Below, one piece after another: positions 1-64,000 of a stretch of 64,000 nt of DNA (position 1 is the first letter of the stretch; the number at the start of each line of letters is the position of its first letter). This DNA comes from Verrucomicrobiia bacterium. GTDB taxonomy: Bacteria; Verrucomicrobiota; Verrucomicrobiia; Limisphaerales; JAEYXS01. Made by a program: the position numbers and the translations under genes. Where the stretch lies: NCBI GenBank assembly GCA_036405135.1, contig DASWYF010000047.1, forward strand, positions 62,001-126,000, read 5' to 3'. The notes beneath the pieces were generated by a model. That model was not told where the DNA came from and searched no databases. It saw only the letters and a list, made by a program, of their open reading frames with translations.

Positions 1-1060
1 CGCCACGGACGAAAAAGTGAGCCGTTACAACGCCATGATGTCCCCCTTGGGCGAAGTCATCGCAGTGATGGGTGCGATGGCCATCGTGGGGCTGGCTTAC
101 TGGTTCTTTGTCAGCACCGGCAAGATGCGTGCACCACACTTGATGGCATATGGTTTCATCCTGTTGCGATTGCTGCCGCTGGTGAACCAGATCTATGGCC
201 TTTTAGGCACGCTTGTATTTCTGGCGCCTGGTGTGCGGGAAGTGGAAACGTGGCTGACAGCACCGGACTTTCCTCAAAAGTCCTTTGGTGACAGCAAGTT
301 CACCGACGTCAAAAAGGAGATATGCTTTGAGAATCTGGGCTTCACCTACGAGAACGGCACGGAAGCCATCAAGAATGTGAGCTTCGTCGTGCCAGCGGGC
401 AAAACGGTCGCTCTGGTCGGCCCGTCGGGATCAGGAAAATCCACGCTTGCCTCCCTTTTGCTCCGCCTCCGCCAGCCTACGCAGGGCAGGATCAGTGTGG
501 ATGGCACGGATTATTGGGAGTTTTCCGCGGCATCATGGCATCAGCGCGTTTCCGTGGTGGAACAAGAGGCATTTCTTTTCCACGACACGCTCCGGGCCAA
601 CATCACGTACGGGCACGAGAAAAGTACTGAAGCGGATATCAAGCAGGCCATCACTGATGTGGCGCTGGAAGACGTGATCCAAGAGCTGCCGGAAGGTTTG
701 GACACGATCGTGGGTGAGCGCGGCATGCTCCTCTCCGGCGGCCAACGTCAACGCCTGGCCATAGCAAGAACACTTGTCCGGCATCCTACAGTGATGGTTT
801 TGGACGAAGCCACCTCGGCCTTGGACAACATCGCCGAACGGCAGGTGCAGGCCGCGCTGGAACGCGCCCGTCAGGGCCGCACAGTGGTCGTCATCGCTCA
901 CCGCCTCTCCACGATCCGTAATGCTGACCATATCGTGGTGATGCAGAACGGGCAGGTCGCCGAGCAGGGCACGTGGGAACAACTCGTGGCGCGAAAAGGA
1001 CTCTTTGAAAAATTGGTCAGCCACAGCGGCATGACCCATCTCGCCGAAGCGACCGCATAG
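1..1060 (+). CDS. ABC exporter, fused permease/ATPase, 5'-truncated
   Basis: C-terminal part of an MsbA/PglK-type exporter half-transporter; the reading frame is open back to base 2, so the gene starts before the window. The first ~80 visible residues are the end of the transmembrane domain with two hydrophobic spans. The nucleotide-binding domain follows with Walker A (GPSGSGKST, near DNA 419), Q-loop (VVEQEAF), ABC signature (LSGGQRQRLAIAR), Walker B plus D-loop (VMVLDEATSALD) and H-loop (IAHRLST), all intact, so it should hydrolyse ATP. It lies 13 bp before a run of glycosyltransferase and methyltransferase genes on the same strand. That suggests it flips or exports a lipid-linked glycan built by those enzymes. 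The substrate is inferred from context only. Confidence 0.93.
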   Translation, partial: ATDEKVSRYNAMMSPLGEVIAVMGAMAIVGLAYWFFVSTGKMRAPHLMAYGFILLRLLPLVNQIYGLLGTLVFLAPGVREVETWLTAPDFPQKSFGDSKFTDVKKEICFENLGFTYENGTEAIKNVSFVVPAGKTVALVGPSGSGKSTLASLLLRLRQPTQGRISVDGTDYWEFSAASWHQRVSVVEQEAFLFHDTLRANITYGHEKSTEADIKQAITDVALEDVIQELPEGLDTIVGERGMLLSGGQRQRLAIARTLVRHPTVMVLDEATSALDNIAERQVQAALERARQGRTVVVIAHRLSTIRNADHIVVMQNGQVAEQGTWEQLVARKGLFEKLVSHSGMTHLAEATA

Positions 1061-1073
1061 CCATACATCATTC

Positions 1074-1775
1074 ATGCGCGGGAAACTTAAAGAACTGTGG
1101 CATCGCCATCTGGACCGGAAACCCTGGGTTTTCCGCGACCGGTTCGGGCTGCGCTATCTGTTCACACCGCAGGATGACATAGCCCATTATTGCGACCGCA
1201 GCGCCGTCATTGATAATCCTTCATTTCTCGCCTATCTGCAGGAGGTGGTGAAGCCCGGCCAAACGTTTGTGGATCTCAGCCCGGTCATCGGTGGTGTCAC
1301 GATGCTGGTGGCGCAAAAGATGAAGGAGTCCGGTGCCGTTTTTGCGTTCGCCTCTGACGCTGATACGTATCGACAACTGGTGAACAACGTGGCGCTGAAC
1401 CGGCTTACTGCTACCGTTCGTGTGATAGGCCGGAACGTGTTGGGCTCGGCAGCCGCCCCGGCCTCAGCGACGCTGGACGAATTTGCCGCTAGTTGGAGCT
1501 GGACGGCGGTGGATCATCTGCGCCTGAAAGAGCCAGCGCTTCTGGCTTGCCTGAAAACGAGCGCCCCGGCCCTGCTCAAAGCTGGCCGCATCCGTGAAAT
1601 TTTGCTGGATGATGTGCCGCCGGCCGCCCTCTCAGACGCGGTTGCTGTGTTGCGGCAATGCGGGTTCACCGTGCAAATGCTTTCTGCCGAAGGGAAGTTT
1701 CAGCCGCTGGGCTCGAACACACCGTCGGCCCGGCTGAACCTTATCGCCACCCGTCTGGAGGCCACCCATGGCTGA
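1074..1775 (+). CDS. FkbM-like SAM methyltransferase, divergent
   Basis: 233 residues with a Rossmann-type fold of FkbM flavour. A GQTFVDLSPVIGG stretch stands where FkbM enzymes have a G-x-x-x-D-x-G-A-N-x-G SAM loop, and an FAFASDADTYRQLVNNVALN stretch matches the usual acidic-loop 'EPDPxNxxxLxxNxxLN' region. The SAM loop is degenerate (Ser-Pro for Gly-Ala, Val for Asn), so catalysis is uncertain. FkbM proteins O-methylate sugars or polyketides; here it would decorate the glycan of the cluster. It starts 13 bp after the ABC gene, and its last 8 bases overlap the next gene, so it is probably translationally coupled. Confidence 0.72.
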   Translation: MRGKLKELWHRHLDRKPWVFRDRFGLRYLFTPQDDIAHYCDRSAVIDNPSFLAYLQEVVKPGQTFVDLSPVIGGVTMLVAQKMKESGAVFAFASDADTYRQLVNNVALNRLTATVRVIGRNVLGSAAAPASATLDEFAASWSWTAVDHLRLKEPALLACLKTSAPALLKAGRIREILLDDVPPAALSDAVAVLRQCGFTVQMLSAEGKFQPLGSNTPSARLNLIATRLEATHG

Positions 1776-2799
1776 CCCTCAAGCCTTGGGCAAACATCGC
1801 GCCTTTTGTCTCGCTGAAGACCGGGGCGGAGCGGAGATCGGCATCAAGTTCGCCATCCTCAGCTTGCGCGAGCATTGTCCAGAGGCGCATGTCTTTCTTT
1901 ACCGGCCCAATCCCATTCCGGAATTTCGTGAATGGCTCAGGCCGCATTCGGAGATGGTGACGCTCATCGACCACTGGCCCGCTGGTGCACAAGGATGGAA
2001 CTGCAAGCCGCACACGTTGCTGCCCATCTTGCGGGAGGGCTGGCGCGAAGTTGTCTGGCTGGATTCGGACGCAATCCTTTCTGCCTCCGTCTCGGCGTTG
2101 CTGGATTCATTGAAGGATGACGAGATCGTCGTGGCGGAGGAGGCTGCCAGCCAGCCGGACAAAGGTACGGAACTCCGCACGCGCGGCTGGAACTTTGCCG
2201 TGGGCCGGAGTATTCCTTGCACATTGAACTCTTCCTTCCTGCGAGTCACAGCGAGGCATGAACCGCTGCTTAGCCGCTGGCAGGAGTGTCTCGAAAGCGA
2301 AGAGTACCATCGCTATGATGGATGTCCGCTGATGGAGCGGCCGCCGCATGCGCGTAGTGATCAAGATGTGCTCAATGCCCTGTTAGGTTCCGCGGAGTTC
2401 GCACATCACCCGGTCAGGCTGCTGCATACGGGGCGTGATATCATCCACTGCGGCGGCGCTTTGGGCTATGGCTTGGGGGAACGGTTGCGCGGCATCTTCG
2501 GACCTTCACCGATGGTCCTGCACGCCATTGGCGGCAAGCCGTGGGTGATGCTCGGCCCTGGATGTCCAGACAAAGGCTGGTTCGGCATGCTGCGACGGCT
2601 GATGCAGGAGCTATCACCGTATGTGGCTGCCGTACGCAAGTATCGTGAGGCTGTGCAAGAACCTTGTCCGTGGCTGGATTATCACACTGCCCCGGGTATC
2701 GTGCTTCGTGTCTTGGGGCTGGGCAATCATGCGTTGCGCGGCCTGCCGGTGACGGTGCTGGCTACGATGTGGTCAATGTTTCGCCGTTCTCCGGCTTGA
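1768..2799 (+). CDS. DxD-motif glycosyltransferase (GT-A fold, GT8-like)
   Basis: 343-residue putative nucleotide-sugar transferase. It carries VVWLDSDAI with a metal-binding DxD pair (D99, D101), a YRPNP stretch after an early beta strand, and a SDQDVLNALLG segment typical of GT8-like and related enzymes that read out substrate presence. No signal peptide or membrane span is apparent, so it is probably cytoplasmic or peripheral. Its ATG lies inside the last codons of the FkbM-like gene (8-bp overlap). The exact CAZy family is uncertain, because the homology call rests on the DxD and DQD motifs alone. Confidence 0.75.
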   Translation: MADPQALGKHRAFCLAEDRGGAEIGIKFAILSLREHCPEAHVFLYRPNPIPEFREWLRPHSEMVTLIDHWPAGAQGWNCKPHTLLPILREGWREVVWLDSDAILSASVSALLDSLKDDEIVVAEEAASQPDKGTELRTRGWNFAVGRSIPCTLNSSFLRVTARHEPLLSRWQECLESEEYHRYDGCPLMERPPHARSDQDVLNALLGSAEFAHHPVRLLHTGRDIIHCGGALGYGLGERLRGIFGPSPMVLHAIGGKPWVMLGPGCPDKGWFGMLRRLMQELSPYVAAVRKYREAVQEPCPWLDYHTAPGIVLRVLGLGNHALRGLPVTVLATMWSMFRRSPA

Positions 2800-2830
2800 A
2801 GCGCAGCCGTCCGCCTGCGACGCTTCCATT

Positions 2831-3790
2831 GTGTACGGCACCTCCAGCATCACCGCCGCCATCTGCACGCACAATCCTGACAGGGCTGTGTTTCAAAGAT
2901 GTCTTGCAGCTTTGCGGGCACAACAGCATGTGCCGGTACAGACGGATCTGCTGGTGATCGATAACGGATCCCAACCGCCATTGGCAGAGCTTCCGGGCGG
3001 AGGTGATTTTCCGGGTTTCTCCTCTGTCCGCATCGTGCGGGAGGACCGGCTTGGACTCACGCATGCGCGGGAACGGGCCTTGCGCGAGGCCCGGAGTGAG
3101 GTGGTGGTTTTTGTTGATGATGACAACTTTTTGCGTCCGGATCATCTCGCGGTAGCGGCAGATTTTTTTAGCCGGCATCCAAAAGCCGGGGCTGCGGGGG
3201 GGAAGTGCCGCGGCAAGTGCGAAACCACGCCTCCGGCTTGGTTTGAATCCATCGCAGGTTATCTGGCGGTGACGGATGATGGTGAGAAGCGGTTTCACGT
3301 AGCGGAACCCTCATGGTGGGCGCCAGTGGGGGCGGGCATGGCAGTCCGTCGTGCAGTTGCGTTGGAAGCGTTTACCAAGCCCATGTTGTTGACGGATCGC
3401 CGCGGCAAGTCGCTCTCTTCAGGTGGCGATACCGAGATCTGCTATCGTATCTGCCGCTCGGGTCATCAGCTCTGGTATCTTCCCGAGCTGGTCCTGGATC
3501 ACTATATGCCTGCGTGGCGCTATGATCCTGCCTACCTGCTGAGACTGGCCAAGGGCATCGGCGAATCCCAGGCCATCCTGGATCTTTACCGGATGCCCGA
3601 TGACCGGCGCAGCCGGTTGCTAGTGCTACGGCGTGCCATCTATTTCGGACGGCAGGGGCTGGCCTTGAAAAGAAAGGCGGCCCGAGACACGGATGAAAGG
3701 ACCCGGCTGGCCAGCCAGATGAGGTGCGTGCAATTTTTGACGCAGTCGCGGGCCATGTTCAGTTTGTGTTTTAATCTGCCGAAGCTTTAG
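2831..3790 (+). CDS. Family 2 glycosyltransferase
   Basis: 319 residues beginning at a GTG. The N-terminus has the GT2 opening strand (ITAAICTHNP) followed by LLVIDNGS, then the metal-binding motif VVFVDDDN near residue 97. The acceptor-site motif GGDTEICYRI lies further on, with its acidic pair in the ED position. The C-terminal ~60 residues are basic and helical and could lie on the membrane. It sits 31 bp after the previous glycosyltransferase and 20 bp before the next, so it is part of the same operon. No ATG lies near the N-terminal strand, hence the GTG choice. Confidence 0.85.
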   Translation: MYGTSSITAAICTHNPDRAVFQRCLAALRAQQHVPVQTDLLVIDNGSQPPLAELPGGGDFPGFSSVRIVREDRLGLTHARERALREARSEVVVFVDDDNFLRPDHLAVAADFFSRHPKAGAAGGKCRGKCETTPPAWFESIAGYLAVTDDGEKRFHVAEPSWWAPVGAGMAVRRAVALEAFTKPMLLTDRRGKSLSSGGDTEICYRICRSGHQLWYLPELVLDHYMPAWRYDPAYLLRLAKGIGESQAILDLYRMPDDRRSRLLVLRRAIYFGRQGLALKRKAARDTDERTRLASQMRCVQFLTQSRAMFSLCFNLPKL

Positions 3791-3810
3791 TCATCATCAA
3801 CGAGCAATCG

Positions 3811-4854
3811 ATGTTTCCCTCCGTCATGGCCGCTGAAACACCAGCCGTTTCCATCATCATCCCGCTATATAATGCGGAACGTTGGATTCTGGAAACGCTT
3901 GCCAGTGTCCGCGGCCAGACTTTCACCGGTTGGGAGATCGTCGTGGTGGATGACGGGTCTTCTGACAACGGTCCGGCAATGGTTGCAGCCGAGGGCGCGC
4001 GCGATCCGCGCATCCATCTATACAAGCAGGCCAATGCTGGTCCGGCAGTCGCCCGTGATCTTGGCATGCGACAGGCAAAGGGAGATTGGATACTGTTTCT
4101 GGATTCCGACGATCTCCTGCCTGTGGGACGGCTCAGTCGCGATCTGGCGGTGGCACGCGACAATCCGCACTGCAAGGCGGTTGCCGGCGCCACTGAATGG
4201 TTCAGCGAGGATGGCAAGATCGATCATCGCGCGTTGCTGGCACATGACAAGCATCTTAACTTGTGGCGACACCAGTTCCACGCGGTGTTCAACTTCGCCG
4301 CCATACTGGTCAGGCGGGACATTTACCACACCAGCGGCGGATTCAGCGCGGACCGTTCTGTACATTACGCCGAGGACTATGACTACACACTACGTCTGCT
4401 GGAGCAGTGTGAGATGGCGCAGATCGAGGACATCGGTGTGCGGGTCCGCAAGCATGGGAGCAACCGTTCCACTTTGGCGGAGCGCACGGTCATCGATCAC
4501 ACGCTGGAAGTCATCCGACGGACCTGGCGGCGCTATGGAGTGGAACTGTCGGTGGCGGAGGCAGACCGATTGCTGCGTTTCTGGCGGCAGGAACCGGCCG
4601 TGCTCACCCTTGCGGATTGTAAAGATGTGATCAGGTTGCAGGGTCTTCTGGCTGGGGCCTATTTAAGAAAGCGGCCAGATGCGCGCTCCTCCGTTGCACG
4701 CATTTGGGAGCAGACACTGGCGCTGCGTCTGAACGAAGCGCGTTTCACCAAGGCCGAGGAGAGCGGCCTGTTACGGTTCGAAGCTGAAGAGCGCGGACAT
4801 CTGGGGGCATCGAAGATCCGGTTGCGCCTGTTTAAAATGCGCTGGCGGCGTTGA
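3811..4854 (+). CDS. Family 2 glycosyltransferase
   Basis: 347 residues. Typical GT2 signatures are VSIIIPLYNAERWILETLASV, the nucleotide-binding VVVDDGSSD, and ILFLDSDDLL with the DxD metal site near residue 108. The later EDYDYTLRL segment holds the catalytic-base region. Two start codons are possible (3811, MFPSVMAAET, or the ATG five codons on); the family core begins at about residue 12, so either works. A C-terminal helical extension of ~100 residues has no recognised domain. Gaps of 20 bp upstream and 12 bp downstream show operon membership. Confidence 0.87.
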   Translation: MFPSVMAAETPAVSIIIPLYNAERWILETLASVRGQTFTGWEIVVVDDGSSDNGPAMVAAEGARDPRIHLYKQANAGPAVARDLGMRQAKGDWILFLDSDDLLPVGRLSRDLAVARDNPHCKAVAGATEWFSEDGKIDHRALLAHDKHLNLWRHQFHAVFNFAAILVRRDIYHTSGGFSADRSVHYAEDYDYTLRLLEQCEMAQIEDIGVRVRKHGSNRSTLAERTVIDHTLEVIRRTWRRYGVELSVAEADRLLRFWRQEPAVLTLADCKDVIRLQGLLAGAYLRKRPDARSSVARIWEQTLALRLNEARFTKAEESGLLRFEAEERGHLGASKIRLRLFKMRWRR

Positions 4855-4866
4855 CTTTCACTGGCA

Positions 4867-5802
4867 ATGAACCATCAAATAGCAATGCCGATGGGCGAGC
4901 TTCCAAAATTCAGCATCGTGACGCCTTCGTATAATCAAGGGCACTTCCTTGAGGAGACGATCCTTTCCGTCCTGAACCAGCGCTACCCGCACACCGAGTA
5001 TATCATCGTGGATGGTGGCAGCACAGACAGCAGCGTGGAGGTCATCAAGCGCTACGAGAGCAAGCTCGCGTGGTGGGTGAGCGAGAAGGATCGCGGCCAG
5101 GCCCACGCCATCAACAAAGGACTCGAACGCGTGACGGGCGATATCGTCGCGTATCTGAACAGTGACGATGTTTTCCTGCCCGGAGCCTTTGACATGGTGG
5201 CCAAGATCTTCATGGAGCGGCCGCACATCAACTGGCTTGCGGGGAACTGCATCCTGTTCGGCAACGCGGCGGAAGCGTGTGTGAAATATCCCACGCCCGC
5301 AGCGGATATCGCCTCTTGGCTGCACTTCAACCGGTTGCCGCAGCAAAGCACCTTCTGGCGGCGTAGCGTGATGCAGAAGCACGGCCTGTTCGAGGAGAAG
5401 TTCCGGTACAGCTTTGACTACGAGTATTGGGTGCGGCTGGTGCATGGCGGGGAACGGTGCGAGACGGTCGATTTTCCGCTGGCCGGTTTCCGGCTGCATC
5501 CGCAGAGCAAGACAGTGGCCGAAGGCACGCATTTCGCCGGGGAAGACAAGGCGTTCCGCGATCATTACCTTGCCAAAATGAAGCCGGAAGAGGTCCGGAG
5601 CTTCGAGCTCATGGAGCGCAACGGCAAGACGTTCGCCCTGTTCGCGAAAGCGGTGGAGTTGAAGAGCGCCGGGAAAAGCTCCGAGGCGTGGGACTGTTTC
5701 ACGAAGGCCGTTAAGGGGAACCCTGCGGCGTTGGGCACCCGGGTGGGGATGGGGTGCTTGCGGCGTCTGTTCCGCGCAGCGCCAAAATCTCCTGCAGCAT
5801 GA
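4867..5802 (+). CDS. Family 2 glycosyltransferase
   Basis: 311 residues of the GT2 subgroup with FSIVTPSYNQGHFLEETI, YIIVDGGSTD, a WWVSEKDRGQAHAINKG loop and AYLNSDDVFLPG as DxD-type metal motif. This loop-plus-motif combination is very common in cell-surface polysaccharide clusters. The later FDYEYWVRL motif is the acceptor-site acidic segment. The last ~40 residues resemble a short helical repeat (tetratricopeptide-like). Its TGA overlaps the ATG of the next gene as ATGA at 5799-5802, a clear sign of coupled translation. Confidence 0.88.
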   Translation: MNHQIAMPMGELPKFSIVTPSYNQGHFLEETILSVLNQRYPHTEYIIVDGGSTDSSVEVIKRYESKLAWWVSEKDRGQAHAINKGLERVTGDIVAYLNSDDVFLPGAFDMVAKIFMERPHINWLAGNCILFGNAAEACVKYPTPAADIASWLHFNRLPQQSTFWRRSVMQKHGLFEEKFRYSFDYEYWVRLVHGGERCETVDFPLAGFRLHPQSKTVAEGTHFAGEDKAFRDHYLAKMKPEEVRSFELMERNGKTFALFAKAVELKSAGKSSEAWDCFTKAVKGNPAALGTRVGMGCLRRLFRAAPKSPAA

Positions 5803-6920
5803 AAGGAGACCGCTTTCAACCAAGGGTATTGGTGGTCCCGCCATCCTATTTCGCCCGGGAGAGAACTGTGGGGGGCGGCGAGCGATATGCCTTGGAATAT
5901 GCCCGTGCGCTGTCCGCTTTCACGCCAACGACATTGGCGCTGTTTGACACCACTGCCTCGTGTGAGCAGCAAGGGAGTCTGACAGTGAAGGCTTTCGCCG
6001 TCCGTCATTTCAACCAGCGACGCGGTTTCCCTCTTACGCGGCAATCATGGAACGAACTGAAAGAATATGACGTCATCCACGCCATGGTCTTCCCCACGCC
6101 GTTGACGGACCTGTTGATGCTCGAAGGTCGTCTGCGTGGGCAGACGCTGGTATTGACGGATGTGGGCGGCGGCGGTTCGTGCTGGAGCACTTATCTGCAG
6201 AAGTTGCATCCGCGCCTCAGCCTGAACCGGCTGGCTCATGGGCTGGCCTTGCTCTCAGAGCATGCGGCCAGCTTCTTCACGGAATGGCCGCACCCTAAAA
6301 AGATTCTCTTTGGCGGAGTGAATCTGGAAACGTTCCCGGCCACGCCGGTCCCAGAGGGTGGATATGCTCTCTTCATCGGGCGTCTGTTATCGCACAAAGG
6401 TGTGCTGCCCCTGATCGAATGTGTGTCTGCCGACACGCCTCTGCACATCGTGGGCAGGGCGTATGACAAGGATTACCTGGCCCGATTACAGAAAGCGGCG
6501 GAAGGCAAGAAGGTGACGTTCGTCATGGATGCCGACGATGCGCGACTGCGTGCTGAACTGGCCGGCTCCGCCGTAGTGCTCCAGCCATCGCTGCCCTCGG
6601 ACGATCCGGGCGGAGACAAATCGGAACTGCTGGGTCTGGTGAATCTGGAAGCCATGGCCAGCGGCAGGCCGGTGATCGTGACACGCACCTGCAGTCTTCC
6701 GGAACTGGTGCGGAATGGTGAAACGGGATTCATTGTGCCTCCCGGCGATCAAACCGCGTTGCGGGAGAAGATTGAACTATTGCTGAAGGATGCCGGTCTC
6801 GCCGGCCGTATGGGAGCGGCTGCCCGGGCACACATCGAAAGAAATTTCACCTGGCCCCTGGTGGCGACGCGCGGTTTGGAGTTCTATCAGGAGCTTGTCC
6901 GTGCTCGTAAGCGGCTCTAG
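5799..6920 (+). CDS. Family 4 (GT-B) glycosyltransferase
   Basis: 373 residues from the ATG at 5799, which overlaps the upstream stop as ATGA. An upstream in-frame start at 5754 would add 15 residues inside the preceding gene and is less likely. The N-terminal Rossmann domain has the GGGERYALEYARAL acceptor loop. The C-terminal domain has ALFIGRLLSHKGV and the sugar-nucleotide motif LGLVNLEAMASGRPVI followed by NGETGFIVPPGD, the GT4 pattern. It probably transfers a hexose or related sugar from a nucleotide donor with retention. Cytoplasmic, in the glycan operon. Confidence 0.9.
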   Translation: MKGDRFQPRVLVVPPSYFARERTVGGGERYALEYARALSAFTPTTLALFDTTASCEQQGSLTVKAFAVRHFNQRRGFPLTRQSWNELKEYDVIHAMVFPTPLTDLLMLEGRLRGQTLVLTDVGGGGSCWSTYLQKLHPRLSLNRLAHGLALLSEHAASFFTEWPHPKKILFGGVNLETFPATPVPEGGYALFIGRLLSHKGVLPLIECVSADTPLHIVGRAYDKDYLARLQKAAEGKKVTFVMDADDARLRAELAGSAVVLQPSLPSDDPGGDKSELLGLVNLEAMASGRPVIVTRTCSLPELVRNGETGFIVPPGDQTALREKIELLLKDAGLAGRMGAAARAHIERNFTWPLVATRGLEFYQELVRARKRL

Positions 6921-6921
6921 C

Positions 6922-7458
6922 ATGAAACCGATGGCAGCACTCCCGGACAAACTTAATCTCGGTTGCGGCCGCCGCAAGATGGAGGGCCACTTGAACGTGG
7001 ACCTCGCCGCTAGTGTCGAGCCGGACTGCGTCCATGATCTGGACTGCTATCCCTATCCATGGCCCGATTCATCCTTCAATGAGGTTGTGGCCAAGGATGT
7101 CATAGAACATATCGATGACGTGGTGGCGTTCATGAAGGAGATCCACCGTGTGGCCCGGCCGGGAGCCGTGATCCGGTTGACGACACCCCACTTTTCCTGC
7201 GCGAACGCTTATGTGGACCCGACCCATAAACACCGTTTGAGCTATTATTCCCTGGATTATTTCACGCCCGGGCATCCGTGGAATTTTTACGGAAGCTCCG
7301 GGTTTCAGATCAGGACACGTTCATTGATTTTCACGCCATCATTGTTGAACCGTATCGTCAGCCGTCTGGCCAATCGCCATCCTCACAGTTATGAACAGCG
7401 ATGGGCATGGAGTTTTCCGGCTTGGTTTCTCTATTTCGAACTGACGGTGATCAAATAG
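6922..7458 (+). CDS. Class I SAM-dependent methyltransferase (type 11)
   Basis: 178 residues from the ATG at 6922, one base after the preceding stop. An in-frame start at 6790 would lie deep in the upstream gene. The N-terminus gives KLNLGCGRRKMEGHLNVDL, the SAM motif of small methyltransferases often found in glycan clusters. The motif VVAKDVIEHIDD (post-motif II) and a VARPGAVIRLTTPH strand follow. A histidine- and aromatic-rich stretch after residue 90 probably forms the acceptor site. The next gene starts directly after its stop codon. Its substrate is unknown; sugar or lipid carrier is plausible from context. Confidence 0.85.
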   Translation: MKPMAALPDKLNLGCGRRKMEGHLNVDLAASVEPDCVHDLDCYPYPWPDSSFNEVVAKDVIEHIDDVVAFMKEIHRVARPGAVIRLTTPHFSCANAYVDPTHKHRLSYYSLDYFTPGHPWNFYGSSGFQIRTRSLIFTPSLLNRIVSRLANRHPHSYEQRWAWSFPAWFLYFELTVIK

Positions 7459-8364
7459 ATGAGTGCTGCGACTCAAGATTACGTCAGCGTGGTCATACCT
7501 GCGTATAATCGCGCGCACTATATCCATGAGGCGCTTGCTTCGGTTTTTTCCCAAGGCCCGTGCATCGGCGAGATCATCGTGGTAGATGACGGATCTACGG
7601 ACGGAACTGTGGAGAGTCTGCAAGCGATCAAAGATCCACGGCTCAAAGTTATCTCTCAGGTGAACCAGGGCGCAGCTGCAGCCCGGCAAACTGGTTGGAA
7701 AGAGTGTCATGGTGCGTGGGTTCTCTTTCTGGATTCTGACGATGCTCTGGAACCCGGCTGCGTGGAGAAGCAACTGGTCGCGGCGAAAGCACATCCCAGC
7801 TCCATCGTTTACGCGCGCACGAGCATCCATGAAGAACATCTGAACATACCGCCGGCGCATGTGCTGAGCTTCTCCCAGAAAAGCGGGGACGTGCTGGAGG
7901 ACCTTTGCTTCTACAGCGGAGGAACCATTTTCACCGCGCTCTTTCCAGCACAGGCACTGGAAGCTGTGGGTGGATTTTTTCCGGAGAAGACGGATTGCGT
8001 GAGCGAAGATATTGATTTCGCTGTACGCCTGGCGGTGAAGTTCCCTTTTGTCTTTCTGCCCATCATCACCTATCGCACACGCAATCATCCGGCGAACACT
8101 TACAAGAATCGTGAGTTCCAACAGCGCATCTATCTCTCCGCGCAAAAGGTGATGCAGGACCGGCTCCCGAAGACACCGAAGTATTGGCTGCTTCGCGCAC
8201 GTGCCCAAGCTTACTTTCTGGGATTGGCCGCTTCGGTGGATGAAGAGCTTGGCCGTCCTGCCAAGGCGAAGGAACGTTATCTGCAAAGCCTGAAGCATTG
8301 GCCGATCAAGGTCGGGGCATGGAAGGGATTCTTGCGCACGCGCAAAGCGAAGGAGATCGCATGA
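7459..8364 (+). CDS. Family 2 glycosyltransferase
   Basis: 301 residues. It opens with VSVVIPAYNRAHYIHEALASV, then IIVVDDGSTDGT and VLFLDSDDALEPG (metal-binding DSDD near residue 94), followed by a SEDIDFAVRLAV acidic motif. All belong to GT2 inverting glycosyltransferases. The C-terminal 60 residues are basic and helical. It starts on the base after the previous stop and ends in an ATGA overlap with the next gene at 8361-8364, the tightest coupling in the cluster. Confidence 0.88.
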   Translation: MSAATQDYVSVVIPAYNRAHYIHEALASVFSQGPCIGEIIVVDDGSTDGTVESLQAIKDPRLKVISQVNQGAAAARQTGWKECHGAWVLFLDSDDALEPGCVEKQLVAAKAHPSSIVYARTSIHEEHLNIPPAHVLSFSQKSGDVLEDLCFYSGGTIFTALFPAQALEAVGGFFPEKTDCVSEDIDFAVRLAVKFPFVFLPIITYRTRNHPANTYKNREFQQRIYLSAQKVMQDRLPKTPKYWLLRARAQAYFLGLAASVDEELGRPAKAKERYLQSLKHWPIKVGAWKGFLRTRKAKEIA

Positions 8365-9494
8365 AGCCGCGCGTCGCCATGGTCTGCTCGGGACTCGGCC
8401 ACGTGCGCCGGGGCAATGAGACGTGGGCGCATACCGTCGCCGAGGCGCTGCATGGGGCAGGTTGGCCGGTGACATTGTTCGGGGGCGGCCCATTGGAAAC
8501 GAAATGTCCTTACGTGCAGATCCGCAACTGGCCGAGGGAATCGTTCCTCTCCCGCTTCGGTATGAGCTGGCACCACCGCTACATGCTGGAGCAGTTGAGC
8601 TTTGCTACCGCCATCAAACGTCATCTTGCCCGTAATCCGCATCCACTTATCCATGCAGCAGACCCTTCGCTCGGCCAGCGCCTGCAACGCTCTGCCCGCG
8701 AACTAAACACGCAGCTCGTATACAAAGACGGCTTGCTACTCGGTCCGTCGTGGTGCCGCCAGTTCGATGTCGTACAAGTGCTGGCGCCCGCTTATCTCGA
8801 AGCCGCACGGGCTGCTAATGTAGATGTGAGCAAATGGTTCATCGTGCCGCATCTGGTAGACACCACACATTTTCAACCGCCCGCCGATCGCACGTTGGTT
8901 CGCAAGCAATTGTTCGGTGATAAAATTCCTGCGCATGCCTGTGTGGTTCTGGCGGTGGGTGATCTTTCACCGAACAGCAACAAGCGGCTGGATTGGGTGA
9001 TGCGTGAAGCGGCGTCCCTGCCGGAGAATGTTCGCCCTTACGTGGTCACCATCGGTCAGGCGAGTCCGGCGGATGCCAAGGCTTTTCAAGAATTGGCCGC
9101 TGGTCTTTTGCGTGAACGCGCCATCGTGCTGACGAATGTGAAGCCGACGGACATGCCTGCTTATTATCAGACGTCGGACATCTACGCTCACGCCGCGCAA
9201 CGCGAGCCTTTCGGCATCGTGTTCCTCGAGGCCATGGCGAGTGGCCTGCCCGTGCTGGCTCACAATTATGAAGTGACCCAATGGATCGTGGGTGATGGCG
9301 GCGAATGTTTCGACATGGGAGCGGAAGGTGTGCTGGCAGCACATATCCAAAAATGGGTGCAACAGCCGGATGAACGAAAGCGCTTCTCCCAGCAAGCCCG
9401 CGCACGAGCAATGAACCATTTTGCAACAGATCGCATTGTGCCGCTCTACGAGCAAATGTATCAGCAAATCACCAAAACCGGTGTAAATTCCTGA
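8361..9494 (+). CDS. Family 4 (GT-B) glycosyltransferase
   Basis: 377 residues from the ATG at 8361, overlapping the upstream stop; a start at 8298 would lie inside the previous gene. The N-terminal domain carries RVAMVCSGLGHVRRGNETWAH, a glycine-rich acceptor loop. The C-terminal donor domain shows VVLAVGDLSPNSNKRLDW and the GT4 signature EPFGIVFLEAMASGLPVL. It is a cytoplasmic retaining transferase by family. Three bases separate it from the next GT4 gene, to which it is only distantly similar. Confidence 0.88.
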   Translation: MKPRVAMVCSGLGHVRRGNETWAHTVAEALHGAGWPVTLFGGGPLETKCPYVQIRNWPRESFLSRFGMSWHHRYMLEQLSFATAIKRHLARNPHPLIHAADPSLGQRLQRSARELNTQLVYKDGLLLGPSWCRQFDVVQVLAPAYLEAARAANVDVSKWFIVPHLVDTTHFQPPADRTLVRKQLFGDKIPAHACVVLAVGDLSPNSNKRLDWVMREAASLPENVRPYVVTIGQASPADAKAFQELAAGLLRERAIVLTNVKPTDMPAYYQTSDIYAHAAQREPFGIVFLEAMASGLPVLAHNYEVTQWIVGDGGECFDMGAEGVLAAHIQKWVQQPDERKRFSQQARARAMNHFATDRIVPLYEQMYQQITKTGVNS

Positions 9495-9497
9495 CGG

Positions 9498-10637
9498 ATG
9501 CACGTCGCGTTTATCAATGAGAACATGCTGGGACATAGCTCCTACCTGATGCCTTTCGTCCGTTGGTTCGAGGCGCATCCGGAAGCGGGCATCCAGCCGC
9601 ACGTCATTGATGCCGCTCCTTTGCCTGCGCATCTGCAACGCTCTGCCGACATGACCATCCGCGGTTTGCGCAAGGTGGGCCTTGATTTCCACAGCGCACG
9701 CTGGCGTCTTATCAGCAGTCAACACGTCCGCAATCAACTGGATAAATTGCGATCCAACCACCCAATCGATGCCGTGGTGGTGAATACACAGAGTGTGGCC
9801 CTTCAGCTTGAGGATGTAGCGGGAGAAATGCCTGTGTGCGTGTGCCTGGATGCCACCTTCCATCAGCTCGCTCATTCCCGCTGGTTCGCTCCGAACAAGG
9901 TCGCCTCACTTCTTGTGCCGCTCACCATGGCCCCGATTGCTTCGCCGGAACGCGCCCTGTTCCATTCGTCTGCCAAACTTTTCCCGTGGTGCGATGAGGT
10001 GGCGGACAGCTTACGGAAAGATTACGGCGAGCCTGCTGAAAAAGTTCAGCCTCTCCCTCCATCGCTTGATTTGATGCAACTGCCTTTCCGATCCTGCGGG
10101 CCTTTGGGCAGCAAACCACGTTTGCTGTTCATCGGCGGTGATTTCGCGCGGAAAGGCGGGCCGCTCCTGCTGGAAGTCTTCCGGCAACATCTCTCGACTC
10201 GAGCGGAACTGCACATCGTCACGCAATCGCCGATCAATGAAGAACAGAACGTGAAGGTGCATCGCAACGTGAAAGCGTATTCACCAGAGTGGCACGCACT
10301 GTGGTCAAAAGCGGATGCCTTCGTATTCCCTTCCACATTGGAGACGTTCGGCCTCGTGCTGCTGGAAGCGATGGCGTTCGGCGTGCCGCTCATCGCCGCA
10401 CCGGTTGGCGCAGCACGCGAACTGATCGGGAATAATGAACGCGGGCTGTTGCTGGACGACTACGAGACAACCACCTTGAAGAAGGCGCTGGATTCCGTGC
10501 TGGAGATATATCCTTCAGCGTTAAGGCGCGCAGAAGCGGCGCGCGCGTGGGTGGAGCAGCGGCATAATCTCACCGTGAATGCTGGCGTGCTGGCCACCAC
10601 ATTGCGACAGTTGAGCAGCAAGCGACAGATTTCGTAA
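9498..10637 (+). CDS. Family 4 (GT-B) glycosyltransferase
   Basis: 379 residues. The N-terminal domain begins HVAFINENMLGHSSYLMPF. The donor-binding domain has RLLFIGGDFARKGGPLLL and the signature ETFGLVLLEAMAFGVPLIA followed by GAARELIGNNERGLLL, a textbook GT4 pattern. It follows the previous gene by 3 bp and closes the run of glycosyltransferases; its TAA overlaps the ATG of a small unrelated gene (TAATG). No polymerase, O-antigen ligase or lipid-carrier transferase is visible in the window, so those steps must be coded upstream or elsewhere. Confidence 0.88.
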   Translation: MHVAFINENMLGHSSYLMPFVRWFEAHPEAGIQPHVIDAAPLPAHLQRSADMTIRGLRKVGLDFHSARWRLISSQHVRNQLDKLRSNHPIDAVVVNTQSVALQLEDVAGEMPVCVCLDATFHQLAHSRWFAPNKVASLLVPLTMAPIASPERALFHSSAKLFPWCDEVADSLRKDYGEPAEKVQPLPPSLDLMQLPFRSCGPLGSKPRLLFIGGDFARKGGPLLLEVFRQHLSTRAELHIVTQSPINEEQNVKVHRNVKAYSPEWHALWSKADAFVFPSTLETFGLVLLEAMAFGVPLIAAPVGAARELIGNNERGLLLDDYETTTLKKALDSVLEIYPSALRRAEAARAWVEQRHNLTVNAGVLATTLRQLSSKRQIS

Positions 10638-10933
10638 TGAACGCGTGGCCGCACATAGAACGATCTTGGGATCTCCTCAAGCCAACCGGTGAGCGTGTCC
10701 GCTTCATAGTTCGCTTAGGGCCGGCGTACGAGAAAAATGCTCATTACTATTGCCCGGTCCGATTTGAAGGATGGGGAGATTCTCCTCCTGATATAGAGGG
10801 TCGTGATGCCTTGCAGTCTCTCTTAATAGCCGTCGATCTGGTGCGATCTATCCTGCACGCCTACGTGACTCATGGTGGAAGGGTACTGTGGCCAGACACC
10901 AATACGGACTATGATCTGGTCCAATTCGGATAA
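10637..10933 (+). CDS. Small DUF6968-like protein
   Basis: 98 residues. The layout is RVRFIVRLGPAY, then a YYCPVRFEGWGD strand with a CP pair, a DALQSLLIAVDLVRSIL helix and a final HGGRVLWP turn. This matches my memory of the DUF6968 layout (short beta strands, a 'CPy...glgd' motif, a Q-A-L helix and a grLxW ending); I cannot confirm it by search. Function is unknown. It overlaps the last base of the glycosyltransferase stop (TAATG) but is unlikely to act in glycan synthesis, because such proteins occur as stand-alone small genes. Its sequence looks more A+T-rich than its neighbours. Confidence 0.65.
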   Translation: MNAWPHIERSWDLLKPTGERVRFIVRLGPAYEKNAHYYCPVRFEGWGDSPPDIEGRDALQSLLIAVDLVRSILHAYVTHGGRVLWPDTNTDYDLVQFG

Positions 10934-10952
10934 CGTTCGCCCGTTTTTTAAC

Positions 10953-11804
10953 ATGCCTGAACTGCCCGAAGTAGAAGTGCTCGTGCGTCATCTGAATCCC
11001 TTGGTGAAAGGCCAACGGATTCAAGGTGTCTCCGTGCGACGGGAAAAAGTCATCCGCCCCACAACAGTCGAGCAACTGTCCGAAGCATTGACCGGAGCGA
11101 CGCTGCAAGGCGTCACGCGCCGCGCGAAGTTTCTGCTCTTTCAACTGAAAGCCAAAGGTGCCCGCGAGACATTCCCCCTCGTTGCGCATCTGGGCATGAC
11201 GGGACGCATCTTCCTGCAAGCCAAAGAGGCTGTTCTGCCCAAGCACGCAGCGGTGGTGCTGGACCTGGGGAAGAATGTGATGGTCTTTGAGGACACGCGT
11301 TACTTCGGTCGCTTCACGTTGGACACAGCTTCACTCGCCGAGCTTGGCCCGGAGCCGCTCGTGGATGAGTTCGATGTCAGTGCCTTCGCCAACGCGCTGA
11401 AACGTTCCACCCAACCGATCAAAGTAAAGCTACTGGATCAAACGCTCATTGCCGGTGTGGGAAACATCTACGCGAGCGAGGCACTCTTCCGCGCCGGCAT
11501 CTCGCCGAAGCGCCGCAGTGATCGCGTGAAAGCGAATGAGATTATCACGCTGGTGAAAGCGATCCAGCAAGTGCTCGCCGAGGCCATCCACTTCGGCAGC
11601 ACTATCCCGCTGGACTACGCTGGGACCGGGAAGAGCGACGGGCTTTTCTATTACGGCAAGCGCGAGGAAATCGAGGATCACTACGAAGAGCGACTGCTGG
11701 TGTATGACCGCGCGGGCAAGCCGTGTGTGAAGTGTCAGACGCCGATCAAGCGCTTCGTGCAGGCGGCGCGAAGCACGTATTTTTGTGCGAAGTGTCAGAA
11801 GTAG
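10953..11804 (+). CDS. mutM: Formamidopyrimidine-DNA glycosylase
   Basis: 283 residues from the ATG at 10953. The mature N-terminus PELPEVEVLVRHL supplies the catalytic proline (P2, nucleophile after Met removal) and glutamate, so this start is fixed by chemistry; the longer frame from 10872 is rejected. The middle has AHLGMTGRIF and the helix-two-turn-helix GVGNIYASEALFRAGI. The C-terminus has the zinc finger C-x2-C ... C-x2-C (CVKCQ ... FCAKCQK). The enzyme excises oxidised purines such as 8-oxoguanine and nicks the AP site. It ends before the large palindromic intergenic region and is not obviously part of the glycan operon. Confidence 0.96.
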   Translation: MPELPEVEVLVRHLNPLVKGQRIQGVSVRREKVIRPTTVEQLSEALTGATLQGVTRRAKFLLFQLKAKGARETFPLVAHLGMTGRIFLQAKEAVLPKHAAVVLDLGKNVMVFEDTRYFGRFTLDTASLAELGPEPLVDEFDVSAFANALKRSTQPIKVKLLDQTLIAGVGNIYASEALFRAGISPKRRSDRVKANEIITLVKAIQQVLAEAIHFGSTIPLDYAGTGKSDGLFYYGKREEIEDHYEERLLVYDRAGKPCVKCQTPIKRFVQAARSTYFCAKCQK

Positions 11805-11837
11805 GGGAGCGCAGTCACCAATCGGAATTCCGTCCCA

Positions 11838-12189
11838 GTGCCATCAGGCACGAAAGATTCATGGATGTCTGGAAAAATCGTTACGTAGTGACGAAAAATC
11901 TCAAGAATCGTAAGGAGCAAATCTTGCGTCGCTACGCGACGCTGGGATTCTGAGATTCAAAACCACGGGTTAGAGCGGTTTTAGAAATTATGTAGCGATG
12001 TGGTGGCGAGAAAAAGGAAAGCGGTCTTTTTGGGTTCTGGCTTCGTTTCGGCTCAGTCACAGGGTCTTTGGAACCTGCTCCTTCGCCAAAGCCTCGCCAT
12101 AACCCAAAAATCCTCGCTCCTCACCGCTACATAATTTCTAAAAACGCTCTAAAACCCGTGGCTATGAATCCGCCCTCGCTTACGCGAGG
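11838..12189 (+). repeat. Modular palindrome cassette, copy A
   Basis: Ordered palindromes joined by short conserved linkers: gtgcc-atca-ggcac (11838-11851) followed by gaaagattcat; cgttac-gta-gtgacg (11879-11893); gcgtcgc-tac-gcgacgc (11926-11942) preceded by atcttg; a cacgggtt...aacccgtg pair (outer ends 11963 and 12161), then ctatgaatc; and cctcgc-ttac-gcgagg (12174-12189). Copy B at 44234-44426 has the same modules and linkers in the same order on the other strand. In copy A the two halves of the cacgggtt palindrome are pushed apart by a long inverted repeat; in copy B they abut. Confidence 0.8.
11963..12161. repeat. ~199-bp near-palindrome (long inverted repeat)
   Basis: The left arm from 11963 reads ccacgggtt, agagcg, then gttttagaaattatgtagcg. 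The right arm ending at 12161 is its near-exact reverse complement (cgctacataatttctaaaaac, gctct, aaaacccgtgg). The match continues inward, with gaps, through tttttgggtt (12027-12036) against aacccaaaaa (12101-12110) and ggcttcg/cgaagcc-like words. As single-stranded DNA or RNA it would form one very long imperfect hairpin. It carries no coding frame. It may be a small non-autonomous element inserted in the cacgggtt palindrome of the cassette, or an expansion of that palindrome. Confidence 0.75.
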
Positions 12190-12301
12190 CAAAATCCATT
12201 CGTTAACACCTAATTTTCAAGTACTTAAGACACGGAAGAAATTTTAGAGAAAATCGTCACATGGACAGCCAATGTCCTACCCCCCTCCTTAAGCTGGTGG
12301 C

Positions 12302-12415
12302 ATGAAAAATAAGAATTCGATGCTGCTGACGGGCGGGGAACAAGAGCCGGTGTGGGTGACGGTGATGGGATGTGGGGCGGGGTTTGTGTTCTTGATGATC
12401 TTGTTGGCGATTTAA
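12302..12415 (+). CDS. Possible 37-residue single-span membrane peptide
   Basis: An ATG-to-TAA frame of 37 codons. The first 16 residues are polar (MKNKNSMLLTGGEQEP). The remaining residues, from V17 to the end (VWVTVMGCGAGFVFLMILLAI), form one hydrophobic span with small residues in the middle, like tail-anchored bacterial mini-proteins. There is no clear Shine-Dalgarno in front of the ATG, and it sits in a region otherwise full of non-coding repeats, so it may be chance. No homologue is recalled. Confidence 0.3.
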   Translation: MKNKNSMLLTGGEQEPVWVTVMGCGAGFVFLMILLAI

Positions 12416-12432
12416 GTGAAAGGATCTGGGAA

Positions 12433-12511
12433 ACATCGAACATCCAACGCCCAACCTCGAACATCGAGAGGGGATTTCGAGGACGAGGACGACGACGAGC
12501 ACGAAGGACGA
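12433..12511. repeat. Degenerate intergenic repeats
   Basis: Two word families stand side by side: 'gaacatccaacgcccaac' with variants of catcgaac (12433-12470), and a gaggac/gacgag purine-rich run (12479-12511). Each is an imperfect array of 6-10-base words without an open frame. Similar low-complexity words are scattered between genes in many Verrucomicrobiota-like genomes; this is from memory and was not checked here. Confidence 0.55.
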
Positions 12512-12540
12512 TTGGGAAGGTTTGAAAAGAATTAGGGGAA

Positions 12541-14181
12541 ATGATGAATTTGATTTATCAAAACGTTGCGGAAGAAGGATTGAAAATACCGGCGGGGCAT
12601 GTTGATGTTGCTCCCCTTATGGATGACCTCCAGCAGTTTGACGAATTGCTCACCTGCCGCCTCGACAGCGGTCGCAAGGTGGTGCAGCCGTGCTCCATCG
12701 TTATCTTCGGCGCGAGCGGTGACCTCACCGTGCGCAAGCTGATCCCCGCGCTCTATCACCTGTATATCGAAGGGGCGCTGCCCAAGCCGTTCAAGGTCGT
12801 GGGCTATGCGCGTCGCGACAAGACAGATGCTTCCTGGCGCGAAGAGTTGAAGGCGGGCATGGCGAAATTCTCCCGCACGAAGGCCGTGGATGAGGCGAAG
12901 TGGGCGGAGTTCGCCGCGAACGTGCATTACTGCGTGGGCGATCTGAATGAGAAGGCCGGTTACGAGAAGCTGGAAGCGACGCTGAGCGGTTTCGGCGTGC
13001 CGGAGTTGCGGCATAACTTGCTGTTCTACCTTGCCATTTCGCCGAGCCAGTTCGCCACCGTTGTTGAGCAGTGCAACAATGTCGGTCTCTTACACAAGGG
13101 CATGGAGGGCGGTCACTGGCAGCGCGTGGTGGTGGAGAAGCCGTTCGGAACGGATCTCGGCTCAGCGCACGTCTTGAATGACGAGCTGACGCAGTTCGCG
13201 AATGAAAAACAGATCTATCGCATCGACCATTATCTCGGCAAAGAAACGGTGCAGAACATTTTGATGTTCCGCTTCTCGAACTCGATCTTCGAGCAGCTCT
13301 GGAATCGTCAATCGGTGGAATCCGTGCAGATCACGGTGTCCGAGAAATTGGGCGTCGGCGGTCGTGGTGGTTACTACGAGGAAGCAGGCGCGATCCGCGA
13401 CATGTTGCAGAACCATTTGCTGCAGGTGCTCTCGCTCGTGGCGATGGAGCCGCCCGTATCGCTGGATGCCGAGCCGATCCGCGATGAGAAGGTGAAGTTG
13501 CTAAAATCCATCCGGGAGATTCCGCCCGCATTGATGGAGAAGAATGTGGTTCGCGGCCAATATTTTGCGGGCATGCTGGATGGCGCGTTGCGTCCGGGTT
13601 ATCGCCAGGAGGAGAAGGTGAAGTCGGACTCGAACGTGGAGACGTTCGTGGCGATGAAGTTGCTGATCGATAACTGGCGCTGGTCTGGCGTGCCGTTCTA
13701 CCTGCGCACGGGCAAATCGCTGCCGCTCAGCGCGAGCGAAGTGCGCGTGCAATTCAAGCCGACGCCGCACGTCCTCTTCGCGAAGCAATGCGGACAAAAG
13801 CTCGATGCGAACGCGATCACGCTGCGCTTGCAACCGAACGAAGGCATTTACCTGCGCTTCAACGGCAAGGTGCCGGGCACGAGCATGCAGTTGCGTCCAG
13901 TGCGCATGCATTTCAGTTACGATTCCGAATTCGGCGCTTACACGCCGGAGGCTTACGAACGTCTGTTGCTGGAAGCGATTGCGGGTGATGCGACACTGTT
14001 CATCCGTCGTGATGAAGTGGAGACGGCATGGGGCATTGTGGATCCGATCCGCGCGGCGTGGGGCAACAAGCCGCTCACGAATCGCGAGTTCTACTCCGCA
14101 GGTACGTGGGGTCCGGTGGCGTCCGATGACTTGCTCGCGCTGGGCGGTCACGTGTGGCACAACCCGCAACCGATCAAGTAA
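12541..14181 (+). CDS. zwf: Glucose-6-phosphate 1-dehydrogenase
   Basis: 546 residues, slightly longer than the usual 480-510 because of ~50 extra N-terminal residues. The nucleotide-binding motif is VIFGASGDLTVRKLIPALYHL. The substrate motif RIDHYLGKE has the catalytic Asp-His pair, and YLRTGKSLPL is a family-typical later segment. The enzyme oxidises glucose-6-phosphate to 6-phosphogluconolactone, making NADPH. A good ribosome-binding site (agggga, 12533-12538) precedes adjacent ATGs at 12541 and 12544. Only 9 bp separate it from the lactonase gene that performs the next step, so the two form an oxidative pentose-phosphate operon; 6-phosphogluconate dehydrogenase is not in the window. Confidence 0.96.
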   Translation: MMNLIYQNVAEEGLKIPAGHVDVAPLMDDLQQFDELLTCRLDSGRKVVQPCSIVIFGASGDLTVRKLIPALYHLYIEGALPKPFKVVGYARRDKTDASWREELKAGMAKFSRTKAVDEAKWAEFAANVHYCVGDLNEKAGYEKLEATLSGFGVPELRHNLLFYLAISPSQFATVVEQCNNVGLLHKGMEGGHWQRVVVEKPFGTDLGSAHVLNDELTQFANEKQIYRIDHYLGKETVQNILMFRFSNSIFEQLWNRQSVESVQITVSEKLGVGGRGGYYEEAGAIRDMLQNHLLQVLSLVAMEPPVSLDAEPIRDEKVKLLKSIREIPPALMEKNVVRGQYFAGMLDGALRPGYRQEEKVKSDSNVETFVAMKLLIDNWRWSGVPFYLRTGKSLPLSASEVRVQFKPTPHVLFAKQCGQKLDANAITLRLQPNEGIYLRFNGKVPGTSMQLRPVRMHFSYDSEFGAYTPEAYERLLLEAIAGDATLFIRRDEVETAWGIVDPIRAAWGNKPLTNREFYSAGTWGPVASDDLLALGGHVWHNPQPIK

Positions 14182-14190
14182 GCGAACATC

Positions 14191-14904
14191 GTGGCGTACG
14201 AACTGATCTCTTACCCGAGCGATGACGCACTAGCCATCGCGGCTGCGGAACAATGGTTGAAGGCGCTGGCCAAGCGGCAAGACCGAGTGACGCCCTACAC
14301 AGTGGCGTTATCCGGCGGACGCGTGGCGCAGAAGTTCTTTGCGGCCGTCGCCGCGAAGGGCAAAGCGAACCTCGAGTGGTTCATCAACGTCCATTTCTTT
14401 TGGGCGGATGAACGGTGCGTGGCGCCGGATCATGCGGATAGCAATTATCGCGTGGCCGAGGCGGACTTGTTCCAGCCCTTGAAGATACCGGCGTTCCAGA
14501 TCCATCGCTTGCGCGGGGAGATGGAGCCGGTGGCGGGAGCAAATCACGCCATTCGCGAGCTGCAAGAGATCGCGGGAAATGCCACAGGAAGTTTGCCTCA
14601 GCTTGATCTGGTGTTCCTCGGCATGGGCGAAGATGGTCACGTGGCCTCGCTCTTCCCGGGTGATAAAGATCCCAGCAACCCTGCTTGGGTGCGCCCAGTC
14701 ATCGGACCGAAGCCGCCACCACAACGCCTCACGATGGGTTATGGCTTGATCGCGAACGCGAAGGAAGTCTGGGTGCTCGCTTCGGGCAAAGCGAAGGAGC
14801 AGGCGTTGAAAGATTCATTGAGCGGACCGGATAAGACGCCCTTGGGCAAAGTGCTGGCGGCACGGAAGCAAACGACCATCTTGAGCGACATCACCGTCGC
14901 TTAA
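14191..14904 (+). CDS. pgl: 6-phosphogluconolactonase
   Basis: 237 residues from a GTG. Family motifs are YTVALSGGRVAQKFF (sugar-phosphate loop), VHFFWADERCVAPDHADSNYRVA (the usual DER...D.SN segment) and LVFLGMGEDGHVASLFPG (GMGxDGHxASLFPG, the catalytic region). It hydrolyses 6-phosphogluconolactone, the product of Zwf coded directly upstream. It is cytoplasmic, without a signal peptide. No Shine-Dalgarno is obvious, which suggests coupling to zwf translation. Confidence 0.94.
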   Translation: MAYELISYPSDDALAIAAAEQWLKALAKRQDRVTPYTVALSGGRVAQKFFAAVAAKGKANLEWFINVHFFWADERCVAPDHADSNYRVAEADLFQPLKIPAFQIHRLRGEMEPVAGANHAIRELQEIAGNATGSLPQLDLVFLGMGEDGHVASLFPGDKDPSNPAWVRPVIGPKPPPQRLTMGYGLIANAKEVWVLASGKAKEQALKDSLSGPDKTPLGKVLAARKQTTILSDITVA

Positions 14905-14910
14905 ATCAGG

Positions 14911-15201
14911 TCACTGCCAGTATTCTTTGGCTTCGGACTGGCTGGGTTCTGTCCCACGTGAAGCGGAGATGAAGCCCAAGGTCACCGATGTGGCCTCGTG
15001 ATTTACCATGCTGAATATCACGACCTTTTCGAGGGTCATGTTCTCACGTGGTTCAATGCTGACCTTCACCATTTCCTCCAACGATTTGAAGGGAATGGTT
15101 TCCTCCACATAATCGGGCGTATCGGTCCGTATAAAGACCGCTTGGCCGATTGCATATGAGGCCGGATTCATGAGTATGTTAAGAGCATAACCCCTGCCCA
15201 C
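14911..15201 (-). CDS. Hypothetical protein, 96 residues
   Basis: An open frame from a GTG at 15201 to a stop six bases from the end of pgl, convergent with it. An internal ATG about 10 codons in (MNPASYAIG) is an alternative start. Composition is balanced (several Glu/Lys/Val/Thr, one final Trp), with a TLEKVVIFSMVNHEATSVTL stretch likely to be paired beta strands. No signal peptide, membrane span or known motif is recognised. It fills an otherwise empty stretch and is not the shadow of a gene on the other strand, which makes it credible. Confidence 0.5.
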   Translation of the reverse strand: MGRGYALNILMNPASYAIGQAVFIRTDTPDYVEETIPFKSLEEMVKVSIEPRENMTLEKVVIFSMVNHEATSVTLGFISASRGTEPSQSEAKEYWQ

Positions 15202-15417
15202 GCATTGAGCAAGCAGTGGTTTTACTTATATCCGCCATCAGGAAACACGCAAATCCAGCTTCTACAAAGCCTTACAACGATTGTGCAAGCGGCGAACCCT
15301 CTATTCCCTCGCGCTGGCCCGTCTTATGCTCAATGAAATGGCATGACGGTTTGCACGGTGGGCTGCGTTTTACACCGATGACCCGCACGGCTTCCGTTAC
15401 TAACTGAAAGGTTTAGT

Positions 15418-16278
15418 ATGAAAGCTACGTTGCCGCAAAAACTGGTGGCCTTGTTCGTCCTGCTATTTTGCTTGGCCAGCTACACTTGGGCGGCTGATAC
15501 GGGAAAAGACAAAGATAAGAAAGCTCCTCCCGCCACGACCAAAGCCGAGGCGCCCATCAAAGAATACACCGGCACGCTTCAGAGCATCGATAAAGAGGAA
15601 GGGATCGTGAAAATCGACAAGTTCCTATGGAACAAGACCTTCAACCTAGCGCAAGACTGTGCGTTCGTCACCGGATTGGAGAAAAAAGTGGCTGCTGAGG
15701 ACATGAAACCCGGCATGGAAGTGGTGGTGAATTACGAGGAGGTGAACGGCATTCTCGTGGCCACACACATCGCCCAACGCCAATATAACCATACCGGCTA
15801 CGTGAAAGCTGTTACTCCCGCCAAGCGCGAGATCATCATGGACCGGATTGGGCTCACTCGCACCTTTAAGGTGAGCGACAACACCCAACTATCACTTCAC
15901 GGCAAAGAGGCAGATTTGAACGAACTTAAAAGCGGCCAGAAGATCACACTTGTTTATACCAAGGAAGGTGATGTCTGGCTCGCGCAAAAGATTGAAGATA
16001 CTTCAGAAACTTTCTCTGGAACGATTGAAGCGATCGATGAAGGCGCGGCCACATTGAAGGTTAAAAGCATGATCGCCACACGAAAGTTTAACCTCGGCGA
16101 TGGCTGCAAGATCATCATCAATGGCGACGACCGCTCACGTCTGCGCGATCTGCGCATCGGCCGGCAGGTGCAGATCCATTATGAAGAGATGAAAGGTGTA
16201 TTGGCGGCCACACGGATCGAACATATAGGAAATGAGAATGACACTCCGAAGACATCGGTGCCCCAAGGGGGAGGTTGA
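15418..16278 (+). CDS. Secreted protein with three tandem OB-like (DUF5666-type) repeats
   Basis: 286 residues: a signal peptide (basic start, hydrophobic core, cleavage near A25/A26), then a Lys/Ala-rich linker and three ~70-residue repeats at about 49-118, 125-192 and 198-269. Repeats 1 and 3 align best: YTGTLQSID.EEG..K / FSGTIEAIDEGA..LK, then K.FNL, then a '(K)PGMEVVVNYEEVNGILVATHI / IGRQVQIHYEEMKGVLAATRIE' ending. The pattern suggests small beta barrels of the DUF5666/OB kind seen in periplasmic proteins of unknown role. A weak aaagg precedes the ATG. It stands alone, 116 bp before typA. Confidence 0.8.
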   Translation: MKATLPQKLVALFVLLFCLASYTWAADTGKDKDKKAPPATTKAEAPIKEYTGTLQSIDKEEGIVKIDKFLWNKTFNLAQDCAFVTGLEKKVAAEDMKPGMEVVVNYEEVNGILVATHIAQRQYNHTGYVKAVTPAKREIIMDRIGLTRTFKVSDNTQLSLHGKEADLNELKSGQKITLVYTKEGDVWLAQKIEDTSETFSGTIEAIDEGAATLKVKSMIATRKFNLGDGCKIIINGDDRSRLRDLRIGRQVQIHYEEMKGVLAATRIEHIGNENDTPKTSVPQGGG

Positions 16279-16394
16279 CCATCACTTCCACTGTCGCAGG
16301 CGTATCATTTTCGTTTACCCTAGTACTTGACCTTTTTCCGCGAAACGGCAGACTGCGCGGCTCCGGTAATCAACCGGGGATAGTCGAGCGGCTT

Positions 16395-18245
16395 ATGGAA
16401 CATATTCGTAACATTGCGATCATCGCACACGTGGATCACGGCAAAACCACGTTGGTGGACTGCCTTTTGAAGCAGTCTGGTACCTTCCGTGCCAACCAGG
16501 CAGAAACTCAAGTGGAGCGCCTCATGGACTCCATGGACCTGGAAAAGGAAAAGGGCATCACGATCCGTGCGAAGAATGCCGCCTTCAAATACAAGAATTT
16601 CCACATCAACATCGTGGACACTCCAGGTCACGCCGACTTCGGCGGTGAAGTGGAGCGTATCATGAACATGATCGATGGCGTGCTGCTCGTCGTCGATTCC
16701 GCAGAAGGTCCGCAGGCGCAGACGCGTTTCGTGCTCCGCAAAGCGCTCGAAGCCGGTGCCAAGCCGATCGTAGTCATCAACAAGATCGACCGCGACAACG
16801 CGAACCCGAAGAAAGTGCTCGACCAGGTGTTCGAACTCTTCATGTCCCTGAACGCCACCGATGAACAGCTCGACTTCCCGTTCATCTATTGCTCCGCCAA
16901 GCAAGGCTACGCCAAGCTGGAACTGACGGACGCGTCCGACACGATGGAGCCGTTGTTCGAAGGCATCGTGAAGCACATCCCGCCGCCGCGCGCTCATGCA
17001 GGCACGGGTTTCCAGTTGCTCGTGGCGAACCTCGATTACAACGATTACGTCGGCCGTATCGCGTTCGGCAAGATCTACGAAGGCAAAGTGAAGAAGGGTG
17101 ATGCCGCCATCTGCCGCCACGGTGACGGCCGCATCTCGAAGGGCAAGATCACGTCTGTCTTCCACTTCGAAGGCATGAAGCGTATCGAGATCGAAGAAGC
17201 ACACGCTGGTGACATCGTGGGTCTCGCCGGTTTCGAAGAAGTGTTCATCGGTGAAACGATTTGCGATTCTGAAGCCCGTCCCGCGCTGCCTTACATCCCG
17301 ATCGATCCGCCGACGATCCAGATGGAATTCGCCGTGAATGACGGGCCTTTGGCCGGTCAGGACGGCAAGCTCGTCACCGCGCGTCACATCTGGGACCGCC
17401 TGGTGAAGGAGATCCGCACGAACGTCGCATTGCGCATCAAGCAGACGAGCGATCCGAAGGTGTTCGAGGTCGCCGGTCGTGGCGAGATGCAGATCGCGAT
17501 CCTCGTGGAGCAGATGCGCCGTGAAGGTCACGAAGTGCTCGTGTCCCGCCCGGAAGTGCTTTGGAAGAAAACGGCGGACGGCAAGTTGCTGGAACCGTTG
17601 GAGAAGGTCTTCGTAGAAATCCCGAGCGAAAACCTCGGCACGATCATGGAGAACCTGTCCTTCCGCAAGGCGCAGATCACGAACATGAATCACGTGGGAA
17701 ATTCTGTCTCCGTGGAAGCCATCGTCCCGATGCGCGGTCTGATCGGTTTCGAGACCGACCTCGTCAACTCGACGAAGGGCATGGGCGTGATGAGCCATCT
17801 CTTCCACGAATACGGCGAAGACCGGGGTGAGATCGCCGCCCGTAAGAATGGTTCCCTGGTGTCCATGGACGCCGGTGAAGCCACCTCCTACGCGCTGAAC
17901 ATGGTGCAGGAACGCGGTCGCCTCATGGTGCAACCGGGTGATGCCATCTACGTGGGTATGATCGTGGGTGAAAATGCCCGTGAGAACGACCTTCCTGTGA
18001 ATCCGGTGAAGGAAAAGAAGCTCACGAACATGCGTTCGCAGGGTGATGGTAAAGGCATTCAGCTCAACGCTCCGTTCAAGCTCAGCTTGGAACGTGCGCT
18101 GGAATACATCGGCTCCGACGAATACGTGGAAGCCACGCCGCTGAACCTGCGCCTCCGTAAGAAGGTGCTCGACGAAAACGCCCGCAAGCGCGCCGCCCAA
18201 GGCCGTTCCATCAAGTTCGTGGAAGAAGGCGCAGCTCAAGCCTAA
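16395..18245 (+). CDS. typA: Ribosome-associated GTPase TypA/BipA
   Basis: 616 residues from the ATG at 16395, the usual length. An in-frame start at 16275 would add 40 unrelated residues. The G domain begins IRNIAIIAHVDHGKTTLVDCLL (G1); IVDTPGHADFGGEVER is G3 and VVINKIDRDNANP is G4. Domain II and the EF-G-like domains follow, with the TypA-specific end (KPTNMR-like region as KLTNMRSQGDGKGIQLN). It binds the 70S ribosome at the elongation-factor site and helps 50S assembly and growth at low temperature or under stress. A strong terminator hairpin follows at 18270-18298. Confidence 0.97.
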   Translation: MEHIRNIAIIAHVDHGKTTLVDCLLKQSGTFRANQAETQVERLMDSMDLEKEKGITIRAKNAAFKYKNFHINIVDTPGHADFGGEVERIMNMIDGVLLVVDSAEGPQAQTRFVLRKALEAGAKPIVVINKIDRDNANPKKVLDQVFELFMSLNATDEQLDFPFIYCSAKQGYAKLELTDASDTMEPLFEGIVKHIPPPRAHAGTGFQLLVANLDYNDYVGRIAFGKIYEGKVKKGDAAICRHGDGRISKGKITSVFHFEGMKRIEIEEAHAGDIVGLAGFEEVFIGETICDSEARPALPYIPIDPPTIQMEFAVNDGPLAGQDGKLVTARHIWDRLVKEIRTNVALRIKQTSDPKVFEVAGRGEMQIAILVEQMRREGHEVLVSRPEVLWKKTADGKLLEPLEKVFVEIPSENLGTIMENLSFRKAQITNMNHVGNSVSVEAIVPMRGLIGFETDLVNSTKGMGVMSHLFHEYGEDRGEIAARKNGSLVSMDAGEATSYALNMVQERGRLMVQPGDAIYVGMIVGENARENDLPVNPVKEKKLTNMRSQGDGKGIQLNAPFKLSLERALEYIGSDEYVEATPLNLRLRKKVLDENARKRAAQGRSIKFVEEGAAQA

Positions 18246-18269
18246 GCGGTTCAGGAATATTTGCATGAG

Positions 18270-18298
18270 AGCGGCGACCTTTTGGTCGCCGCTTTTTT
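18270..18298 (+). terminator. Intrinsic terminator after typA
   Basis: A perfect 10-bp stem (agcggcgacc / ggtcgccgct) with a tttt loop is followed directly by a run of T (18293-18298). It lies 24 bp after the typA stop codon. Confidence 0.9.
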
Positions 18299-18511
18299 AT
18301 TTGTGGTGATATGGTTCATGATGAAAGACGAACCCCGAAGGGAAAAAAGGCGCATAAGGGAAATGGCGTAACTCGATGAACGATGCCATTCATTGGAGTC
18401 AGAGCCGGATATTTAGGGATGGATTCGAGGGCGACAACGAGCAGGAGAGATCGGAGGGAGATTTGAATCGTTGCGAGAAGGGCCTATGTTCTGCTACTTC
18501 CTTTCTGACGA

Positions 18512-20941
18512 ATGACCAATGGTGGCAATCCATCCTGGGAGATGAAACCCGGCACTGTGCTGGGGGCGGATCGTTTTCTCCTGATCGAGCCATTGGGGCA
18601 GGGTGGTATGGGCGTCGTGTGGCTGGCGCATGACCAGCGGCTGGATGAGGACGTGGCGTTGAAGCTGGTGCCACCGGAGATCCGCACGGATGCCGGAGCG
18701 TTGGAGGACTTAAGACGGGAAACGTTGCGGAGCCGCCGCCTGTCGCATCCGAACATCATCCGTCTGCATGATCTGAATGAATTTCCCGGTGAACCGCCGT
18801 TCATCTCCATGGAATTCGTGGATGGGCAGAACGTCGCCGCTTTGAAGGCGAAGCAGCCGAACCGACTTTTCACCTGGGAGCAGTTGCGTCCGATGGCGAA
18901 GCAGCTTTGCGATGCGCTGGATTATGCGCATGGCGAGAAGGTGGTGCATCGCGATCTGAAACCGGCGAACATGATGGTGGACCGGCGGGGGCGGTTGAAG
19001 CTGGCGGATTTCGGACTGGCGGCGGTGGTGACGGAGCTGACCAGCCGTGTCTCCCTCAAAGCGAACACGAGCGGCACGCCTGCCTACATGAGTCCGCAAC
19101 AGATGGATGGCCGCACGCCGCGGGTGACGGATGACATCTACGCGCTGGGTGCCACGTTCTACGAACTGCTGACGAGCAAGCCGCCTTTTTATCACGGAGA
19201 CATCTCGCATCAGGTGCGCAACTTGCCACCGGACCCTATCGAGCAACGCTTGTCGGAACTGGAATTGACGAATGTGGTGCCTGCTTATGTGAGTGAAATC
19301 ATTCTGGCGTGTCTGGCAAAAGAACCGGCGCAACGTCCACAAAATGCTGCCGTTGTGGCGGAGATGTTGCAGCTCGGCGGGCAATCGGTGATGAGCACGC
19401 TGGCGCTGGGTAGCACGCAGTCTTCGGTTTCTGGCAGTGCTTCGTCTGTCCCTTCTGTATCGCGGACGCCTTTATCAGAATCAGTTGCCGCACCATCGGG
19501 AATTCCCATGCCGCATATGGCTGCGGAGGAGCCCGAGCCGTTGCCGGTGGAGAAGCCAAAGGCAGCGCGTGGTAAACTGGTCTTGGCAGTGGTGGCGGGT
19601 TTGTTGGTGTTGGGCGTGATCGGTTTCATGATGCGGCCTGAGACGGTAACTGAGGGAGATGACTCCAATCCGCCGACACCAGTTCCGGTGAATACTGCCT
19701 CTGCAAATACCGCGCCCATGGTTTCTCTCGGCAGGGTGGAGTTGTTCAACGGACGCAATCTGGATGGTTGGAGCAGGATGGGTTCTCCTGATGCCTGGCG
19801 CGTGGAAGACGGTGTGATCAAGGGCACGATGCGCCTGCCGGAGAGGGCGTATCTGATCTCAAACCGACGGGCGCAAAATTTTGAACTGACGTTTGAGTAT
19901 AACCCGGCACGTCAGAAGGAAGGGAATGGTCATCACGGACTTTTTTACCGCGCCACTGCTCCAGCACCGGGAAGAATAGGCAGAGGACTGGCCATGCCGT
20001 TGGAGCCCGGACCAAACAACGGTCGTCTGCTGGTGGGAGATGGCACGGGTTTCATCGATCAACCTATCACTCGCGCGGAGCCTTTGAAGACGGACGACTG
20101 GAACCAGATCCGCGTGCGTGTGGAAGGTACACGGATCACCCAGGCAATCAACGGCGTCACGACTTACGAGGCAGACCGTACAGACTTGTTCGCTTCGCCG
20201 CCCGGCGATCAAATCATGTTCGAGATCTGGACTACCGGGACCGGTGGTGAGCGCTCTATCCAGATACGGAACATCGTATTGCAGCCGTTGGGCCATCCGC
20301 AGAGTAATTCTGGTTTCCGTGGTCGAGTTGACGGCGCGGTTGAGTGGGAAAACCTTTACATGGAAAGACTGGGAAACACAGATGAGTTCCGCAGTATTGA
20401 CCAAGAGGCGTTTCCCTCTGGAAGTTGGACGGTGGAGAATGGCATCTTAAAAACGATCCCGGGTTCGCCGCGCGTAGATCTTTTCACCAAGCGGACTTAT
20501 GGCGATTTTGCCTTTGAGATGATGTATACGCTGGGTGGCTCCGATAACAGCGGTGTCATTTACCGGGCTGCAGCCGGTGGGCGCAATTCGTTCGAGACCG
20601 GGGCTGAACTGCAATTGTTGGGTGCAGATGTCACTGTAAACCAGCCGGAGCAAAGTCATGGTGCTTTGTATGGTTTGCTGCCCCCAACAGGTGCTCCCGG
20701 CATGGGTTCATATGGGGTCAATTTCGTCGAGGTTTGGGTGGAAAAAGGACAAGTGCAGCATTTTCTGAACAAAAATTTAGTGCTGAGCTATGACTGGAAC
20801 AGCCCTGAGCTTCGGCAGAAGATCCAGCAAAGCCGCAATTTTAAGCACCCACAGTTCATGCGGCTGAAGGAAGGGCACATCGTCATCCAGCATTATGGTG
20901 GTGATATGCGGATACGCGCGATGCGGGTGAGAAGGCTGTGA
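18512..20941 (+). CDS. Membrane Ser/Thr kinase with two C-terminal DUF1080-like domains
   Basis: 809 residues. The N-terminal Hanks-type kinase has a glycine loop (GQGGMGVVWLA, 30-39), VALKL lysine K51, the catalytic HRDLKPANMM (H146-D148, K150), DFGLA (D166) and GTPAYMSPQQ activation segment, so it should be active. A Ser/Pro-rich linker and one membrane span (about 355-375, LVLAVVAGLLVLGVIGFMM) follow. Outside the membrane are two DUF1080 (3-keto-disaccharide hydrolase, concanavalin-like) domains at about 408-595 and 610-805 (VELFNGRNLDGWSRMG; GDFAFEMMYTLGGSDNSGVIYR). Architecture suggests a receptor sensing glycans. An alternative start is the ATG at 18542 (MKPGTVLG). Confidence 0.9.
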   Translation: MTNGGNPSWEMKPGTVLGADRFLLIEPLGQGGMGVVWLAHDQRLDEDVALKLVPPEIRTDAGALEDLRRETLRSRRLSHPNIIRLHDLNEFPGEPPFISMEFVDGQNVAALKAKQPNRLFTWEQLRPMAKQLCDALDYAHGEKVVHRDLKPANMMVDRRGRLKLADFGLAAVVTELTSRVSLKANTSGTPAYMSPQQMDGRTPRVTDDIYALGATFYELLTSKPPFYHGDISHQVRNLPPDPIEQRLSELELTNVVPAYVSEIILACLAKEPAQRPQNAAVVAEMLQLGGQSVMSTLALGSTQSSVSGSASSVPSVSRTPLSESVAAPSGIPMPHMAAEEPEPLPVEKPKAARGKLVLAVVAGLLVLGVIGFMMRPETVTEGDDSNPPTPVPVNTASANTAPMVSLGRVELFNGRNLDGWSRMGSPDAWRVEDGVIKGTMRLPERAYLISNRRAQNFELTFEYNPARQKEGNGHHGLFYRATAPAPGRIGRGLAMPLEPGPNNGRLLVGDGTGFIDQPITRAEPLKTDDWNQIRVRVEGTRITQAINGVTTYEADRTDLFASPPGDQIMFEIWTTGTGGERSIQIRNIVLQPLGHPQSNSGFRGRVDGAVEWENLYMERLGNTDEFRSIDQEAFPSGSWTVENGILKTIPGSPRVDLFTKRTYGDFAFEMMYTLGGSDNSGVIYRAAAGGRNSFETGAELQLLGADVTVNQPEQSHGALYGLLPPTGAPGMGSYGVNFVEVWVEKGQVQHFLNKNLVLSYDWNSPELRQKIQQSRNFKHPQFMRLKEGHIVIQHYGGDMRIRAMRVRRL

Positions 20942-20994
20942 GAGATTTCCTGTTTCTTTCAGAACGAACAGTGGCGCCTCCGGTCTAACTTTTG

Positions 20995-21789
20995 ATGCCC
21001 CAAACGGATCCAGCGCAAAACGAAGGCCGCAAGCTGACGCGCAGGCGTTGGATCATTGGCACATTGCTGGCCGCACCGATCCTGGGTGCGCTTAATGCGC
21101 TCTGGTGGGAGCCGACTTGGCTGAAGGTGTCGCGCCCAAAACTTTCCCTGCCGAATGCGAGGACGCGCATCGTGCATCTAACGGACCTTCATCACAAAGG
21201 AGATCGGGCATGGTTGGAAAAGGTGGTGAAAGCCGTCAATACGCAGGAGCCGAAGATCGTTTGCTTTACGGGTGATCTGGTGGAGGAGAGTTCTCATCTG
21301 GCAGAGACGCTCGAGATATTGAGCGGGATCAAAGCACCGATTTTCGGTGTGCCGGGAAATCATGATGACTGGTCGGGGATCAATTTCACTGAGGTGAAGA
21401 AATCGTTTCAGAAAAACGGCGGCGACTGGCTGGAGGATGGCAGTGTGACACTGGAGAATGGGCGGCTGGCAATCGTGGGATCAACCATCAAGAAGGCGAT
21501 GCCGGTGATGCCGACGGCGGAACGACGCATCGCGCTGTTTCACTATCCGCAATGGGTGGAGAAGCTGGGCGGGCAGAAGTATGACTTGATGTTGGCGGGG
21601 CATTCGCACGGCGGCCAGGTGCGGATACCGGGGTATGGTCCGCTCATCGTGCCGTTTCAGGTGGGGAGATATGATTTGGGATTATTCCAAACGGCTGCAG
21701 GGCCGCTGTATGTGAGTTCGGGCATCGGGTGGTTCATGTGGAAGCTGCGATTCAATTGCCGTCCAGAGATCGCGGTGTTCGAGGTGTGA
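20995..21789 (+). CDS. Membrane-anchored/exported metallophosphoesterase
   Basis: 264 residues from the ATG at 20995 (a TTG sits one codon before). The N-terminus is Tat-like or a signal anchor: RKLTRRRWIIG followed by a hydrophobic stretch. The calcineurin-like metal motifs are all present in order: VHLTDLHH (D-x-H), FTGDLVEE (GD), PGNHDDW (GNHD), ALFHYPQ (H) and LAGHSHGGQV (GHxH). It belongs to the YkuE/UDP-diacylglucosamine-pyrophosphatase-like group, which acts at the membrane on phosphoesters; the substrate is unknown. It is 53 bp after the kinase gene on the same strand. Confidence 0.9.
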   Translation: MPQTDPAQNEGRKLTRRRWIIGTLLAAPILGALNALWWEPTWLKVSRPKLSLPNARTRIVHLTDLHHKGDRAWLEKVVKAVNTQEPKIVCFTGDLVEESSHLAETLEILSGIKAPIFGVPGNHDDWSGINFTEVKKSFQKNGGDWLEDGSVTLENGRLAIVGSTIKKAMPVMPTAERRIALFHYPQWVEKLGGQKYDLMLAGHSHGGQVRIPGYGPLIVPFQVGRYDLGLFQTAAGPLYVSSGIGWFMWKLRFNCRPEIAVFEV

Positions 21790-21796
21790 CAGTATT

Positions 21797-22975
21797 TCAC
21801 GGAACAGGTTTACGCGGACCAGGCAGTGGAATTGGGGTGAGGGAAATCACGCCGTTGGTGTGGATATGGAGATCCAGTCCGGCTTGTTCTTTCAGAACCA
21901 GTCTTAGGAGTTCGATGCTTTCAGCTTTGGGGAGGAAACCATAGGTATCTATGCGGATGGGGGTGCTAGTGTTCAGCCCGGGTGATACTTGCAGCGGCAC
22001 ACCGAAGTTATGCTGAAGAACATAGAGAAAATCGCCCAAAGGAATGTCATTCATGGCGAAGGATTGGGGCCAGACAGGGGCAGGGACTGAATTGGTGAAT
22101 GAGATGGAACGCAGCAGATTGGTGACTTTGAAACGGATGGAGACATCAGGATCGGAGAGGAAGCGGGTGAGTACCTGTTGACGGATGGATTCATCCGATT
22201 CCCGTTCGATGAATTGCATTAGAGCATTTCCACGGACAACGGAGTCCGTATCGCTGGAGACTTTGTGCAAGACAGGTTTGATCTCATTTGTAGCCTGAGG
22301 ATGGGCTGCGATCAGCGCTCTGGTGCAGGAGTCACGGACACGCGCATCTGGATGTTGCAACAGAGGAGTGTTTAAAGGGAGGATTGATGAGGCGGCAGTT
22401 TTTCGGCGCGCAACAATATCCAAAGCTTCTTCAACGACCGGTGGTGAAGGGTCGTGGAAAGCTTTCTGCAAGATAGGAATCAAGGCGGCATCTTCCATGC
22501 CGACAGTGTCCAAAAGCCAAATGGCACGCTTGCGCATCTCAGCATCCGGGTGGTCGAGCAGCGGTATAAGTTGTGGAATCGCGCTGTGGCCAGCATGCCC
22601 GAGTCTGGCCAGTCCGACACCTCCCCGCCAATGAATCTCTCCCAAGGTGAGTGGTTGATTGAGGTTCAACCAAGAAGCATTTCTGTACAGGTAAATGTGT
22701 AGGCCTCTTGGGATGGTATCTTCGGCATGAAGCATCTCTACGAAATGAGACAGGGCATCGTCGCCCATCTGGCGAAGGGCATGATCCACCTGATCTGCAG
22801 TTATGAGGTGATAGGAGGGGTGGCGCGCATCTAGTGCGTCCAGATACTCGCTTAGCTTCTTTCCGTCGTACTCGGGTTCAGCCGAGCGATGGATGATGAT
22901 CGCCAACACAACGATGACCGTCGCTATGATGGCGAATGTCCATTTGTATTTCTGAAATGACGGTTTGCTGGTCAT
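21797..22975 (-). CDS. Membrane-anchored HEAT-repeat protein with STN-like end
   Basis: 392 residues. A single N-terminal span (FAIIATVIVVLAIIIH) anchors the protein. Residues ~110-290 contain HEAT-type helical pairs (for example IPQLIPLLDHPDAEMRKRAIWLL and NTPLLQHPDARVRDSCTRALI). The last ~90 residues (MNDIPLGDFLYVLQHNFGVPLQV, ...LLRLVLKEQAGLDLHI) look like the short STN/secretin N-domain fold found in secretins and TonB receptors. No enzyme motif is seen, so it is probably an adaptor in the periplasm. It starts 3 bp after the zinc-ribbon gene and probably shares its transcript. Confidence 0.75.
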   Translation of the reverse strand: MTSKPSFQKYKWTFAIIATVIVVLAIIIHRSAEPEYDGKKLSEYLDALDARHPSYHLITADQVDHALRQMGDDALSHFVEMLHAEDTIPRGLHIYLYRNASWLNLNQPLTLGEIHWRGGVGLARLGHAGHSAIPQLIPLLDHPDAEMRKRAIWLLDTVGMEDAALIPILQKAFHDPSPPVVEEALDIVARRKTAASSILPLNTPLLQHPDARVRDSCTRALIAAHPQATNEIKPVLHKVSSDTDSVVRGNALMQFIERESDESIRQQVLTRFLSDPDVSIRFKVTNLLRSISFTNSVPAPVWPQSFAMNDIPLGDFLYVLQHNFGVPLQVSPGLNTSTPIRIDTYGFLPKAESIELLRLVLKEQAGLDLHIHTNGVISLTPIPLPGPRKPVP

Positions 22976-22978
22976 GCC

Positions 22979-23164
22979 TCAGTCGAAGTCTGAGCAGCTC
23001 ATGAAGTAGTGGCACTTGGGGCAGCGGAGTTTGCATTTCTCGTTGTGGAGTTCCGTGCCGCAACGCGGGCACCAGCGCCAGTATTCACCGGTGACATCAC
23101 AGACATCGGGCGATGCCTCGCTGGAGGGTGCAGGGTCAGACGCGGGCTGGTCATCCTTTGTCAT
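22979..23164 (-). CDS. Zinc-ribbon miniprotein, 61 residues
   Basis: The N-terminal half is Asp/Ser/Pro-rich and probably disordered. The C-terminal half has CPRCGTELHNEKC and LRCPKCHYFMSC, i.e. two C-x2-C knuckles plus extra cysteines and a histidine, ending in SCSDFD. The CPKCHYFMSCSD ending is one I recall as recurring in small proteins of planctomycetes and verrucomicrobia; function unknown. It sits just upstream of the HEAT-repeat gene on the same strand (3-bp gap). Confidence 0.72.
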   Translation of the reverse strand: MTKDDQPASDPAPSSEASPDVCDVTGEYWRWCPRCGTELHNEKCKLRCPKCHYFMSCSDFD

Positions 23165-23206
23165 GTAAGAACGGTAACCACCGCAGCTTGTGTGGCAAGC
23201 GTCCGC

Positions 23207-23557
23207 TTAACCGCCGAAGGCTTTGGCCTTTTGGGCGAGCTGTTTCTGGAGACTGCCGCAGACGAGCTTGCAGAGGTCGAAGACCATCGGGTCAGCGATG
23301 AAGTAGTAGACGTTCAAGCCTTCCTTGCGGCGGCCCACCATGCCGGCATCGGCCAAGAGGGTGAGATGCTTGGAAACATTCGCCTGGCCGGCGCCTGTTT
23401 CGCTCACCAGTTCGCCGACAGTGCGTTCGCCGCTCTCCAGCAACTGGAGCAGGCGCAGCCGCATGGGCTCGGCAAGCACCTTGAAACGGGCCGCCACGAG
23501 TTCCAAGGCTTCAGGCGGCAAACCGGCGGCAGTGGTTTTGGTTTTGACCATACGCAA
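23207..23557 (-). CDS. ArsR-family repressor of the sulfur module
   Basis: 116 residues with the ArsR winged helix: AARFKVLAEPMRLRLLQLLESGERTVGELV, the recognition helix QANVSKHLTLLADAGMV, and the wing GLNVYYFIAD. The only cysteines are C96 and C100 (FDLCKLVCGSL) in the last helix. BigR/SqrR/CstR-type persulfide sensors use a pair that includes a more N-terminal cysteine, so sensing here, if by thiols, would use this C-x3-C pair. It is divergent from the rhodanese/TauE/MBL genes across 65 bp that hold a 22-bp palindrome, strongly suggesting that it controls both directions. Confidence 0.88.
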   Translation of the reverse strand: MRMVKTKTTAAGLPPEALELVAARFKVLAEPMRLRLLQLLESGERTVGELVSETGAGQANVSKHLTLLADAGMVGRRKEGLNVYYFIADPMVFDLCKLVCGSLQKQLAQKAKAFGG

Positions 23558-23566
23558 AATCGTCCC

Positions 23567-23600
23567 TTGACATATATAACTAGTTAGTTATATAGTCAAT
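23567..23600. promoter_or_regulatory. Operator palindrome inside two facing promoters
   Basis: A 22-bp palindrome, tatataacta-gt-tagttatata (23574-23595), perfect apart from the two centre bases. On the + strand TTGACA (23568-23573) and TATAGT (23592-23597) lie 18 bp apart. On the - strand TTGACT (complement of 23595-23600) and TATATG (complement of 23572-23577) lie 17 bp apart. One bound ArsR dimer would cover both promoters and repress the regulator and the sulfur operon together. Confidence 0.78.
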
Positions 23601-23622
23601 TAACATCAAAGTTAAGAACAAT

Positions 23623-24186
23623 ATGAATGCGACCTGTGACATTGCCAGCCGAAACCACCGCGGCCTCACCCCGCAGCAACTGCAAGAGCAGCTAGAGCGC
23701 AAAGAAGTCTGCACCGTCATCGATGTCCGTGAACCGATGGAGTTCGCAGGCGGACACCTGGCCTGCGCCCGGCTGATCCCCTTGGGCGACTTGGAGAAGC
23801 GATTGGTCGAGATCCCGACCGATCAGCCTCTGGTCGTGGTGTGCCGTTCCGGGAAGCGGAGCGGGCAGGCAGCCAGTCTGTTGCAAGGCAAGGGGTTCAA
23901 ACAGGTCCGCTCCTTGGAGGGCGGTCTGATGGCGTGGGAAGCGGCGGGCCTGCCGTTGGAACGCGATGCCAAAGCGCCCATCTCGCTTGAACGCCAAGTA
24001 CGCATCGCCGCCGGGGCCTTGGTCTTGGTGGGTGTGCTGCTGGGCACGTTTGTTCATCCCGCGTTCTACGGATTGAGCGGGTTTGTCGGTGCGGGACTCA
24101 TCTTCGCGGGCATCACGGATTGGTGCGGCATGGGCATGCTGCTGGCCAAGGCGCCGTGGAATCGCTGCCAGACCAGTTGCCGCTGA
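23623..24186 (+). CDS. Rhodanese with C-terminal DUF2892 membrane domain (YgaP-like)
   Basis: 187 residues. The rhodanese domain (about 15-110) has CTVIDVREPMEFAGGHL and the active loop VVCRSGKRSGQA, with the sulfur-accepting cysteine in C-R-S-G-K-R-S. Two membrane spans follow (ALVLVGVLLGTFV; FVGAGLIFAGITDWCGMGMLL) ending in KAPWNRC, the DUF2892 signature. This is the YgaP architecture: a membrane-bound sulfurtransferase carrying persulfides. It begins the + strand operon 66 bp from arsR and is followed after 87 bp by the TauE-like exporter. Confidence 0.93.
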   Translation: MNATCDIASRNHRGLTPQQLQEQLERKEVCTVIDVREPMEFAGGHLACARLIPLGDLEKRLVEIPTDQPLVVVCRSGKRSGQAASLLQGKGFKQVRSLEGGLMAWEAAGLPLERDAKAPISLERQVRIAAGALVLVGVLLGTFVHPAFYGLSGFVGAGLIFAGITDWCGMGMLLAKAPWNRCQTSCR

Positions 24187-24273
24187 ATCGGCAAAGAATG
24201 CGTGGGGTAAGACAAAGCACGGACAGCGAGGGCAATTCCACAAGTCCAAGCTGATATAGGAAGACAAAGGATT

Positions 24274-25011
24274 ATGCTGCTGGCACTCACACTCGGAGCG
24301 GGAATCGGCCTCGCCTTGGGCCTCTTGGGAGGCGGCGGGTCAGTGATCACCGTTCCGGTGCTGGTCTATGCGGCGGGAGTGAGTCCAGCGGATGCGGTCG
24401 CCATGTCGCTGGCGGTGGTTGGTGGCACGAGCTTGGTCGGCGCGTGGCTCAAGCATCGGGAGCAGCAGGTGCATAAGCAGGCCACGATGATGTTTGGCGG
24501 CATCGGCATGCTAGGCGCATGGGCGGGTGCGCATCTCACGCCACTGGTCACACCCAAGACGTTACTGGTGCTCTTTGCGCTGCTGATGGTGAGCATTGCG
24601 ACCATCATGTTACTGCGTAAGGAATCCGAACTGACGCCAAAGCCGGAGTGCCGACCATTTCGTTGCCTCTTGTCCGGGTTAGGTGTCGGGGTGCTCACTG
24701 GGTTTCTGGGCGTAGGCGGCGGTTTCTTGCTGGTGCCTGCGATGGTCATCTTTGGCCGGTTGCCGATGAAGATGGCGGTGGGCACTTCGTTGGTCGTCAT
24801 CGCTTTCAACTCGTTTGCCGGACTCATCGGTCATGGACTCAATGCCCGCCTCGATTGGTCGCTCACGGGTGCGTTCTTGCTGGTGGCCGTCATCGGGATG
24901 ATCGCCGGGAGCCGATTGGCGAATGACTTTCCGGTAGCGCGGCTGCAAAAGGCTTTCGCGGGATTCGTAATGGCTGTTGCCGCGTTCCTGCTCCTGAAGA
25001 ATTTAACTTAA
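24274..25011 (+). CDS. TauE/SafE-family sulfite/sulfur-anion exporter
   Basis: 245 residues, almost entirely hydrophobic with about eight spans in two related halves. Each half starts with a glycine-rich motif (LGLLGGGGSVITVPVLVY and TGFLGVGGGFLLVPAMV), the TauE/SafE hallmark. Family members move sulfite, sulfoacetate or thiosulfate-like anions; with a rhodanese and an MBL-persulfide protein next to it, sulfite or thiosulfate export is the likely role. It lies 27 bp upstream of the MBL gene. Confidence 0.9.
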   Translation: MLLALTLGAGIGLALGLLGGGGSVITVPVLVYAAGVSPADAVAMSLAVVGGTSLVGAWLKHREQQVHKQATMMFGGIGMLGAWAGAHLTPLVTPKTLLVLFALLMVSIATIMLLRKESELTPKPECRPFRCLLSGLGVGVLTGFLGVGGGFLLVPAMVIFGRLPMKMAVGTSLVVIAFNSFAGLIGHGLNARLDWSLTGAFLLVAVIGMIAGSRLANDFPVARLQKAFAGFVMAVAAFLLLKNLT

Positions 25012-25038
25012 AAACGAACACTCAAGATCCACAGGCTT

Positions 25039-26418
25039 ATGATACTAAAACGTTATTTTGTCGAAGGGCTCGCCCACGCTTCCTATCTGGTGGGCAGCAA
25101 GGGCGAGGCAGTGGTGATCGATCCCAAACGCGACGTGGAAGATTATCTCGCGGACGCCGCAGTCGAGGGGTTGCGCATCACCGCCATTTTGAATACGCAC
25201 CCGCATGCGGATTTCGCGAGCGGTTTCATCGAGTTGGCGCAACGCAGCGGCGCGACCATCTACACCTCGCATCTCGCGCCGGTGATCTATCAGCATCGGC
25301 CGGCGAAAGATGGCGACCGCATCACAGTGGGTGACCTGGAGATCGAGATGCTCGAAACACCGGGCCATTCACCGGACAGTCTAAGCTTTCTGGTGAGCAA
25401 AGATGGGAAACCGGAAGTGGTCTTCACAGGCGACCTGTTGTTCGTGAACGATGTAGGTCGTCCGGATCTGCGTGATGCCGATGCCGACCCGGTCGTGCTG
25501 GCGGATCAATTGTATGATTCCCTGTTCAACAAGATCCTCAGCCTGCCGGGCGCGGTGAAGGTGTATCCCGCGCACGGGGCCGGTTCGCTTTGCGGACGGG
25601 CCTTGGGTTCGGCCCCATTCACCACCGTGGCACAAGAACAGCAGAACAATTGGGCGGCACAGATCAAGGACCGGAAGGAATTCGTGAAGCAGATGACGGC
25701 GAATCTCCCGGCGCGCCCGGCCTACTTCAGCTACGATGTGGGCATCAATGTGCAAGGGGCCTCGCCCTATAGTGAATTGCCAGCGCTCAAACAACTGACG
25801 GAAGAGCAAGTGAAGGCGGCGGCTAGTGCCGGGGCATACGTCATTGATACACGCACCGGGCCGTTCTTCGGCGCAGGTCATTTTCCGAACAGTCTGAATA
25901 TCGGGATGGGCAGTGCCATGTTCTCCACCTGGACCGGTTTCTTTGTGCCGGGTGGTAAACCGATCGTGCTGGTGGTCGGCGCAGCGGCCAACGCAGCGAA
26001 AGCCCGGCTGGAACTGGCCCGCATCGGATTCGACAATGTGGTGGGTTATGTGGAAGCGGATTCGCTACATGAGACCCGGCAGCTTTCGCAGCTCAGTGTC
26101 TGCGATCTCAAGTCAGGCTTGAAGCGTGGCGATGCGCCCATCGTGCTGGATGTGCGCACGCCGGGCGAATGGAACTCGGGACATATCGAAGGTGCCGAGC
26201 ATATTCCCCTGCCCGACCTGATGAAGCGCATGGAAGAATGCCCGAAAGACGAATCGCTCGCGGTCATCTGCGGCAGTGGCTATCGCAGCACCATCGCGGC
26301 CAGCATTTTGATGGGGGCCGGATTCACGCGGGTGCAGAATGTGATGGGCGGCATGGGTGCGTATCAGGAGACGAAGTGCGCGAGCTGGCAGGCGGCGGAT
26401 CTGGTCTTCGCGAAGTGA
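25039..26418 (+). CDS. Metallo-beta-lactamase/double-rhodanese protein (persulfide dioxygenase-like)
   Basis: 459 residues. The N-terminal MBL domain has NTHPHADFASGF (H-x-H-x-D then Phe where many hydrolases have His), TPGHSPDSLSF, FTGDLLFV and VYPAHGAGSLCG. The H-x-H-A-D-F form is the one I recall for ETHE1/Blh-type fusion proteins. The first rhodanese domain (about 265-345) has no cysteine at its loop (VLVVGAAANAAKA), so it is inactive. The second (about 365-455) has LAVICGSGYRSTIA with an active-site Cys. Together this resembles CstB/Blh enzymes that oxidise low-molecular persulfides to sulfite or thiosulfate. Last gene of the sulfur operon. Confidence 0.92.
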   Translation: MILKRYFVEGLAHASYLVGSKGEAVVIDPKRDVEDYLADAAVEGLRITAILNTHPHADFASGFIELAQRSGATIYTSHLAPVIYQHRPAKDGDRITVGDLEIEMLETPGHSPDSLSFLVSKDGKPEVVFTGDLLFVNDVGRPDLRDADADPVVLADQLYDSLFNKILSLPGAVKVYPAHGAGSLCGRALGSAPFTTVAQEQQNNWAAQIKDRKEFVKQMTANLPARPAYFSYDVGINVQGASPYSELPALKQLTEEQVKAAASAGAYVIDTRTGPFFGAGHFPNSLNIGMGSAMFSTWTGFFVPGGKPIVLVVGAAANAAKARLELARIGFDNVVGYVEADSLHETRQLSQLSVCDLKSGLKRGDAPIVLDVRTPGEWNSGHIEGAEHIPLPDLMKRMEECPKDESLAVICGSGYRSTIAASILMGAGFTRVQNVMGGMGAYQETKCASWQAADLVFAK

Positions 26419-26493
26419 AGTTGCTGGCAGATTGTTCGTGAAATCAATCACGTGAGCCGCTTTCATCAGCGGCACGTGAGCAATCGGGACAAT

Positions 26494-27660
26494 ATGAAGA
26501 CGGACGTGCTGGTCATCGGGGCTGGTGCGGCGGGATTGATGTGCGCCATCACGGCGGGCCAGCGTGGCCGGTCGGTGCGGGTGCTGGAGCATAATGAGCG
26601 TGTGGGGAAGAAGATACTCATCTCCGGTGGTGGGCGTTGCAATTTCACGAACTTGGGAGTGGGGCCGGATAACTACATCTCGAACAATCCGCATTTTGTG
26701 AAGTCGGCGTTGGCGCGGTATAAGCCGAAGGATTTCATCGCGCTGGTGGAGCGGCACGGCATCGCGTATCACGAGAAGAAGCTCGGGCAGCAATTCTGTG
26801 ATACGAGTTCAAAGGAGATCGTGGACATGCTGCTCACGGAGTGTGAGTGGGCGGGCGTGGCGATCAGCCTGAACTGCAAGGTGACGGCGGTGCAGAAGAC
26901 CACGTGCTATCAGGTGCAGACGAATCAGGGGGTGTATGAGGCGGATTCGCTGGTGGTCTCGTGTGGCGCGCTTTCTTTTCCGAATCTGGGGGTGTCGGAT
27001 TTCGGGTATCGTCTGGCCGAGCAGTTTGGGTTGAAGGTGCTGCCGCGTCGGCCGGGATTGGTGCCGCTGAAATTCAATGAACAGGATTTGCGCGCGTATG
27101 CGGAGTTGAGCGGGCTTTCGGTGGATACGATCGCGACGGCGAATGGAAAATCGTTTCGTGAAAATATCCTGTTCACGCATCGTGGCATCACGGGACCTGC
27201 GATCTTGCAGGTGTCGTCGTATCGCGGAGAGAATGATCCAATCACGATCAACATGTTGCCGGATCAGTCAGCAAAGGAGTTGTTGCTGGCGAACAAGACG
27301 GATGCGCGGGAGCTGCCGAATTTTTTGAGCCAATATGTGCCGCGACGTTTTGCGCATGCATGGTGTGCACAGAATCAACTGGTGAAGCCGGTGAAGCATT
27401 TCAAGCCGGCGGAACTGGAGGACATTGGCACGCGGTTGCAGAACTGGACGATCAAGCCGAGTGGCACGGAAGGTTACGTGAAGGCGGAGGTGACGCTGGG
27501 GGGCATTGATACGGATGAGCTCTCCTCCAAGACGATGGAGTCGCGCAAGGTGCCGGGGCTTTATTTCATCGGCGAGGTGGTGGATGTGACGGGATGGCTG
27601 GGCGGGTATAATTTTCAGTGGGCGTGGGCGTCAGGTCATGCGGCGGGGGAAGTGGTGTGA
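26494..27660 (+). CDS. BaiN/HI0933-family FAD-dependent oxidoreductase
   Basis: 388 residues from the ATG at 26494 (MKTDVLVIGAGAAGLM); a GTG at 26452 would add 14 residues without family match. The FAD-binding Rossmann motif is GAGAAGLMCAITAGQRG. The family-specific KKILISGGGRCNFTN follows, and the C-terminal FAD-contact segment ends GLYFIGEVVDVTGWLGGYNFQWAWASG. Family members include YhiN; BaiN itself was described as acting in bile-acid dehydroxylation, though most members have no known substrate. Gene spacing gives no clear partner. Confidence 0.92.
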   Translation: MKTDVLVIGAGAAGLMCAITAGQRGRSVRVLEHNERVGKKILISGGGRCNFTNLGVGPDNYISNNPHFVKSALARYKPKDFIALVERHGIAYHEKKLGQQFCDTSSKEIVDMLLTECEWAGVAISLNCKVTAVQKTTCYQVQTNQGVYEADSLVVSCGALSFPNLGVSDFGYRLAEQFGLKVLPRRPGLVPLKFNEQDLRAYAELSGLSVDTIATANGKSFRENILFTHRGITGPAILQVSSYRGENDPITINMLPDQSAKELLLANKTDARELPNFLSQYVPRRFAHAWCAQNQLVKPVKHFKPAELEDIGTRLQNWTIKPSGTEGYVKAEVTLGGIDTDELSSKTMESRKVPGLYFIGEVVDVTGWLGGYNFQWAWASGHAAGEVV

Positions 27661-27722
27661 GGAGTCTGGACTTTGAGTGTCGCGCGTGTAATTTCTAAGG
27701 CACATGAAGGAGAGTAAGGTGC

Positions 27723-29084
27723 ATGATTTTTTGCAATCATAAGGACGCGAGGGAAACCGGGCTGGTGTGCGAACATCTTCTGGAGAAAAGAGAAGGCAGT
27801 GAATATTTCAAAGGTAGCCAGAAGTATCACCGTTATTTTACCGGCAAAGCTGCGAAATTCGTACTCATCTGCCCTGCTTGCGCAGAAGATGGGGTGCATC
27901 ATGGTGTCACTCATTGGCGAACGATTTGCCACAATTGTGTGCTGAACATCAGTGGCAGCCAGAAGATATGCGACTTAGGCAGTCCTGAAATTTCAATCTC
28001 TGACACCGGCCTCAGGCTCAAGCATGAGCAGCATGAAGTGCGTGCTGAAATGGCTGGATTCAGTGCCATAGCTCCGTTGGGCACAACATCAGAAGGAGCA
28101 TGGATCACGGTTACTTCGGAACGTCGTCTGGTGAGAATTGTTCCAACTGCGGGAAAGTGGGAAGAGGTGGCTGAACTGGCAGTGTTGCCCATCAACCCGG
28201 AGTTGCAAATCTCGCTCGTGGCATCTGATGACGGACGCTACGTGGCCATCGTCAACACGTATGATTCCAAAGGTTGTGTGTGGGACATGGAAAAGCGGTC
28301 TGTGGTGTTGAGTTTTGACCGTAAAGATTACTACAACGAGCATTGCCGGTATCCTGTGGCCTTCACAAAGCATGAAGGCAAGACCCTCGTGATTTACGCA
28401 ACGGATTGGAACCGATTGGATGTGCTAGATCTGGAAACAGGCAAGCCAGTAGCTGAAAGGGCGTGGGAGATCTATAAGGACGTGAATGATGATCGTCCCG
28501 CGCATTATCTGGATTATTTTCACTGCGGATTGGCGGTTTCGCCGAATGGTGAGTGGCTCGCAGACAATGGCTGGGTCTGGCATCCGTTTGGCGTTGTGAG
28601 CACTTGGAGTCTCAAAAAATGGTTGCAGGAAAACCCTTGGGAATCTGAGGACGGGACTTCCAAAAAGTATGTTTGCGACCGGGCTTACTATTGGGATGGG
28701 CCGATGTGTTGGGTGGGCAGTGAGGTGCTGGCGGTTTGGGGATTGGGCGATGATGATTATACCCTCGTTCCAGGGGTGATGTTATTTGATGTCACGACAG
28801 GCCAGGAATTGAAGCGTTTTGCTGGTCCATTGGGAGATTCCAAGTATGAGATGATAGAAGCCAGCGAGACGGAGTCGTCTATTTACAATGCGGCGGGCAC
28901 CATGGTCTTTGATAAATATCTATTCTCCTGGATGCCGAAGAAGCCTTTCTCCGTGTGGGATGTAGAGGATGGAGCGCGGTTGCTTGAAGTAAGTGATTAT
29001 ACTCCGATGGCCTATCACTACGGAACCAAAGAATTTTTGTCCGTCACAACGGAAGGGACACTGTGCTTGAGTCGTGTCGTATAA
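27723..29084 (+). CDS. Unknown protein: Cys/His-rich N-terminus plus propeller-like region
   Basis: 453 residues. The first 72 residues hold C4, H6, C16, H18, C50, C53, C69 and C72 plus histidines at 59, 60, 64 and 70, arranged as possible zinc ligands (VLICPAC; TICHNC). Residues ~110-450 show repeated beta-strand units typical of WD40-like propellers (ISLVASDDGRYVAIVNTYDSK..CVWDMEK; LAVSPNGEWLADNG; FSVWDVEDGARLLEV). No signal peptide, so probably cytoplasmic. I do not recognise the family. Its 3' end overlaps the convergent SRPBCC gene by 41 bp. Confidence 0.7.
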   Translation: MIFCNHKDARETGLVCEHLLEKREGSEYFKGSQKYHRYFTGKAAKFVLICPACAEDGVHHGVTHWRTICHNCVLNISGSQKICDLGSPEISISDTGLRLKHEQHEVRAEMAGFSAIAPLGTTSEGAWITVTSERRLVRIVPTAGKWEEVAELAVLPINPELQISLVASDDGRYVAIVNTYDSKGCVWDMEKRSVVLSFDRKDYYNEHCRYPVAFTKHEGKTLVIYATDWNRLDVLDLETGKPVAERAWEIYKDVNDDRPAHYLDYFHCGLAVSPNGEWLADNGWVWHPFGVVSTWSLKKWLQENPWESEDGTSKKYVCDRAYYWDGPMCWVGSEVLAVWGLGDDDYTLVPGVMLFDVTTGQELKRFAGPLGDSKYEMIEASETESSIYNAAGTMVFDKYLFSWMPKKPFSVWDVEDGARLLEVSDYTPMAYHYGTKEFLSVTTEGTLCLSRVV

Positions 29085-29517
29085 GCAGTTCCTCTAACCG
29101 CTCCCGCCGATAAGCAAAGATGCGTTCGACATCGGCGCGCACGAACAGCTTATCGATGAGCCAGCCGCCGGGGACTTGGTATTCCACGCGATCTTTGCAG
29201 AGGGTGCCGCCGTCTTTTTCTTCGAAGGTGTGTTCGTGGACCCATTTGTGATAGGGGCCGATCACTTGTTCATCTACGAAGCGATAGGGAGGTTCCCAGG
29301 CCTTGATGTGCGTGCGCCATTTCACGGGGATGCCGCGGATCTTCAATTTATAGTCGATGAGCGTGCCTGGACGCATCTCGATGGGGGAAGGCGTGAGTGT
29401 CTGGAAGTTCAGCCACGAGGGGGTGATCGCTTCCAGATTCGCAGCATCTGCGAAGAAGGGGAAAATCTTTTCGCGCGGCAGGGGCAGCCAGAGCTGCGTG
29501 GTAAAGACGTGGGTCAT
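29044..29517 (-). CDS. SRPBCC (START-like) lipid/ligand-binding protein
   Basis: 157 residues of the polyketide-cyclase/dehydrase type: FTTQLWLPLPREKIFPFFADAANLEAITPSWLNFQ opens the helix-grip fold. GTLIDYKLKIRGIPVKWRTHI and VHEHTFEEKDGGTLCKDRVEYQVPGGW are its central strands, and a long C-terminal helix ends with FAYRRERLEELL. Close relatives are often annotated as cell-division-inhibitor-like SRPBCC proteins. It would bind a hydrophobic ligand; which one cannot be told. Stands alone between a convergent gene and the CarH-like gene. Confidence 0.85.
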   Translation of the reverse strand: MTHVFTTQLWLPLPREKIFPFFADAANLEAITPSWLNFQTLTPSPIEMRPGTLIDYKLKIRGIPVKWRTHIKAWEPPYRFVDEQVIGPYHKWVHEHTFEEKDGGTLCKDRVEYQVPGGWLIDKLFVRADVERIFAYRRERLEELLIRHDSSTVSLPL

Positions 29518-29654
29518 TTCGGAGTGTGAATTCTATGGATTCAAAAAGTTCCGGCACCCCTCACCCCTCCGAGCTCCGACAGAGTCGCGAGTCCGGGCGA
29601 GGGTAATGGCGCTACCGACATTCTGAACATAGAAGTTCATGCGAGAGCTATAAA

Positions 29655-30629
29655 TCAATCCACACAGCGGCAGGCGGGGCGGGTGGCGCGCAGTTCATCG
29701 AGCTTAATGGTGAACTGGAGGAGGCAGTCCAAGTGTTGGATGCCAGTGCTGGTCACCGTGGGGGCGTAGGCCGGAGCAGCGCGGCCACCGATGAGGATGG
29801 CCATGTCTGTGGGTAATGATTCGCGCAAAGTCAGGAGTTCTTCACTGAGGCGCGGATCGTCTACTGGATAAACGATGCTGAGAGCGACCGCACGAGCGCC
29901 ACAAAGGAGAGCGGCAGCACCGACCTCTTCAGCAGGCAGATTGGGGCCGAGATAGGTCACGCGCCAACCTTGGTTCGCGGCCAAGGCGGCGATGAGGATG
30001 GCTCCTAATTCATGCAACTGACCAGGCGGAGTGGAAACTACCAGGACGGGAGCAGATTCAACGGGCGGGCACGCTTTGATGGTGTTACTGAGAAAGGTGC
30101 GGAGGATGGCGGAGGCGAAGTGTTCTTGAGCCACCTTGACCTGACCGCTTTCCCAGCGGTCTCCAACCATCTGAATGAGCGGGGGGACTAGTTTTTGGAG
30201 AAGGTTATCACGTCCAAATTGTTTCCCGGCGTGAATGAGCATTTCCTCCAGCTTGGAATCGTTCATTTTGCAAATCGCATTCAGTGCTTCTTCTACAAAT
30301 TGCACGATAGCTAGGTTTTCCGGAGCCAAAGTCAGGGTGCTTGTCGTGGTATTTTCCGGCGATGTGACGGTGCAAGAACCTGCGATTTTGCCTGAAAGTT
30401 CACGCAATTCGCCCGCTGGGAGGGAGGCGATGCCGCCGATAGAATAGCCCGCCTTGGTCAACTGGCACAATAGCTGCAAATGCTCTATGTCGGCGTCGGA
30501 GTAAAGACGGCGGTTAGTGCCAGAGCGGGACGGTTGAACGGCACCATAACGTCTCTCCCAGACCCGGATGACGTGGGGTGTCAACCCGGTCTTACGGGCA
30601 GCTACCTTGATAGGATGACGCGATTCCAT
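29655..30629 (-). CDS. CarH-like MerR regulator with B12-binding light-sensor domain
   Basis: 324 residues. The N-terminal MerR-type winged helix is IKVAARKTGLTPHVIRVWERRYGAVQP...RLYSDADIEHLQLL. The middle helical bundle contains W159 and E169-H170 with nine residues between, the Wx9EH motif that caps adenosylcobalamin in CarH photoreceptors. The cobalamin domain has GQLHELGAIL, whose H206 (x-x-H-x-x-G) is the expected lower cobalt ligand; the usual acidic residue two before it is Q204. CarH tetramers repress in the dark and fall apart in light. It is divergent from an RpoD-like sigma gene, its probable target. Confidence 0.88.
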   Translation of the reverse strand: MESRHPIKVAARKTGLTPHVIRVWERRYGAVQPSRSGTNRRLYSDADIEHLQLLCQLTKAGYSIGGIASLPAGELRELSGKIAGSCTVTSPENTTTSTLTLAPENLAIVQFVEEALNAICKMNDSKLEEMLIHAGKQFGRDNLLQKLVPPLIQMVGDRWESGQVKVAQEHFASAILRTFLSNTIKACPPVESAPVLVVSTPPGQLHELGAILIAALAANQGWRVTYLGPNLPAEEVGAAALLCGARAVALSIVYPVDDPRLSEELLTLRESLPTDMAILIGGRAAPAYAPTVTSTGIQHLDCLLQFTIKLDELRATRPACRCVD

Positions 30630-30637
30630 TAAACCAA

Positions 30638-30821
30638 TTTAGACGATTTTTAGACGAAGGCAAGTTCTGACAGTGAAAAAAGTGTAGAAAAAGAAAGAGA
30701 AATGAAATCTGTCTAACGTTCTTTAGTTGTTCAAATAAAGGATGTTACGAGTTTAAATTGGCAGTATAAACAGATAAATTTTAGATAATTTGAACGACTG
30801 GTATATATTTTTAGACAAAGG
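30638..30821. promoter_or_regulatory. A+T-rich carH-sigma intergenic region with repeated TTTAGAC words
   Basis: Between the divergent CarH-like and sigma genes, TTTAGACGA occurs twice, 11 bp (one helix turn) apart, at 30638-30646 and 30649-30657. An inverted form is tgtctaac (30710-30717), TTTTAGATAA occurs at 30779-30788 and TTTTTAGACAAAGG at 30808-30821. A possible sigma-gene promoter is TTGGCA (30758-30763) with TTAGAT 17 bp later. The words are good candidates for regulator binding sites; which protein binds is inferred from position only. Confidence 0.5.
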
Positions 30822-30889
30822 ACTTGGTGATGAACTCATCAATCTCTCAATAAAACACACAGGCTGAACCTCCAACTGAAAAAGAACAC

Positions 30890-31915
30890 ATGAAACTCGC
30901 CATCTCCTCCCGTTCTGTCCCGACCGCTCCGCGTCGTAAAGCGGTTTCAATCGCCGCTCCGGCTGTTAATCCTGCTTTGCCCGTCTCCATCAAGATTGCG
31001 CCTGTGCCTGTCTTGGCCCAGGCAGAAGAGGCGGACAAAAAGACCATAGTCGTCGAGAATTTTTCCCAGCCAGTGCCGGTGGAATACGAGCCGCGCACTG
31101 CTTACAGCCTCTATCTGCGCGAAGTGGGTGAGACGAAGTTGCTCTCCGCCCAAGAGGAGATCGAATTGGCGGCGCGTATCAAGAAAGGCGATGAAGCGGC
31201 TCGCGAACGGATGATCCGCGCGAACCTTCGCCTCGTGGTGAAGATCGCCCGTGATTACGAAGATTTCGGCCTGCCGCTGCTGGACTTGATCAATGAGGGC
31301 AACATTGGCCTGATGAAGGCCGTGGAACGTTTCGACCCGGCGAAGGGTGCGAAGTTCTCCACCTACAGCGCCTGGTGGATCAAGCAATCCATCAAACGCG
31401 CTTTGGCGAACCAGTCGAAGACCATCCGCCTGCCAGTGCATATGGTAGACAAGATCGCGAAGATGCGCCGGGCGGTGACAAAGCTCACGGAAGAGTTGGG
31501 TCGCGAGCCATCGGATGAGGAAGTGGGCGAGGAGATGGGCATCAAGACGCGTCGTGTGCGGCTCATGCGCCTCTCAGCGATGCGCCCGGCCTCGCTGGAT
31601 CAACCGATTGGCGAAGATGACAGCAATGTGATGGGCGATCTTGTTCAGGACGAACGCGCGGTGAACGCGTATGAAGATCTGGAAAAGAAGACGCTCACGG
31701 CGCAGATCGCGGACCTGGTGAAGCATCTCGATCCGCGCGAGGCGAGCATCCTGCGTTATCGTTTCGGACTGGAAGGCGGCAAGGAACGTACGCTGGAAGA
31801 AGTGGGTAAGAAATTCGGCGTGACGCGTGAGCGCATCCGCCAGTTGCAGAATTCCGCGCTGCTGAAGCTCCGCAAGATGATGGAGCAGGCGGACATGATG
31901 CAGGCGGCGGCGTAA
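30890..31915 (+). CDS. RpoD-like (group 2) sigma-70 factor
   Basis: 341 residues. A poorly conserved 65-residue N-terminus replaces region 1.1. Region 1.2 starts YSLYLREVGETKLLS; region 2 has LRLVVKIARDY, DLINEGNIGLMKAVERFDPAKGAKFSTYSAWWIKQSIKRAL (-10 recognition and melting); region 3 LPVHMVDKIAKMRRA; region 4.2 TLEEVGKKFGVTRERIRQLQNSALLKLR (-35 recognition). Size and missing region 1.1 fit an alternative rather than the housekeeping factor. It is divergent from the B12-photoreceptor gene, so its expression may be light-controlled. A terminator follows at 31936-31980. Confidence 0.93.
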   Translation: MKLAISSRSVPTAPRRKAVSIAAPAVNPALPVSIKIAPVPVLAQAEEADKKTIVVENFSQPVPVEYEPRTAYSLYLREVGETKLLSAQEEIELAARIKKGDEAARERMIRANLRLVVKIARDYEDFGLPLLDLINEGNIGLMKAVERFDPAKGAKFSTYSAWWIKQSIKRALANQSKTIRLPVHMVDKIAKMRRAVTKLTEELGREPSDEEVGEEMGIKTRRVRLMRLSAMRPASLDQPIGEDDSNVMGDLVQDERAVNAYEDLEKKTLTAQIADLVKHLDPREASILRYRFGLEGGKERTLEEVGKKFGVTRERIRQLQNSALLKLRKMMEQADMMQAAA

Positions 31916-31935
31916 GGCTCAGTCTGAAATTGTCA

Positions 31936-31980
31936 TCGCCGGTGCTGTCCTTGGGATGGCACCGGCGAGTTTGTTTTTTT
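31936..31980 (+). terminator. Intrinsic terminator after the sigma gene
   Basis: Stem cgccggtgc (31937-31945) pairs with gcaccggcg (31959-31967), with further partial pairing (tgtcc/ggat) in between, followed by gtttgttttttt to 31980. It lies ~20 bp after the stop codon. Confidence 0.85.
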
Positions 31981-32129
31981 AATGACGAATGACGAAGCTC
32001 TAATGACGAAGGAATGAGCAATGTCCAATGAGGGGGGAGATTTCACCACGGAGACACGGAGGGCTCGGAGTTTTTAAGCCACAGCCTCGACTAAAGCCGG
32101 GGTGAAATTGAACACGGATCACACGGATT
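31981..32129. repeat. Degenerate intergenic repeats
   Basis: Three word families in tandem: imperfect 'aatgacgaatgacgaag' words (31981-32030), 'caccacggagacacggag' (32044-32061) and 'gaacacggatcacacggat' (32110-32128). None opens a frame. A related 'gaatgaccaatg' array stands at 48040-48080. Such words recur between genes in several environmental phyla (from memory). Confidence 0.55.
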
Positions 32130-32138
32130 TGGAATGGA

Positions 32139-32333
32139 TCAGCAGCAGACCCAAACTTCTTGCCCATTCACAAAGGTTTTCTTTCTGGCTGGCTGTAGAG
32201 GGCGTCCCAGATGTTGCACCACCTGTCTGCGAAATTCCTCGGCAGTAACTGAGTGCCTCGATGATAAGACCCGCTCCATCTGCTCGGGAGTGAGCAGAGG
32301 TTTCACGGGCTGATCTTGTTGAGCGGTCTTCAT
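32139..32333 (-). CDS. Small hypothetical protein, 64 residues
   Basis: An ATG frame with a charged, helical middle (LLTPEQMERVLSSRHSVTAEEFRRQVVQHLG) and an end rich in Arg/Lys finishing VNGQEVWVCC. The composition looks like a real soluble protein, and a 117-codon frame overlapping it in another phase (32119-32472) is Arg/Ser/Pro-rich shadow. No clear Shine-Dalgarno. It is downstream of the PQQ-propeller gene on the same strand. No family recognised. Confidence 0.5.
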   Translation of the reverse strand: MKTAQQDQPVKPLLTPEQMERVLSSRHSVTAEEFRRQVVQHLGRPLQPARKKTFVNGQEVWVCC

Positions 32334-32384
32334 CGCTATTCATACCAATACCCTGTGGTGGAATGCTTGGCAAGCGCCGCCGAG

Positions 32385-33617
32385 CTATTGCCCATCCAGG
32401 GCGATGCAGACGAGGTCGCCTTTGGCGTTGCGGGCGTAGAGTTTGCCATGGGCGAAGGCAGGGGCGGTCCATGTTTTGCCGCCGAGGATTTGGGCGCGGG
32501 CTTTGGGTTGGAAGCCAGTTCCAGTGACAGGGCCGGCCAGCAACTGACCGTTGCCGCCGAGGACGATGAGTTGATTACCAGCGGCGATGACGCCGCCGTT
32601 GCCGACGGGTTGCTGAAAGGTCCAGCGGTTTTGACCGGTCTTAGGATCGATGGCTTTCAGGGTGGCGCGTTCGGTGGTGTTGCCATCGATGCCTACGAGC
32701 AGGCCGCCGAGGACGATGCTGGGATTGAACTGATTGCGCATGTTCTTGTTTTCCCAGACGAGTTGCGGCTGGTTGCCTTGCACACGGATGAGGGCGCAGC
32801 CACGATTGTAACCGGAGGAGATGAAGAAGTGGTCATTCATCACCATGGGATCGGCGGCGTTCACATCGTAGCTGGTCTGCCATGGGAAGGCCCAGAGACG
32901 CTGACCGGTGGTGGGGTTCAGGGCGACGAGTTCTTTCGCAGCGAAGAGGGCGACACCGCGTTGACCATTCAAGGTGAAAGGGACAGGTGAGCCGTAACCA
33001 GCTTTGCCCGCTCCGCTCCGCCAGAGAATCTTGCCTGTGGTCTTGTCCACACCCACGCCGGCCAAACCGATGTTGTAAATGACGACGTTGCCTTCCACGA
33101 GTGGTGAGCCGGAGAAGCCCCAGTCTGGCAATTGTGCACCGGTCTTTTGCGCGAGGTTATCAGACCAAATGACTTTGCCGCTGGTTTTATCGAAGCAGAA
33201 GACCTGACCGCGTCGGCCGAGGGTGTAGACTTTATCACCATCCACGGTGGGCGTGGAGTTCGGGCCGCCTTCGTAGAGATTCGGATCGATGGGGGCGTCG
33301 TAACTGTGCGACCAAGCGACTTTGCCATCGGTGGCGTTCAGGCACCAGATGGTGTCTTTGTTCGCAGCGTTGCCTGAGGCGTACACTTTTCCGTCACTGA
33401 TGGCGACGGAGGAGAAGCCCACACCGATCTGTGCCTTCCACAATTCTTTCGGCGCAGTGACGGGAAAGGCGGCGGTGAGTTTGTTCGTGGCGGCGATGCC
33501 GTTGTGATTTGGTCCGCGCCAGCGATTCCAATCGCCATCTTCTGCGAGAGCATTAAAGGAAAGCAGGCTGGTGAAAGTGGAGACGACCAAGGAAAGCCGG
33601 GAGGCAATAGGCATCAT
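32385..33617 (-). CDS. Secreted PQQ-like beta-propeller protein
   Basis: 410 residues with a signal peptide (hydrophobic core LVVSTFTSLLSFNALA, cleavage before EDGDW). The mature start WNRWRGPNHNGIA is typical of planctomycete/verrucomicrobial PQQ-like (quinoprotein alcohol dehydrogenase-type) outer proteins. At least six strands of the form 'V...DGKVYASG...A.DGKVAWSH' repeat (for example FCFDKTSGKVIWSDNLA, VGVDKTTGKILWRSGAG, KAIDPKTGQNRWTFQQP). No catalytic Asp/Cys pair of true PQQ dehydrogenases is evident, so it is probably a binding propeller. Periplasmic or outer surface; no operon partner. Confidence 0.88.
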   Translation of the reverse strand: MMPIASRLSLVVSTFTSLLSFNALAEDGDWNRWRGPNHNGIAATNKLTAAFPVTAPKELWKAQIGVGFSSVAISDGKVYASGNAANKDTIWCLNATDGKVAWSHSYDAPIDPNLYEGGPNSTPTVDGDKVYTLGRRGQVFCFDKTSGKVIWSDNLAQKTGAQLPDWGFSGSPLVEGNVVIYNIGLAGVGVDKTTGKILWRSGAGKAGYGSPVPFTLNGQRGVALFAAKELVALNPTTGQRLWAFPWQTSYDVNAADPMVMNDHFFISSGYNRGCALIRVQGNQPQLVWENKNMRNQFNPSIVLGGLLVGIDGNTTERATLKAIDPKTGQNRWTFQQPVGNGGVIAAGNQLIVLGGNGQLLAGPVTGTGFQPKARAQILGGKTWTAPAFAHGKLYARNAKGDLVCIALDGQ

Positions 33618-33878
33618 GGAGAGATATCTAATTCATGCGTGAAGCGGCGTCAATCGACGGAAGACTTTGCGTGGTAAAATGTTCGATGGGAAAAGCGTTA
33701 AAAATGTCGCTTTTAGATAACAAATAGTCGGGTTTTTTGAGTGGAAACGGCTTGGCTTTTTTTGTGAGATGGGTAATCTATTTACACCTGTCAGACCTTT
33801 CCAAGGAAGTGTTGTCGTCACCCGATGTGATGGCTTTTCAAAACCTCTTTCTTGGGCTTCAAAAGGCACAGGAACAAG

Positions 33879-33890
33879 TAGGAGGAAATA
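33879..33890 (+). promoter_or_regulatory. Strong ribosome-binding site fixing a GTG start
   Basis: A taggagga sequence lies 4-5 bases before the GTG at 33891 of the Kelch/coiled-coil gene, the best Shine-Dalgarno in the window. It identifies GTG as the start and fits the signal peptide that follows. Confidence 0.8.
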
Positions 33891-36800
33891 GTGAAAAGCA
33901 TAATAAAAATGGGGAGAATGCTGGGCTTATGTCTGGCGCTTGGAACAGTCACGCAACAGGCCCGCGCGCAGGAGGTGTTTTTGCCCACGGCAAACAACAT
34001 GACTGCGCCGCGAAATTTGCATCAGATACAATTGCTGCACGACGGTCGGGTTTTTTTGCAGGGAGATTTGCCACCGCCCTCATCGCCAACCACATCGGCA
34101 TCCATAGACATATACAATACTGTCTCTAACCGATTCAGCCGTGTGGCTTCACTGGCGTTGCCGCGATGGCAGAATGCTTCGGCTGTCCTGTCGGATGGGC
34201 GGGTCATCATTATCGGTGGGCGTACGAATTCACCTGTTGATTCAGTGGCCTCATTGAGCGAGGTATATGACCCAATATCCAACATAGTGTCACCCGCCGC
34301 GCATCTGCAGATCCCGCGCGGTCTGGCCAAAGCGACGACATTGCTGGACGGGCGAGTATTGGTCAGCGGTGGAACGACAGTATCCAACCTCAGCGTGCTG
34401 CGTACCGAGATATATGATCCGGTGAGCAATTCGTTTGCTCTGGGGGGAAACCTGACGTATCCGCGCGTCAGCACTTCTACAGCCACTTTGCTGGCTGACG
34501 GCCGCGTTTTGCTGGTTGGCGGTTCCGGACTGGCCGGATCGGTGGTGGAGATATTCAATCCTGCCAGCAACACGGTTTCGACAGCGGGAACGTTGATCGA
34601 TGCGCGCAGTGGTGCTCATACTGTCACGCTGTTGCAGAACGGCAAGGTCTTGATCGTGGGCGGCGGAATCACGGTGCCGACGATCACCGGGAAAGCGGAG
34701 GTGTATGATCCCGCCACTATGACATCCACTGCTGTGGGGAGTCTGGCCCTGGCTCGAAGGGGGCATACTGCCTCCTTGCTGCCTGATGGCCGGGTGTTGA
34801 TCGCGGGCGGAGCCTATGATGCTGGTGATGGCGGCTTTTTCGTCACTGCTTCTACTGAAATATTCGATCCGGTCACGCAGACATTTTCTGCTGGGCCAGC
34901 TATGCTGACTGTGCGGGAGAATGCCCGGGCTGTGACGCTGCTCACCGGCCAGGTTCTGATCACGGGAGGGCGGACACCCGGCCTGATCACGACAGCAGAG
35001 CTGTTTGATACAGAGGTAGTCGTGCGTTCGGCCGATTGGTATGCACTCTTGGACACGATCGAGAATCTCACCGCCACGTTGACTGGCGTGCAATTGCAAC
35101 TGACCAACGCATTGAATCAGATCAGTGGTCTGACCATCACGAACAACAATCTGCAGGCGGAGCTGAATTACGCCCATGATACGATCGACGGATTGACGAC
35201 TACGAATGCACAGTTGCAGGCGCAGATCAATGTGCTGCAACCGAATCCGTTCCGCATGTTGCCGCAAGACCTGCCACCGAGACCGCGCATCCATACGTTC
35301 ACCACATCCGACGGAAGAGTATTGATGCTAAGCGGAATAACTACAGATGTAGCGGCCACAAAAAGTGTCAGCGTCTTCGATCCAATGACGGAAACGATGA
35401 CAACTGCCGGTGGCATCAATTCTATCCGCGCAGGGCATACGGCCAATTTGCTTGCAGGTGACCAGATTCTAGTGGCTGGCGGCAGTGTCCGGACTACTCC
35501 GTTTTCCCCGGTCATCGTGACCAACACGACGGAGATATACACGCTCAGCACCACGAATTCGGTGGCGGGCCCGAGCATGGCCAACGCCCGTATTTCTGCC
35601 GGATCAGTTAATTTGGCAGATGGCCGTGTGTTGGTGTTTGCGGGACGCAATGACACCACTGCTTTTGTGGCCCAGAGCGAAATCTATGAACCATCAAGCA
35701 ACTCTTTCCGCCTTTCCGGCGTTATGCCTGCATTGGTGAACTTGCCAACGGTCACGTTGTTACAAGATGGTCGAGTGCTCATCTATGGCAGCAGCACTAA
35801 TGATGTGCCGGCCATCCAGGTGTTCGATCCAGCCACGGAAACATTCACCTCTGTGAGTGGACTGGCAACCGGAAGAATCGGGCACCAAGCGTCTTTGCTG
35901 GCGGATGGAAGAGTGCTGATCAGCGGTGGTCGTACCGTGGTGGCAGGACTGATCCTTAAGACGACCGAGATATTCAATCCGTCGACAGGCACATTCAGTG
36001 CCGGACCAGACATGCTGACTGCGCGGCAAAGTTTTTCCTCTACGGCCTTGCTGGATGGCACGGTGCTCATAGCGGGCGGCCAGACTAATACGGCTCCAAA
36101 TCTGCTGGCTTCTGCAAAAGCGGAAATATTCAATCCGGTAACCGGAACATTCACCGCTGCCGGGGTGATGGCAACAAACCAGTATTTCCATAATGGTGTT
36201 TTGCTGCGCAACGGTGCGGTGCTCTTGACGGGAGGTATGCCGGGAACAACGACCTCGTTATTGTTCAAAGCGCAACTCTATGATCCGACAACGCATGTCC
36301 TGACATCGCAGTATGGCAACCTGAACTTGCTCATCGATGATCTCGAAGCAGAGAATGATGATCTCGTCACGCAACTGGCCAGCGTGCAGTTGCAGCTCAA
36401 CATCGCGACGAACACGATCACCGGCCTGACGATCACGAACGCCAGCCTGCAAGCGGCGCTCGCGAATGCGAATACGACCATCGCGGGTCTGGTGGTGACG
36501 AATGCGCAGTTGCAAGCGGATCTGGAGGCGTGTCAGGCAGAGAAGGCGGCGTTGCTCACACAGATCAACACGTTGACGAACCAGATCGCGCAGTTGCAAA
36601 ACACGATCACGACACTGACGGCGCAGAACAACGCGCTGACAAATCAGGTGGCACAACAGCAGGCGACGATCAATTCGCTGGTGGGCCAGGTGAATTCGTT
36701 GACGAACCAAGTCGCGCAACAACAGAGCACGATCAACACGTTGACCGCGCAAAACAGTGCGCTAACGAATCAAGTGGCGCAGTTGCAGACCACGATCGGT

Positions 36801-37160
36801 TCGTTGCAAACGCAGAACAACGCGTTGACGAATCAGGTCGCGACACTTACGCAACAGAACACGCAGTTGCAAACCGCACTCACTGCTGAGCAGGCGCAGA
36901 ATGCCACGCTCACCGCACAAGTAGCACAACAGGCGGCGTTGATCGTGTCCTTGCAGGCGCAGAACACGCAGTTGCAAGCGGAACTGACTGGCACGCAGAA
37001 CCAGGTGAACAGCCTGATGGCGGCGTTCCAGAACGAGTTCAATGACCCGACGTTTGTGATTCCGGGTGCGACGTTGCAGCAGCAGGTCCAAAACCTGATC
37101 ACGGCGATTCTTGAGCTGAACCATGGTCAGCGGAGTGCGCTCTATGACAAGTTGGATTAA
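33891..37160 (+). CDS. Giant secreted Kelch-propeller/coiled-coil protein
   Basis: 1089 residues from a GTG behind a strong ribosome-binding site. A signal peptide (MLGLCLALGTVTQQARA) is followed by a first Kelch-type propeller (~30-380; repeated 'LLxDGRVLIxGG ... xxExFDPxTxTFxxxxxMxxxR' units), a coiled coil (~385-450), a second propeller (~455-800) and a second, much longer coiled coil (~806-1045). The latter is built from 'ALTNQVAQLQxTIxxLTAQN' repeats with Asn/Thr/Gln in core positions. A 40-residue end (LITAILELNHGQRSALYDKL) closes it. Coiled coil 1 and the start of coiled coil 2 are clearly duplicated. Likely a surface fibre with sugar- or protein-binding heads. Confidence 0.85.
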   Translation: MKSIIKMGRMLGLCLALGTVTQQARAQEVFLPTANNMTAPRNLHQIQLLHDGRVFLQGDLPPPSSPTTSASIDIYNTVSNRFSRVASLALPRWQNASAVLSDGRVIIIGGRTNSPVDSVASLSEVYDPISNIVSPAAHLQIPRGLAKATTLLDGRVLVSGGTTVSNLSVLRTEIYDPVSNSFALGGNLTYPRVSTSTATLLADGRVLLVGGSGLAGSVVEIFNPASNTVSTAGTLIDARSGAHTVTLLQNGKVLIVGGGITVPTITGKAEVYDPATMTSTAVGSLALARRGHTASLLPDGRVLIAGGAYDAGDGGFFVTASTEIFDPVTQTFSAGPAMLTVRENARAVTLLTGQVLITGGRTPGLITTAELFDTEVVVRSADWYALLDTIENLTATLTGVQLQLTNALNQISGLTITNNNLQAELNYAHDTIDGLTTTNAQLQAQINVLQPNPFRMLPQDLPPRPRIHTFTTSDGRVLMLSGITTDVAATKSVSVFDPMTETMTTAGGINSIRAGHTANLLAGDQILVAGGSVRTTPFSPVIVTNTTEIYTLSTTNSVAGPSMANARISAGSVNLADGRVLVFAGRNDTTAFVAQSEIYEPSSNSFRLSGVMPALVNLPTVTLLQDGRVLIYGSSTNDVPAIQVFDPATETFTSVSGLATGRIGHQASLLADGRVLISGGRTVVAGLILKTTEIFNPSTGTFSAGPDMLTARQSFSSTALLDGTVLIAGGQTNTAPNLLASAKAEIFNPVTGTFTAAGVMATNQYFHNGVLLRNGAVLLTGGMPGTTTSLLFKAQLYDPTTHVLTSQYGNLNLLIDDLEAENDDLVTQLASVQLQLNIATNTITGLTITNASLQAALANANTTIAGLVVTNAQLQADLEACQAEKAALLTQINTLTNQIAQLQNTITTLTAQNNALTNQVAQQQATINSLVGQVNSLTNQVAQQQSTINTLTAQNSALTNQVAQLQTTIGSLQTQNNALTNQVATLTQQNTQLQTALTAEQAQNATLTAQVAQQAALIVSLQAQNTQLQAELTGTQNQVNSLMAAFQNEFNDPTFVIPGATLQQQVQNLITAILELNHGQRSALYDKLD

Positions 37161-37174
37161 GCGGTAAATAGCAC

Positions 37175-37211
37175 AGCCGGACTTGCGAGGAATCGCGAGT
37201 CCGGCTTTTTT
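37175..37211 (+). terminator. Intrinsic terminator after the Kelch/coiled-coil gene
   Basis: A 14-bp stem (agccggacttgcga / tcgcgagtccggct, one G-T pair) with a short ggaa loop, then tttttt to 37211, 14 bp after the stop codon. Confidence 0.9.
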
Positions 37212-37339
37212 GTCCCGGGATGTCCCGGCGAATCTTTTCGACAACTTGTTGATTTTGAGCTAGAAGCCTTTCCCAAGACAGCCTTGCGCACACGAAATCC
37301 GGCTGTCAGGGCCATGGGTGCTGCGGCATCCGCTCAGGT

Positions 37340-38824
37340 ATGGAAATTCTCAAGCAACTTTATCGCGACCGGCTCAGCCTCGCCACGGACCTGTATCAGC
37401 TCACGATGTCCTATGGATATTGGAAGGCGGGCGTGGCGGACAAGGAAGCGGTCTTCAATCTTTTCTTCCGGCGTAATCCTTTCCAAGGCGGTTACAGCGT
37501 GGCTTGCGGTCTGACGTATCTGCTCGATTACCTGAAGAACTATCAGTTCGACGCGGAAGATGTCGCTTATCTCGCCACCTTGACGGGCAATGACGGCAAG
37601 CCGCTCTTCGAGCAAGGCTTTCTCGATTACCTGCGCGATCTGAAGTTCTGCTGCGATATCGATGCCGTTCCTGAGGGCACGGTGATCTTTCCGCATGAGC
37701 CGTTGGTGCGTGTTCGCGGTCCGATCATCCAGTGCCAGATTCTGGAGACGCCGCTGCTGAACATCATGAATTTCCAGACGCTGATCGCCACGAAATCAGC
37801 GCGTATCTGTCAAGCCACGCAAGGTGAACCGGTCTTGGAATTCGGTCTGCGTCGGGCGCAAGGCTTGGATGGCGCGCTCGCGGCGAGTTGGGCGGCATAC
37901 ATCGGTGGTGCTTCTGCCACGTCCAATGTCCTTGCCGGAAAACTCTTTGGCATTCCCGTCAAAGGCACCCATGCGCATAGCTGGATCATGTCCTTCGAGA
38001 CGGAGGAGGAGGCATTCAAGATTTATGCAGAAGCGATGCCGAATAATTGCGTCTTCCTAGTGGATACCTACGACACCTTGACCGGCGTGAAGCGTGCGGT
38101 GGAGGTCGGCAAGACCTTGCGGGCGAAGGGCTATAAGATGGTCGGCATCCGCTTGGATTCCGGTGACTTGGCCTATCTGAGCATCGAGGCACGCAAGCTT
38201 TTGGACGAGGCCGGTTTCAAAGAAACCGTCATCGTGGCCAGCAACGACCTTGATGAATACATCATCGAGAGCTTGAAGAAGCAGGGCGCGCAGATCTCTG
38301 TTTGGGGTGTCGGCACGCGCTTGGTGACGGCCTATGATCAACCGGCATTAGGTGGTGTTTACAAGCTCGCGGCTATTCGTAAACCCGGCCAAGAATGGCA
38401 ATACAAGGTCAAGCTCTCTGAACAGACGATCAAGGTGTCAACACCTGGTATTCAACAGGTTAGACGTTTTTATAATGAAGACGCCTTGGTGGGCGACATG
38501 ATCTACGACGAGCAGTTTGGTGTATCAGACAAACCGGTGATAGTAGACCCAGCCGATATGACCCGGCGTAAGGTCATCAAGAGCGGGACGCCGTATCAGG
38601 ACCTACTCGTACCCATTTACCGTGACGGCAAGGCCGTTTACCAGAGTCCCCCAGTGAACGAGATCCGGGCTTATGCGCAAAAGCAACTGTCGCTGGTCCA
38701 CCCGACCATCCGTCGCTTTGTGAACCCCCACGGTTATCCGGTCGGTCTGGAGCCCAAATTGCACGATTTGAAGACTCACCTGATACTTCAGGCCCGGGGC
38801 CTGGAAGAACCCGTTAAAGGCTAA
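37340..38824 (+). CDS. pncB: Nicotinate phosphoribosyltransferase
   Basis: 494 residues. LATDLYQLTMSYGYWKAG, VFNLFFRRNPFQGGYSV, LEFGLRRAQGLDGA, KGTHAHSWIMSF and VGIRLDSGDLAYLS are the NAPRTase motifs for phosphoribosyl-pyrophosphate and nicotinate binding; the histidine phosphorylated in the family lies in KGTHAHS. It makes nicotinate mononucleotide, the first step of the Preiss-Handler NAD salvage. It is 136 bp ahead of an NrtR-like Nudix regulator and then pncA, forming an NAD-salvage cluster; nadD, the next step, is at 45 kb. Confidence 0.95.
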   Translation: MEILKQLYRDRLSLATDLYQLTMSYGYWKAGVADKEAVFNLFFRRNPFQGGYSVACGLTYLLDYLKNYQFDAEDVAYLATLTGNDGKPLFEQGFLDYLRDLKFCCDIDAVPEGTVIFPHEPLVRVRGPIIQCQILETPLLNIMNFQTLIATKSARICQATQGEPVLEFGLRRAQGLDGALAASWAAYIGGASATSNVLAGKLFGIPVKGTHAHSWIMSFETEEEAFKIYAEAMPNNCVFLVDTYDTLTGVKRAVEVGKTLRAKGYKMVGIRLDSGDLAYLSIEARKLLDEAGFKETVIVASNDLDEYIIESLKKQGAQISVWGVGTRLVTAYDQPALGGVYKLAAIRKPGQEWQYKVKLSEQTIKVSTPGIQQVRRFYNEDALVGDMIYDEQFGVSDKPVIVDPADMTRRKVIKSGTPYQDLLVPIYRDGKAVYQSPPVNEIRAYAQKQLSLVHPTIRRFVNPHGYPVGLEPKLHDLKTHLILQARGLEEPVKG

Positions 38825-38960
38825 AATGTTGTGGAAATTGCTCTGGCATATGGCAATACTCGCGCCAGACCTACAGCATTTGGTTTAAGCCAAGGTCATC
38901 GTTCGGTGGGCCCGAGGTGTCTTCGCGGGCAGTGTGGTGGAGAAAGCCGGGTGACATCCT

Positions 38961-39710
38961 ATGAGCGCGGAAAAAGACAAGAAGAACATGTATTGCTACC
39001 GTTACCCGCATCCAGCGGTGACGGTGGATTGCATCATCTTCGCCATCCACGAGAACGATCTCAAAGTCCTGCTCATCCAGCGCGGTGCTGATCCCTATAA
39101 GAATCACTGGGCTCTGCCTGGCGGTTTCGTGGAGATCAATGAGAGCGTGGACGTCGCTGCTGAGCGCGAGCTCGCGGAAGAGACGGGCATGGAAAAGATT
39201 TTCCTCGAGCAGCTTTACACGTTTGGTGAACCGAAACGCGATCCCCGTGAGCGCGTCATCAGCGTGGCGTATTACTCTCTCGTCCGTTTGAAGGAGCACC
39301 GTCCGGTCGCAGGCTCGGACGCGTTGAATACTTGCTGGTATCCCATCCGTCAGTTGCCGCCGCTGGCGTTTGATCATAGCCAGGTCATGGCCATGGCCAT
39401 CAAGCGGTTGCAGGGCAAGGTCATCTACGCGCCGATCATTTTTGATCTGTTGCCCGGTAAGTTCCGCTTGAACCAGCTCCGCAAGGTTTACGAAATCATT
39501 TTGGAAAAGCCGATCGATGCCGAAGGGTTCCGGAAGAAGATTCTGGCCACCGGCATGCTGACTCCGCTGAACGAATTTGACAGCACTGAGAGCGGCCCGC
39601 CTGCCCGCCTCTACCGGTTCGACAAAAAGCGCTACCAGAAGATGCTGGAAGAGGGCTTCACGTTCGAGATCAAGCCGGACGCACCCAAAAAGCCCGCACC
39701 CAAGGCATGA
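38961..39710 (+). CDS. Nudix protein with winged-helix end (NrtR-like regulator of NAD synthesis)
   Basis: 249 residues. The Nudix box GGFVEINESVDVAAERELAEETG keeps the full G-x5-E-x7-R-E-U-x-E-E-x-G-U pattern, so pyrophosphatase activity on ADP-ribose-like compounds is possible. Residues ~150-225 (LPGKFRLNQLRKVYEIILEKPIDAEGFRKKI) form the winged-helix DNA-binding end of NrtR. NrtR proteins repress NAD genes and release DNA on binding ADP-ribose. The position between pncB and pncA, with an ATGA overlap into pncA, fits that role. I could not see a clear palindrome for it upstream of pncB. Confidence 0.85.
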   Translation: MSAEKDKKNMYCYRYPHPAVTVDCIIFAIHENDLKVLLIQRGADPYKNHWALPGGFVEINESVDVAAERELAEETGMEKIFLEQLYTFGEPKRDPRERVISVAYYSLVRLKEHRPVAGSDALNTCWYPIRQLPPLAFDHSQVMAMAIKRLQGKVIYAPIIFDLLPGKFRLNQLRKVYEIILEKPIDAEGFRKKILATGMLTPLNEFDSTESGPPARLYRFDKKRYQKMLEEGFTFEIKPDAPKKPAPKA

Positions 39711-40309
39711 GCAACAAGGCGCTGATCATAGTAGACGTTCAGAATGACTTTGTGCCAGGAGGCGCCCTGGCAGTACGCGGCGGCGACGAAGTGGTGGACG
39801 TGATCAACCGGCTCCAGACGGAGTTCGATATCATCGTCGCCACGCAAGACTGGCATCCCAAGAACCACGGCAGCTTCGCTTCCAATCACTCGGACCGGAA
39901 ACCGGGTGATCTCATCGATTTAAACGGTCTGGAACAGATCCTCTGGCCAGACCACTGTGTGCAAGGCACCAAAGGCGCGGAGTTCGTCAAGGGCCTGAAC
40001 ACCTTCCGTATCAAACGAATTTTTCACAAGGGCACTGATCCAGAGATCGACAGTTATAGCGCCCTTTATGACAACGGCCACCGCAAGTCCACCGGGTTGG
40101 CGGACTACCTGAAAGGTCTCGGGGTCACTGACGTTTACATCGCCGGGCTGGCGACCGACTACTGTGTGAAGTTCACAGCGTTGGATGCCCGGCAAGTTGG
40201 TTTCAACGTCTACCTCGTGACCGCAGGATGCCGGGGCGTAAATCTCAAACCGGACGATTCTAAAAATGCCATCGAGGAAATGCGCAAAGCCGGCATCCAC
40301 ATCGAATAG
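39707..40309 (+). CDS. pncA: Nicotinamidase
   Basis: 200 residues. ALIIVDVQNDFVPGGALAV holds the catalytic Asp; FHKGTDPEIDSYSALYDN holds the catalytic Lys; VYIAGLATDYCVKFTALDA holds the nucleophile Cys. ATQDWHPKNHGSFAS supplies the metal ligands (Asp, His, His). It deamidates nicotinamide to nicotinate, which PncB then uses. Its ATG overlaps the stop of the NrtR-like gene (39707-39710). Confidence 0.96.
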   Translation: MSNKALIIVDVQNDFVPGGALAVRGGDEVVDVINRLQTEFDIIVATQDWHPKNHGSFASNHSDRKPGDLIDLNGLEQILWPDHCVQGTKGAEFVKGLNTFRIKRIFHKGTDPEIDSYSALYDNGHRKSTGLADYLKGLGVTDVYIAGLATDYCVKFTALDARQVGFNVYLVTAGCRGVNLKPDDSKNAIEEMRKAGIHIE

Positions 40310-40501
40310 CCGCCGGCCTTTCTCCCGGTCAACCACCACAAGCGAAGCCGTTCACACCGGCCCTGCACCTGTCTGTCCTTCAGTGCAGCCTGCCGTCTGA
40401 GCGCGATCACGACACATGACACTTTTTTCATCCATTTTATTTGCGGCAAACCAGCCATCGACACGATTCCCTGCCTTGGCTGACAACCTCATGGAGGTCG
40501 C

Positions 40502-42124
40502 ATGAATCTCGAACCATTTTCACTCATTTTACAAAAAGCCAGCGGACTGACGCTCCGCAATGCAGCGGGTGTCGCAGCCACCAATTTCATCGAAGAACGC
40601 CAGCGTTCTCTCGGCCTCAATACGCCTGAGGATTACCAGCAACGTCTCGAACAGGATGTAGAAGAAAAGCAGCGTTTCATCGAAGCGGTTGCTGTCTTGG
40701 AGACTTGGTTCCATCGCGATGTTGTGGCCTTTGAGACATTGGCCAAGCTCGCGAAAGACCGCCTGAAGAAGAATCCCGCGCCCTTGCGCATCCTCTGCCT
40801 CCCCTGCTCCACGGGTGAGGAGGCTTACAACATTGCAGCGGCGCTGATCGAGGCTGGGCTGACACCCGAGCAATTCACTGTAGATGCCGTGGATATCAAC
40901 GGCAGTGCGCTGAAACTCGCTGAAGCTGGCGAATATAAGACCGCCGCTTTCCGCAAGTGCCCGGAAGAATTTCGTCAGAAACATTTCGCAAGCGTTTCGG
41001 AGGATACGTTGCGCCTCACTGCCGAATGGAAGAGCTTGGTGAAATTCCGCCAGGGCAATCTCTTGCAGCTGGAGACGGTGGCAAGTGGTGAACCATACGA
41101 TTTCGTTTTCAACCGCAATCTCCTCATCTACTTCGCACGGCCAGATCAAGCCAAAGCACTCGCGCATTTACGCCAGCTCCTCAAGCCCGAGGGTGTGATC
41201 TTTGTGGCCGCAGGTGAAGGCGGCATTTTCTTGGCGAATGGTTTCCGCACGTTGCGCATCCCGCATGCGTTCGCATTCCGTCAGGCGCCGCCGCGCCAGG
41301 AGCGGCCGAAAGTCCAGCCTGCTGCCGAAGGTGCAGAAGGTAAAGCAGACGAAGCTGCAAAAGCAGAGGGTGTGGATGCCTCGGCACCTGCAAGTGAAGC
41401 CTCTGGGGATGGAAGTGCAGATCCTGCTGGATCAGAGAATCCTGAAGGAGCTCCTGCCACAACTGCGGAAGGAGAGCAGCCAGCCGCTGCGCAACAACAG
41501 CCCAAGCCGCAACGTCCTGAACGGCAACCACGCCAGCGTCAGGAAAGACCTGAGCGCCAGGAACGTGGCGAACGTCCAGAGCGCCCCGAGCGGCAAGGAC
41601 AAGAACGTCCCGAACGCGCAGAACGTCCTGAGAGGGGCGAGCGTACAGATAAGGGAGAGCGTCCTGAACGGCAGGAGAAATCCGACAAGCCGGAGAAACA
41701 GGAGAAGTCCGAACGGCAGCCAAAGCAGCAACAGCAGCCTAAAGAAACACGTCGTGCGGCGTCGCCAGAAGACACGGTGGACATCATCGAAGACGTCAAG
41801 GAACTGGCCGAAGCCGGGAACTTGGTGGAAGCGGAAGCCAAGTTGCGCGGACTGCTTGCCGGCGGTTCCTCGGATGCCGATGCTCACTTTCTCATGGGTC
41901 TTCTCCAAGATGCCCAAGGAGACGCGGTTAAGGCGATCGCCACTTACCGGCGTGTCGTCCAGCTTGATGGCAATCATCAGGAAGCGGTCAAAATGTTGAT
42001 CGAACTGGCCGAAATGCAGGGGGATACGGCGGAATTGGAGAAATTGCATGCCAAGATGAACCGCATCTTGCAACGCAACCAGCCGCGTCGTCTGGCAAAC
42101 AAACCGGAAACAAATCCGTCATAG
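40502..42124 (+). CDS. CheR-type methyltransferase with long charged linker and TPR end (WspC-like)
   Basis: 540 residues. The CheR fold covers 1-262: ETWFHRD (67-73, matching the CheR 'ETxFFRD'), LPCSTGEEAYNIA (SAM site, 100-112), VDAVDINGSAL and FVFNRNLLIYF (201-211). Residues ~265-425 are a low-complexity, disordered linker, first Ala/Glu-rich and then dozens of R-P-E-R-Q/G-E-R words. Residues ~430-525 form two or three TPR units (NLVEAEAKLRGLLAGG...ADAHFLMGLLQDAQGD). CheR-TPR proteins such as WspC methylate chemoreceptor glutamates. The next gene starts 71 bp on and carries a WspR-like receiver. Confidence 0.88.
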   Translation: MNLEPFSLILQKASGLTLRNAAGVAATNFIEERQRSLGLNTPEDYQQRLEQDVEEKQRFIEAVAVLETWFHRDVVAFETLAKLAKDRLKKNPAPLRILCLPCSTGEEAYNIAAALIEAGLTPEQFTVDAVDINGSALKLAEAGEYKTAAFRKCPEEFRQKHFASVSEDTLRLTAEWKSLVKFRQGNLLQLETVASGEPYDFVFNRNLLIYFARPDQAKALAHLRQLLKPEGVIFVAAGEGGIFLANGFRTLRIPHAFAFRQAPPRQERPKVQPAAEGAEGKADEAAKAEGVDASAPASEASGDGSADPAGSENPEGAPATTAEGEQPAAAQQQPKPQRPERQPRQRQERPERQERGERPERPERQGQERPERAERPERGERTDKGERPERQEKSDKPEKQEKSERQPKQQQQPKETRRAASPEDTVDIIEDVKELAEAGNLVEAEAKLRGLLAGGSSDADAHFLMGLLQDAQGDAVKAIATYRRVVQLDGNHQEAVKMLIELAEMQGDTAELEKLHAKMNRILQRNQPRRLANKPETNPS

Positions 42125-42195
42125 TACGGATTTTGTCATCAGGCATCAAAATCCAGTCGTAACTTTTTGAGGCACTCTTTAATGTCTCCTTATCC

Positions 42196-44226
42196 ATGAG
42201 GGGACCTGCGGACTATCCTACTATGGTGCTATTGGTGGACGATCAATCCATCATAGCTGAGGCTGTACGCCGCAGTCTCGCCAACGAGCCGGACATCAAT
42301 TTCCACTACTGCTCCAATCCACTGGATGCCATTGCGCTTTCCCATCAGATCCGTCCCACGGTGATCTTGCTGGATTTGGTGATGCCGGAACTCGATGGCC
42401 TTACTTTGTTGCAACGTTTTCGCGATGATCCTGTCACGCAAGGCGTCCCCATCATCGTTCTTTCTATTCAAGACGAGCCGACGACCAAGAGTGATGCGTT
42501 CGCAGCCGGTGCGGATGATTATCTGGTCAAACTGCCCAATCGCATCGAACTCGTCGCACGCATCCGCTATCACACGCGCGGTTATGTGGGGCAGTTGCAA
42601 CGTGATGAAGCGTATCGCGCCTTGCGTGAAAGCCAGCAGCAACTGGTGGACAGCAACACCACGCTCATCTCGCTGAATCAAAAGCTCGAAGACGCCACCA
42701 AGGCCAAGTCCGAGTTCCTCGCGAACATGAGCCACGAGGTGCGCACGCCGATGAACGGTGTCATCGGCATGACGGCCTTGCTCGCGGAGACGGAATTGCA
42801 CGCCGAGCAGCGCGATTATGTTGAAACGATCCGCACCAGCGCGGAAGCGCTGCTGACAATCATCAACGACATTCTTGACTTTTCGAAGATCGAATCTGGA
42901 CGCCTGGAGATCGAGAATCATCCGTTCGAGATACGTACATGCGTGGAGGAGGCTTTGGAGCTCGTCGCATCCAAAGCAGCGGAGAAGAATCTCGATCTCG
43001 CCTGTGTCACAGATGATGAAGTCCCGTTGATGGTTTATGGTGATGTCACACGTCTGCGTCAGATTCTCGTCAACCTCGTCAGCAACGCGGTGAAGTTCAC
43101 GGCGAAGGGAGAAGTGGTCATTTATGTGAAGAATGACCCGGACGGGCTGCATTTCTGCGTGCAAGACACGGGCATCGGTATTCCGAAAGAGAAGCAGGAT
43201 CGTCTCTTTAAATCTTTCAGCCAGGTGGATGGTTCCACTACACGCCAGTTCGGCGGCACCGGACTGGGGCTTGCCATCTGCAAACGCCTCACAGAATTGA
43301 TGGGCGGAAAGATTTGGGTGGAGAGCGAGGGTGGCAAAGGCTCCTTGTTTCATTTCACTGTTCGCGCAGAGCATGCTGATCAACCTTACGATACTGTGAC
43401 GGGCACGGGCTCGGCATTGCGTCGCAAGAAACTGCTCGTGCTGGAAGACCATGCGCCATCTTGCCAGTCACTGCGCCAGATGGTCATTCCGTGGGGCATG
43501 GATGTGGATTTTGCCTCGGATGCTGAGACTTTGCTCGCCCGTCTCGGGCAGGCACCAGCACCGCATCTGCTGTTGATCGATCGCGAATTGCCCAATACGC
43601 AAGTGGAGAAACTGGTCACACAGATCCGCGCTCATGAGGTCGGCGTGACATTGCCTGTCGTGTTGTTGTCCGTTCAACGCCTGCGAAGTTCAGATGATGT
43701 TTTGCGCGGGTTTGGCATCACGCAAAGTGTTCTGAAACCCGCCCGCCGTTCCGCGCTTTACGAATCGTTGACCCGAGCTGTTTCCGTGGCAGATGCTGCG
43801 CCCAAGCCGCTCGCCAGTACAGATCTGGATACGACTTTGGCTGCGCAAATGCCTTTGCGCATCTTGCTGGCGGATGACAATCCGGTGAACTTGAAGGTGG
43901 GGCAGTCTTATCTGCACAAGATGGGTTATCGTCCTGAACTGGCCGCGAATGGTTTCGAAGTGCTCGCTGCACTGGAGCAGCATCCGTTTGATCTCGTGAT
44001 CCTTGACGTGCAAATGCCCGAGATGGACGGGTTCACCGCCGCACGTGAGATCCGTAAGCGCTATTCGGATGATAAACGTCCGAAGATCATCGCCATCACC
44101 GGCAACGCAATGGAAGGCGACCGCGAGAAATGCCTCGAAGCGGGGATGGATGATTACATCAGCAAACCCGTCCGCCCGAAGGAAATCGAGGCAGCGTTAA
44201 GGCGTTGGGGGAAGCAGAAGCGGTAA
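42196..44226 (+). CDS. Hybrid histidine kinase with WspR-type N-terminal receiver
   Basis: 676 residues: receiver 1 (10-135; D15/D16, phospho-acceptor D60), coiled linker, HisKA ([16 protein letters not shown], His ~179), HATPase ([26 protein letters not shown]), receiver 2 (~415-535; [15 protein letters not shown]) and receiver 3 (~555-675; [23 protein letters not shown]). Receiver 1 plus the start of its linker (VLLVDDQ...[31 protein letters not shown]...[15 protein letters not shown]) closely matches what I remember of WspR, a diguanylate cyclase response regulator, yet here the output is a kinase and no GGDEF is present. ATG at 42223 is an alternative start. Confidence 0.9.
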
Positions 44227-44233
44227 GTTCATT

Positions 44234-44426
44234 CCTCACGTTAGCGAAGTAAGATTCATAGCACGGGTTTTAACCCGTGCCTGGCTTTTCCCGTTTCAGC
44301 GTCGCATAGCGACGCAAGACTTCTACCGATCTGAGATTCTTCCGTCACTACGTGACGATGTTCCGATCGAAACACAAACGGCGGCTTGAAAAGCCGCCGC
44401 TATGAATCTTTCGTGCCGATCGGCAC
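44234..44426 (-). repeat. Modular palindrome cassette, copy B (inverted)
   Basis: Read on the minus strand from 44426: gtgcc-gatc-ggcac then gaaagattcat; an extra module cggcggctt-ttc-aagccgccg (44379-44399); cgtcac-gta-gtgacg (44343-44357); cttgcgtcgc-tat-gcgacgc (core 44299-44315); gcacgggtt-aa-aacccgtgc (44261-44280) then tatgaatc; and cttcgc-taac-gtgagg (44234-44249). The order and linkers match copy A at 11838-12189. It fills most of the gap between the kinase and rsfS. Confidence 0.8.
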
Positions 44427-44438
44427 AGGGGAAAGCAC

Positions 44439-44921
44439 TTACTCCGCGCTCTTTTTCTTGGCCGCTTTTTTCGCCGCCTTCTTCACCGTCGTCTTTTTGG
44501 CGGCAGCTTTTTTCTTCGGCTTGGATGACGACGTTTCTTCAGCTGTCGGAACGGGTTCAGCTGTAGCTGCCAATTCCTTGGCGACATCCAGACGGGGCGC
44601 ATCGTTCCACAGACTCTCGATGTCGTAACGCTCACGCGCGTCGTTGCGCATGATGTGCACGATGACATCGAAGTAGTCCAAGACCATCCAAGCACCTTGG
44701 ATGGTGCCATCGACAGCGCGGGGGCGGACACCGAAATTTTCCTGCACCTTCGTCTCGATCTCGTCGGAGATGGCGCGCAGGTGCGGCTCGCTGGTACCCG
44801 TGACGATGACAAAATAGTCCGCGATGGTGGATACCGGACGCATGTCCAGGATCACCATGTTCTCCGCTTTGCGGTTGTCAGCATACTCGCGGCAAGCGAG
44901 CGCCAGCTTCTTCGATTCCAT
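44439..44921 (-). CDS. rsfS: Ribosome silencing factor with lysine/alanine-rich tail
   Basis: 160 residues from the ATG at 44921 (MESKKLALACREYADN); a 30-codon upstream extension (to 45011) would run into nadD. The core (1-~118) is typical RsfS/Iojap: MVILDMRPVSTIADYFVIVTGTSEPHLRAISDEI...VDGTIQGAWMVLDYFDVIVHIM. It binds ribosomal protein L14 and blocks subunit joining when nutrients are short. Unusually, ~40 extra residues end in KPKKKAAAKK...AAKKAAKKKSAE, a histone H1-like tail that could add RNA binding. It is 28 bp downstream of nadD, a common pairing. Confidence 0.93.
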   Translation of the reverse strand: MESKKLALACREYADNRKAENMVILDMRPVSTIADYFVIVTGTSEPHLRAISDEIETKVQENFGVRPRAVDGTIQGAWMVLDYFDVIVHIMRNDARERYDIESLWNDAPRLDVAKELAATAEPVPTAEETSSSKPKKKAAAKKTTVKKAAKKAAKKKSAE

Positions 44922-44949
44922 GTTGCTGCGGAGAATGAGCAATCCGGGC

Positions 44950-45525
44950 TTAAAGATAAAGCCGATTATTACGGATGCTTTCGGCGACCACGGCGGGCAC
45001 CAAATGGTCAATCGGCAAACCGGCCTTCACACGTTCCCGGATTTTCGTGGAAGAAACGCCGAATGGGAACCCTTTCAAGACCTGTCCGCGGAACGGTTCA
45101 GGCAGGGGTGCCGGAGGTTCTCCCGGTCGTGGGATGACCAGAAACTCCACCAATTTGGCCAGTTCCGGTGCATTTCGCCACTTAGGCAGCAACGGCACAT
45201 GATCAGCCCCTATAAGGTAGGAGAACTGGGTGCCGGGATAACGCCGCTGAAACTCCTGCACCGTATCGATGGTGTAAGACACCCCGCCACGGTTCATCTC
45301 AAACTCATCCACCTCGAATTCAGGTTGCCCGGCCAGGGCCAGCCGCAACATCGCCGCCCGCAATTCCGTCTGTGTATAAACACTGTCCGGCTTGAAGGGC
45401 GACTTGGCGGCGGGGATGAAGATCATCCGCTCCAAATGCGCCTCTTCCATGGCGGCACGGGCCATGAGCAGATGCCCGCAATGCACGGGATCAAACGAAC
45501 CGCCAAAGAGGCCGATACGCTTCAT
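44950..45525 (-). CDS. nadD: Nicotinate-nucleotide adenylyltransferase
   Basis: 191 residues. RIGLFGGSFDPVHCGHLLMA holds the nucleotidyltransferase GxFDPxHxGH motif; FSYLIGADHVPLLPKW matches the NadD 'iGaDxlxxlxxW' motif; GVSSTKIRERVKAG is the terminal SSTxIR motif. It joins nicotinate mononucleotide to ATP, giving deamido-NAD, the step after PncB. It lies upstream of rsfS on the same strand (28-bp gap) and 19 bp from the cstA stop. Confidence 0.95.
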   Translation of the reverse strand: MKRIGLFGGSFDPVHCGHLLMARAAMEEAHLERMIFIPAAKSPFKPDSVYTQTELRAAMLRLALAGQPEFEVDEFEMNRGGVSYTIDTVQEFQRRYPGTQFSYLIGADHVPLLPKWRNAPELAKLVEFLVIPRPGEPPAPLPEPFRGQVLKGFPFGVSSTKIRERVKAGLPIDHLVPAVVAESIRNNRLYL

Positions 45526-45544
45526 GTGCGGAGACGCTAACAGG

Positions 45545-47941
45545 TCAGCAGCAGCGGGTCACGCCTTCGTAACGGCGTTCCGTCACTTTCTCGTAGGCTT
45601 CGCCAGCCGTCAGCGGTTCGGCCACTTGCGGCAGGTTGCTGCCACCGCTCAGGCTGACAGCGACTTTGCTGCCTTCCGTTGGAGCGCATTCGTAAACGAC
45701 GCGTTGTTGTTCGCGCTCAATCGCCGCTTCCGTGGAAAGTTCCCGGATCATCAGGAAAATGAGCGAGGCTAGGCCAAACCAGTTGAACGGCTTGCCTTCC
45801 ACCACAGCATACTCCGGCAACCACACCGGAGGGTTCTCCTGCAGCTGCGCGATCTTCTTCCGTGCGAACAGCAGCGTCCACTCACGCACGCACATGATGA
45901 TGATGATAGCCACCATCACGAGGAAAGCACCGGTCACAACCGTATCCAGCATCTGGTTGAAGTGCAGGATGCGGTTTTCCTTCACCGCTTTCTCGGCGGC
46001 GGCGATGGCCTTGGCTTCACCCAAGGTCTTAGCCCCTTCCAAGGCTTCTTGCAGTTTCGGCAACTTTTCATCCAACGATCTGGCTTGGGAGAGGAAACCG
46101 ATCTTCGGGCTTTCGTGGAACATCTTCTGATAACCCGCCGTCATCGTCACCGTCATCAACCAGATCAATGGAATGATAGTGACGAGTGCGTAGATAGGCT
46201 TGCCCGGAGCGGGTTTCGGATTATCCGGTCCGGCAGCGGGAGGATTCAACTGCATCTTCAGGATCACCGTTGTGGCCAGACACAGAGCGATACCCGCCAG
46301 CAACTGGTTCGCGATACCGAACAGCGGCCAGAGCGAGTTGATGCCGCCCAAAGGATCACGCACACCTTGGATCAGGAAGTACCCCCAACCGATCACGAGC
46401 AACACGCTGGCAAAGAAATTGGAGAAGGTGCTCTTGGTGTCTCCCAAGGGTTTCCACACGTGTCCTAACAGGTCTTGTAACAAATATCGTCCTACACGCG
46501 TACCGGCATCGATGGTGGTAAGAATGAAGAGCGCCTCAAACATGATCGCGAAGTGATACCAGAGATCGAGCCACTTATGGCCGACGACTTTTGCGAAGAT
46601 GTGCGCCATGCCGACGGCGAGAGTGGCGGCACCACCAGTGCGGCCAAAGAGCGTGTGTTCACCGATGTCCTTCGCCTCTTTCTCCATTTGCTCCACCGTA
46701 ACGGGATAGCCCGCCGCTGTGACCGTAGCCGCAGTCGCTTCCGGCGTGCCCTTCATGTTCATGGCGAAGTAAACCCCAGGATCCAGTGTGCATGCAGCGA
46801 TAAGCGCCATGATAGCCACGAGAGATTCCAAGCACATCGCGCCGTAACCGATAGGCCGTGCATAACCTTCACGCGTGATGATCTTCGGTGTCGTGCCGCT
46901 GGAGATGAGCGTGTGGAAACCCGAGATAGCGCCACACGCAATGGTGATAAAACAGAACGGGAACAATTTGCCCGCGAAAACCAAACCCTCACCATTGTCT
47001 GCAAACGGTGTGACGGCCGGCATATGCAAGACCGGCAGCACGATGAGAATGCCGACGGCCAGCGAGAAAATCGTGCCCAGCTTCATGAACGTGCTGAGGT
47101 AATCGCGCGGTGCAAGCAACAGCCACACCGGCAACACACTCGCCGCCAAGCCGTAAACGATCACTGACCACGCCAGCGGTTCCGCCGTGAATGTCAGTGC
47201 CTTCGCCCAAGTGGGATGTTCATGTACAAACTTGCCGCCCCACACCGCGAAGAAGAGCAAGATGATACCGATGACAGTGACCTCCATCACCTTGCCCGCG
47301 CGGATGAAACGCAAGTAGCATCCCATAAACATGGCGATCGGAATCGTGGCTCCCACCGTGAACACGCCCCATGGGCTCTCTGCGAGCGCTTTCACCACGA
47401 TGAGCGCCAACACGGCGAGGAGAATCACCATGATGGCCAGAATCGCGAACATCGCGATGTAACCCGCCGTGGTGTTCAACTCCTCCTTCACCATCTGGCC
47501 CAGCGACTTACCATTCCGTCGCATAGAGCTGAACAAGATAACAAAATCCTGCACCGCGCCGCCCAAGACCACACCGATCAAGATCCACAAAGCACCCGGC
47601 AGATAGCCGAATTGTGCCGCCAACACCGGACCGACCAGTGGCCCCGGGCCGGAGATGGCCGCGAAGTGGTGGCCGAAGACGATCCACTTATTCGTCTTCA
47701 CGAAGTCTTTGCCATCGTCCTGAACCTCGCATGGAGTCGCACGGCGGTCATTGAGCATGAGCACCTTGGCCGCGATCCATTTGGAGTAAAAGCGGTAGCC
47801 GATGGCGTAGGAACAGACGGCGGCGATGAGGATGTAGGCCGAATTGATCGGCTCACCTCGTTTGAAAGCGATGGTGGCGTAGGCAAAGACACCCAGCAAC
47901 ACAACGGCCAGCCAACCGAATAACTTAAGTGCGTTCTTCAT
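45545..47941 (-). CDS. cstA: CstA-family carbon-starvation/peptide or pyruvate transporter
   Basis: 798 residues from the ATG at 47941 (MKNALKLFGWLAVV); an in-frame start at 48049 adds 36 polar residues unlike the family. There are about 16-18 hydrophobic spans. CstA motifs include WIVFGHHFAAISGPGPLVGPVLAAQFGYLPG, LFGRTGGAATLAVGMAHIF and FALFILTTIDAGTRVGRY-like (ALFILTTIDAGTRVGRYLLQDLLG). The family imports peptides or pyruvate when carbon is short. The C-terminal ~100 residues are an extra tail ending GVTRCC, with one more span (FNWFGLASLIFLMI). It is upstream of nadD-rsfS on the same strand. Confidence 0.93.
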   Translation of the reverse strand: MKNALKLFGWLAVVLLGVFAYATIAFKRGEPINSAYILIAAVCSYAIGYRFYSKWIAAKVLMLNDRRATPCEVQDDGKDFVKTNKWIVFGHHFAAISGPGPLVGPVLAAQFGYLPGALWILIGVVLGGAVQDFVILFSSMRRNGKSLGQMVKEELNTTAGYIAMFAILAIMVILLAVLALIVVKALAESPWGVFTVGATIPIAMFMGCYLRFIRAGKVMEVTVIGIILLFFAVWGGKFVHEHPTWAKALTFTAEPLAWSVIVYGLAASVLPVWLLLAPRDYLSTFMKLGTIFSLAVGILIVLPVLHMPAVTPFADNGEGLVFAGKLFPFCFITIACGAISGFHTLISSGTTPKIITREGYARPIGYGAMCLESLVAIMALIAACTLDPGVYFAMNMKGTPEATAATVTAAGYPVTVEQMEKEAKDIGEHTLFGRTGGAATLAVGMAHIFAKVVGHKWLDLWYHFAIMFEALFILTTIDAGTRVGRYLLQDLLGHVWKPLGDTKSTFSNFFASVLLVIGWGYFLIQGVRDPLGGINSLWPLFGIANQLLAGIALCLATTVILKMQLNPPAAGPDNPKPAPGKPIYALVTIIPLIWLMTVTMTAGYQKMFHESPKIGFLSQARSLDEKLPKLQEALEGAKTLGEAKAIAAAEKAVKENRILHFNQMLDTVVTGAFLVMVAIIIIMCVREWTLLFARKKIAQLQENPPVWLPEYAVVEGKPFNWFGLASLIFLMIRELSTEAAIEREQQRVVYECAPTEGSKVAVSLSGGSNLPQVAEPLTAGEAYEKVTERRYEGVTRCC

Positions 47942-48039
47942 GGATAAACAAGGCTTCCGCCAAGGCAGATGCCCAAGGGATAAAAGCCAGCTTACGGTTT
48001 TAAGTCCATCTGAGGCAATCTTGGACTCACCTTTTTGCA

Positions 48040-48080
48040 GAATGACCAATGCCTAAATCCGAATGACCAAGGACCAATGA
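48040..48080. repeat. Degenerate 'gaatgaccaatg' intergenic repeat
   Basis: Imperfect words gaatgaccaatg, gaatgaccaagg and accaatgaaag in tandem, like the aatgacgaatgacgaag words at 31981-32030. The rest of the gap between cstA and the next gene (47942-48246) holds no frame that I can support. Confidence 0.5.
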
Positions 48081-48246
48081 AAGCGGTAATAATCTTTGAC
48101 TTGGAGCTTTTCTGCCATTTCCTCGGTCATTTGAGCTTCGTCATCAGCCATTCTCACGAAGTGAGGCCATGGGTAATACTGAGTATTTTCTCGGCTTTAG
48201 ACGTCCGATAAAATAGGTTTGTATGAATTTCGTAACGGAAGAATTT

Positions 48247-49215
48247 ATGAAAAGGTTGTTGTGGCGGTTAAGGTGGCTCCTGTTTTTTGGTTTGCTGATC
48301 GGTGGATGGCAGGTTCAGGCGCAGACCAAACCGGTCCAATTGACGGAGCGCGTGGTGTCGTTATCGGCAGCATTGCAACCAAGCCGGGAGAGCGCGTTCA
48401 CCCTTGCAGGGTTCAACTGGTTCTATGTGGGCGGCGTGGTTCCCGGCAAGGGGCAAAGCGTCGTGCAAGCCTTCGACACCGATGGCGCCCCCCAGCAGGA
48501 ATACCTCTTGCCGCCCGGCCAGACGATCTACGCACTGCATGTGCTGGATGACGGCGCGTTGTGGGCATTGACCCGCAAAGACGAGACCGGTTGGCGTCTG
48601 GTGAAGTTCAATTTTGCCGGTCCGCTTCTGCAGGATTTACCATTGGTGTTTCCCAAGGGCTTTGAGATTCCTGCGCCGGCAGGCAAGGCCCGTTTGCATC
48701 TTGTGCCTGGTCAGAACGATCGGGAGGTTCATGGCGTTTATTTCGTGCCGGGGGCTCAGGCGGTTTTCAAGACTTTCACACTTTCCACCTATGGTGTGGT
48801 AAAAAGTGCGAACAGCGAGGGATTCAAGGATCGGGACGGTTTCACTCATCGCCTAACGACCAGGCCTGGTGTGGATGGCAAGGACAGTTTGGGCATCACC
48901 TGGAAGCGGAGTTTCTATCTTCTCTCCGAACCGCATTATGCCGTCGATCTGTGGGGTGATCAGGTGATTGTCCAGACCTCTGATGATGATTCACAAGGAC
49001 AATCCTACCTCCTCGCGCTGAACGATTTTCGTCCTATGTGGCGAGAGCCACTCAAGTTTCCTTTGCGCAACAACAGCTACACCTTTTATCATTACAACCT
49101 GACCACCCGCAAAGTGACCTTGTATCCTTACCTTGATGCGCTCATGGGCACGGGTTGGCGTGTGCCTTCCAGCAAGCGCGGAACCCCGCTGGTGCCGAAG
49201 AAGCAGGGCGTGTGA
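48247..49215 (+). CDS. Secreted protein of unknown function
   Basis: 322 residues from the ATG at 48247, which follows a ggaag ribosome-binding site; an ATG eight codons earlier (48223) is also possible. Signal peptide: KRLLWRLRWLLFFGLLIGGWQVQAQ, cleavage after AQA. The mature part is rich in beta strands with aromatic residues (FNWFYVGGVVPGKGQSVVQAFDTDG; IYALHVLDDGALWALTRKD; GDQVIVQTSDDD), like a degenerate propeller of ~5 blades. No known domain is recognised. Single gene. Confidence 0.7.
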   Translation: MKRLLWRLRWLLFFGLLIGGWQVQAQTKPVQLTERVVSLSAALQPSRESAFTLAGFNWFYVGGVVPGKGQSVVQAFDTDGAPQQEYLLPPGQTIYALHVLDDGALWALTRKDETGWRLVKFNFAGPLLQDLPLVFPKGFEIPAPAGKARLHLVPGQNDREVHGVYFVPGAQAVFKTFTLSTYGVVKSANSEGFKDRDGFTHRLTTRPGVDGKDSLGITWKRSFYLLSEPHYAVDLWGDQVIVQTSDDDSQGQSYLLALNDFRPMWREPLKFPLRNNSYTFYHYNLTTRKVTLYPYLDALMGTGWRVPSSKRGTPLVPKKQGV

Positions 49216-49377
49216 TTCTGGTCAGCGATCTCCTTGCTATCGGGTGCGATGATCGTAGCGTTTGCTTTACAAGACGGGTCTGTGAAATTCTTACACCGAC
49301 GACACAAGGAAAAAGGCGCTTCTCAATGAGCCGTCTCCCAGATAGGTGAGGGATGAGCGCGCCATATATCCATACAG

Positions 49378-51288
49378 TCATTTGTCATTCTTCAATATGC
49401 CTTGTTCCAACCACTCATACTTTCCCTCCGTCACCCCCTGCGCCAACTTGTGATTTCCCCGGTCCGCATTCTCATGCAACGCCGTGAACAATCTCGCGAT
49501 CCGCAGCCGCGCATTCCGGCAGAAGCAATCCGCCAGCTCCAACACTTCCTCGCGATGCTCCGTTTCCCACACGCTTTGTGCACGCGATAACGTCGCCGTC
49601 ATCGCAAAGAGTTCCGTGCCGATATCCACGAACCGGCCCAGCAACACTTGTTGCTTCTCCAGCTTTGGACCGAACCGCACCATCGCGTGGAAGAGCGCCC
49701 GTCCCAGCTTGCGCCCTGTGCGCCGCACATAACTCAGGTGCGCATCTAGCGGTGACAACAGCTTCGGGGTGTTGCCATTACCCAATGGCAGCCATTGCTT
49801 CGGATACCACTTCGCGTAGAAGACTCCCGCCTTCATCGCCGCTTTTACGCGTTCCTTCATTGAGAGACGCGTGTTCAACACCGCTCCACCCGCACGCAGA
49901 TGCGGATCCAGCGCCTCACGCGCGATGAAGAGCCGCATGATCTCGCTGGAACCTTCAAAGATCGTATTGATCCGGCTGTCCCGTAGCATGCGCTCTACCG
50001 CGACCGGTTTTTCTCCACGCGCTTGCAGGGATGCCGCTGTCTCAAAGCCGCGTCCGCCGCGGATCTGCATGGTATCATTCACCATCTCCCACGCGCGCTC
50101 AGTCCCCCAGAGCTTGCACATCGCCGCTTCCACGCGGATGTCCGCATGCTTGTCCTTATCCACCTTGCTCGCGGTCATCAATGTCATCGCTTCCATGGCG
50201 AATACATCCGCCGCCATACGTGCGATCTTGTCCGCAATGGCTGCATGCTTGCCGATGGGCGCGCCCCATTGCTCGCGTTCCTTCGCCCATTCGCGCGAGA
50301 TTTGCAGACACCGTTTCGCCAAACCCGTGCAAGCCGCAGGCAATGTCAGGCGTCCTGTGTTCAAAGTGGAAAGCGCCACTTTCAAACCCTTGCCCTCCCC
50401 GAGCAAAATGTTTTCCCGTGGCACCTTCACATTCGTGAAGCGGATGACGCCATTATATAGCGCCCGCAACCCCATGAAGTGACAGCGCCGCACCACTTCG
50501 ATGCCCACCGAACGCATGTCTACGATGAAGGCCGTGACCTGATCGCGCCCTTTACCATCGGCCGCTGGCGTCTTCGCCATCACCACGATCAATCCCGCTT
50601 TCGTTCCGTTCGTGCACCAAAGTTTTTCGCCGTTGATAACAAAATAACGACCATCCTCCGTCGGTTCCGCGCGGGTTTGCATCCGCGCCGGATCGGAGCC
50701 AACACCTGTTTCCGTCAGCGCAAAAGCCGAGATTTCCCCTTTCGCGATACGCGGCAGAAACCGTTTCTTTTGCTCTTCCGTGCCGAAAAGAATGAGCGGT
50801 TGCGGCACGCCGATAGATTGATGCGCCGATATGAGTGCCGTGAGGTTCCCGCAATAACTGCCCAACATCTCCGCTGCACGACAGTAATTTGTTTGCGACA
50901 AACCCAAACCGCCGTAGCGATGTGATATCTTGATGCCGAATGCTCCCATTTCTTTAAGCCCAAGGATGACGTGCTGTGGAATCTCACCCGTGCGATCAAT
51001 CTCATCCGGGTTCACGTAGTGGCGCAAAAAATCACCCAGATGCAGCAAGAAGGCATCGCCTTGGTCTCGATCTTCATGGGTTTGCTCGGGGAACGGAAAC
51101 GCTTCATCGAACTTCGTCTCGCCCATGAACAGCCCGCTCGCATAGGTCGCACGATTGCGCTCTGGTTCACGCGCTGCCTCCGTCATCTCCAAGGCCGCAC
51201 GTTGTCCATCCGACATCTTCGAGGTATCGATCAACGGCGTGTTTTCTGACGTTTTCGTCTCAGGCTCGTGAGTCTCCAGGGTTTTCAT
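49378..51288 (-). CDS. Acyl-CoA dehydrogenase (very-long-chain type)
   Basis: 636 residues. An N-terminal ~70-residue extension precedes the fold. GLKEMGAFGIKISHRYGGLGLS, SAFALTETGVGSDPARMQT (FAD contact) and WCTNGTKAGL mark the middle beta domain; MQIRGGRGFET and INTIFEGSSEIMRLFIA the helical domain, where the catalytic glutamate of very-long-chain dehydrogenases lies in FEG. A C-terminal ~130-residue extension is typical of VLCAD/ACAD9-like enzymes. It performs the first step of beta-oxidation. Its ATG overlaps the stop of the fadB-like gene (ATGA, 51285-51288), after a good ribosome-binding site (aaaggag). Last gene of the lipid operon. Confidence 0.93.
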   Translation of the reverse strand: MKTLETHEPETKTSENTPLIDTSKMSDGQRAALEMTEAAREPERNRATYASGLFMGETKFDEAFPFPEQTHEDRDQGDAFLLHLGDFLRHYVNPDEIDRTGEIPQHVILGLKEMGAFGIKISHRYGGLGLSQTNYCRAAEMLGSYCGNLTALISAHQSIGVPQPLILFGTEEQKKRFLPRIAKGEISAFALTETGVGSDPARMQTRAEPTEDGRYFVINGEKLWCTNGTKAGLIVVMAKTPAADGKGRDQVTAFIVDMRSVGIEVVRRCHFMGLRALYNGVIRFTNVKVPRENILLGEGKGLKVALSTLNTGRLTLPAACTGLAKRCLQISREWAKEREQWGAPIGKHAAIADKIARMAADVFAMEAMTLMTASKVDKDKHADIRVEAAMCKLWGTERAWEMVNDTMQIRGGRGFETAASLQARGEKPVAVERMLRDSRINTIFEGSSEIMRLFIAREALDPHLRAGGAVLNTRLSMKERVKAAMKAGVFYAKWYPKQWLPLGNGNTPKLLSPLDAHLSYVRRTGRKLGRALFHAMVRFGPKLEKQQVLLGRFVDIGTELFAMTATLSRAQSVWETEHREEVLELADCFCRNARLRIARLFTALHENADRGNHKLAQGVTEGKYEWLEQGILKNDK

Positions 51289-53546
51289 ACGATTACTCCT
51301 TTCTGGGGATAGAACGTTTCATTGCGCAAAGCTTTGCGTTGTAGCAACGAGCAAGGCGTAAAATAAGGATCACCCATGTCCGCCTCGTGCTGCATCTCCT
51401 TCACCACGCGTGCGAGGCCGAGCGAATCCGCATAGCGCAAGGGCCCGCCCCGGAATGGTGCGAAGCCCGTGCCCATGACCATCGCGAAGTCCACATCCTC
51501 CGGCGCAGTCACAACCTCTTCTTCCAAGCACCGTGCTGCTTCATTGACCATCAGCAACACCATGCGCCGTTGCAGATCAGCACGGGACAGTTTATCCGCC
51601 CAGCTTGGTTGCTGATACATCCTTACCGCCTCGTTCGGCAGCGGTTTCTTCTGCTCATGCCGGTAGAAGCCTTGACCGCTCTTCTTCCCCAACAAGCCCG
51701 CACCTAACATGCTTTTCAGCACCGCAGGTGTGTTCATCCGGTCATTGAAATGCAGCGTCAGCGTCTCGGCTACATGATGTGCGACGTCCAGTCCCACTTC
51801 ATCTACCAGCCGCAATGGCCCCATCGGCATCCCGAACTCCAACATCGCCGCATCAATATCTTCAATTCGCGCCCCTGCAGTGAACAACGTGGCTGCTTCC
51901 ATCAGATATGGCATCAAAATGCGGTTCACGAGGAAGCCCGGACTGTCGCTTACCACCACAGGCAGCTTGCCGATCTGCTGTACAAATCGCACCGCCCGTT
52001 CCAGCACCATCGGGTCTGTGTGATGACCGACCACCACTTCCACCAGCTGCATGCGATGCACGGGATTGAAGAAATGGATGCCTACCACACGATCCGGTGA
52101 AGGTGTGGAGTCGGCGATCTCCGAGACGGAAAGTGCCGACGTGTTCGTCGCCAGAATCGTTTCCGGCCCTGTTTGCGCCGCGAGCTTGCGGAACAATTCC
52201 TTTTTCAGATCCATCTTCTCCACTGCTGCTTCGATGACGATGTCCATGTTCCGCAAGGAGACATCACCTGTGCCGGGATAGATGCGGTCATAGCCTGCAC
52301 GCGCTTCGGTGCGCGTGAGAATGTGCCGCTTCACAGCCTCATCATAATTTTTATGGATCGCCGTCATGCCCCTCGCCACCGCATCCGGATTGATATCACG
52401 CATCAACACCGGCAGCTTGCGAGAACTGAGCCAGTGCGCGATGCCTGCCCCCATCACACCCGCACCAATGACCGCAGGTCGCTTGATCAGCGGCAGATTA
52501 TCGAAAGACTTCGCAACTTTCCTCCCCGCCACCGGCCGCAGGCTGAAGCCCGTTTCCGCTTGGATTTTCTTCGCCCGCTCTTGCAGGAAGAAAAGCCGCA
52601 TCAAGTTCCGCGAAGCTTCTGTACCTGCCAGCGCGAGAATCGCATCACGTTCACGCTTCAATGACTCTTCCTCTTTCGCACCTACACCAAGACAGGTCAC
52701 TTCCAACGCCTTGAGCGCTGCCGGATAGTGGCCATACGTCTCCTTCATCACCTTCGTGCGCACATAAGGCAAGGTTAACCGCGCCACGGGCGAATTATTT
52801 GTAAGCAATACGTTCAGCTTGCGAGAAGCCGGACGTTTACCCTTCCGTAACCATTGCCGCGCCAGATCGAGCAACCGTTCCTTTGGTGCCGTGGCATCCA
52901 CCAGCCCGACCTTCTGTGCCTTACGAGCCGGAAGCATTTTCCCTTTCAGGATGAGATCCAACGCCGTAGGTAAACCGACAAGTTTCGGCAAGCGCGTGCA
53001 GCCACCCCATGCCGGTAGTATCCCAAGCTGTGTTTCGGGAAAGCCCAGCTTCGTCACCTTGTCCGGTGAGGCGATGCGGTAATCGCAAGCCAGTGCCAGC
53101 TCCATGCCACCACCGACACAGGCACCGTGGATAGCTGCCACGGTCGGCACTTTCAGTGCGGCCAGATGAGTGAAGACGCGCTGCCCGAGTTCGATGAACT
53201 CCGCCAGACCGGGTGACGGCTCGGCTGACGATTCCAGCGAAGCGGACAGCGCGTGTAAATCTGCGCCCGCGATAAAAATAGATTCCTTGGCACTGCGCAG
53301 CACGAGCCCCTTCACACGAGCATCACTTCCGATGATGCCGATGTGCTCATCCAATTCTCTCAGCACCGATTCATTGAAGACATTGGCGGAGGTGCCCGGA
53401 CAATCGAACGTGAGCACGCACGTGCCATCCGCCAGCACTTCATGTTGCACCGCACCGCCTGCCGGTGATGTCACTTCAATGGGCGTAATGTCACCTTTCC
53501 CTGCCTGGGTGACCAACCGCTCCGTGATGGGTTTCGTGATCTTCAT
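51285..53546 (-). CDS. FadB/FadJ-type enoyl-CoA hydratase/3-hydroxyacyl-CoA dehydrogenase
   Basis: 753 residues from the ATG at 53546, which overlaps the thiolase stop and has aaaggagc just ahead; six more codons are open upstream (to 53564) but lie in the thiolase gene. The crotonase half has FIAGADLHALSAS, GACVGGGMELALACDYRIAS and FPETQLGILPAWGGCTRLP, holding both catalytic glutamates. The dehydrogenase half has VIGAGVMGAGIAHWLSSR (NAD), GIHFFNPVHRMQLVEVV (catalytic His) and PGFLVNRIL. It catalyses steps 2 and 3 of beta-oxidation and would pair with the thiolase coded upstream. Confidence 0.95.
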   Translation of the reverse strand: MKITKPITERLVTQAGKGDITPIEVTSPAGGAVQHEVLADGTCVLTFDCPGTSANVFNESVLRELDEHIGIIGSDARVKGLVLRSAKESIFIAGADLHALSASLESSAEPSPGLAEFIELGQRVFTHLAALKVPTVAAIHGACVGGGMELALACDYRIASPDKVTKLGFPETQLGILPAWGGCTRLPKLVGLPTALDLILKGKMLPARKAQKVGLVDATAPKERLLDLARQWLRKGKRPASRKLNVLLTNNSPVARLTLPYVRTKVMKETYGHYPAALKALEVTCLGVGAKEEESLKRERDAILALAGTEASRNLMRLFFLQERAKKIQAETGFSLRPVAGRKVAKSFDNLPLIKRPAVIGAGVMGAGIAHWLSSRKLPVLMRDINPDAVARGMTAIHKNYDEAVKRHILTRTEARAGYDRIYPGTGDVSLRNMDIVIEAAVEKMDLKKELFRKLAAQTGPETILATNTSALSVSEIADSTPSPDRVVGIHFFNPVHRMQLVEVVVGHHTDPMVLERAVRFVQQIGKLPVVVSDSPGFLVNRILMPYLMEAATLFTAGARIEDIDAAMLEFGMPMGPLRLVDEVGLDVAHHVAETLTLHFNDRMNTPAVLKSMLGAGLLGKKSGQGFYRHEQKKPLPNEAVRMYQQPSWADKLSRADLQRRMVLLMVNEAARCLEEEVVTAPEDVDFAMVMGTGFAPFRGGPLRYADSLGLARVVKEMQHEADMGDPYFTPCSLLQRKALRNETFYPQKGVIV

Positions 53547-54826
53547 ATGCTCCTTTCCAGCCAAAGTGCGCCACCTTGGCCGCCGCCCACACAGAGCGAA
53601 ACCAAAGCCCGCTTCTCCCGGCGTCGTTCGAGTTCCTTCAATGCCGTCAAAATCAACCGCGCCCCAGTAGCTCCCACCGGATGCCCCAGGGCGATCGAAC
53701 CACCATTCACATTCAACCTGTCGACTGGCACCTCGCCCAACGGCAACCGACGACCCAATACTTTGCGTGAAAACTTCTCCGAAGCCGCTGCGCGCAATAC
53801 CGCGAGCACTTGCGCGGCGAACGCTTCATTGATCTCCACCAGATCGGCATCGCCCAATTCCAAACCCGTGATCTCTTCCAACCGATCCATCGCGAAGAGC
53901 GGCCCCAAGCCCATGCGTTCCGGATTGCAGCCGCTGTAGGCATAGCCTTTCAGATAACCGAGCGGCTTGTAGTTCAGCTCCTCCGCCATCTCCTCGCTCA
54001 TCACCAGCAAGGCCACCGCACCATCCGTGACTTGGGAGGAATTACCCGCTGTGACTGTGCCCGTGCCGCGCTCAAAGATCGGCCGCAACTTTGCGAGCAC
54101 TTCCGGCGTTTGATCGTTGCGCGGCCCGTTGTCCTTCACCACCGGTTCTTTGCCCGGCAGATAGGTCGGCGTGATTTCTTCGGCGAGACGGGTAGTCGCA
54201 TCCAATGCCTTACGATGCGATTCCATCGCGAAGGCATCTTGCTCTTCGCGTGTGATACCTAGTTCCCGCGCCAGCACTTCCGCCGTTTGCCCCATGTTCA
54301 ATCCACAAGTCGGATCAGTCAGCCCCAGTAACAATCCCACACGCGGACTGAAATCTTTGGGGCGAAAACCGGCTATGGCTTGCAACTTCTGCGGCAACGT
54401 CTTCGCCTTGTTCAACTTCGTGAACTTCTCCGCTGCACTATGCGGATACATCAGCGGCACTTGGGACATGCTCTCCGCGCCACCCACAATGAATACCTCG
54501 CCGCGACCAGCCATCATGTGTTCATACGCCTGTGTCACCGCTTCCATGCCAGAGGCACAGTTGCGATGCACCGTCAGTGCCGGAACGCTTTCGGGAATTC
54601 CAGCGCGCAAGGCGATGACCCGCGCCACATTCGCCGCATCCGCCGGTTGCGCAACACAACCGAAGATCACTTCATCCACCAGCACCGGATCCAAGCCCGT
54701 GCGTGTGAGCAAGGCGTTCACTGCCACGCGCCCCAATTCATCCGCACCCAATTCCGCGAAGTCTGTTCCCGCCTTGATGAAAGGTGTGCGGACACCATCC
54801 ACGATCACAAGTGATTGTGTTTTCAC
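53543..54826 (-). CDS. Acetyl-CoA acyltransferase (thiolase)
   Basis: 427 residues. The acylated cysteine lies in TVHRNCASGMEAV, the histidine/aspartate segment is VEINEAFAAQ, the GGSIALGHPVGATGARL loop holds another catalytic His, and LCVGGGQGGALW contains the second cysteine. All catalytic positions are intact. It splits 3-ketoacyl-CoA in the last step of beta-oxidation. Slightly longer than 390-residue biosynthetic thiolases, as in FadI-type degradative ones (an AEKFTKLNKAKTLPQKLQAI insertion). It overlaps its neighbours at both ends by ATGA junctions. Confidence 0.95.
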   Translation of the reverse strand: MKTQSLVIVDGVRTPFIKAGTDFAELGADELGRVAVNALLTRTGLDPVLVDEVIFGCVAQPADAANVARVIALRAGIPESVPALTVHRNCASGMEAVTQAYEHMMAGRGEVFIVGGAESMSQVPLMYPHSAAEKFTKLNKAKTLPQKLQAIAGFRPKDFSPRVGLLLGLTDPTCGLNMGQTAEVLARELGITREEQDAFAMESHRKALDATTRLAEEITPTYLPGKEPVVKDNGPRNDQTPEVLAKLRPIFERGTGTVTAGNSSQVTDGAVALLVMSEEMAEELNYKPLGYLKGYAYSGCNPERMGLGPLFAMDRLEEITGLELGDADLVEINEAFAAQVLAVLRAAASEKFSRKVLGRRLPLGEVPVDRLNVNGGSIALGHPVGATGARLILTALKELERRREKRALVSLCVGGGQGGALWLERSI

Positions 54827-56367
54827 GATGCCACCTCCATCTCAGAGTGTTTCCCATTTGAAGATACGCTGTTGGCTTTCGTCCCGTTCCCTTTCGGGCG
54901 ATGATCCACAACTTTTTGCTCCTTGAGCTGTGTGCCGACACCTTGCAGCTCACGCATCGTCGCTGCGTCATGGAACTCGACGCGATTGGGACGAAACTCT
55001 GTGTGAGCGGCGAAACGATGATTGAGACTGCGCGTCACTTGATCTTGCGTGGCATCGCTCAAGGCGTTCACGTGCAGGATCACTTCATCTAGGTCCAGCG
55101 GATCATCGTGTTGCTTGCGCAGTTCGAGCTGCCAGGCACCGATGCCAGGCGCGTCATCCAGCACGTGCTCCAGTTCGTTGAAGTCGATGAGCGTGCCTTT
55201 CAGTTTGTCCAAATGCATCTCACGGATCTCCGATGTGCGGGAGATGCGACCGACGAGCCGCGGCACTTTCCGTTCGCAATACGGACACTCCTCATACGTC
55301 AGCCCGCCATCGATGCAATCGCCCGTGCGATACCGCAGCACCACGCTGCCGCGCGAATCCAAGGGCGTGTAAACGATTTCGCCCGGATGCCCATCCGGCA
55401 CCACTTCACCGCTCACCGGATCGATGATCTCGATGATTCCCGTGTCTGGATACAGATGAAAACCCGTAGGCGTTTCATCCACTGAGCAAGGGCACTCTGC
55501 CCACGCACACTTGGCTTCCGTGAAACCGTAGGTGCTAATGACATCGATATCCTTCGCCCCCATCTCTTCCGCGAAGTGCGCGAGCTTACGGCGCATTCCA
55601 TCTGGCACTTTCTCGCCGCCTAAGACGATGCGTTTCAAGTTCGGGCAAGTCACACCCTCCTGCACCGCCTCTTGAAGGACGTGATAGATAAAGGTCGGCA
55701 TGCCGATGAGCACATCCGGCTGGATCTTCCGCAGCATTCGCAGATTACCCTCCGTGCCCATCACCTTGCCACCGCCCGTGCTGAGCATGAATACGCCGAA
55801 CTCCGTGGCTCCGTAATGCGTCTGCCAGAAGGCCAGATGCGGCGCATACGGAAAGAAGTTCAACAGGCGATAATCACTGTGCGCTTCACATACCTTGAAG
55901 AGCCGCAGTCCCGTGCTGCGGAGTAAATCCATATCATGCCCGCTGTAAACAAACGGCACTGGATCGGCGGAACGACCCGTCGTGCTAGTCATGAATGTCG
56001 GGCGGAATTCATGTTGCAGTTCACGCTTTACCGCATCGCTACCGTGCATCAACGCACGGAAGATGGTGCTGGGACGTTTCGATAATTCCTTCGGATTAGG
56101 TGCGAGGATGAAATCGCGGGACTTAGTCGGCGCTTCCGGCGTGGCGAGCAGGTCCACCTTGCTGGTAAAAGGCAACAGCCGCAAATCATCCACCGTTTGG
56201 ATATCATCCGCGCTTAAGCCGCGTTCGTGAAAGAGCTCGCGATAATGTTTGGAGAAAGGCAGCACGTTGTCCTTCAGCCACGAGTGCAATTGCTCGCCTT
56301 GCAGGCGGCGGATTGTATCCTTAGGCAGCGACTGCCATCCGGTTTTGAGCTGGGTCAGCGCATTCAT
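54823..56367 (-). CDS. PaaK-like acyl-CoA ligase (AMP-forming)
   Basis: 514 residues of the ANL superfamily, phenylacetate-CoA-ligase-like branch. TSTTGRSADPVPF stands at the phosphate-binding loop, ISTYGFTEAKCAWAECPC at the acyl-adenylate motif (YGxTE) with clustered cysteines, VLRYRTGDCIDGG is the hinge Asp region, and ECPYCERKVPRLVGRISRTSEI is the end of the core, with more Cys. A Gly/Ser/Asn-rich tail ends it. In place of a FadD-type ligase it would activate the fatty or aromatic acid released upstream. It has a good ribosome-binding site (aggaaagga) and its first 47 bases overlap the end of the patatin gene. Confidence 0.85.
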   Translation of the reverse strand: MNALTQLKTGWQSLPKDTIRRLQGEQLHSWLKDNVLPFSKHYRELFHERGLSADDIQTVDDLRLLPFTSKVDLLATPEAPTKSRDFILAPNPKELSKRPSTIFRALMHGSDAVKRELQHEFRPTFMTSTTGRSADPVPFVYSGHDMDLLRSTGLRLFKVCEAHSDYRLLNFFPYAPHLAFWQTHYGATEFGVFMLSTGGGKVMGTEGNLRMLRKIQPDVLIGMPTFIYHVLQEAVQEGVTCPNLKRIVLGGEKVPDGMRRKLAHFAEEMGAKDIDVISTYGFTEAKCAWAECPCSVDETPTGFHLYPDTGIIEIIDPVSGEVVPDGHPGEIVYTPLDSRGSVVLRYRTGDCIDGGLTYEECPYCERKVPRLVGRISRTSEIREMHLDKLKGTLIDFNELEHVLDDAPGIGAWQLELRKQHDDPLDLDEVILHVNALSDATQDQVTRSLNHRFAAHTEFRPNRVEFHDAATMRELQGVGTQLKEQKVVDHRPKGNGTKANSVSSNGKHSEMEVAS

Positions 56368-58033
56368 GGGGTTCCTTTCCTAGTTTGCGAAGCTCGTCGA
56401 GCTGCTCCTGAGCGGCCTGGCGACCAAGCGCGATGTACTTGCCGGGATTGCTGAACTCGTGCCACTTGCCGTCGCACGAGAGCGGACGTAACACCACGTC
56501 CGCATTACGGCAGGCTTCCTCGGCCACGCGTATCTGCGCGCCGTGAACGCTGCGCATGAGGTTGTCGAGGATGTTGCCGTTCGCAAAAAAATTGAAATGC
56601 TGGTTGATGAGCTGCATCAGCGAGAAGCGTTTCGGCTCCGCTGCCGACTTCTCGCGCTCCAGATCACGCACACAACGCAAGTAAGCGGGCGTGGGAATCG
56701 TGTTCACTGCGATGATCCGTTCCACGCCCATCTCCCGCAGCACATCGACAGGTAATGGATCAGAGATGCCACCATCCACGAACATCTCCTGGCCAATCTC
56801 AACCGGCACGCAAACACCGGGAATGGCACTGCTCGCATGAACTGCGCTGGAGACTTGCCCACTGGCGAAGACTGCCCGTTCCAACGTGTCATAGTTTGTC
56901 GCGACGATACGCAAAGGCCGCACCATGTCCGAGAAGTGCGACTGACCGATGGTGCGCTCCAACCGTTGCTTGACCGCACCGCCAAAGATAAAGCCCCGCC
57001 GCGGTGGCATGGAGGGATCCAACAACTTAAAGAATCCCCAGCGCCCCTTTACTTCATCCGCCAAGTCTTCCAACAGATGCCCGTCATGCCCATGCGCCCA
57101 GAGGGATGCGATGTAAGCGCCCATGCTGCAACCGGCCACCACATCCACCTCGATACCGGCTTCTTCCAAAACTTGGATGACTCCGATATGCGACAGCCCT
57201 TTCGCTCCACCGGAAGAAAGTGCAAGGCCAATGCGTGTCCCGGCGATTTCCCGAGCTATGCCACGAAGCTGTATCTCGCGTGCTTTCCCACAATCCCGCA
57301 GCACTTGCAGACTGCCGACGCCTTCACTCGTCATGCGACCGTAGAGCGCAGGCGGATCGATCTCTTCTGTGCGATAAAACAATTCGGTGAAACCATGAGC
57401 ACTCTCGCCTTCTTCCAGGTAAAGGAGCGGTTTGAGATGCGGTTTGCGCCCCGTATTCAACTTCTCCATCTCCGCGGTGATGAGATGATAGTTGTAAACC
57501 TGGTTCGGCGATTGACGCAGAATGACAAATGCCTTGTCCACCAAGCCTAACACCCGGCAAAGCACATCTGCTTTCAACTCGGCCGCCGCCAACACGATCA
57601 CATGCGCATAATGTTCTCGCGCATGACGGAGCAGTTCATCGAGCGCCTTTATTTCACCCGCTTCATCACCCAGTTTTGCGCTTAACCAATCGGTATCGCC
57701 ATGAGTTTGATCGATGGCCGGTGTGAGAATAAATTCACCATTCAGGTGCGGCGGGGATTTCAGCCAGTCTGTCAGAGCAAAAGCTGCATCGTGATTGACC
57801 AGGGAAACAATCAAAGGCCGACGGTTTGTCTCTTTTCCAAGCAAGGTGCCTATCTTGGTGATGGTATCGATGGCAGGAAGATTTGCGGTCAATGGTGCGA
57901 ACACCACTACTGGCGAAGGTCCGATGGGCGGAGGGGACGGAAGGAGGAGATGCCCAAGGCGTAAGGAGAGGGGCCTGGCCTCTCTCGACGCAATGAAGCT
58001 ATGTGCTGTTTTGAGCATTTCCGTCACCGCCAT
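56321..58033 (-). CDS. Patatin-like phospholipase (NTE/RssA type) with N-terminal domain
   Basis: 570 residues. The C-terminal half (~262-530) is a patatin domain: IGLALSSGGAKGLSHIGVIQ (oxyanion loop, ~270), VVAGCSMGAYIASLW (GxSxG nucleophile S~303) and MFVDGGISDPLPV (DGG, Asp of the dyad, ~420). All are intact, so it should deacylate phospholipids or related esters. The N-terminal ~250 residues (VVVFAPLTANLPAIDTITKIGTLLG; YAHVIVLAAAELKADVLCRVLG) form an alpha/beta domain resembling the degenerate P-loop part of larger NTE-family proteins. First gene of the lipid operon, with the fatty-acid ligase and beta-oxidation genes behind it. Confidence 0.9.
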   Translation of the reverse strand: MAVTEMLKTAHSFIASREARPLSLRLGHLLLPSPPPIGPSPVVVFAPLTANLPAIDTITKIGTLLGKETNRRPLIVSLVNHDAAFALTDWLKSPPHLNGEFILTPAIDQTHGDTDWLSAKLGDEAGEIKALDELLRHAREHYAHVIVLAAAELKADVLCRVLGLVDKAFVILRQSPNQVYNYHLITAEMEKLNTGRKPHLKPLLYLEEGESAHGFTELFYRTEEIDPPALYGRMTSEGVGSLQVLRDCGKAREIQLRGIAREIAGTRIGLALSSGGAKGLSHIGVIQVLEEAGIEVDVVAGCSMGAYIASLWAHGHDGHLLEDLADEVKGRWGFFKLLDPSMPPRRGFIFGGAVKQRLERTIGQSHFSDMVRPLRIVATNYDTLERAVFASGQVSSAVHASSAIPGVCVPVEIGQEMFVDGGISDPLPVDVLREMGVERIIAVNTIPTPAYLRCVRDLEREKSAAEPKRFSLMQLINQHFNFFANGNILDNLMRSVHGAQIRVAEEACRNADVVLRPLSCDGKWHEFSNPGKYIALGRQAAQEQLDELRKLGKEPHECADPAQNRMAVAA

Positions 58034-58310
58034 TGACGGTGAACGGAAAGGACGTTTTAGCGCGGACTCAGACGCTAGACTTTGGGCGTCCCCGGCTCAC
58101 CATCGCCGGCTCTGTTAAGGGTTATCAGTGTAACTCTTGAGTCCATTTGTTGTGCTTAATTATCTGACGTTAACGTAAGCCTCCTTGTTCAAAGGTCAAC
58201 CGGGACCATGCATTTTTCGGCCATTTTATGGCAAAAATAAATCGCCTCCTGCCGATGACAGACAGGAGGCGATGTGCGAGGTTTATCGGTTAGAGGACTC
58301 CAATCCTCTA
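58034..58310. other. 277-bp gap between convergent/upstream units
   Basis: It holds the leader of the lipid operon, with a 10-bp palindrome acgttaacgt (about 58168-58177) as a possible operator, and the terminator of the SGNH gene (58232-58273). No frame that I can support. No clear -35/-10 pair was found. Confidence 0.5.
58232..58273 (-). terminator. Intrinsic terminator after the SGNH hydrolase gene
   Basis: An 11-bp perfect stem (atcgcctcctg 58241-58251 / caggaggcgat 58263-58273). Read on the minus strand it is followed by ttatttttgcc, a T-rich tract. It lies ~40 bp past the stop codon. Confidence 0.8.
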
Positions 58311-59630
58311 TTATTCGGCGACGATCTTCACAGTGTGCGTGACGGGCACAAAGGACTTCTTGATGGCTTCCGCGAGCGGCGTGCGTTGCGCTTCTGTCTT
58401 CGTTACCACAGCTTCCATATCGGCCTTGGCTTCAGGACTGCGGAAATCTTTCTTGATCTGCTGAGTCTCGAAAGTTTGCTTCGCCAGCACGGCATCATCC
58501 ACTTTCTTGAATGCGTCACTGAACGGATTAGTGACGAAGTCTGCGGCGAGGTTCACGCCTTTGGTGAGTTCTTCCTTCGTGTAGGTGTGCGTCTCGGTGC
58601 CCCAAGTGACTTTGTAATTCTTTTTCGTAGCACCTTTCACGACGAGCATCAGGCGGTTCAGGTCTTGATTGAACGGCACCACGCTCATGCCACCACGGAT
58701 GCTGCTGTCCAGATTCTCCGGCCCGCTTGCGCAGAAGGGATAGCGGCTGCTCTTGAAGGTGAACTCTTCGCCCGTACCGGCTAATGCTTCGTGGCCCATG
58801 GAGGCAGTCCCTTTCTTTTTCTTCAAATCCACAGTGAGTGTGCCGATATCGCCATCAAGGCCCATGGATTTGAGGAATGCATACGCCATCACCACCTGCC
58901 CGGCCCAACCCGGATGCACGCCGTCTTTGCCTGAGACCATGAAATCCGGTCCAAATTTCTTCTGCGCGAAATAGCCGCCCGTATACATCGGCCAGAAGAT
59001 GTCCGCAAACCCCACGCCTTCCTGCTTCGCCATCTCGATGCCGCTGTTGCGAAGGTTGAGGAGGTTCAAATTCAAATCCTCCACCGTGCCGCTCGCACTC
59101 TTAACCCAATGAGGCATCTTACCCACGGTCCCCGGTGAACCATGGATCATGCGCACGTTGTTCGCCTTGAACGAACGAATGATGGCGAGGGAGTTCGCGC
59201 GATAGTCCGCACCGATCTCATCCGTGTAAGGCACATAACGATGATCGTTCATACCGTAACAGGTCGTAGCAAAAGTAGGTCCGAAGCGCAGGCAGTCATT
59301 CGTGAGGCGTTTGATGAAGCCGGAGGCGCGTTCACCGCTCCAGCCGTATTGGCGCACCGTGATGCCGAGGTCCGGCGTGCAGACGGTAAGATACGTCTCC
59401 ATGATGCGCGAATACATCTTTTGCTCCGTGATGGAGTCGCCGATGATCGCGAGCTTGTCGCCCTGCTTCAGTTGCAACTTGGCGGGAGCTTCAGGCGCTT
59501 GGAGGGGCTTGAATTTCTCGAATTCAGGTGCGGATGGCTTGACCTCGTAGGTCTGGGCAAAGCTTAAAGAAGCAAAGGAAAGCGCAAGGGCGCAGACCAG
59601 CTGGCGAGCGGAAAGAAAGCGTGTGTTCAC
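58311..59630 (-). CDS. Secreted SGNH/GDSL-family hydrolase
   Basis: 439 residues from a GTG at 59630, giving a signal peptide (ARQLVCALALSFASLSFAQ). A TTG at 59681 would put 17 polar residues in front and is unlikely. SGNH blocks: LAIIGDSITEQ (Ser nucleophile), YGWSGERASGF (Gly), TTCYGMNDHRY (Asn) and GKDGVHPGWAGQVVMAY (Asp-x-x-His). A ~190-residue C-terminal part (EFTFKSSRYPF...VTHTVKIV) is an extra beta-rich/helical domain, as in polysaccharide deacetylases/esterases of verrucomicrobia. It likely removes acyl groups from glycans in the periplasm. Start confidence is moderate. Confidence 0.85.
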   Translation of the reverse strand: MNTRFLSARQLVCALALSFASLSFAQTYEVKPSAPEFEKFKPLQAPEAPAKLQLKQGDKLAIIGDSITEQKMYSRIMETYLTVCTPDLGITVRQYGWSGERASGFIKRLTNDCLRFGPTFATTCYGMNDHRYVPYTDEIGADYRANSLAIIRSFKANNVRMIHGSPGTVGKMPHWVKSASGTVEDLNLNLLNLRNSGIEMAKQEGVGFADIFWPMYTGGYFAQKKFGPDFMVSGKDGVHPGWAGQVVMAYAFLKSMGLDGDIGTLTVDLKKKKGTASMGHEALAGTGEEFTFKSSRYPFCASGPENLDSSIRGGMSVVPFNQDLNRLMLVVKGATKKNYKVTWGTETHTYTKEELTKGVNLAADFVTNPFSDAFKKVDDAVLAKQTFETQQIKKDFRSPEAKADMEAVVTKTEAQRTPLAEAIKKSFVPVTHTVKIVAE

Positions 59631-59684
59631 CCGGCCATCATCGGCAAGTGGCCTCAAGAGAGTCAAGCCAGCCTTGCACAAGGA

Positions 59685-60377
59685 TTAGCGTACGGCTGAT
59701 GTGTTCGGAGATTCTTTCCGATACAGAATGTAAGAGTAAACCGAAGTGATCGATGCCATCCCCAGCACAATGGGCAAAACCACGTAAAAAGCATACTTCT
59801 CAAAAGGCACGACCAATAGCATCACCAACATGATAAACCCTGACGCGACCATCACGGGCCCACCCAAGCGATGAGTCTTGGCCCACACTTCAGGAGAAGC
59901 GAGCGTCCAAGGTGTGCGAATGCCCACAAAGCGGTTGGGTTTCAGCTTCGTCATAAAGTTTCCCAGCACGATGAACAGCATCCCCAGACCGATGTAAATG
60001 TAATGGGCGAAAGCAGTGCCATTGCGAAACCAGCCAAACGCCACCGCCAGGATCAGCAACGAGAAGCAGGAGAAGAAGCTCGTCAATGCCAGCCGGATAG
60101 TGCGGATGGTTTGACGCGAACTAGCTTGGGCTTCCGTGCTTTGCTGCTTTAGTTTTGGGTCGATGAAGGGCACGACTGCCATGAGCAAGGCAACGGCGGC
60201 ATTGGTGATCGGCAGCAACAATATGCCGAATGTCTTGCCGGAGTAGGCGTCTATCTGGCCGGCCGCATTCCAGTGAGAGGGCACTTTCTCTGGCAGCTTA
60301 TCCCACAGCAGGGCGGCGGCGCAAAATGGCACGGCGAGGATGAACAGTTGCAGCCACTCTTTTTTTAGCAAATTCAT
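59685..60377 (-). CDS. SdpI-family membrane protein
   Basis: 230 residues with about six spans. The first part (LLWDKLPEKVPSHWNAAGQIDAYSGKTFGILLLPI) is the DUF1648 motif, and the C-terminal half (NFMTKLKPNRFVGIRTPWTLASPEVWAKTHRLGG) is the SdpI motif. In Bacillus, SdpI both confers immunity to the SdpC toxin and traps the SdpR repressor at the membrane. It is coded with an SdpR-like ArsR regulator whose gene overlaps its start by 80 bp; no toxin gene is nearby, so a sensor role is possible. Confidence 0.9.
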   Translation of the reverse strand: MNLLKKEWLQLFILAVPFCAAALLWDKLPEKVPSHWNAAGQIDAYSGKTFGILLLPITNAAVALLMAVVPFIDPKLKQQSTEAQASSRQTIRTIRLALTSFFSCFSLLILAVAFGWFRNGTAFAHYIYIGLGMLFIVLGNFMTKLKPNRFVGIRTPWTLASPEVWAKTHRLGGPVMVASGFIMLVMLLVVPFEKYAFYVVLPIVLGMASITSVYSYILYRKESPNTSAVR

Positions 60378-60651
60378 GAGGCGTCTCCTTCTTTGCAGGT
60401 TTGGACAGGTCCATCAACCAGGCCAGGCACTCATCCAACACCGTCGTGTTCAACGAATAGGTGATGAACTGCCCTTGCCGCTCCGCGAGAATCAGGTCCG
60501 CCTGCTTCAGCAGATCGAGATGGTGCGAGATGCTGGGCTTGCTGATCTGGAACTGGTCGGCAATGTCACCCGCCGTCATGGGCTTGCGCCGCAAGAGTTC
60601 GAGGATCTTGCGGCGGGTCGGGTCGTTCAACGCCTTGAAAAGGCTGTCCAT
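60298..60651 (-). CDS. SdpR-like ArsR-family autorepressor
   Basis: 117 residues from the ATG at 60651 (MDSLFKALNDPTRRKILELL); 15 more open codons lie upstream but cover the operator. The winged helix has MTAGDIADQFQISKPSISHHLDLLKQADLI and a wing RQGQFITYSL. No metal-binding cysteines. The last ~27 residues, Arg/Ala-rich, overlap the sdpI start. A perfect 9-bp inverted repeat is directly in front of the ATG, so it probably represses its own operon until SdpI sequesters it. Confidence 0.9.
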   Translation of the reverse strand: MDSLFKALNDPTRRKILELLRRKPMTAGDIADQFQISKPSISHHLDLLKQADLILAERQGQFITYSLNTTVLDECLAWLMDLSKPAKKETPHEFAKKRVAATVHPRRAILRRRPAVG

Positions 60652-60660
60652 AGCGATTCG

Positions 60661-60684
60661 ATATTTAGACAAATATCTAAATAT
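60661..60684 (-). promoter_or_regulatory. Probable SdpR operator
   Basis: A perfect inverted repeat atatttaga-caaata-tctaaatat, 24 bp, nine bases ahead of the sdpR ATG (60651). Its position and symmetry fit a dimeric ArsR-family repressor acting on the sdpR-sdpI promoter. Confidence 0.75.
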
Positions 60685-60750
60685 TAATGGATGCACAACA
60701 GTTTATTATTGTGAGGCGCGGCGGAGTAGGGACGGCTTTGCCGTCTTTGA

Positions 60751-61239
60751 TCAGATTTCTCCTGGTTTTAGCGTGGGGTGCTTATTATGGCCATTATGAC
60801 GCGCGTAGTAGGCTGAGCGGCAAACAGCATAGTACAGCCCCAACATCGCCAGAAAAGGAAACTGCGTGGTAAACAATTCTCTGACCTTTTCCCTGCCCAA
60901 AATCCATATGCTGCCCGCAGCAGCGACTCTTTCTGTGTATGAATCAACCTCTTCAAACTCTTTTATCCATGCCTCGACCTCCGATTCATTCTTCTGAGGA
61001 AGTTCAGCCAGAATAGATTCGATCCTCGCCATCATCGGCTGGGACATCGATTCGATATAAAGGCAGTAGGCATAATCTTTTGGATAAAGCTGACGGCATT
61101 TGATTCTTTTCTGCCGTCTTCTGCTCCAAATGATCGCTGCGATTACGGCGATAAATACCGTCACCAAAATACTCTGAATGATGCCAAAGGCCATCCCGAA
61201 CACAATCAGCAGCAAACCCCAATACAATGAAGCTTTCAT
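60751..61239 (-). CDS. Hypothetical small membrane protein
   Basis: 162 residues from the ATG at 61239 (MKASLYWGLLLIVFG); an 88-codon extension (to 61503) would run antisense inside the oxidoreductase terminator and gene. Two near-adjacent spans (YWGLLLIVFGMAFGIIQSILVTVFIAVIAAIIW) are followed by RRRQKRIK and a charged helical region, then a third weaker span near 130-145 (FLAMLGLYYAVC). No family recognised. Its 3' end lies 99 bp upstream of the sdpR start region on the same strand. Confidence 0.6.
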   Translation of the reverse strand: MKASLYWGLLLIVFGMAFGIIQSILVTVFIAVIAAIIWSRRRQKRIKCRQLYPKDYAYCLYIESMSQPMMARIESILAELPQKNESEVEAWIKEFEEVDSYTERVAAAGSIWILGREKVRELFTTQFPFLAMLGLYYAVCRSAYYARHNGHNKHPTLKPGEI

Positions 61240-61286
61240 GACCAAATGCTTTCTCTCAACTACGTAACAGTCTCGGTATCGTCTAT

Positions 61287-61324
61287 CCAAAACAAAGCCC
61301 CGCAGCCACATGGCTGCAGGGCTT
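61287..61324 (-). terminator. Intrinsic terminator after the oxidoreductase gene
   Basis: A 14-bp stem with one mismatch (aagccctgcagcca / tggctgcggggctt on the minus strand) is followed by tgttttgg, about 22 bp past the stop codon. Confidence 0.75.
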
Positions 61325-61346
61325 GCTAAACGTCCTGCAAGTCCGG

Positions 61347-64000
61347 TTACTTGATCGCCGCCAGTTCTGCGGCGAGCAGTTCCTTCGTCTTCGCCTTCGC
61401 ATCGGCCAGGCTGATCTCGCCCTTGTCGATCTTCGCGATGAAGGATTTCTGCGCGAGGTAGTCTTTGTTCGCCACGCCTGCCTTGCTCTGCAGCATGCGC
61501 CACGCTTTGCGACGTTCCACGCCGAAGAGCACCATCTGGCGCGAGACGGCTACATATTTAATCTTACCCTTCGCCTCGTTCTTGATGTAGCAATCGAAGT
61601 TCGGGACGTAGCTGCGGTGCGCGGGATTGAACACGCGGCGATGGATCACGTCATCCTGCGTGATGAGCGCGAGCATGTCATCGAAGTGGATCATCTTCTG
61701 CGCTTCTTCTTCCGTGATGTTTTTCACGTGCTTGCGGAAGCGTCCTTCCGTCAGCGCCCAGTGGGCCACGGTGTAATTGTATTCCTCGCCGTTCGTCGCG
61801 AACTTCGTGCGCCACCAGTCACGGTCCGGCGTCGGATTGCCTTTGATGTCCAGCGCTTCCTGCGTCGTTTCACCACGGCGCGGGTTGAACACGAACTCGG
61901 GCATGCCGCGCGCATCGCGCACCATCTTCGCCTGATCGGCAGACATGTTATCACCCACGCCGTGTTCCGGCTGGCAGGTGGTGTAAGCCTGATAGAAGGC
62001 CGTTCCACGATACTCAAGACCATCGAGCATCGCCTTGTACATCTTCGCCGCATTCGCCATGGAGACTTGCGCAACGAATGGTGACCCGTGACCGCTCGTG
62101 AACGCCTCGGCGACGTTCTTCTTCTCAATCAGCTTGCCTTGCGAGGCCACACCGAACTGGTTCATGTCATAACCGCCGAGCATCGTGGATGAGTCGGAAT
62201 TCTGACCGCCGGTGTTCGAATACACCTGCGTGTCCAGCATCAGCATCTTCACGTTCGGACGGTTTTGCAGGATAACCTTCGAGACGTTCTGGAAGCCGAT
62301 GTCGCCCGTGGCCCCATCGCCACCCACGACCCAGACTTTCGGCAACTCGCGGATCTCCTGCTCCGTCATCAGCGTGTCGTCCAGGTGCGTGAGAGTGAAA
62401 TACTCCGCCTCGCTCGTGACCGTTTCCTTATCCAGCAACGCATCCACCATGCGCTCTGGCGAAACGGAACGGCGCGCGTGATTCACGATGACGGATTCCG
62501 CCATGAGCCACGAGATCGTCGAGCCGTCCTGGAACAGCGAGTTCATCCACGGATACGGATGCGGATTGGACGGTGGCGTGGAGCCATACACCGTGTTACA
62601 ACCCGTGCTCGCACCCATCATCATCACGGACATGCCATTCGCCTTGCGACCATCCACCGATTGCAGGTCCTTGTGATTGAACGCGTCTTGTTTCAAGACC
62701 GCGACCAATCCGCCCACGATCTGATCATCCGTGATCTCGCCGTGTTTCGCCTCGTAATCTACGATGCGCTTGGCCGTGTCCTTGTCGTTCTCGCCACCGA
62801 GACCCATAATCACGTGCGCCACACTCTTGCGGAACAGTTGGTATTGCGCGAGATCACGCGCCTTGAGCGCCGCCAGCTTGGATGCACCTTCGTGTTCCAA
62901 CCGCGCCGCTTTCGCCTTCAGACGCTCCGCTTTCTTGTGATAGATCGGGCGCATGTGCGCTTCCGTCACAGACGCGATCGCGCGCAGCACGCTCTTCTCA
63001 CCGCAACCGGCGCACGCACCGTCACCGGACACGAGCGCCTCGTAATTGCGACGCACCATCAAGTGATTACGCAAGGCCGCTTCACGCGAGCCCGCAGCAT
63101 CTTGATCATTGTAAAGACCGAGGAACTTCTGCGGCGTATCCGGCAACAGGCGCGAGAAGATCTGCGCCGTCGTCAGCTTGGCGTTCAGATCTTCCGTCTC
63201 CGTCGTCATGCGCAAGGCATCGTGATCACCGCACACCTGCACGCATTCGCCGCAACCTTTGCAAAGATCGCTCACGTAGATGGAGAACAAGCCACCGCCA
63301 CCGGGCGTCTTCTGCTCAAGCGAACGGAAGATCGCGGGCACATTCGAGTACGCCAGCGGCAACTGGTCGATGATGCCCGTGAACTGCAAGCGGGCCGCTT
63401 CGCTCACTTGCGCCAACTGGTTCACTTCATCGCGGATGATGTCCTTGAACGGCACCGATTCGCGTTTCGTCACGGCATCCTTCATGCGCACGCGCGCACG
63501 CTCTTCCACGCCCTTCAATTCGTTCAGCAGCTTCTTGCGCTCCGTTGTGTCTGCGACGTAATTGATCGCCGCTGTTTGCAGCACGGTCGCGATGTCCTGC
63601 GCCATGTTCGGCAAGGCCGTGTCCGGGCACGCCGTGATGCACTCCATGCATTGCGTGCAGTTCTCCGCGATGTAAACCGGCGTCTCACGCCGCGCTACAT
63701 ACTTGGACTGCGTAGCACCCGTGCCTGCGCCCATCACACCGACTGAGGCCAGCGCACCTGCAGGCTGGTGATAGCCCATGCCGCAACGGAACTCACTGTC
63801 GAACTTCGCCAGCGTCTGCACCGGCACACGCGATTGCCCGCTCGGCAGCGAGAACGCTTGCAAACCATTGCCACCTTTCACACCCGCTGTTGGATTGATT
63901 TGATGCTCGCCCAACGGCTTCAACGGCGCATTGCGCATGCTGGAGCGGTCGGCATCTTCGATCTCGCCATACTTGATCTCCTGCACCTGCGTGAAGCCCT
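61347..64000 (-). CDS. Pyruvate:ferredoxin (flavodoxin) oxidoreductase, C-terminal part
   Basis: More than 880 residues, open past the right window edge, so the N-terminal PFOR domains are missing. First ferredoxin cluster C-x2-C-x2-C-x3-C (CTQCMECITACPD) and second (CKGCGECVQVCGD), both with four Cys. The thiamine-diphosphate domain has GDGACAGCGEKS, GGDGATGDIGFQNVSKVI and VYSNTGGQ. The whole matches the NifJ type: pyruvate plus CoA to acetyl-CoA, CO2 and reduced ferredoxin. Odd: the clusters are ~122 residues apart, against ~45-55 in usual NifJ, with a helical insert (DTTERKKLLNELKGVEERARVRMKD). Confidence 0.85.
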   Translation of the reverse strand, partial: GFTQVQEIKYGEIEDADRSSMRNAPLKPLGEHQINPTAGVKGGNGLQAFSLPSGQSRVPVQTLAKFDSEFRCGMGYHQPAGALASVGVMGAGTGATQSKYVARRETPVYIAENCTQCMECITACPDTALPNMAQDIATVLQTAAINYVADTTERKKLLNELKGVEERARVRMKDAVTKRESVPFKDIIRDEVNQLAQVSEAARLQFTGIIDQLPLAYSNVPAIFRSLEQKTPGGGGLFSIYVSDLCKGCGECVQVCGDHDALRMTTETEDLNAKLTTAQIFSRLLPDTPQKFLGLYNDQDAAGSREAALRNHLMVRRNYEALVSGDGACAGCGEKSVLRAIASVTEAHMRPIYHKKAERLKAKAARLEHEGASKLAALKARDLAQYQLFRKSVAHVIMGLGGENDKDTAKRIVDYEAKHGEITDDQIVGGLVAVLKQDAFNHKDLQSVDGRKANGMSVMMMGASTGCNTVYGSTPPSNPHPYPWMNSLFQDGSTISWLMAESVIVNHARRSVSPERMVDALLDKETVTSEAEYFTLTHLDDTLMTEQEIRELPKVWVVGGDGATGDIGFQNVSKVILQNRPNVKMLMLDTQVYSNTGGQNSDSSTMLGGYDMNQFGVASQGKLIEKKNVAEAFTSGHGSPFVAQVSMANAAKMYKAMLDGLEYRGTAFYQAYTTCQPEHGVGDNMSADQAKMVRDARGMPEFVFNPRRGETTQEALDIKGNPTPDRDWWRTKFATNGEEYNYTVAHWALTEGRFRKHVKNITEEEAQKMIHFDDMLALITQDDVIHRRVFNPAHRSYVPNFDCYIKNEAKGKIKYVAVSRQMVLFGVERRKAWRMLQSKAGVANKDYLAQKSFIAKIDKGEISLADAKAKTKELLAAELAAIK

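Follow-up and report, generated by a model that had tools for sequence, protein, structure and literature searches.

Two intergenic segments of the window (the whole 64-kb stretch of DNA analysed here) carry short palindromes in the same order on opposite strands, and raise the question of what kind of unit such a cassette is and what made or moved it. Both cassettes sit at the coordinates and in the module order reported in the preliminary description (Table 1), which saw in each of them one string of five palindromes with shared linkers. The linkers gaaagattcat(ag) and ctatgaatc(ttt), however, are reverse complements of each other, as are GAAAGATTCATAG and CTATGAATCTT(T) of copy B, and the cassette is thus composed of two mirrored halves. 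Each of the two inverted half-elements spans ~90 nt and reads h1 - AAGATTCATAG - h2 - 18-20 nt - h3; the full order is h1-linker-h2-spacer-h3, mirrored as h4-spacer-h5-linker-h6. Order and geometry are constant throughout an alignment of 29 half-elements: h1, 11-14 nt with TAG at the end, h2 of ~20 nt, usually 18-20 nt of unrelated sequence, h3, and AAGA. AAGA(TTC) recurs after h1 and after h3, and ATAG or GTAG occupies the outer foot of h2 and h5. In the gene-less form, the two ends lie ~1-22 bp apart as an inverted doublet.

Table 1. Features of the two palindrome cassettes in the window.
Feature	Position	Strand
Copy A, six-hairpin element, h2 deleted, MITE in h5	11838..12189	+
Copy A h1, GTGCC-atca-GGCAC	11838..11851	+
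Copy A outer linker GAAAGATTCAT, TAG foot and h2 deleted	11852..11862	+
Copy A h3, CGTTAC-gta-GTGACG, imperfect stem	11879..11893	+
Copy A h4, GCGTCGC-tac-GCGACGC	11926..11942	+
Copy A h5, CCACGGGT...ACCCGTGG, split by MITE	11963..12161	+
MITE, 177 bp, TA-flanked, inverted-repeat, separate from the element	11973..12149	.
Copy A outer linker CTATGAATC, mirror of GATTCATAG	12162..12170	+
Copy A h6, CCTCGC-ttac-GCGAGG	12174..12189	+
Copy B, complete six-hairpin doublet	44234..44426	-
Copy B h1, GTGCC-gatc-GGCAC	44413..44426	-
Copy B outer linker GAAAGATTCATAG with ATAG foot	44400..44412	-
Copy B h2, CGGCGGCTT-ttc-AAGCCGCCG, REP-like hairpin	44379..44399	-
Copy B h3, CGTCAC-gta-GTGACG	44343..44357	-
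Copy B h4, GCGTCGC-tat-GCGACGC	44299..44315	-
Copy B h5, GCACGGGTT-aa-AACCCGTGC, then CTATGAATCTT	44261..44280	-
Copy B h6, CTTCGC-taac-GTGAGG, imperfect	44234..44249	-

Copy B occupies the space between a hybrid histidine kinase gene (42196-44226, +) and the convergent rsfS (stop codon 44439, -), while copy A has fpg/mutM (ends 11804) and zwf (starts 12541) as its neighbours. Two of the palindromes listed earlier have imperfect stems, cttcgc..gtgagg (copy B, h6) and cgttac..gtgacg (copy A, h3). The module that seemed additional in copy B is simply the regular h2, which copy A has lost. The contrast once drawn with a simple REP element is not supported either, as h2 with its ATAG/GTAG foot is REP-like and the doublet REPIN-like; each half carries three hairpins instead of the single hairpin of a REP, and the unusual features are the two additional hairpins per end and the transposase subclass. 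An Rfam scan of the window at gathering thresholds gave no match. Folded as single-stranded DNA, copy B shows strong structure (z = -6.3); its minimum-energy structure mixes local hairpins with pairing between the halves, and we set it aside as evidence for six separate hairpins. A fold comparison with artificial homotypic pairs was trivial, since a mirrored copy always self-folds, and was discarded.

Copy A is longer than copy B only because of a 177-bp MITE placed within the loop of cacgggtTAaaacccgtg, its h5. TA is duplicated on both sides of the insertion (11971-11972 and 12150-12151), and taking the MITE out of h5 leaves CCACGGGTTAAAACCCGTGG, a normal hairpin. The MITE family (GAGCGGTTTTAGAAATTATG...) has ~25 further copies of 170-182 bp in the genome and several in congener G002; its copies are TA-flanked wherever both ends are resolved, and terminal inverted repeats and TA target duplication are confirmed. 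In a second six-hairpin element (C1, L065), a MITE end adjoins h2, apparently at the TA of the linker. The window also holds, at 12428-12514, a short independent intergenic repeat (aacatcgaacatccaacgcccaacctcgaacatcgag...) that both congeners carry at dozens of sites.

Searching the 5.8-Mb genome with a covariance model built on the half-element recovers 56 halves (E<0.001), almost all of them in inverted doublets; one congener yields 31 halves (E<0.01) and a second one 6. Close-neighbour halves stand in the +- orientation in 26 of 28 cases and otherwise in 2, and the order of modules is fixed genome-wide. Were the resemblance between the two window loci a local coincidence or duplication, a reading in whose favour stands only that the preliminary description knew two copies, neither the ~56 halves across the genome nor the orthologous copies shared with congeners would be expected; these refute it, and we give it practically no chance. 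The spacers of the genomic copies are unrelated to one another, and thus no recent burst of transposition is visible.

The suggestion that base pairing is conserved over sequence is borne out by the same alignment of 29 half-elements, in which 95.9% of cells pair. Changes on both sides of the stem are seen in 107 cells, against 36.8 in shuffles; these cells are not independent events, as a few stem types keep recurring through descent. Shuffling lowers the covariation score from 0.436 to 0.134, and the signal is lost when the partners are slid. One-sided changes of the G-U type are nearly absent from the stems, a rarity that fits pairing as DNA (or the exchange of whole stem types) better than pairing as RNA. 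The idea of interchangeable hairpins survives in part: stem types do recur in different combinations, but linkers and geometry are fixed, the stem types are few, and the halves are non-randomly heterotypic.

A transposase, RAYT-type or other, was among the things to look for, and an IS200-like Y1 gene is found inside the element itself. At C20, this tnpA lies exactly between two halves of the cassette family, identical to each other at all 21 scored stem pairs. The genome has six such IS200-like tnpA genes, encoding 148-150 aa, and the other five (C6, C34, C33, C35 and C2) have the same three-hairpin layout with different linkers. A second gene-less set, including half-elements and one doublet, carries the linker CGATGGTAG, which matches the ends of the C6 tnpA. 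Gene and gene-less copies thus agree in linker in two families, and each transposase seems to go with its own linker, stem types such as GCGTCGC/GCGACGC being common to several linker families. Dispersed intergenic copies plus a cognate transposase flanked by the same hairpins, as seen here, are features of a REPIN/BIME system, in which inverted REP doublets are mobilised by RAYT (Bertels and Rainey 2011 PMC3116915). The likeness extends to inverted doublets of short hairpins with a GTAG-type outer foot, dispersed between genes, and to a single-copy transposase bearing the same ends; the differences are three hairpins per half at fixed spacing versus one, another transposase class, and doublets that are heterotypic at all three positions (PMC3116915).

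The proteins from C20 and C6 score 80 and 70 bits with the IS200 model NF033573 (cut-off 55), and 26 bits against a cut-off of 80, or no match, with the RAYT model NF047646. Among solved structures, IS200/IS605 TnpA comes closest to them. Their sequences contain the HUH, WQ and Y---Q--HH motifs, and identity with class-2 RAYT/TnpAREP was rejected on the presence of Y---Q--HH instead of Y---NP and on a REP_Tyr_transpos model score below the cut-off. Judged by motifs, length and copy number, the predicted proteins match TnpA-Y1 subclass 1.2, which is characterised by HUH, WQ, Y---Q--HH, ~148-150 aa, a conserved C-terminal extension and low copy number (Quentin et al. 2018 PMC6006769). Those authors list this subclass with 'no' REP, describe typical IS200 end structures as generally absent from it, and place it mainly in Cyanobacteria and Bacteroidetes (Quentin et al. 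2018 PMC6006769). The length of ~150 aa, the HUH, WQ and Y---Q--HH motifs, the C-terminal extension and the low copy number are common to both, whereas here we find three-hairpin ends and dispersed gene-less copies, mainly in other phyla (PMC6006769). Our literature search, which covered papers outside subscription, returned no account of repeats tied to subclass 1.2. These elements would give a substrate to a transposase subclass described as having none, and its biochemistry becomes directly testable. Elsewhere in the genome, a Y1 transposase-like domain lies within a 1106-aa open frame (L058, C13:139478-139756).

How general the three-hairpin ends are was surveyed with 80 tnpA relatives from a species-genome survey, by a search for hairpins in the 200 nt on either side of each gene. 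The relatives carry Y...Q..H[HN] in 76 of 80 cases and WQxGY in 79 of 80, and, with phyla taken from the record titles, include Verrucomicrobiota, Planctomycetota, Acidobacteriota, Bacteroidota, Calditrichota, Chloroflexota, Fibrobacterota and Deltaproteobacteria. A relaxed triple pattern is present in 38% of upstream and 40% of downstream flanks, compared with 1% when flanks are taken at a distance of 500-700 nt and with 3 of 780 sequences after dinucleotide shuffling; on neither side does it occur in 41 of the 80 loci, Bacteroidota often among them. The strict triple geometry occurs in 52 of 156 flanks of subclass-1.2 tnpA (33%) and in 2 of 148 distant flanks (1%). The percentages of both the relaxed and the strict pattern are generous because the spacing limits were set after the first loci had been viewed, with the controls held to the same limits. 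The four bases before h2 at the multi-phylum loci are ATAG (18), GTAG (18) or TTAG (5). A different family of the same order (genome G029, loci L111 and L122) has gene-less doublets too, built from other hairpin sequences. One tnpA relative with triple-hairpin ends (L140) lies on a contig titled 'MAG: Klebsiella pneumoniae', a name that is probably wrong for the assembly.

This survey also bears on whether the cassettes are ordinary RAYT/REP elements of class-2 TnpAREP, the extra hairpins being unrelated neighbouring REPs. The ATAG/GTAG foot on h2 is indeed that of GTAG REPs, and class-2 RAYT genes also occur in the genome. The geometry of h1 and h3 around h2 is nevertheless fixed in several phyla, the strict pattern is found at none of the 56 flanks of 28 class-2 RAYT genes, and the gene between the ends encodes Y---Q--HH, not Y---NP, all of which makes this account highly improbable. 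The fixed three-hairpin geometry across several phyla raises the question of what role the extra hairpins have in the recognition of single-stranded DNA.

IS200/IS605 elements such as IS608 and ISDra2 share with the present ones a Y1 HUH transposase and subterminal hairpins. They have one hairpin per end, and their ends are not inverted copies, whereas in the present elements a single three-hairpin unit forms both ends, in inverted orientation. We interpret the cassette, with considerable confidence, as a REPIN-like, gene-less and non-autonomous IS200-like element with triple-hairpin ends, presumably mobilised by a subclass-1.2 TnpA. Its full form would be [h1-linker-h2-spacer-h3] - tnpA - [h4-spacer-h5-linker-h6], with ~90-nt three-hairpin units at fixed spacing as ends. 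We envision that the subclass-1.2 Y1 (HUH) transposase would recognise the middle hairpin h2, with (A/G)TAG at its 5' foot as in a GTAG REP, on single-stranded DNA, a mode proposed by analogy with the known chemistry of IS608, ISDra2 and TnpAREP (PMC6006769, PMC8266576). The linker would confer family specificity, h1 and h3 may act as accessory hairpins by which the protein or the cleavage sites are brought into position, and cleavage would take place next to the hairpins, possibly, as a guess, at the AAGA(TTC) after h1 and after h3. The same protein would then move or copy the gene-less doublets in trans. Against this reading weigh the unrelated spacers of the copies, the 41 loci in which neither flank has the triple pattern, and the stem conservation and the missing excision products and clean empty sites treated below.

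Comparison with two congeners, in which copies recur at orthologous sites, gives 11 pairs of half-elements in orthologous positions. Identity at these pairs is 96.7% for stems, 84% for linkers, 75% for loops, 52% for spacers and 48% for flanks, the last two near the level that global alignment gives for unrelated DNA, and one h5 pair has changed from A-T to G-C on both sides. With stems at 96.7% and spacers and flanks at ~50%, either selection or conversion from copy to copy preserves the stems. At the copy-B site, G002 has 115 nt between rsfS and the kinase, and the element is absent; its spacer sequence differs, and loss is therefore as possible as gain. The G001 site matching C20 has remnants only, without tnpA, and a tnpA copy of the same family is located elsewhere in that genome. 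Among the sites compared, neither an excision product nor a clean empty site turned up, and for copy A the congeners offer no comparable site, as fpg and zwf were not found together there.

That stems stay conserved at orthologous sites suggests maintenance by the host, over and above selfish mobility. Taken further, it would mean that the doublets are mobile-element-derived structures (terminator, mRNA 3' end, or nucleoid or gyrase site) that are maintained by the host and no longer move, and the contrast between near-identical stems and linkers and saturated spacers and flanks is what such a role would leave. So is the gene context: of 30 elements, 12 have convergent and 15 tandem neighbours, and only 3 have divergent ones (approximate, with longest open frames as gene calls). 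Against this stand the differing presence of the element at the copy-B site between congeners, the persistence of autonomous tnpA copies with the same ends, and the rarity of G-U pairs, which argues against a role as RNA alone; the stems could also be kept by conversion among the copies. We regard a purely host-maintained, immobile structure as unlikely, if by no means negligible, next to the mobile-element reading. Frozen stems versus saturated spacers at orthologous sites offer a direct handle on selfish versus useful repeats.

A further property of the doublets concerns how their halves are combined. In the 25 close doublets that could be resolved, every hairpin differs from its mirror partner at all three positions; the one identity that the script tallies comes from copy A, whose h2 position holds a gap. 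Re-pairing the same halves at random yields 7.8 doublets with one or more identical hairpins (the lowest value in 2000 trials being 1), to be read with the 25 doublets being related by descent and so representing fewer independent events. The C20 halves, ~500 bp apart with the gene between them, are identical in all three hairpins; the halves at the G001 tnpA locus are not identical. Some doublets of G029 (L111, L122) have identical h2 and h5, and heterotypy at all positions is thus shown for this genus only. The accessible part of Di Nocera et al. (2013 PMC3733652) describes GTAG-footed palindromes, including in the verrucomicrobium O. terrae, and double palindromic TIRs at some transposases (TIRtrons), and notes a heterodimer preference in REPs, without obvious explanation, for which protection from SbcCD-type cleavage is suggested. 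GTAG-footed palindromes and heterodimer preference are common ground, while the three-hairpin unit and the link to this transposase subclass are absent from that part of the account (PMC3733652). Protection of the SbcCD type would fit the heterotypic doublets seen here, and all-heterotypic doublets beside the identical C20 ends form a clean data set for the unexplained preference.

Taking these observations further, we propose tentatively, and with more doubt than conviction, that subclass-1.2 Y1 transposases own widespread elements with three-hairpin ends (h1 - DTAG-h2 - h3), whose gene-less pairs would survive only if every hairpin differs from its mirror partner and would be kept by selection as host structures at orthologous sites. 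A different arrangement is seen at L273 (C33:14800-18700), where, at 1270-2625, three half-elements in the same orientation lie within 1.4 kb in place of the usual inverted doublets, all of the uncommon type TTCGC - GCATGGGTT - CGTCGC.
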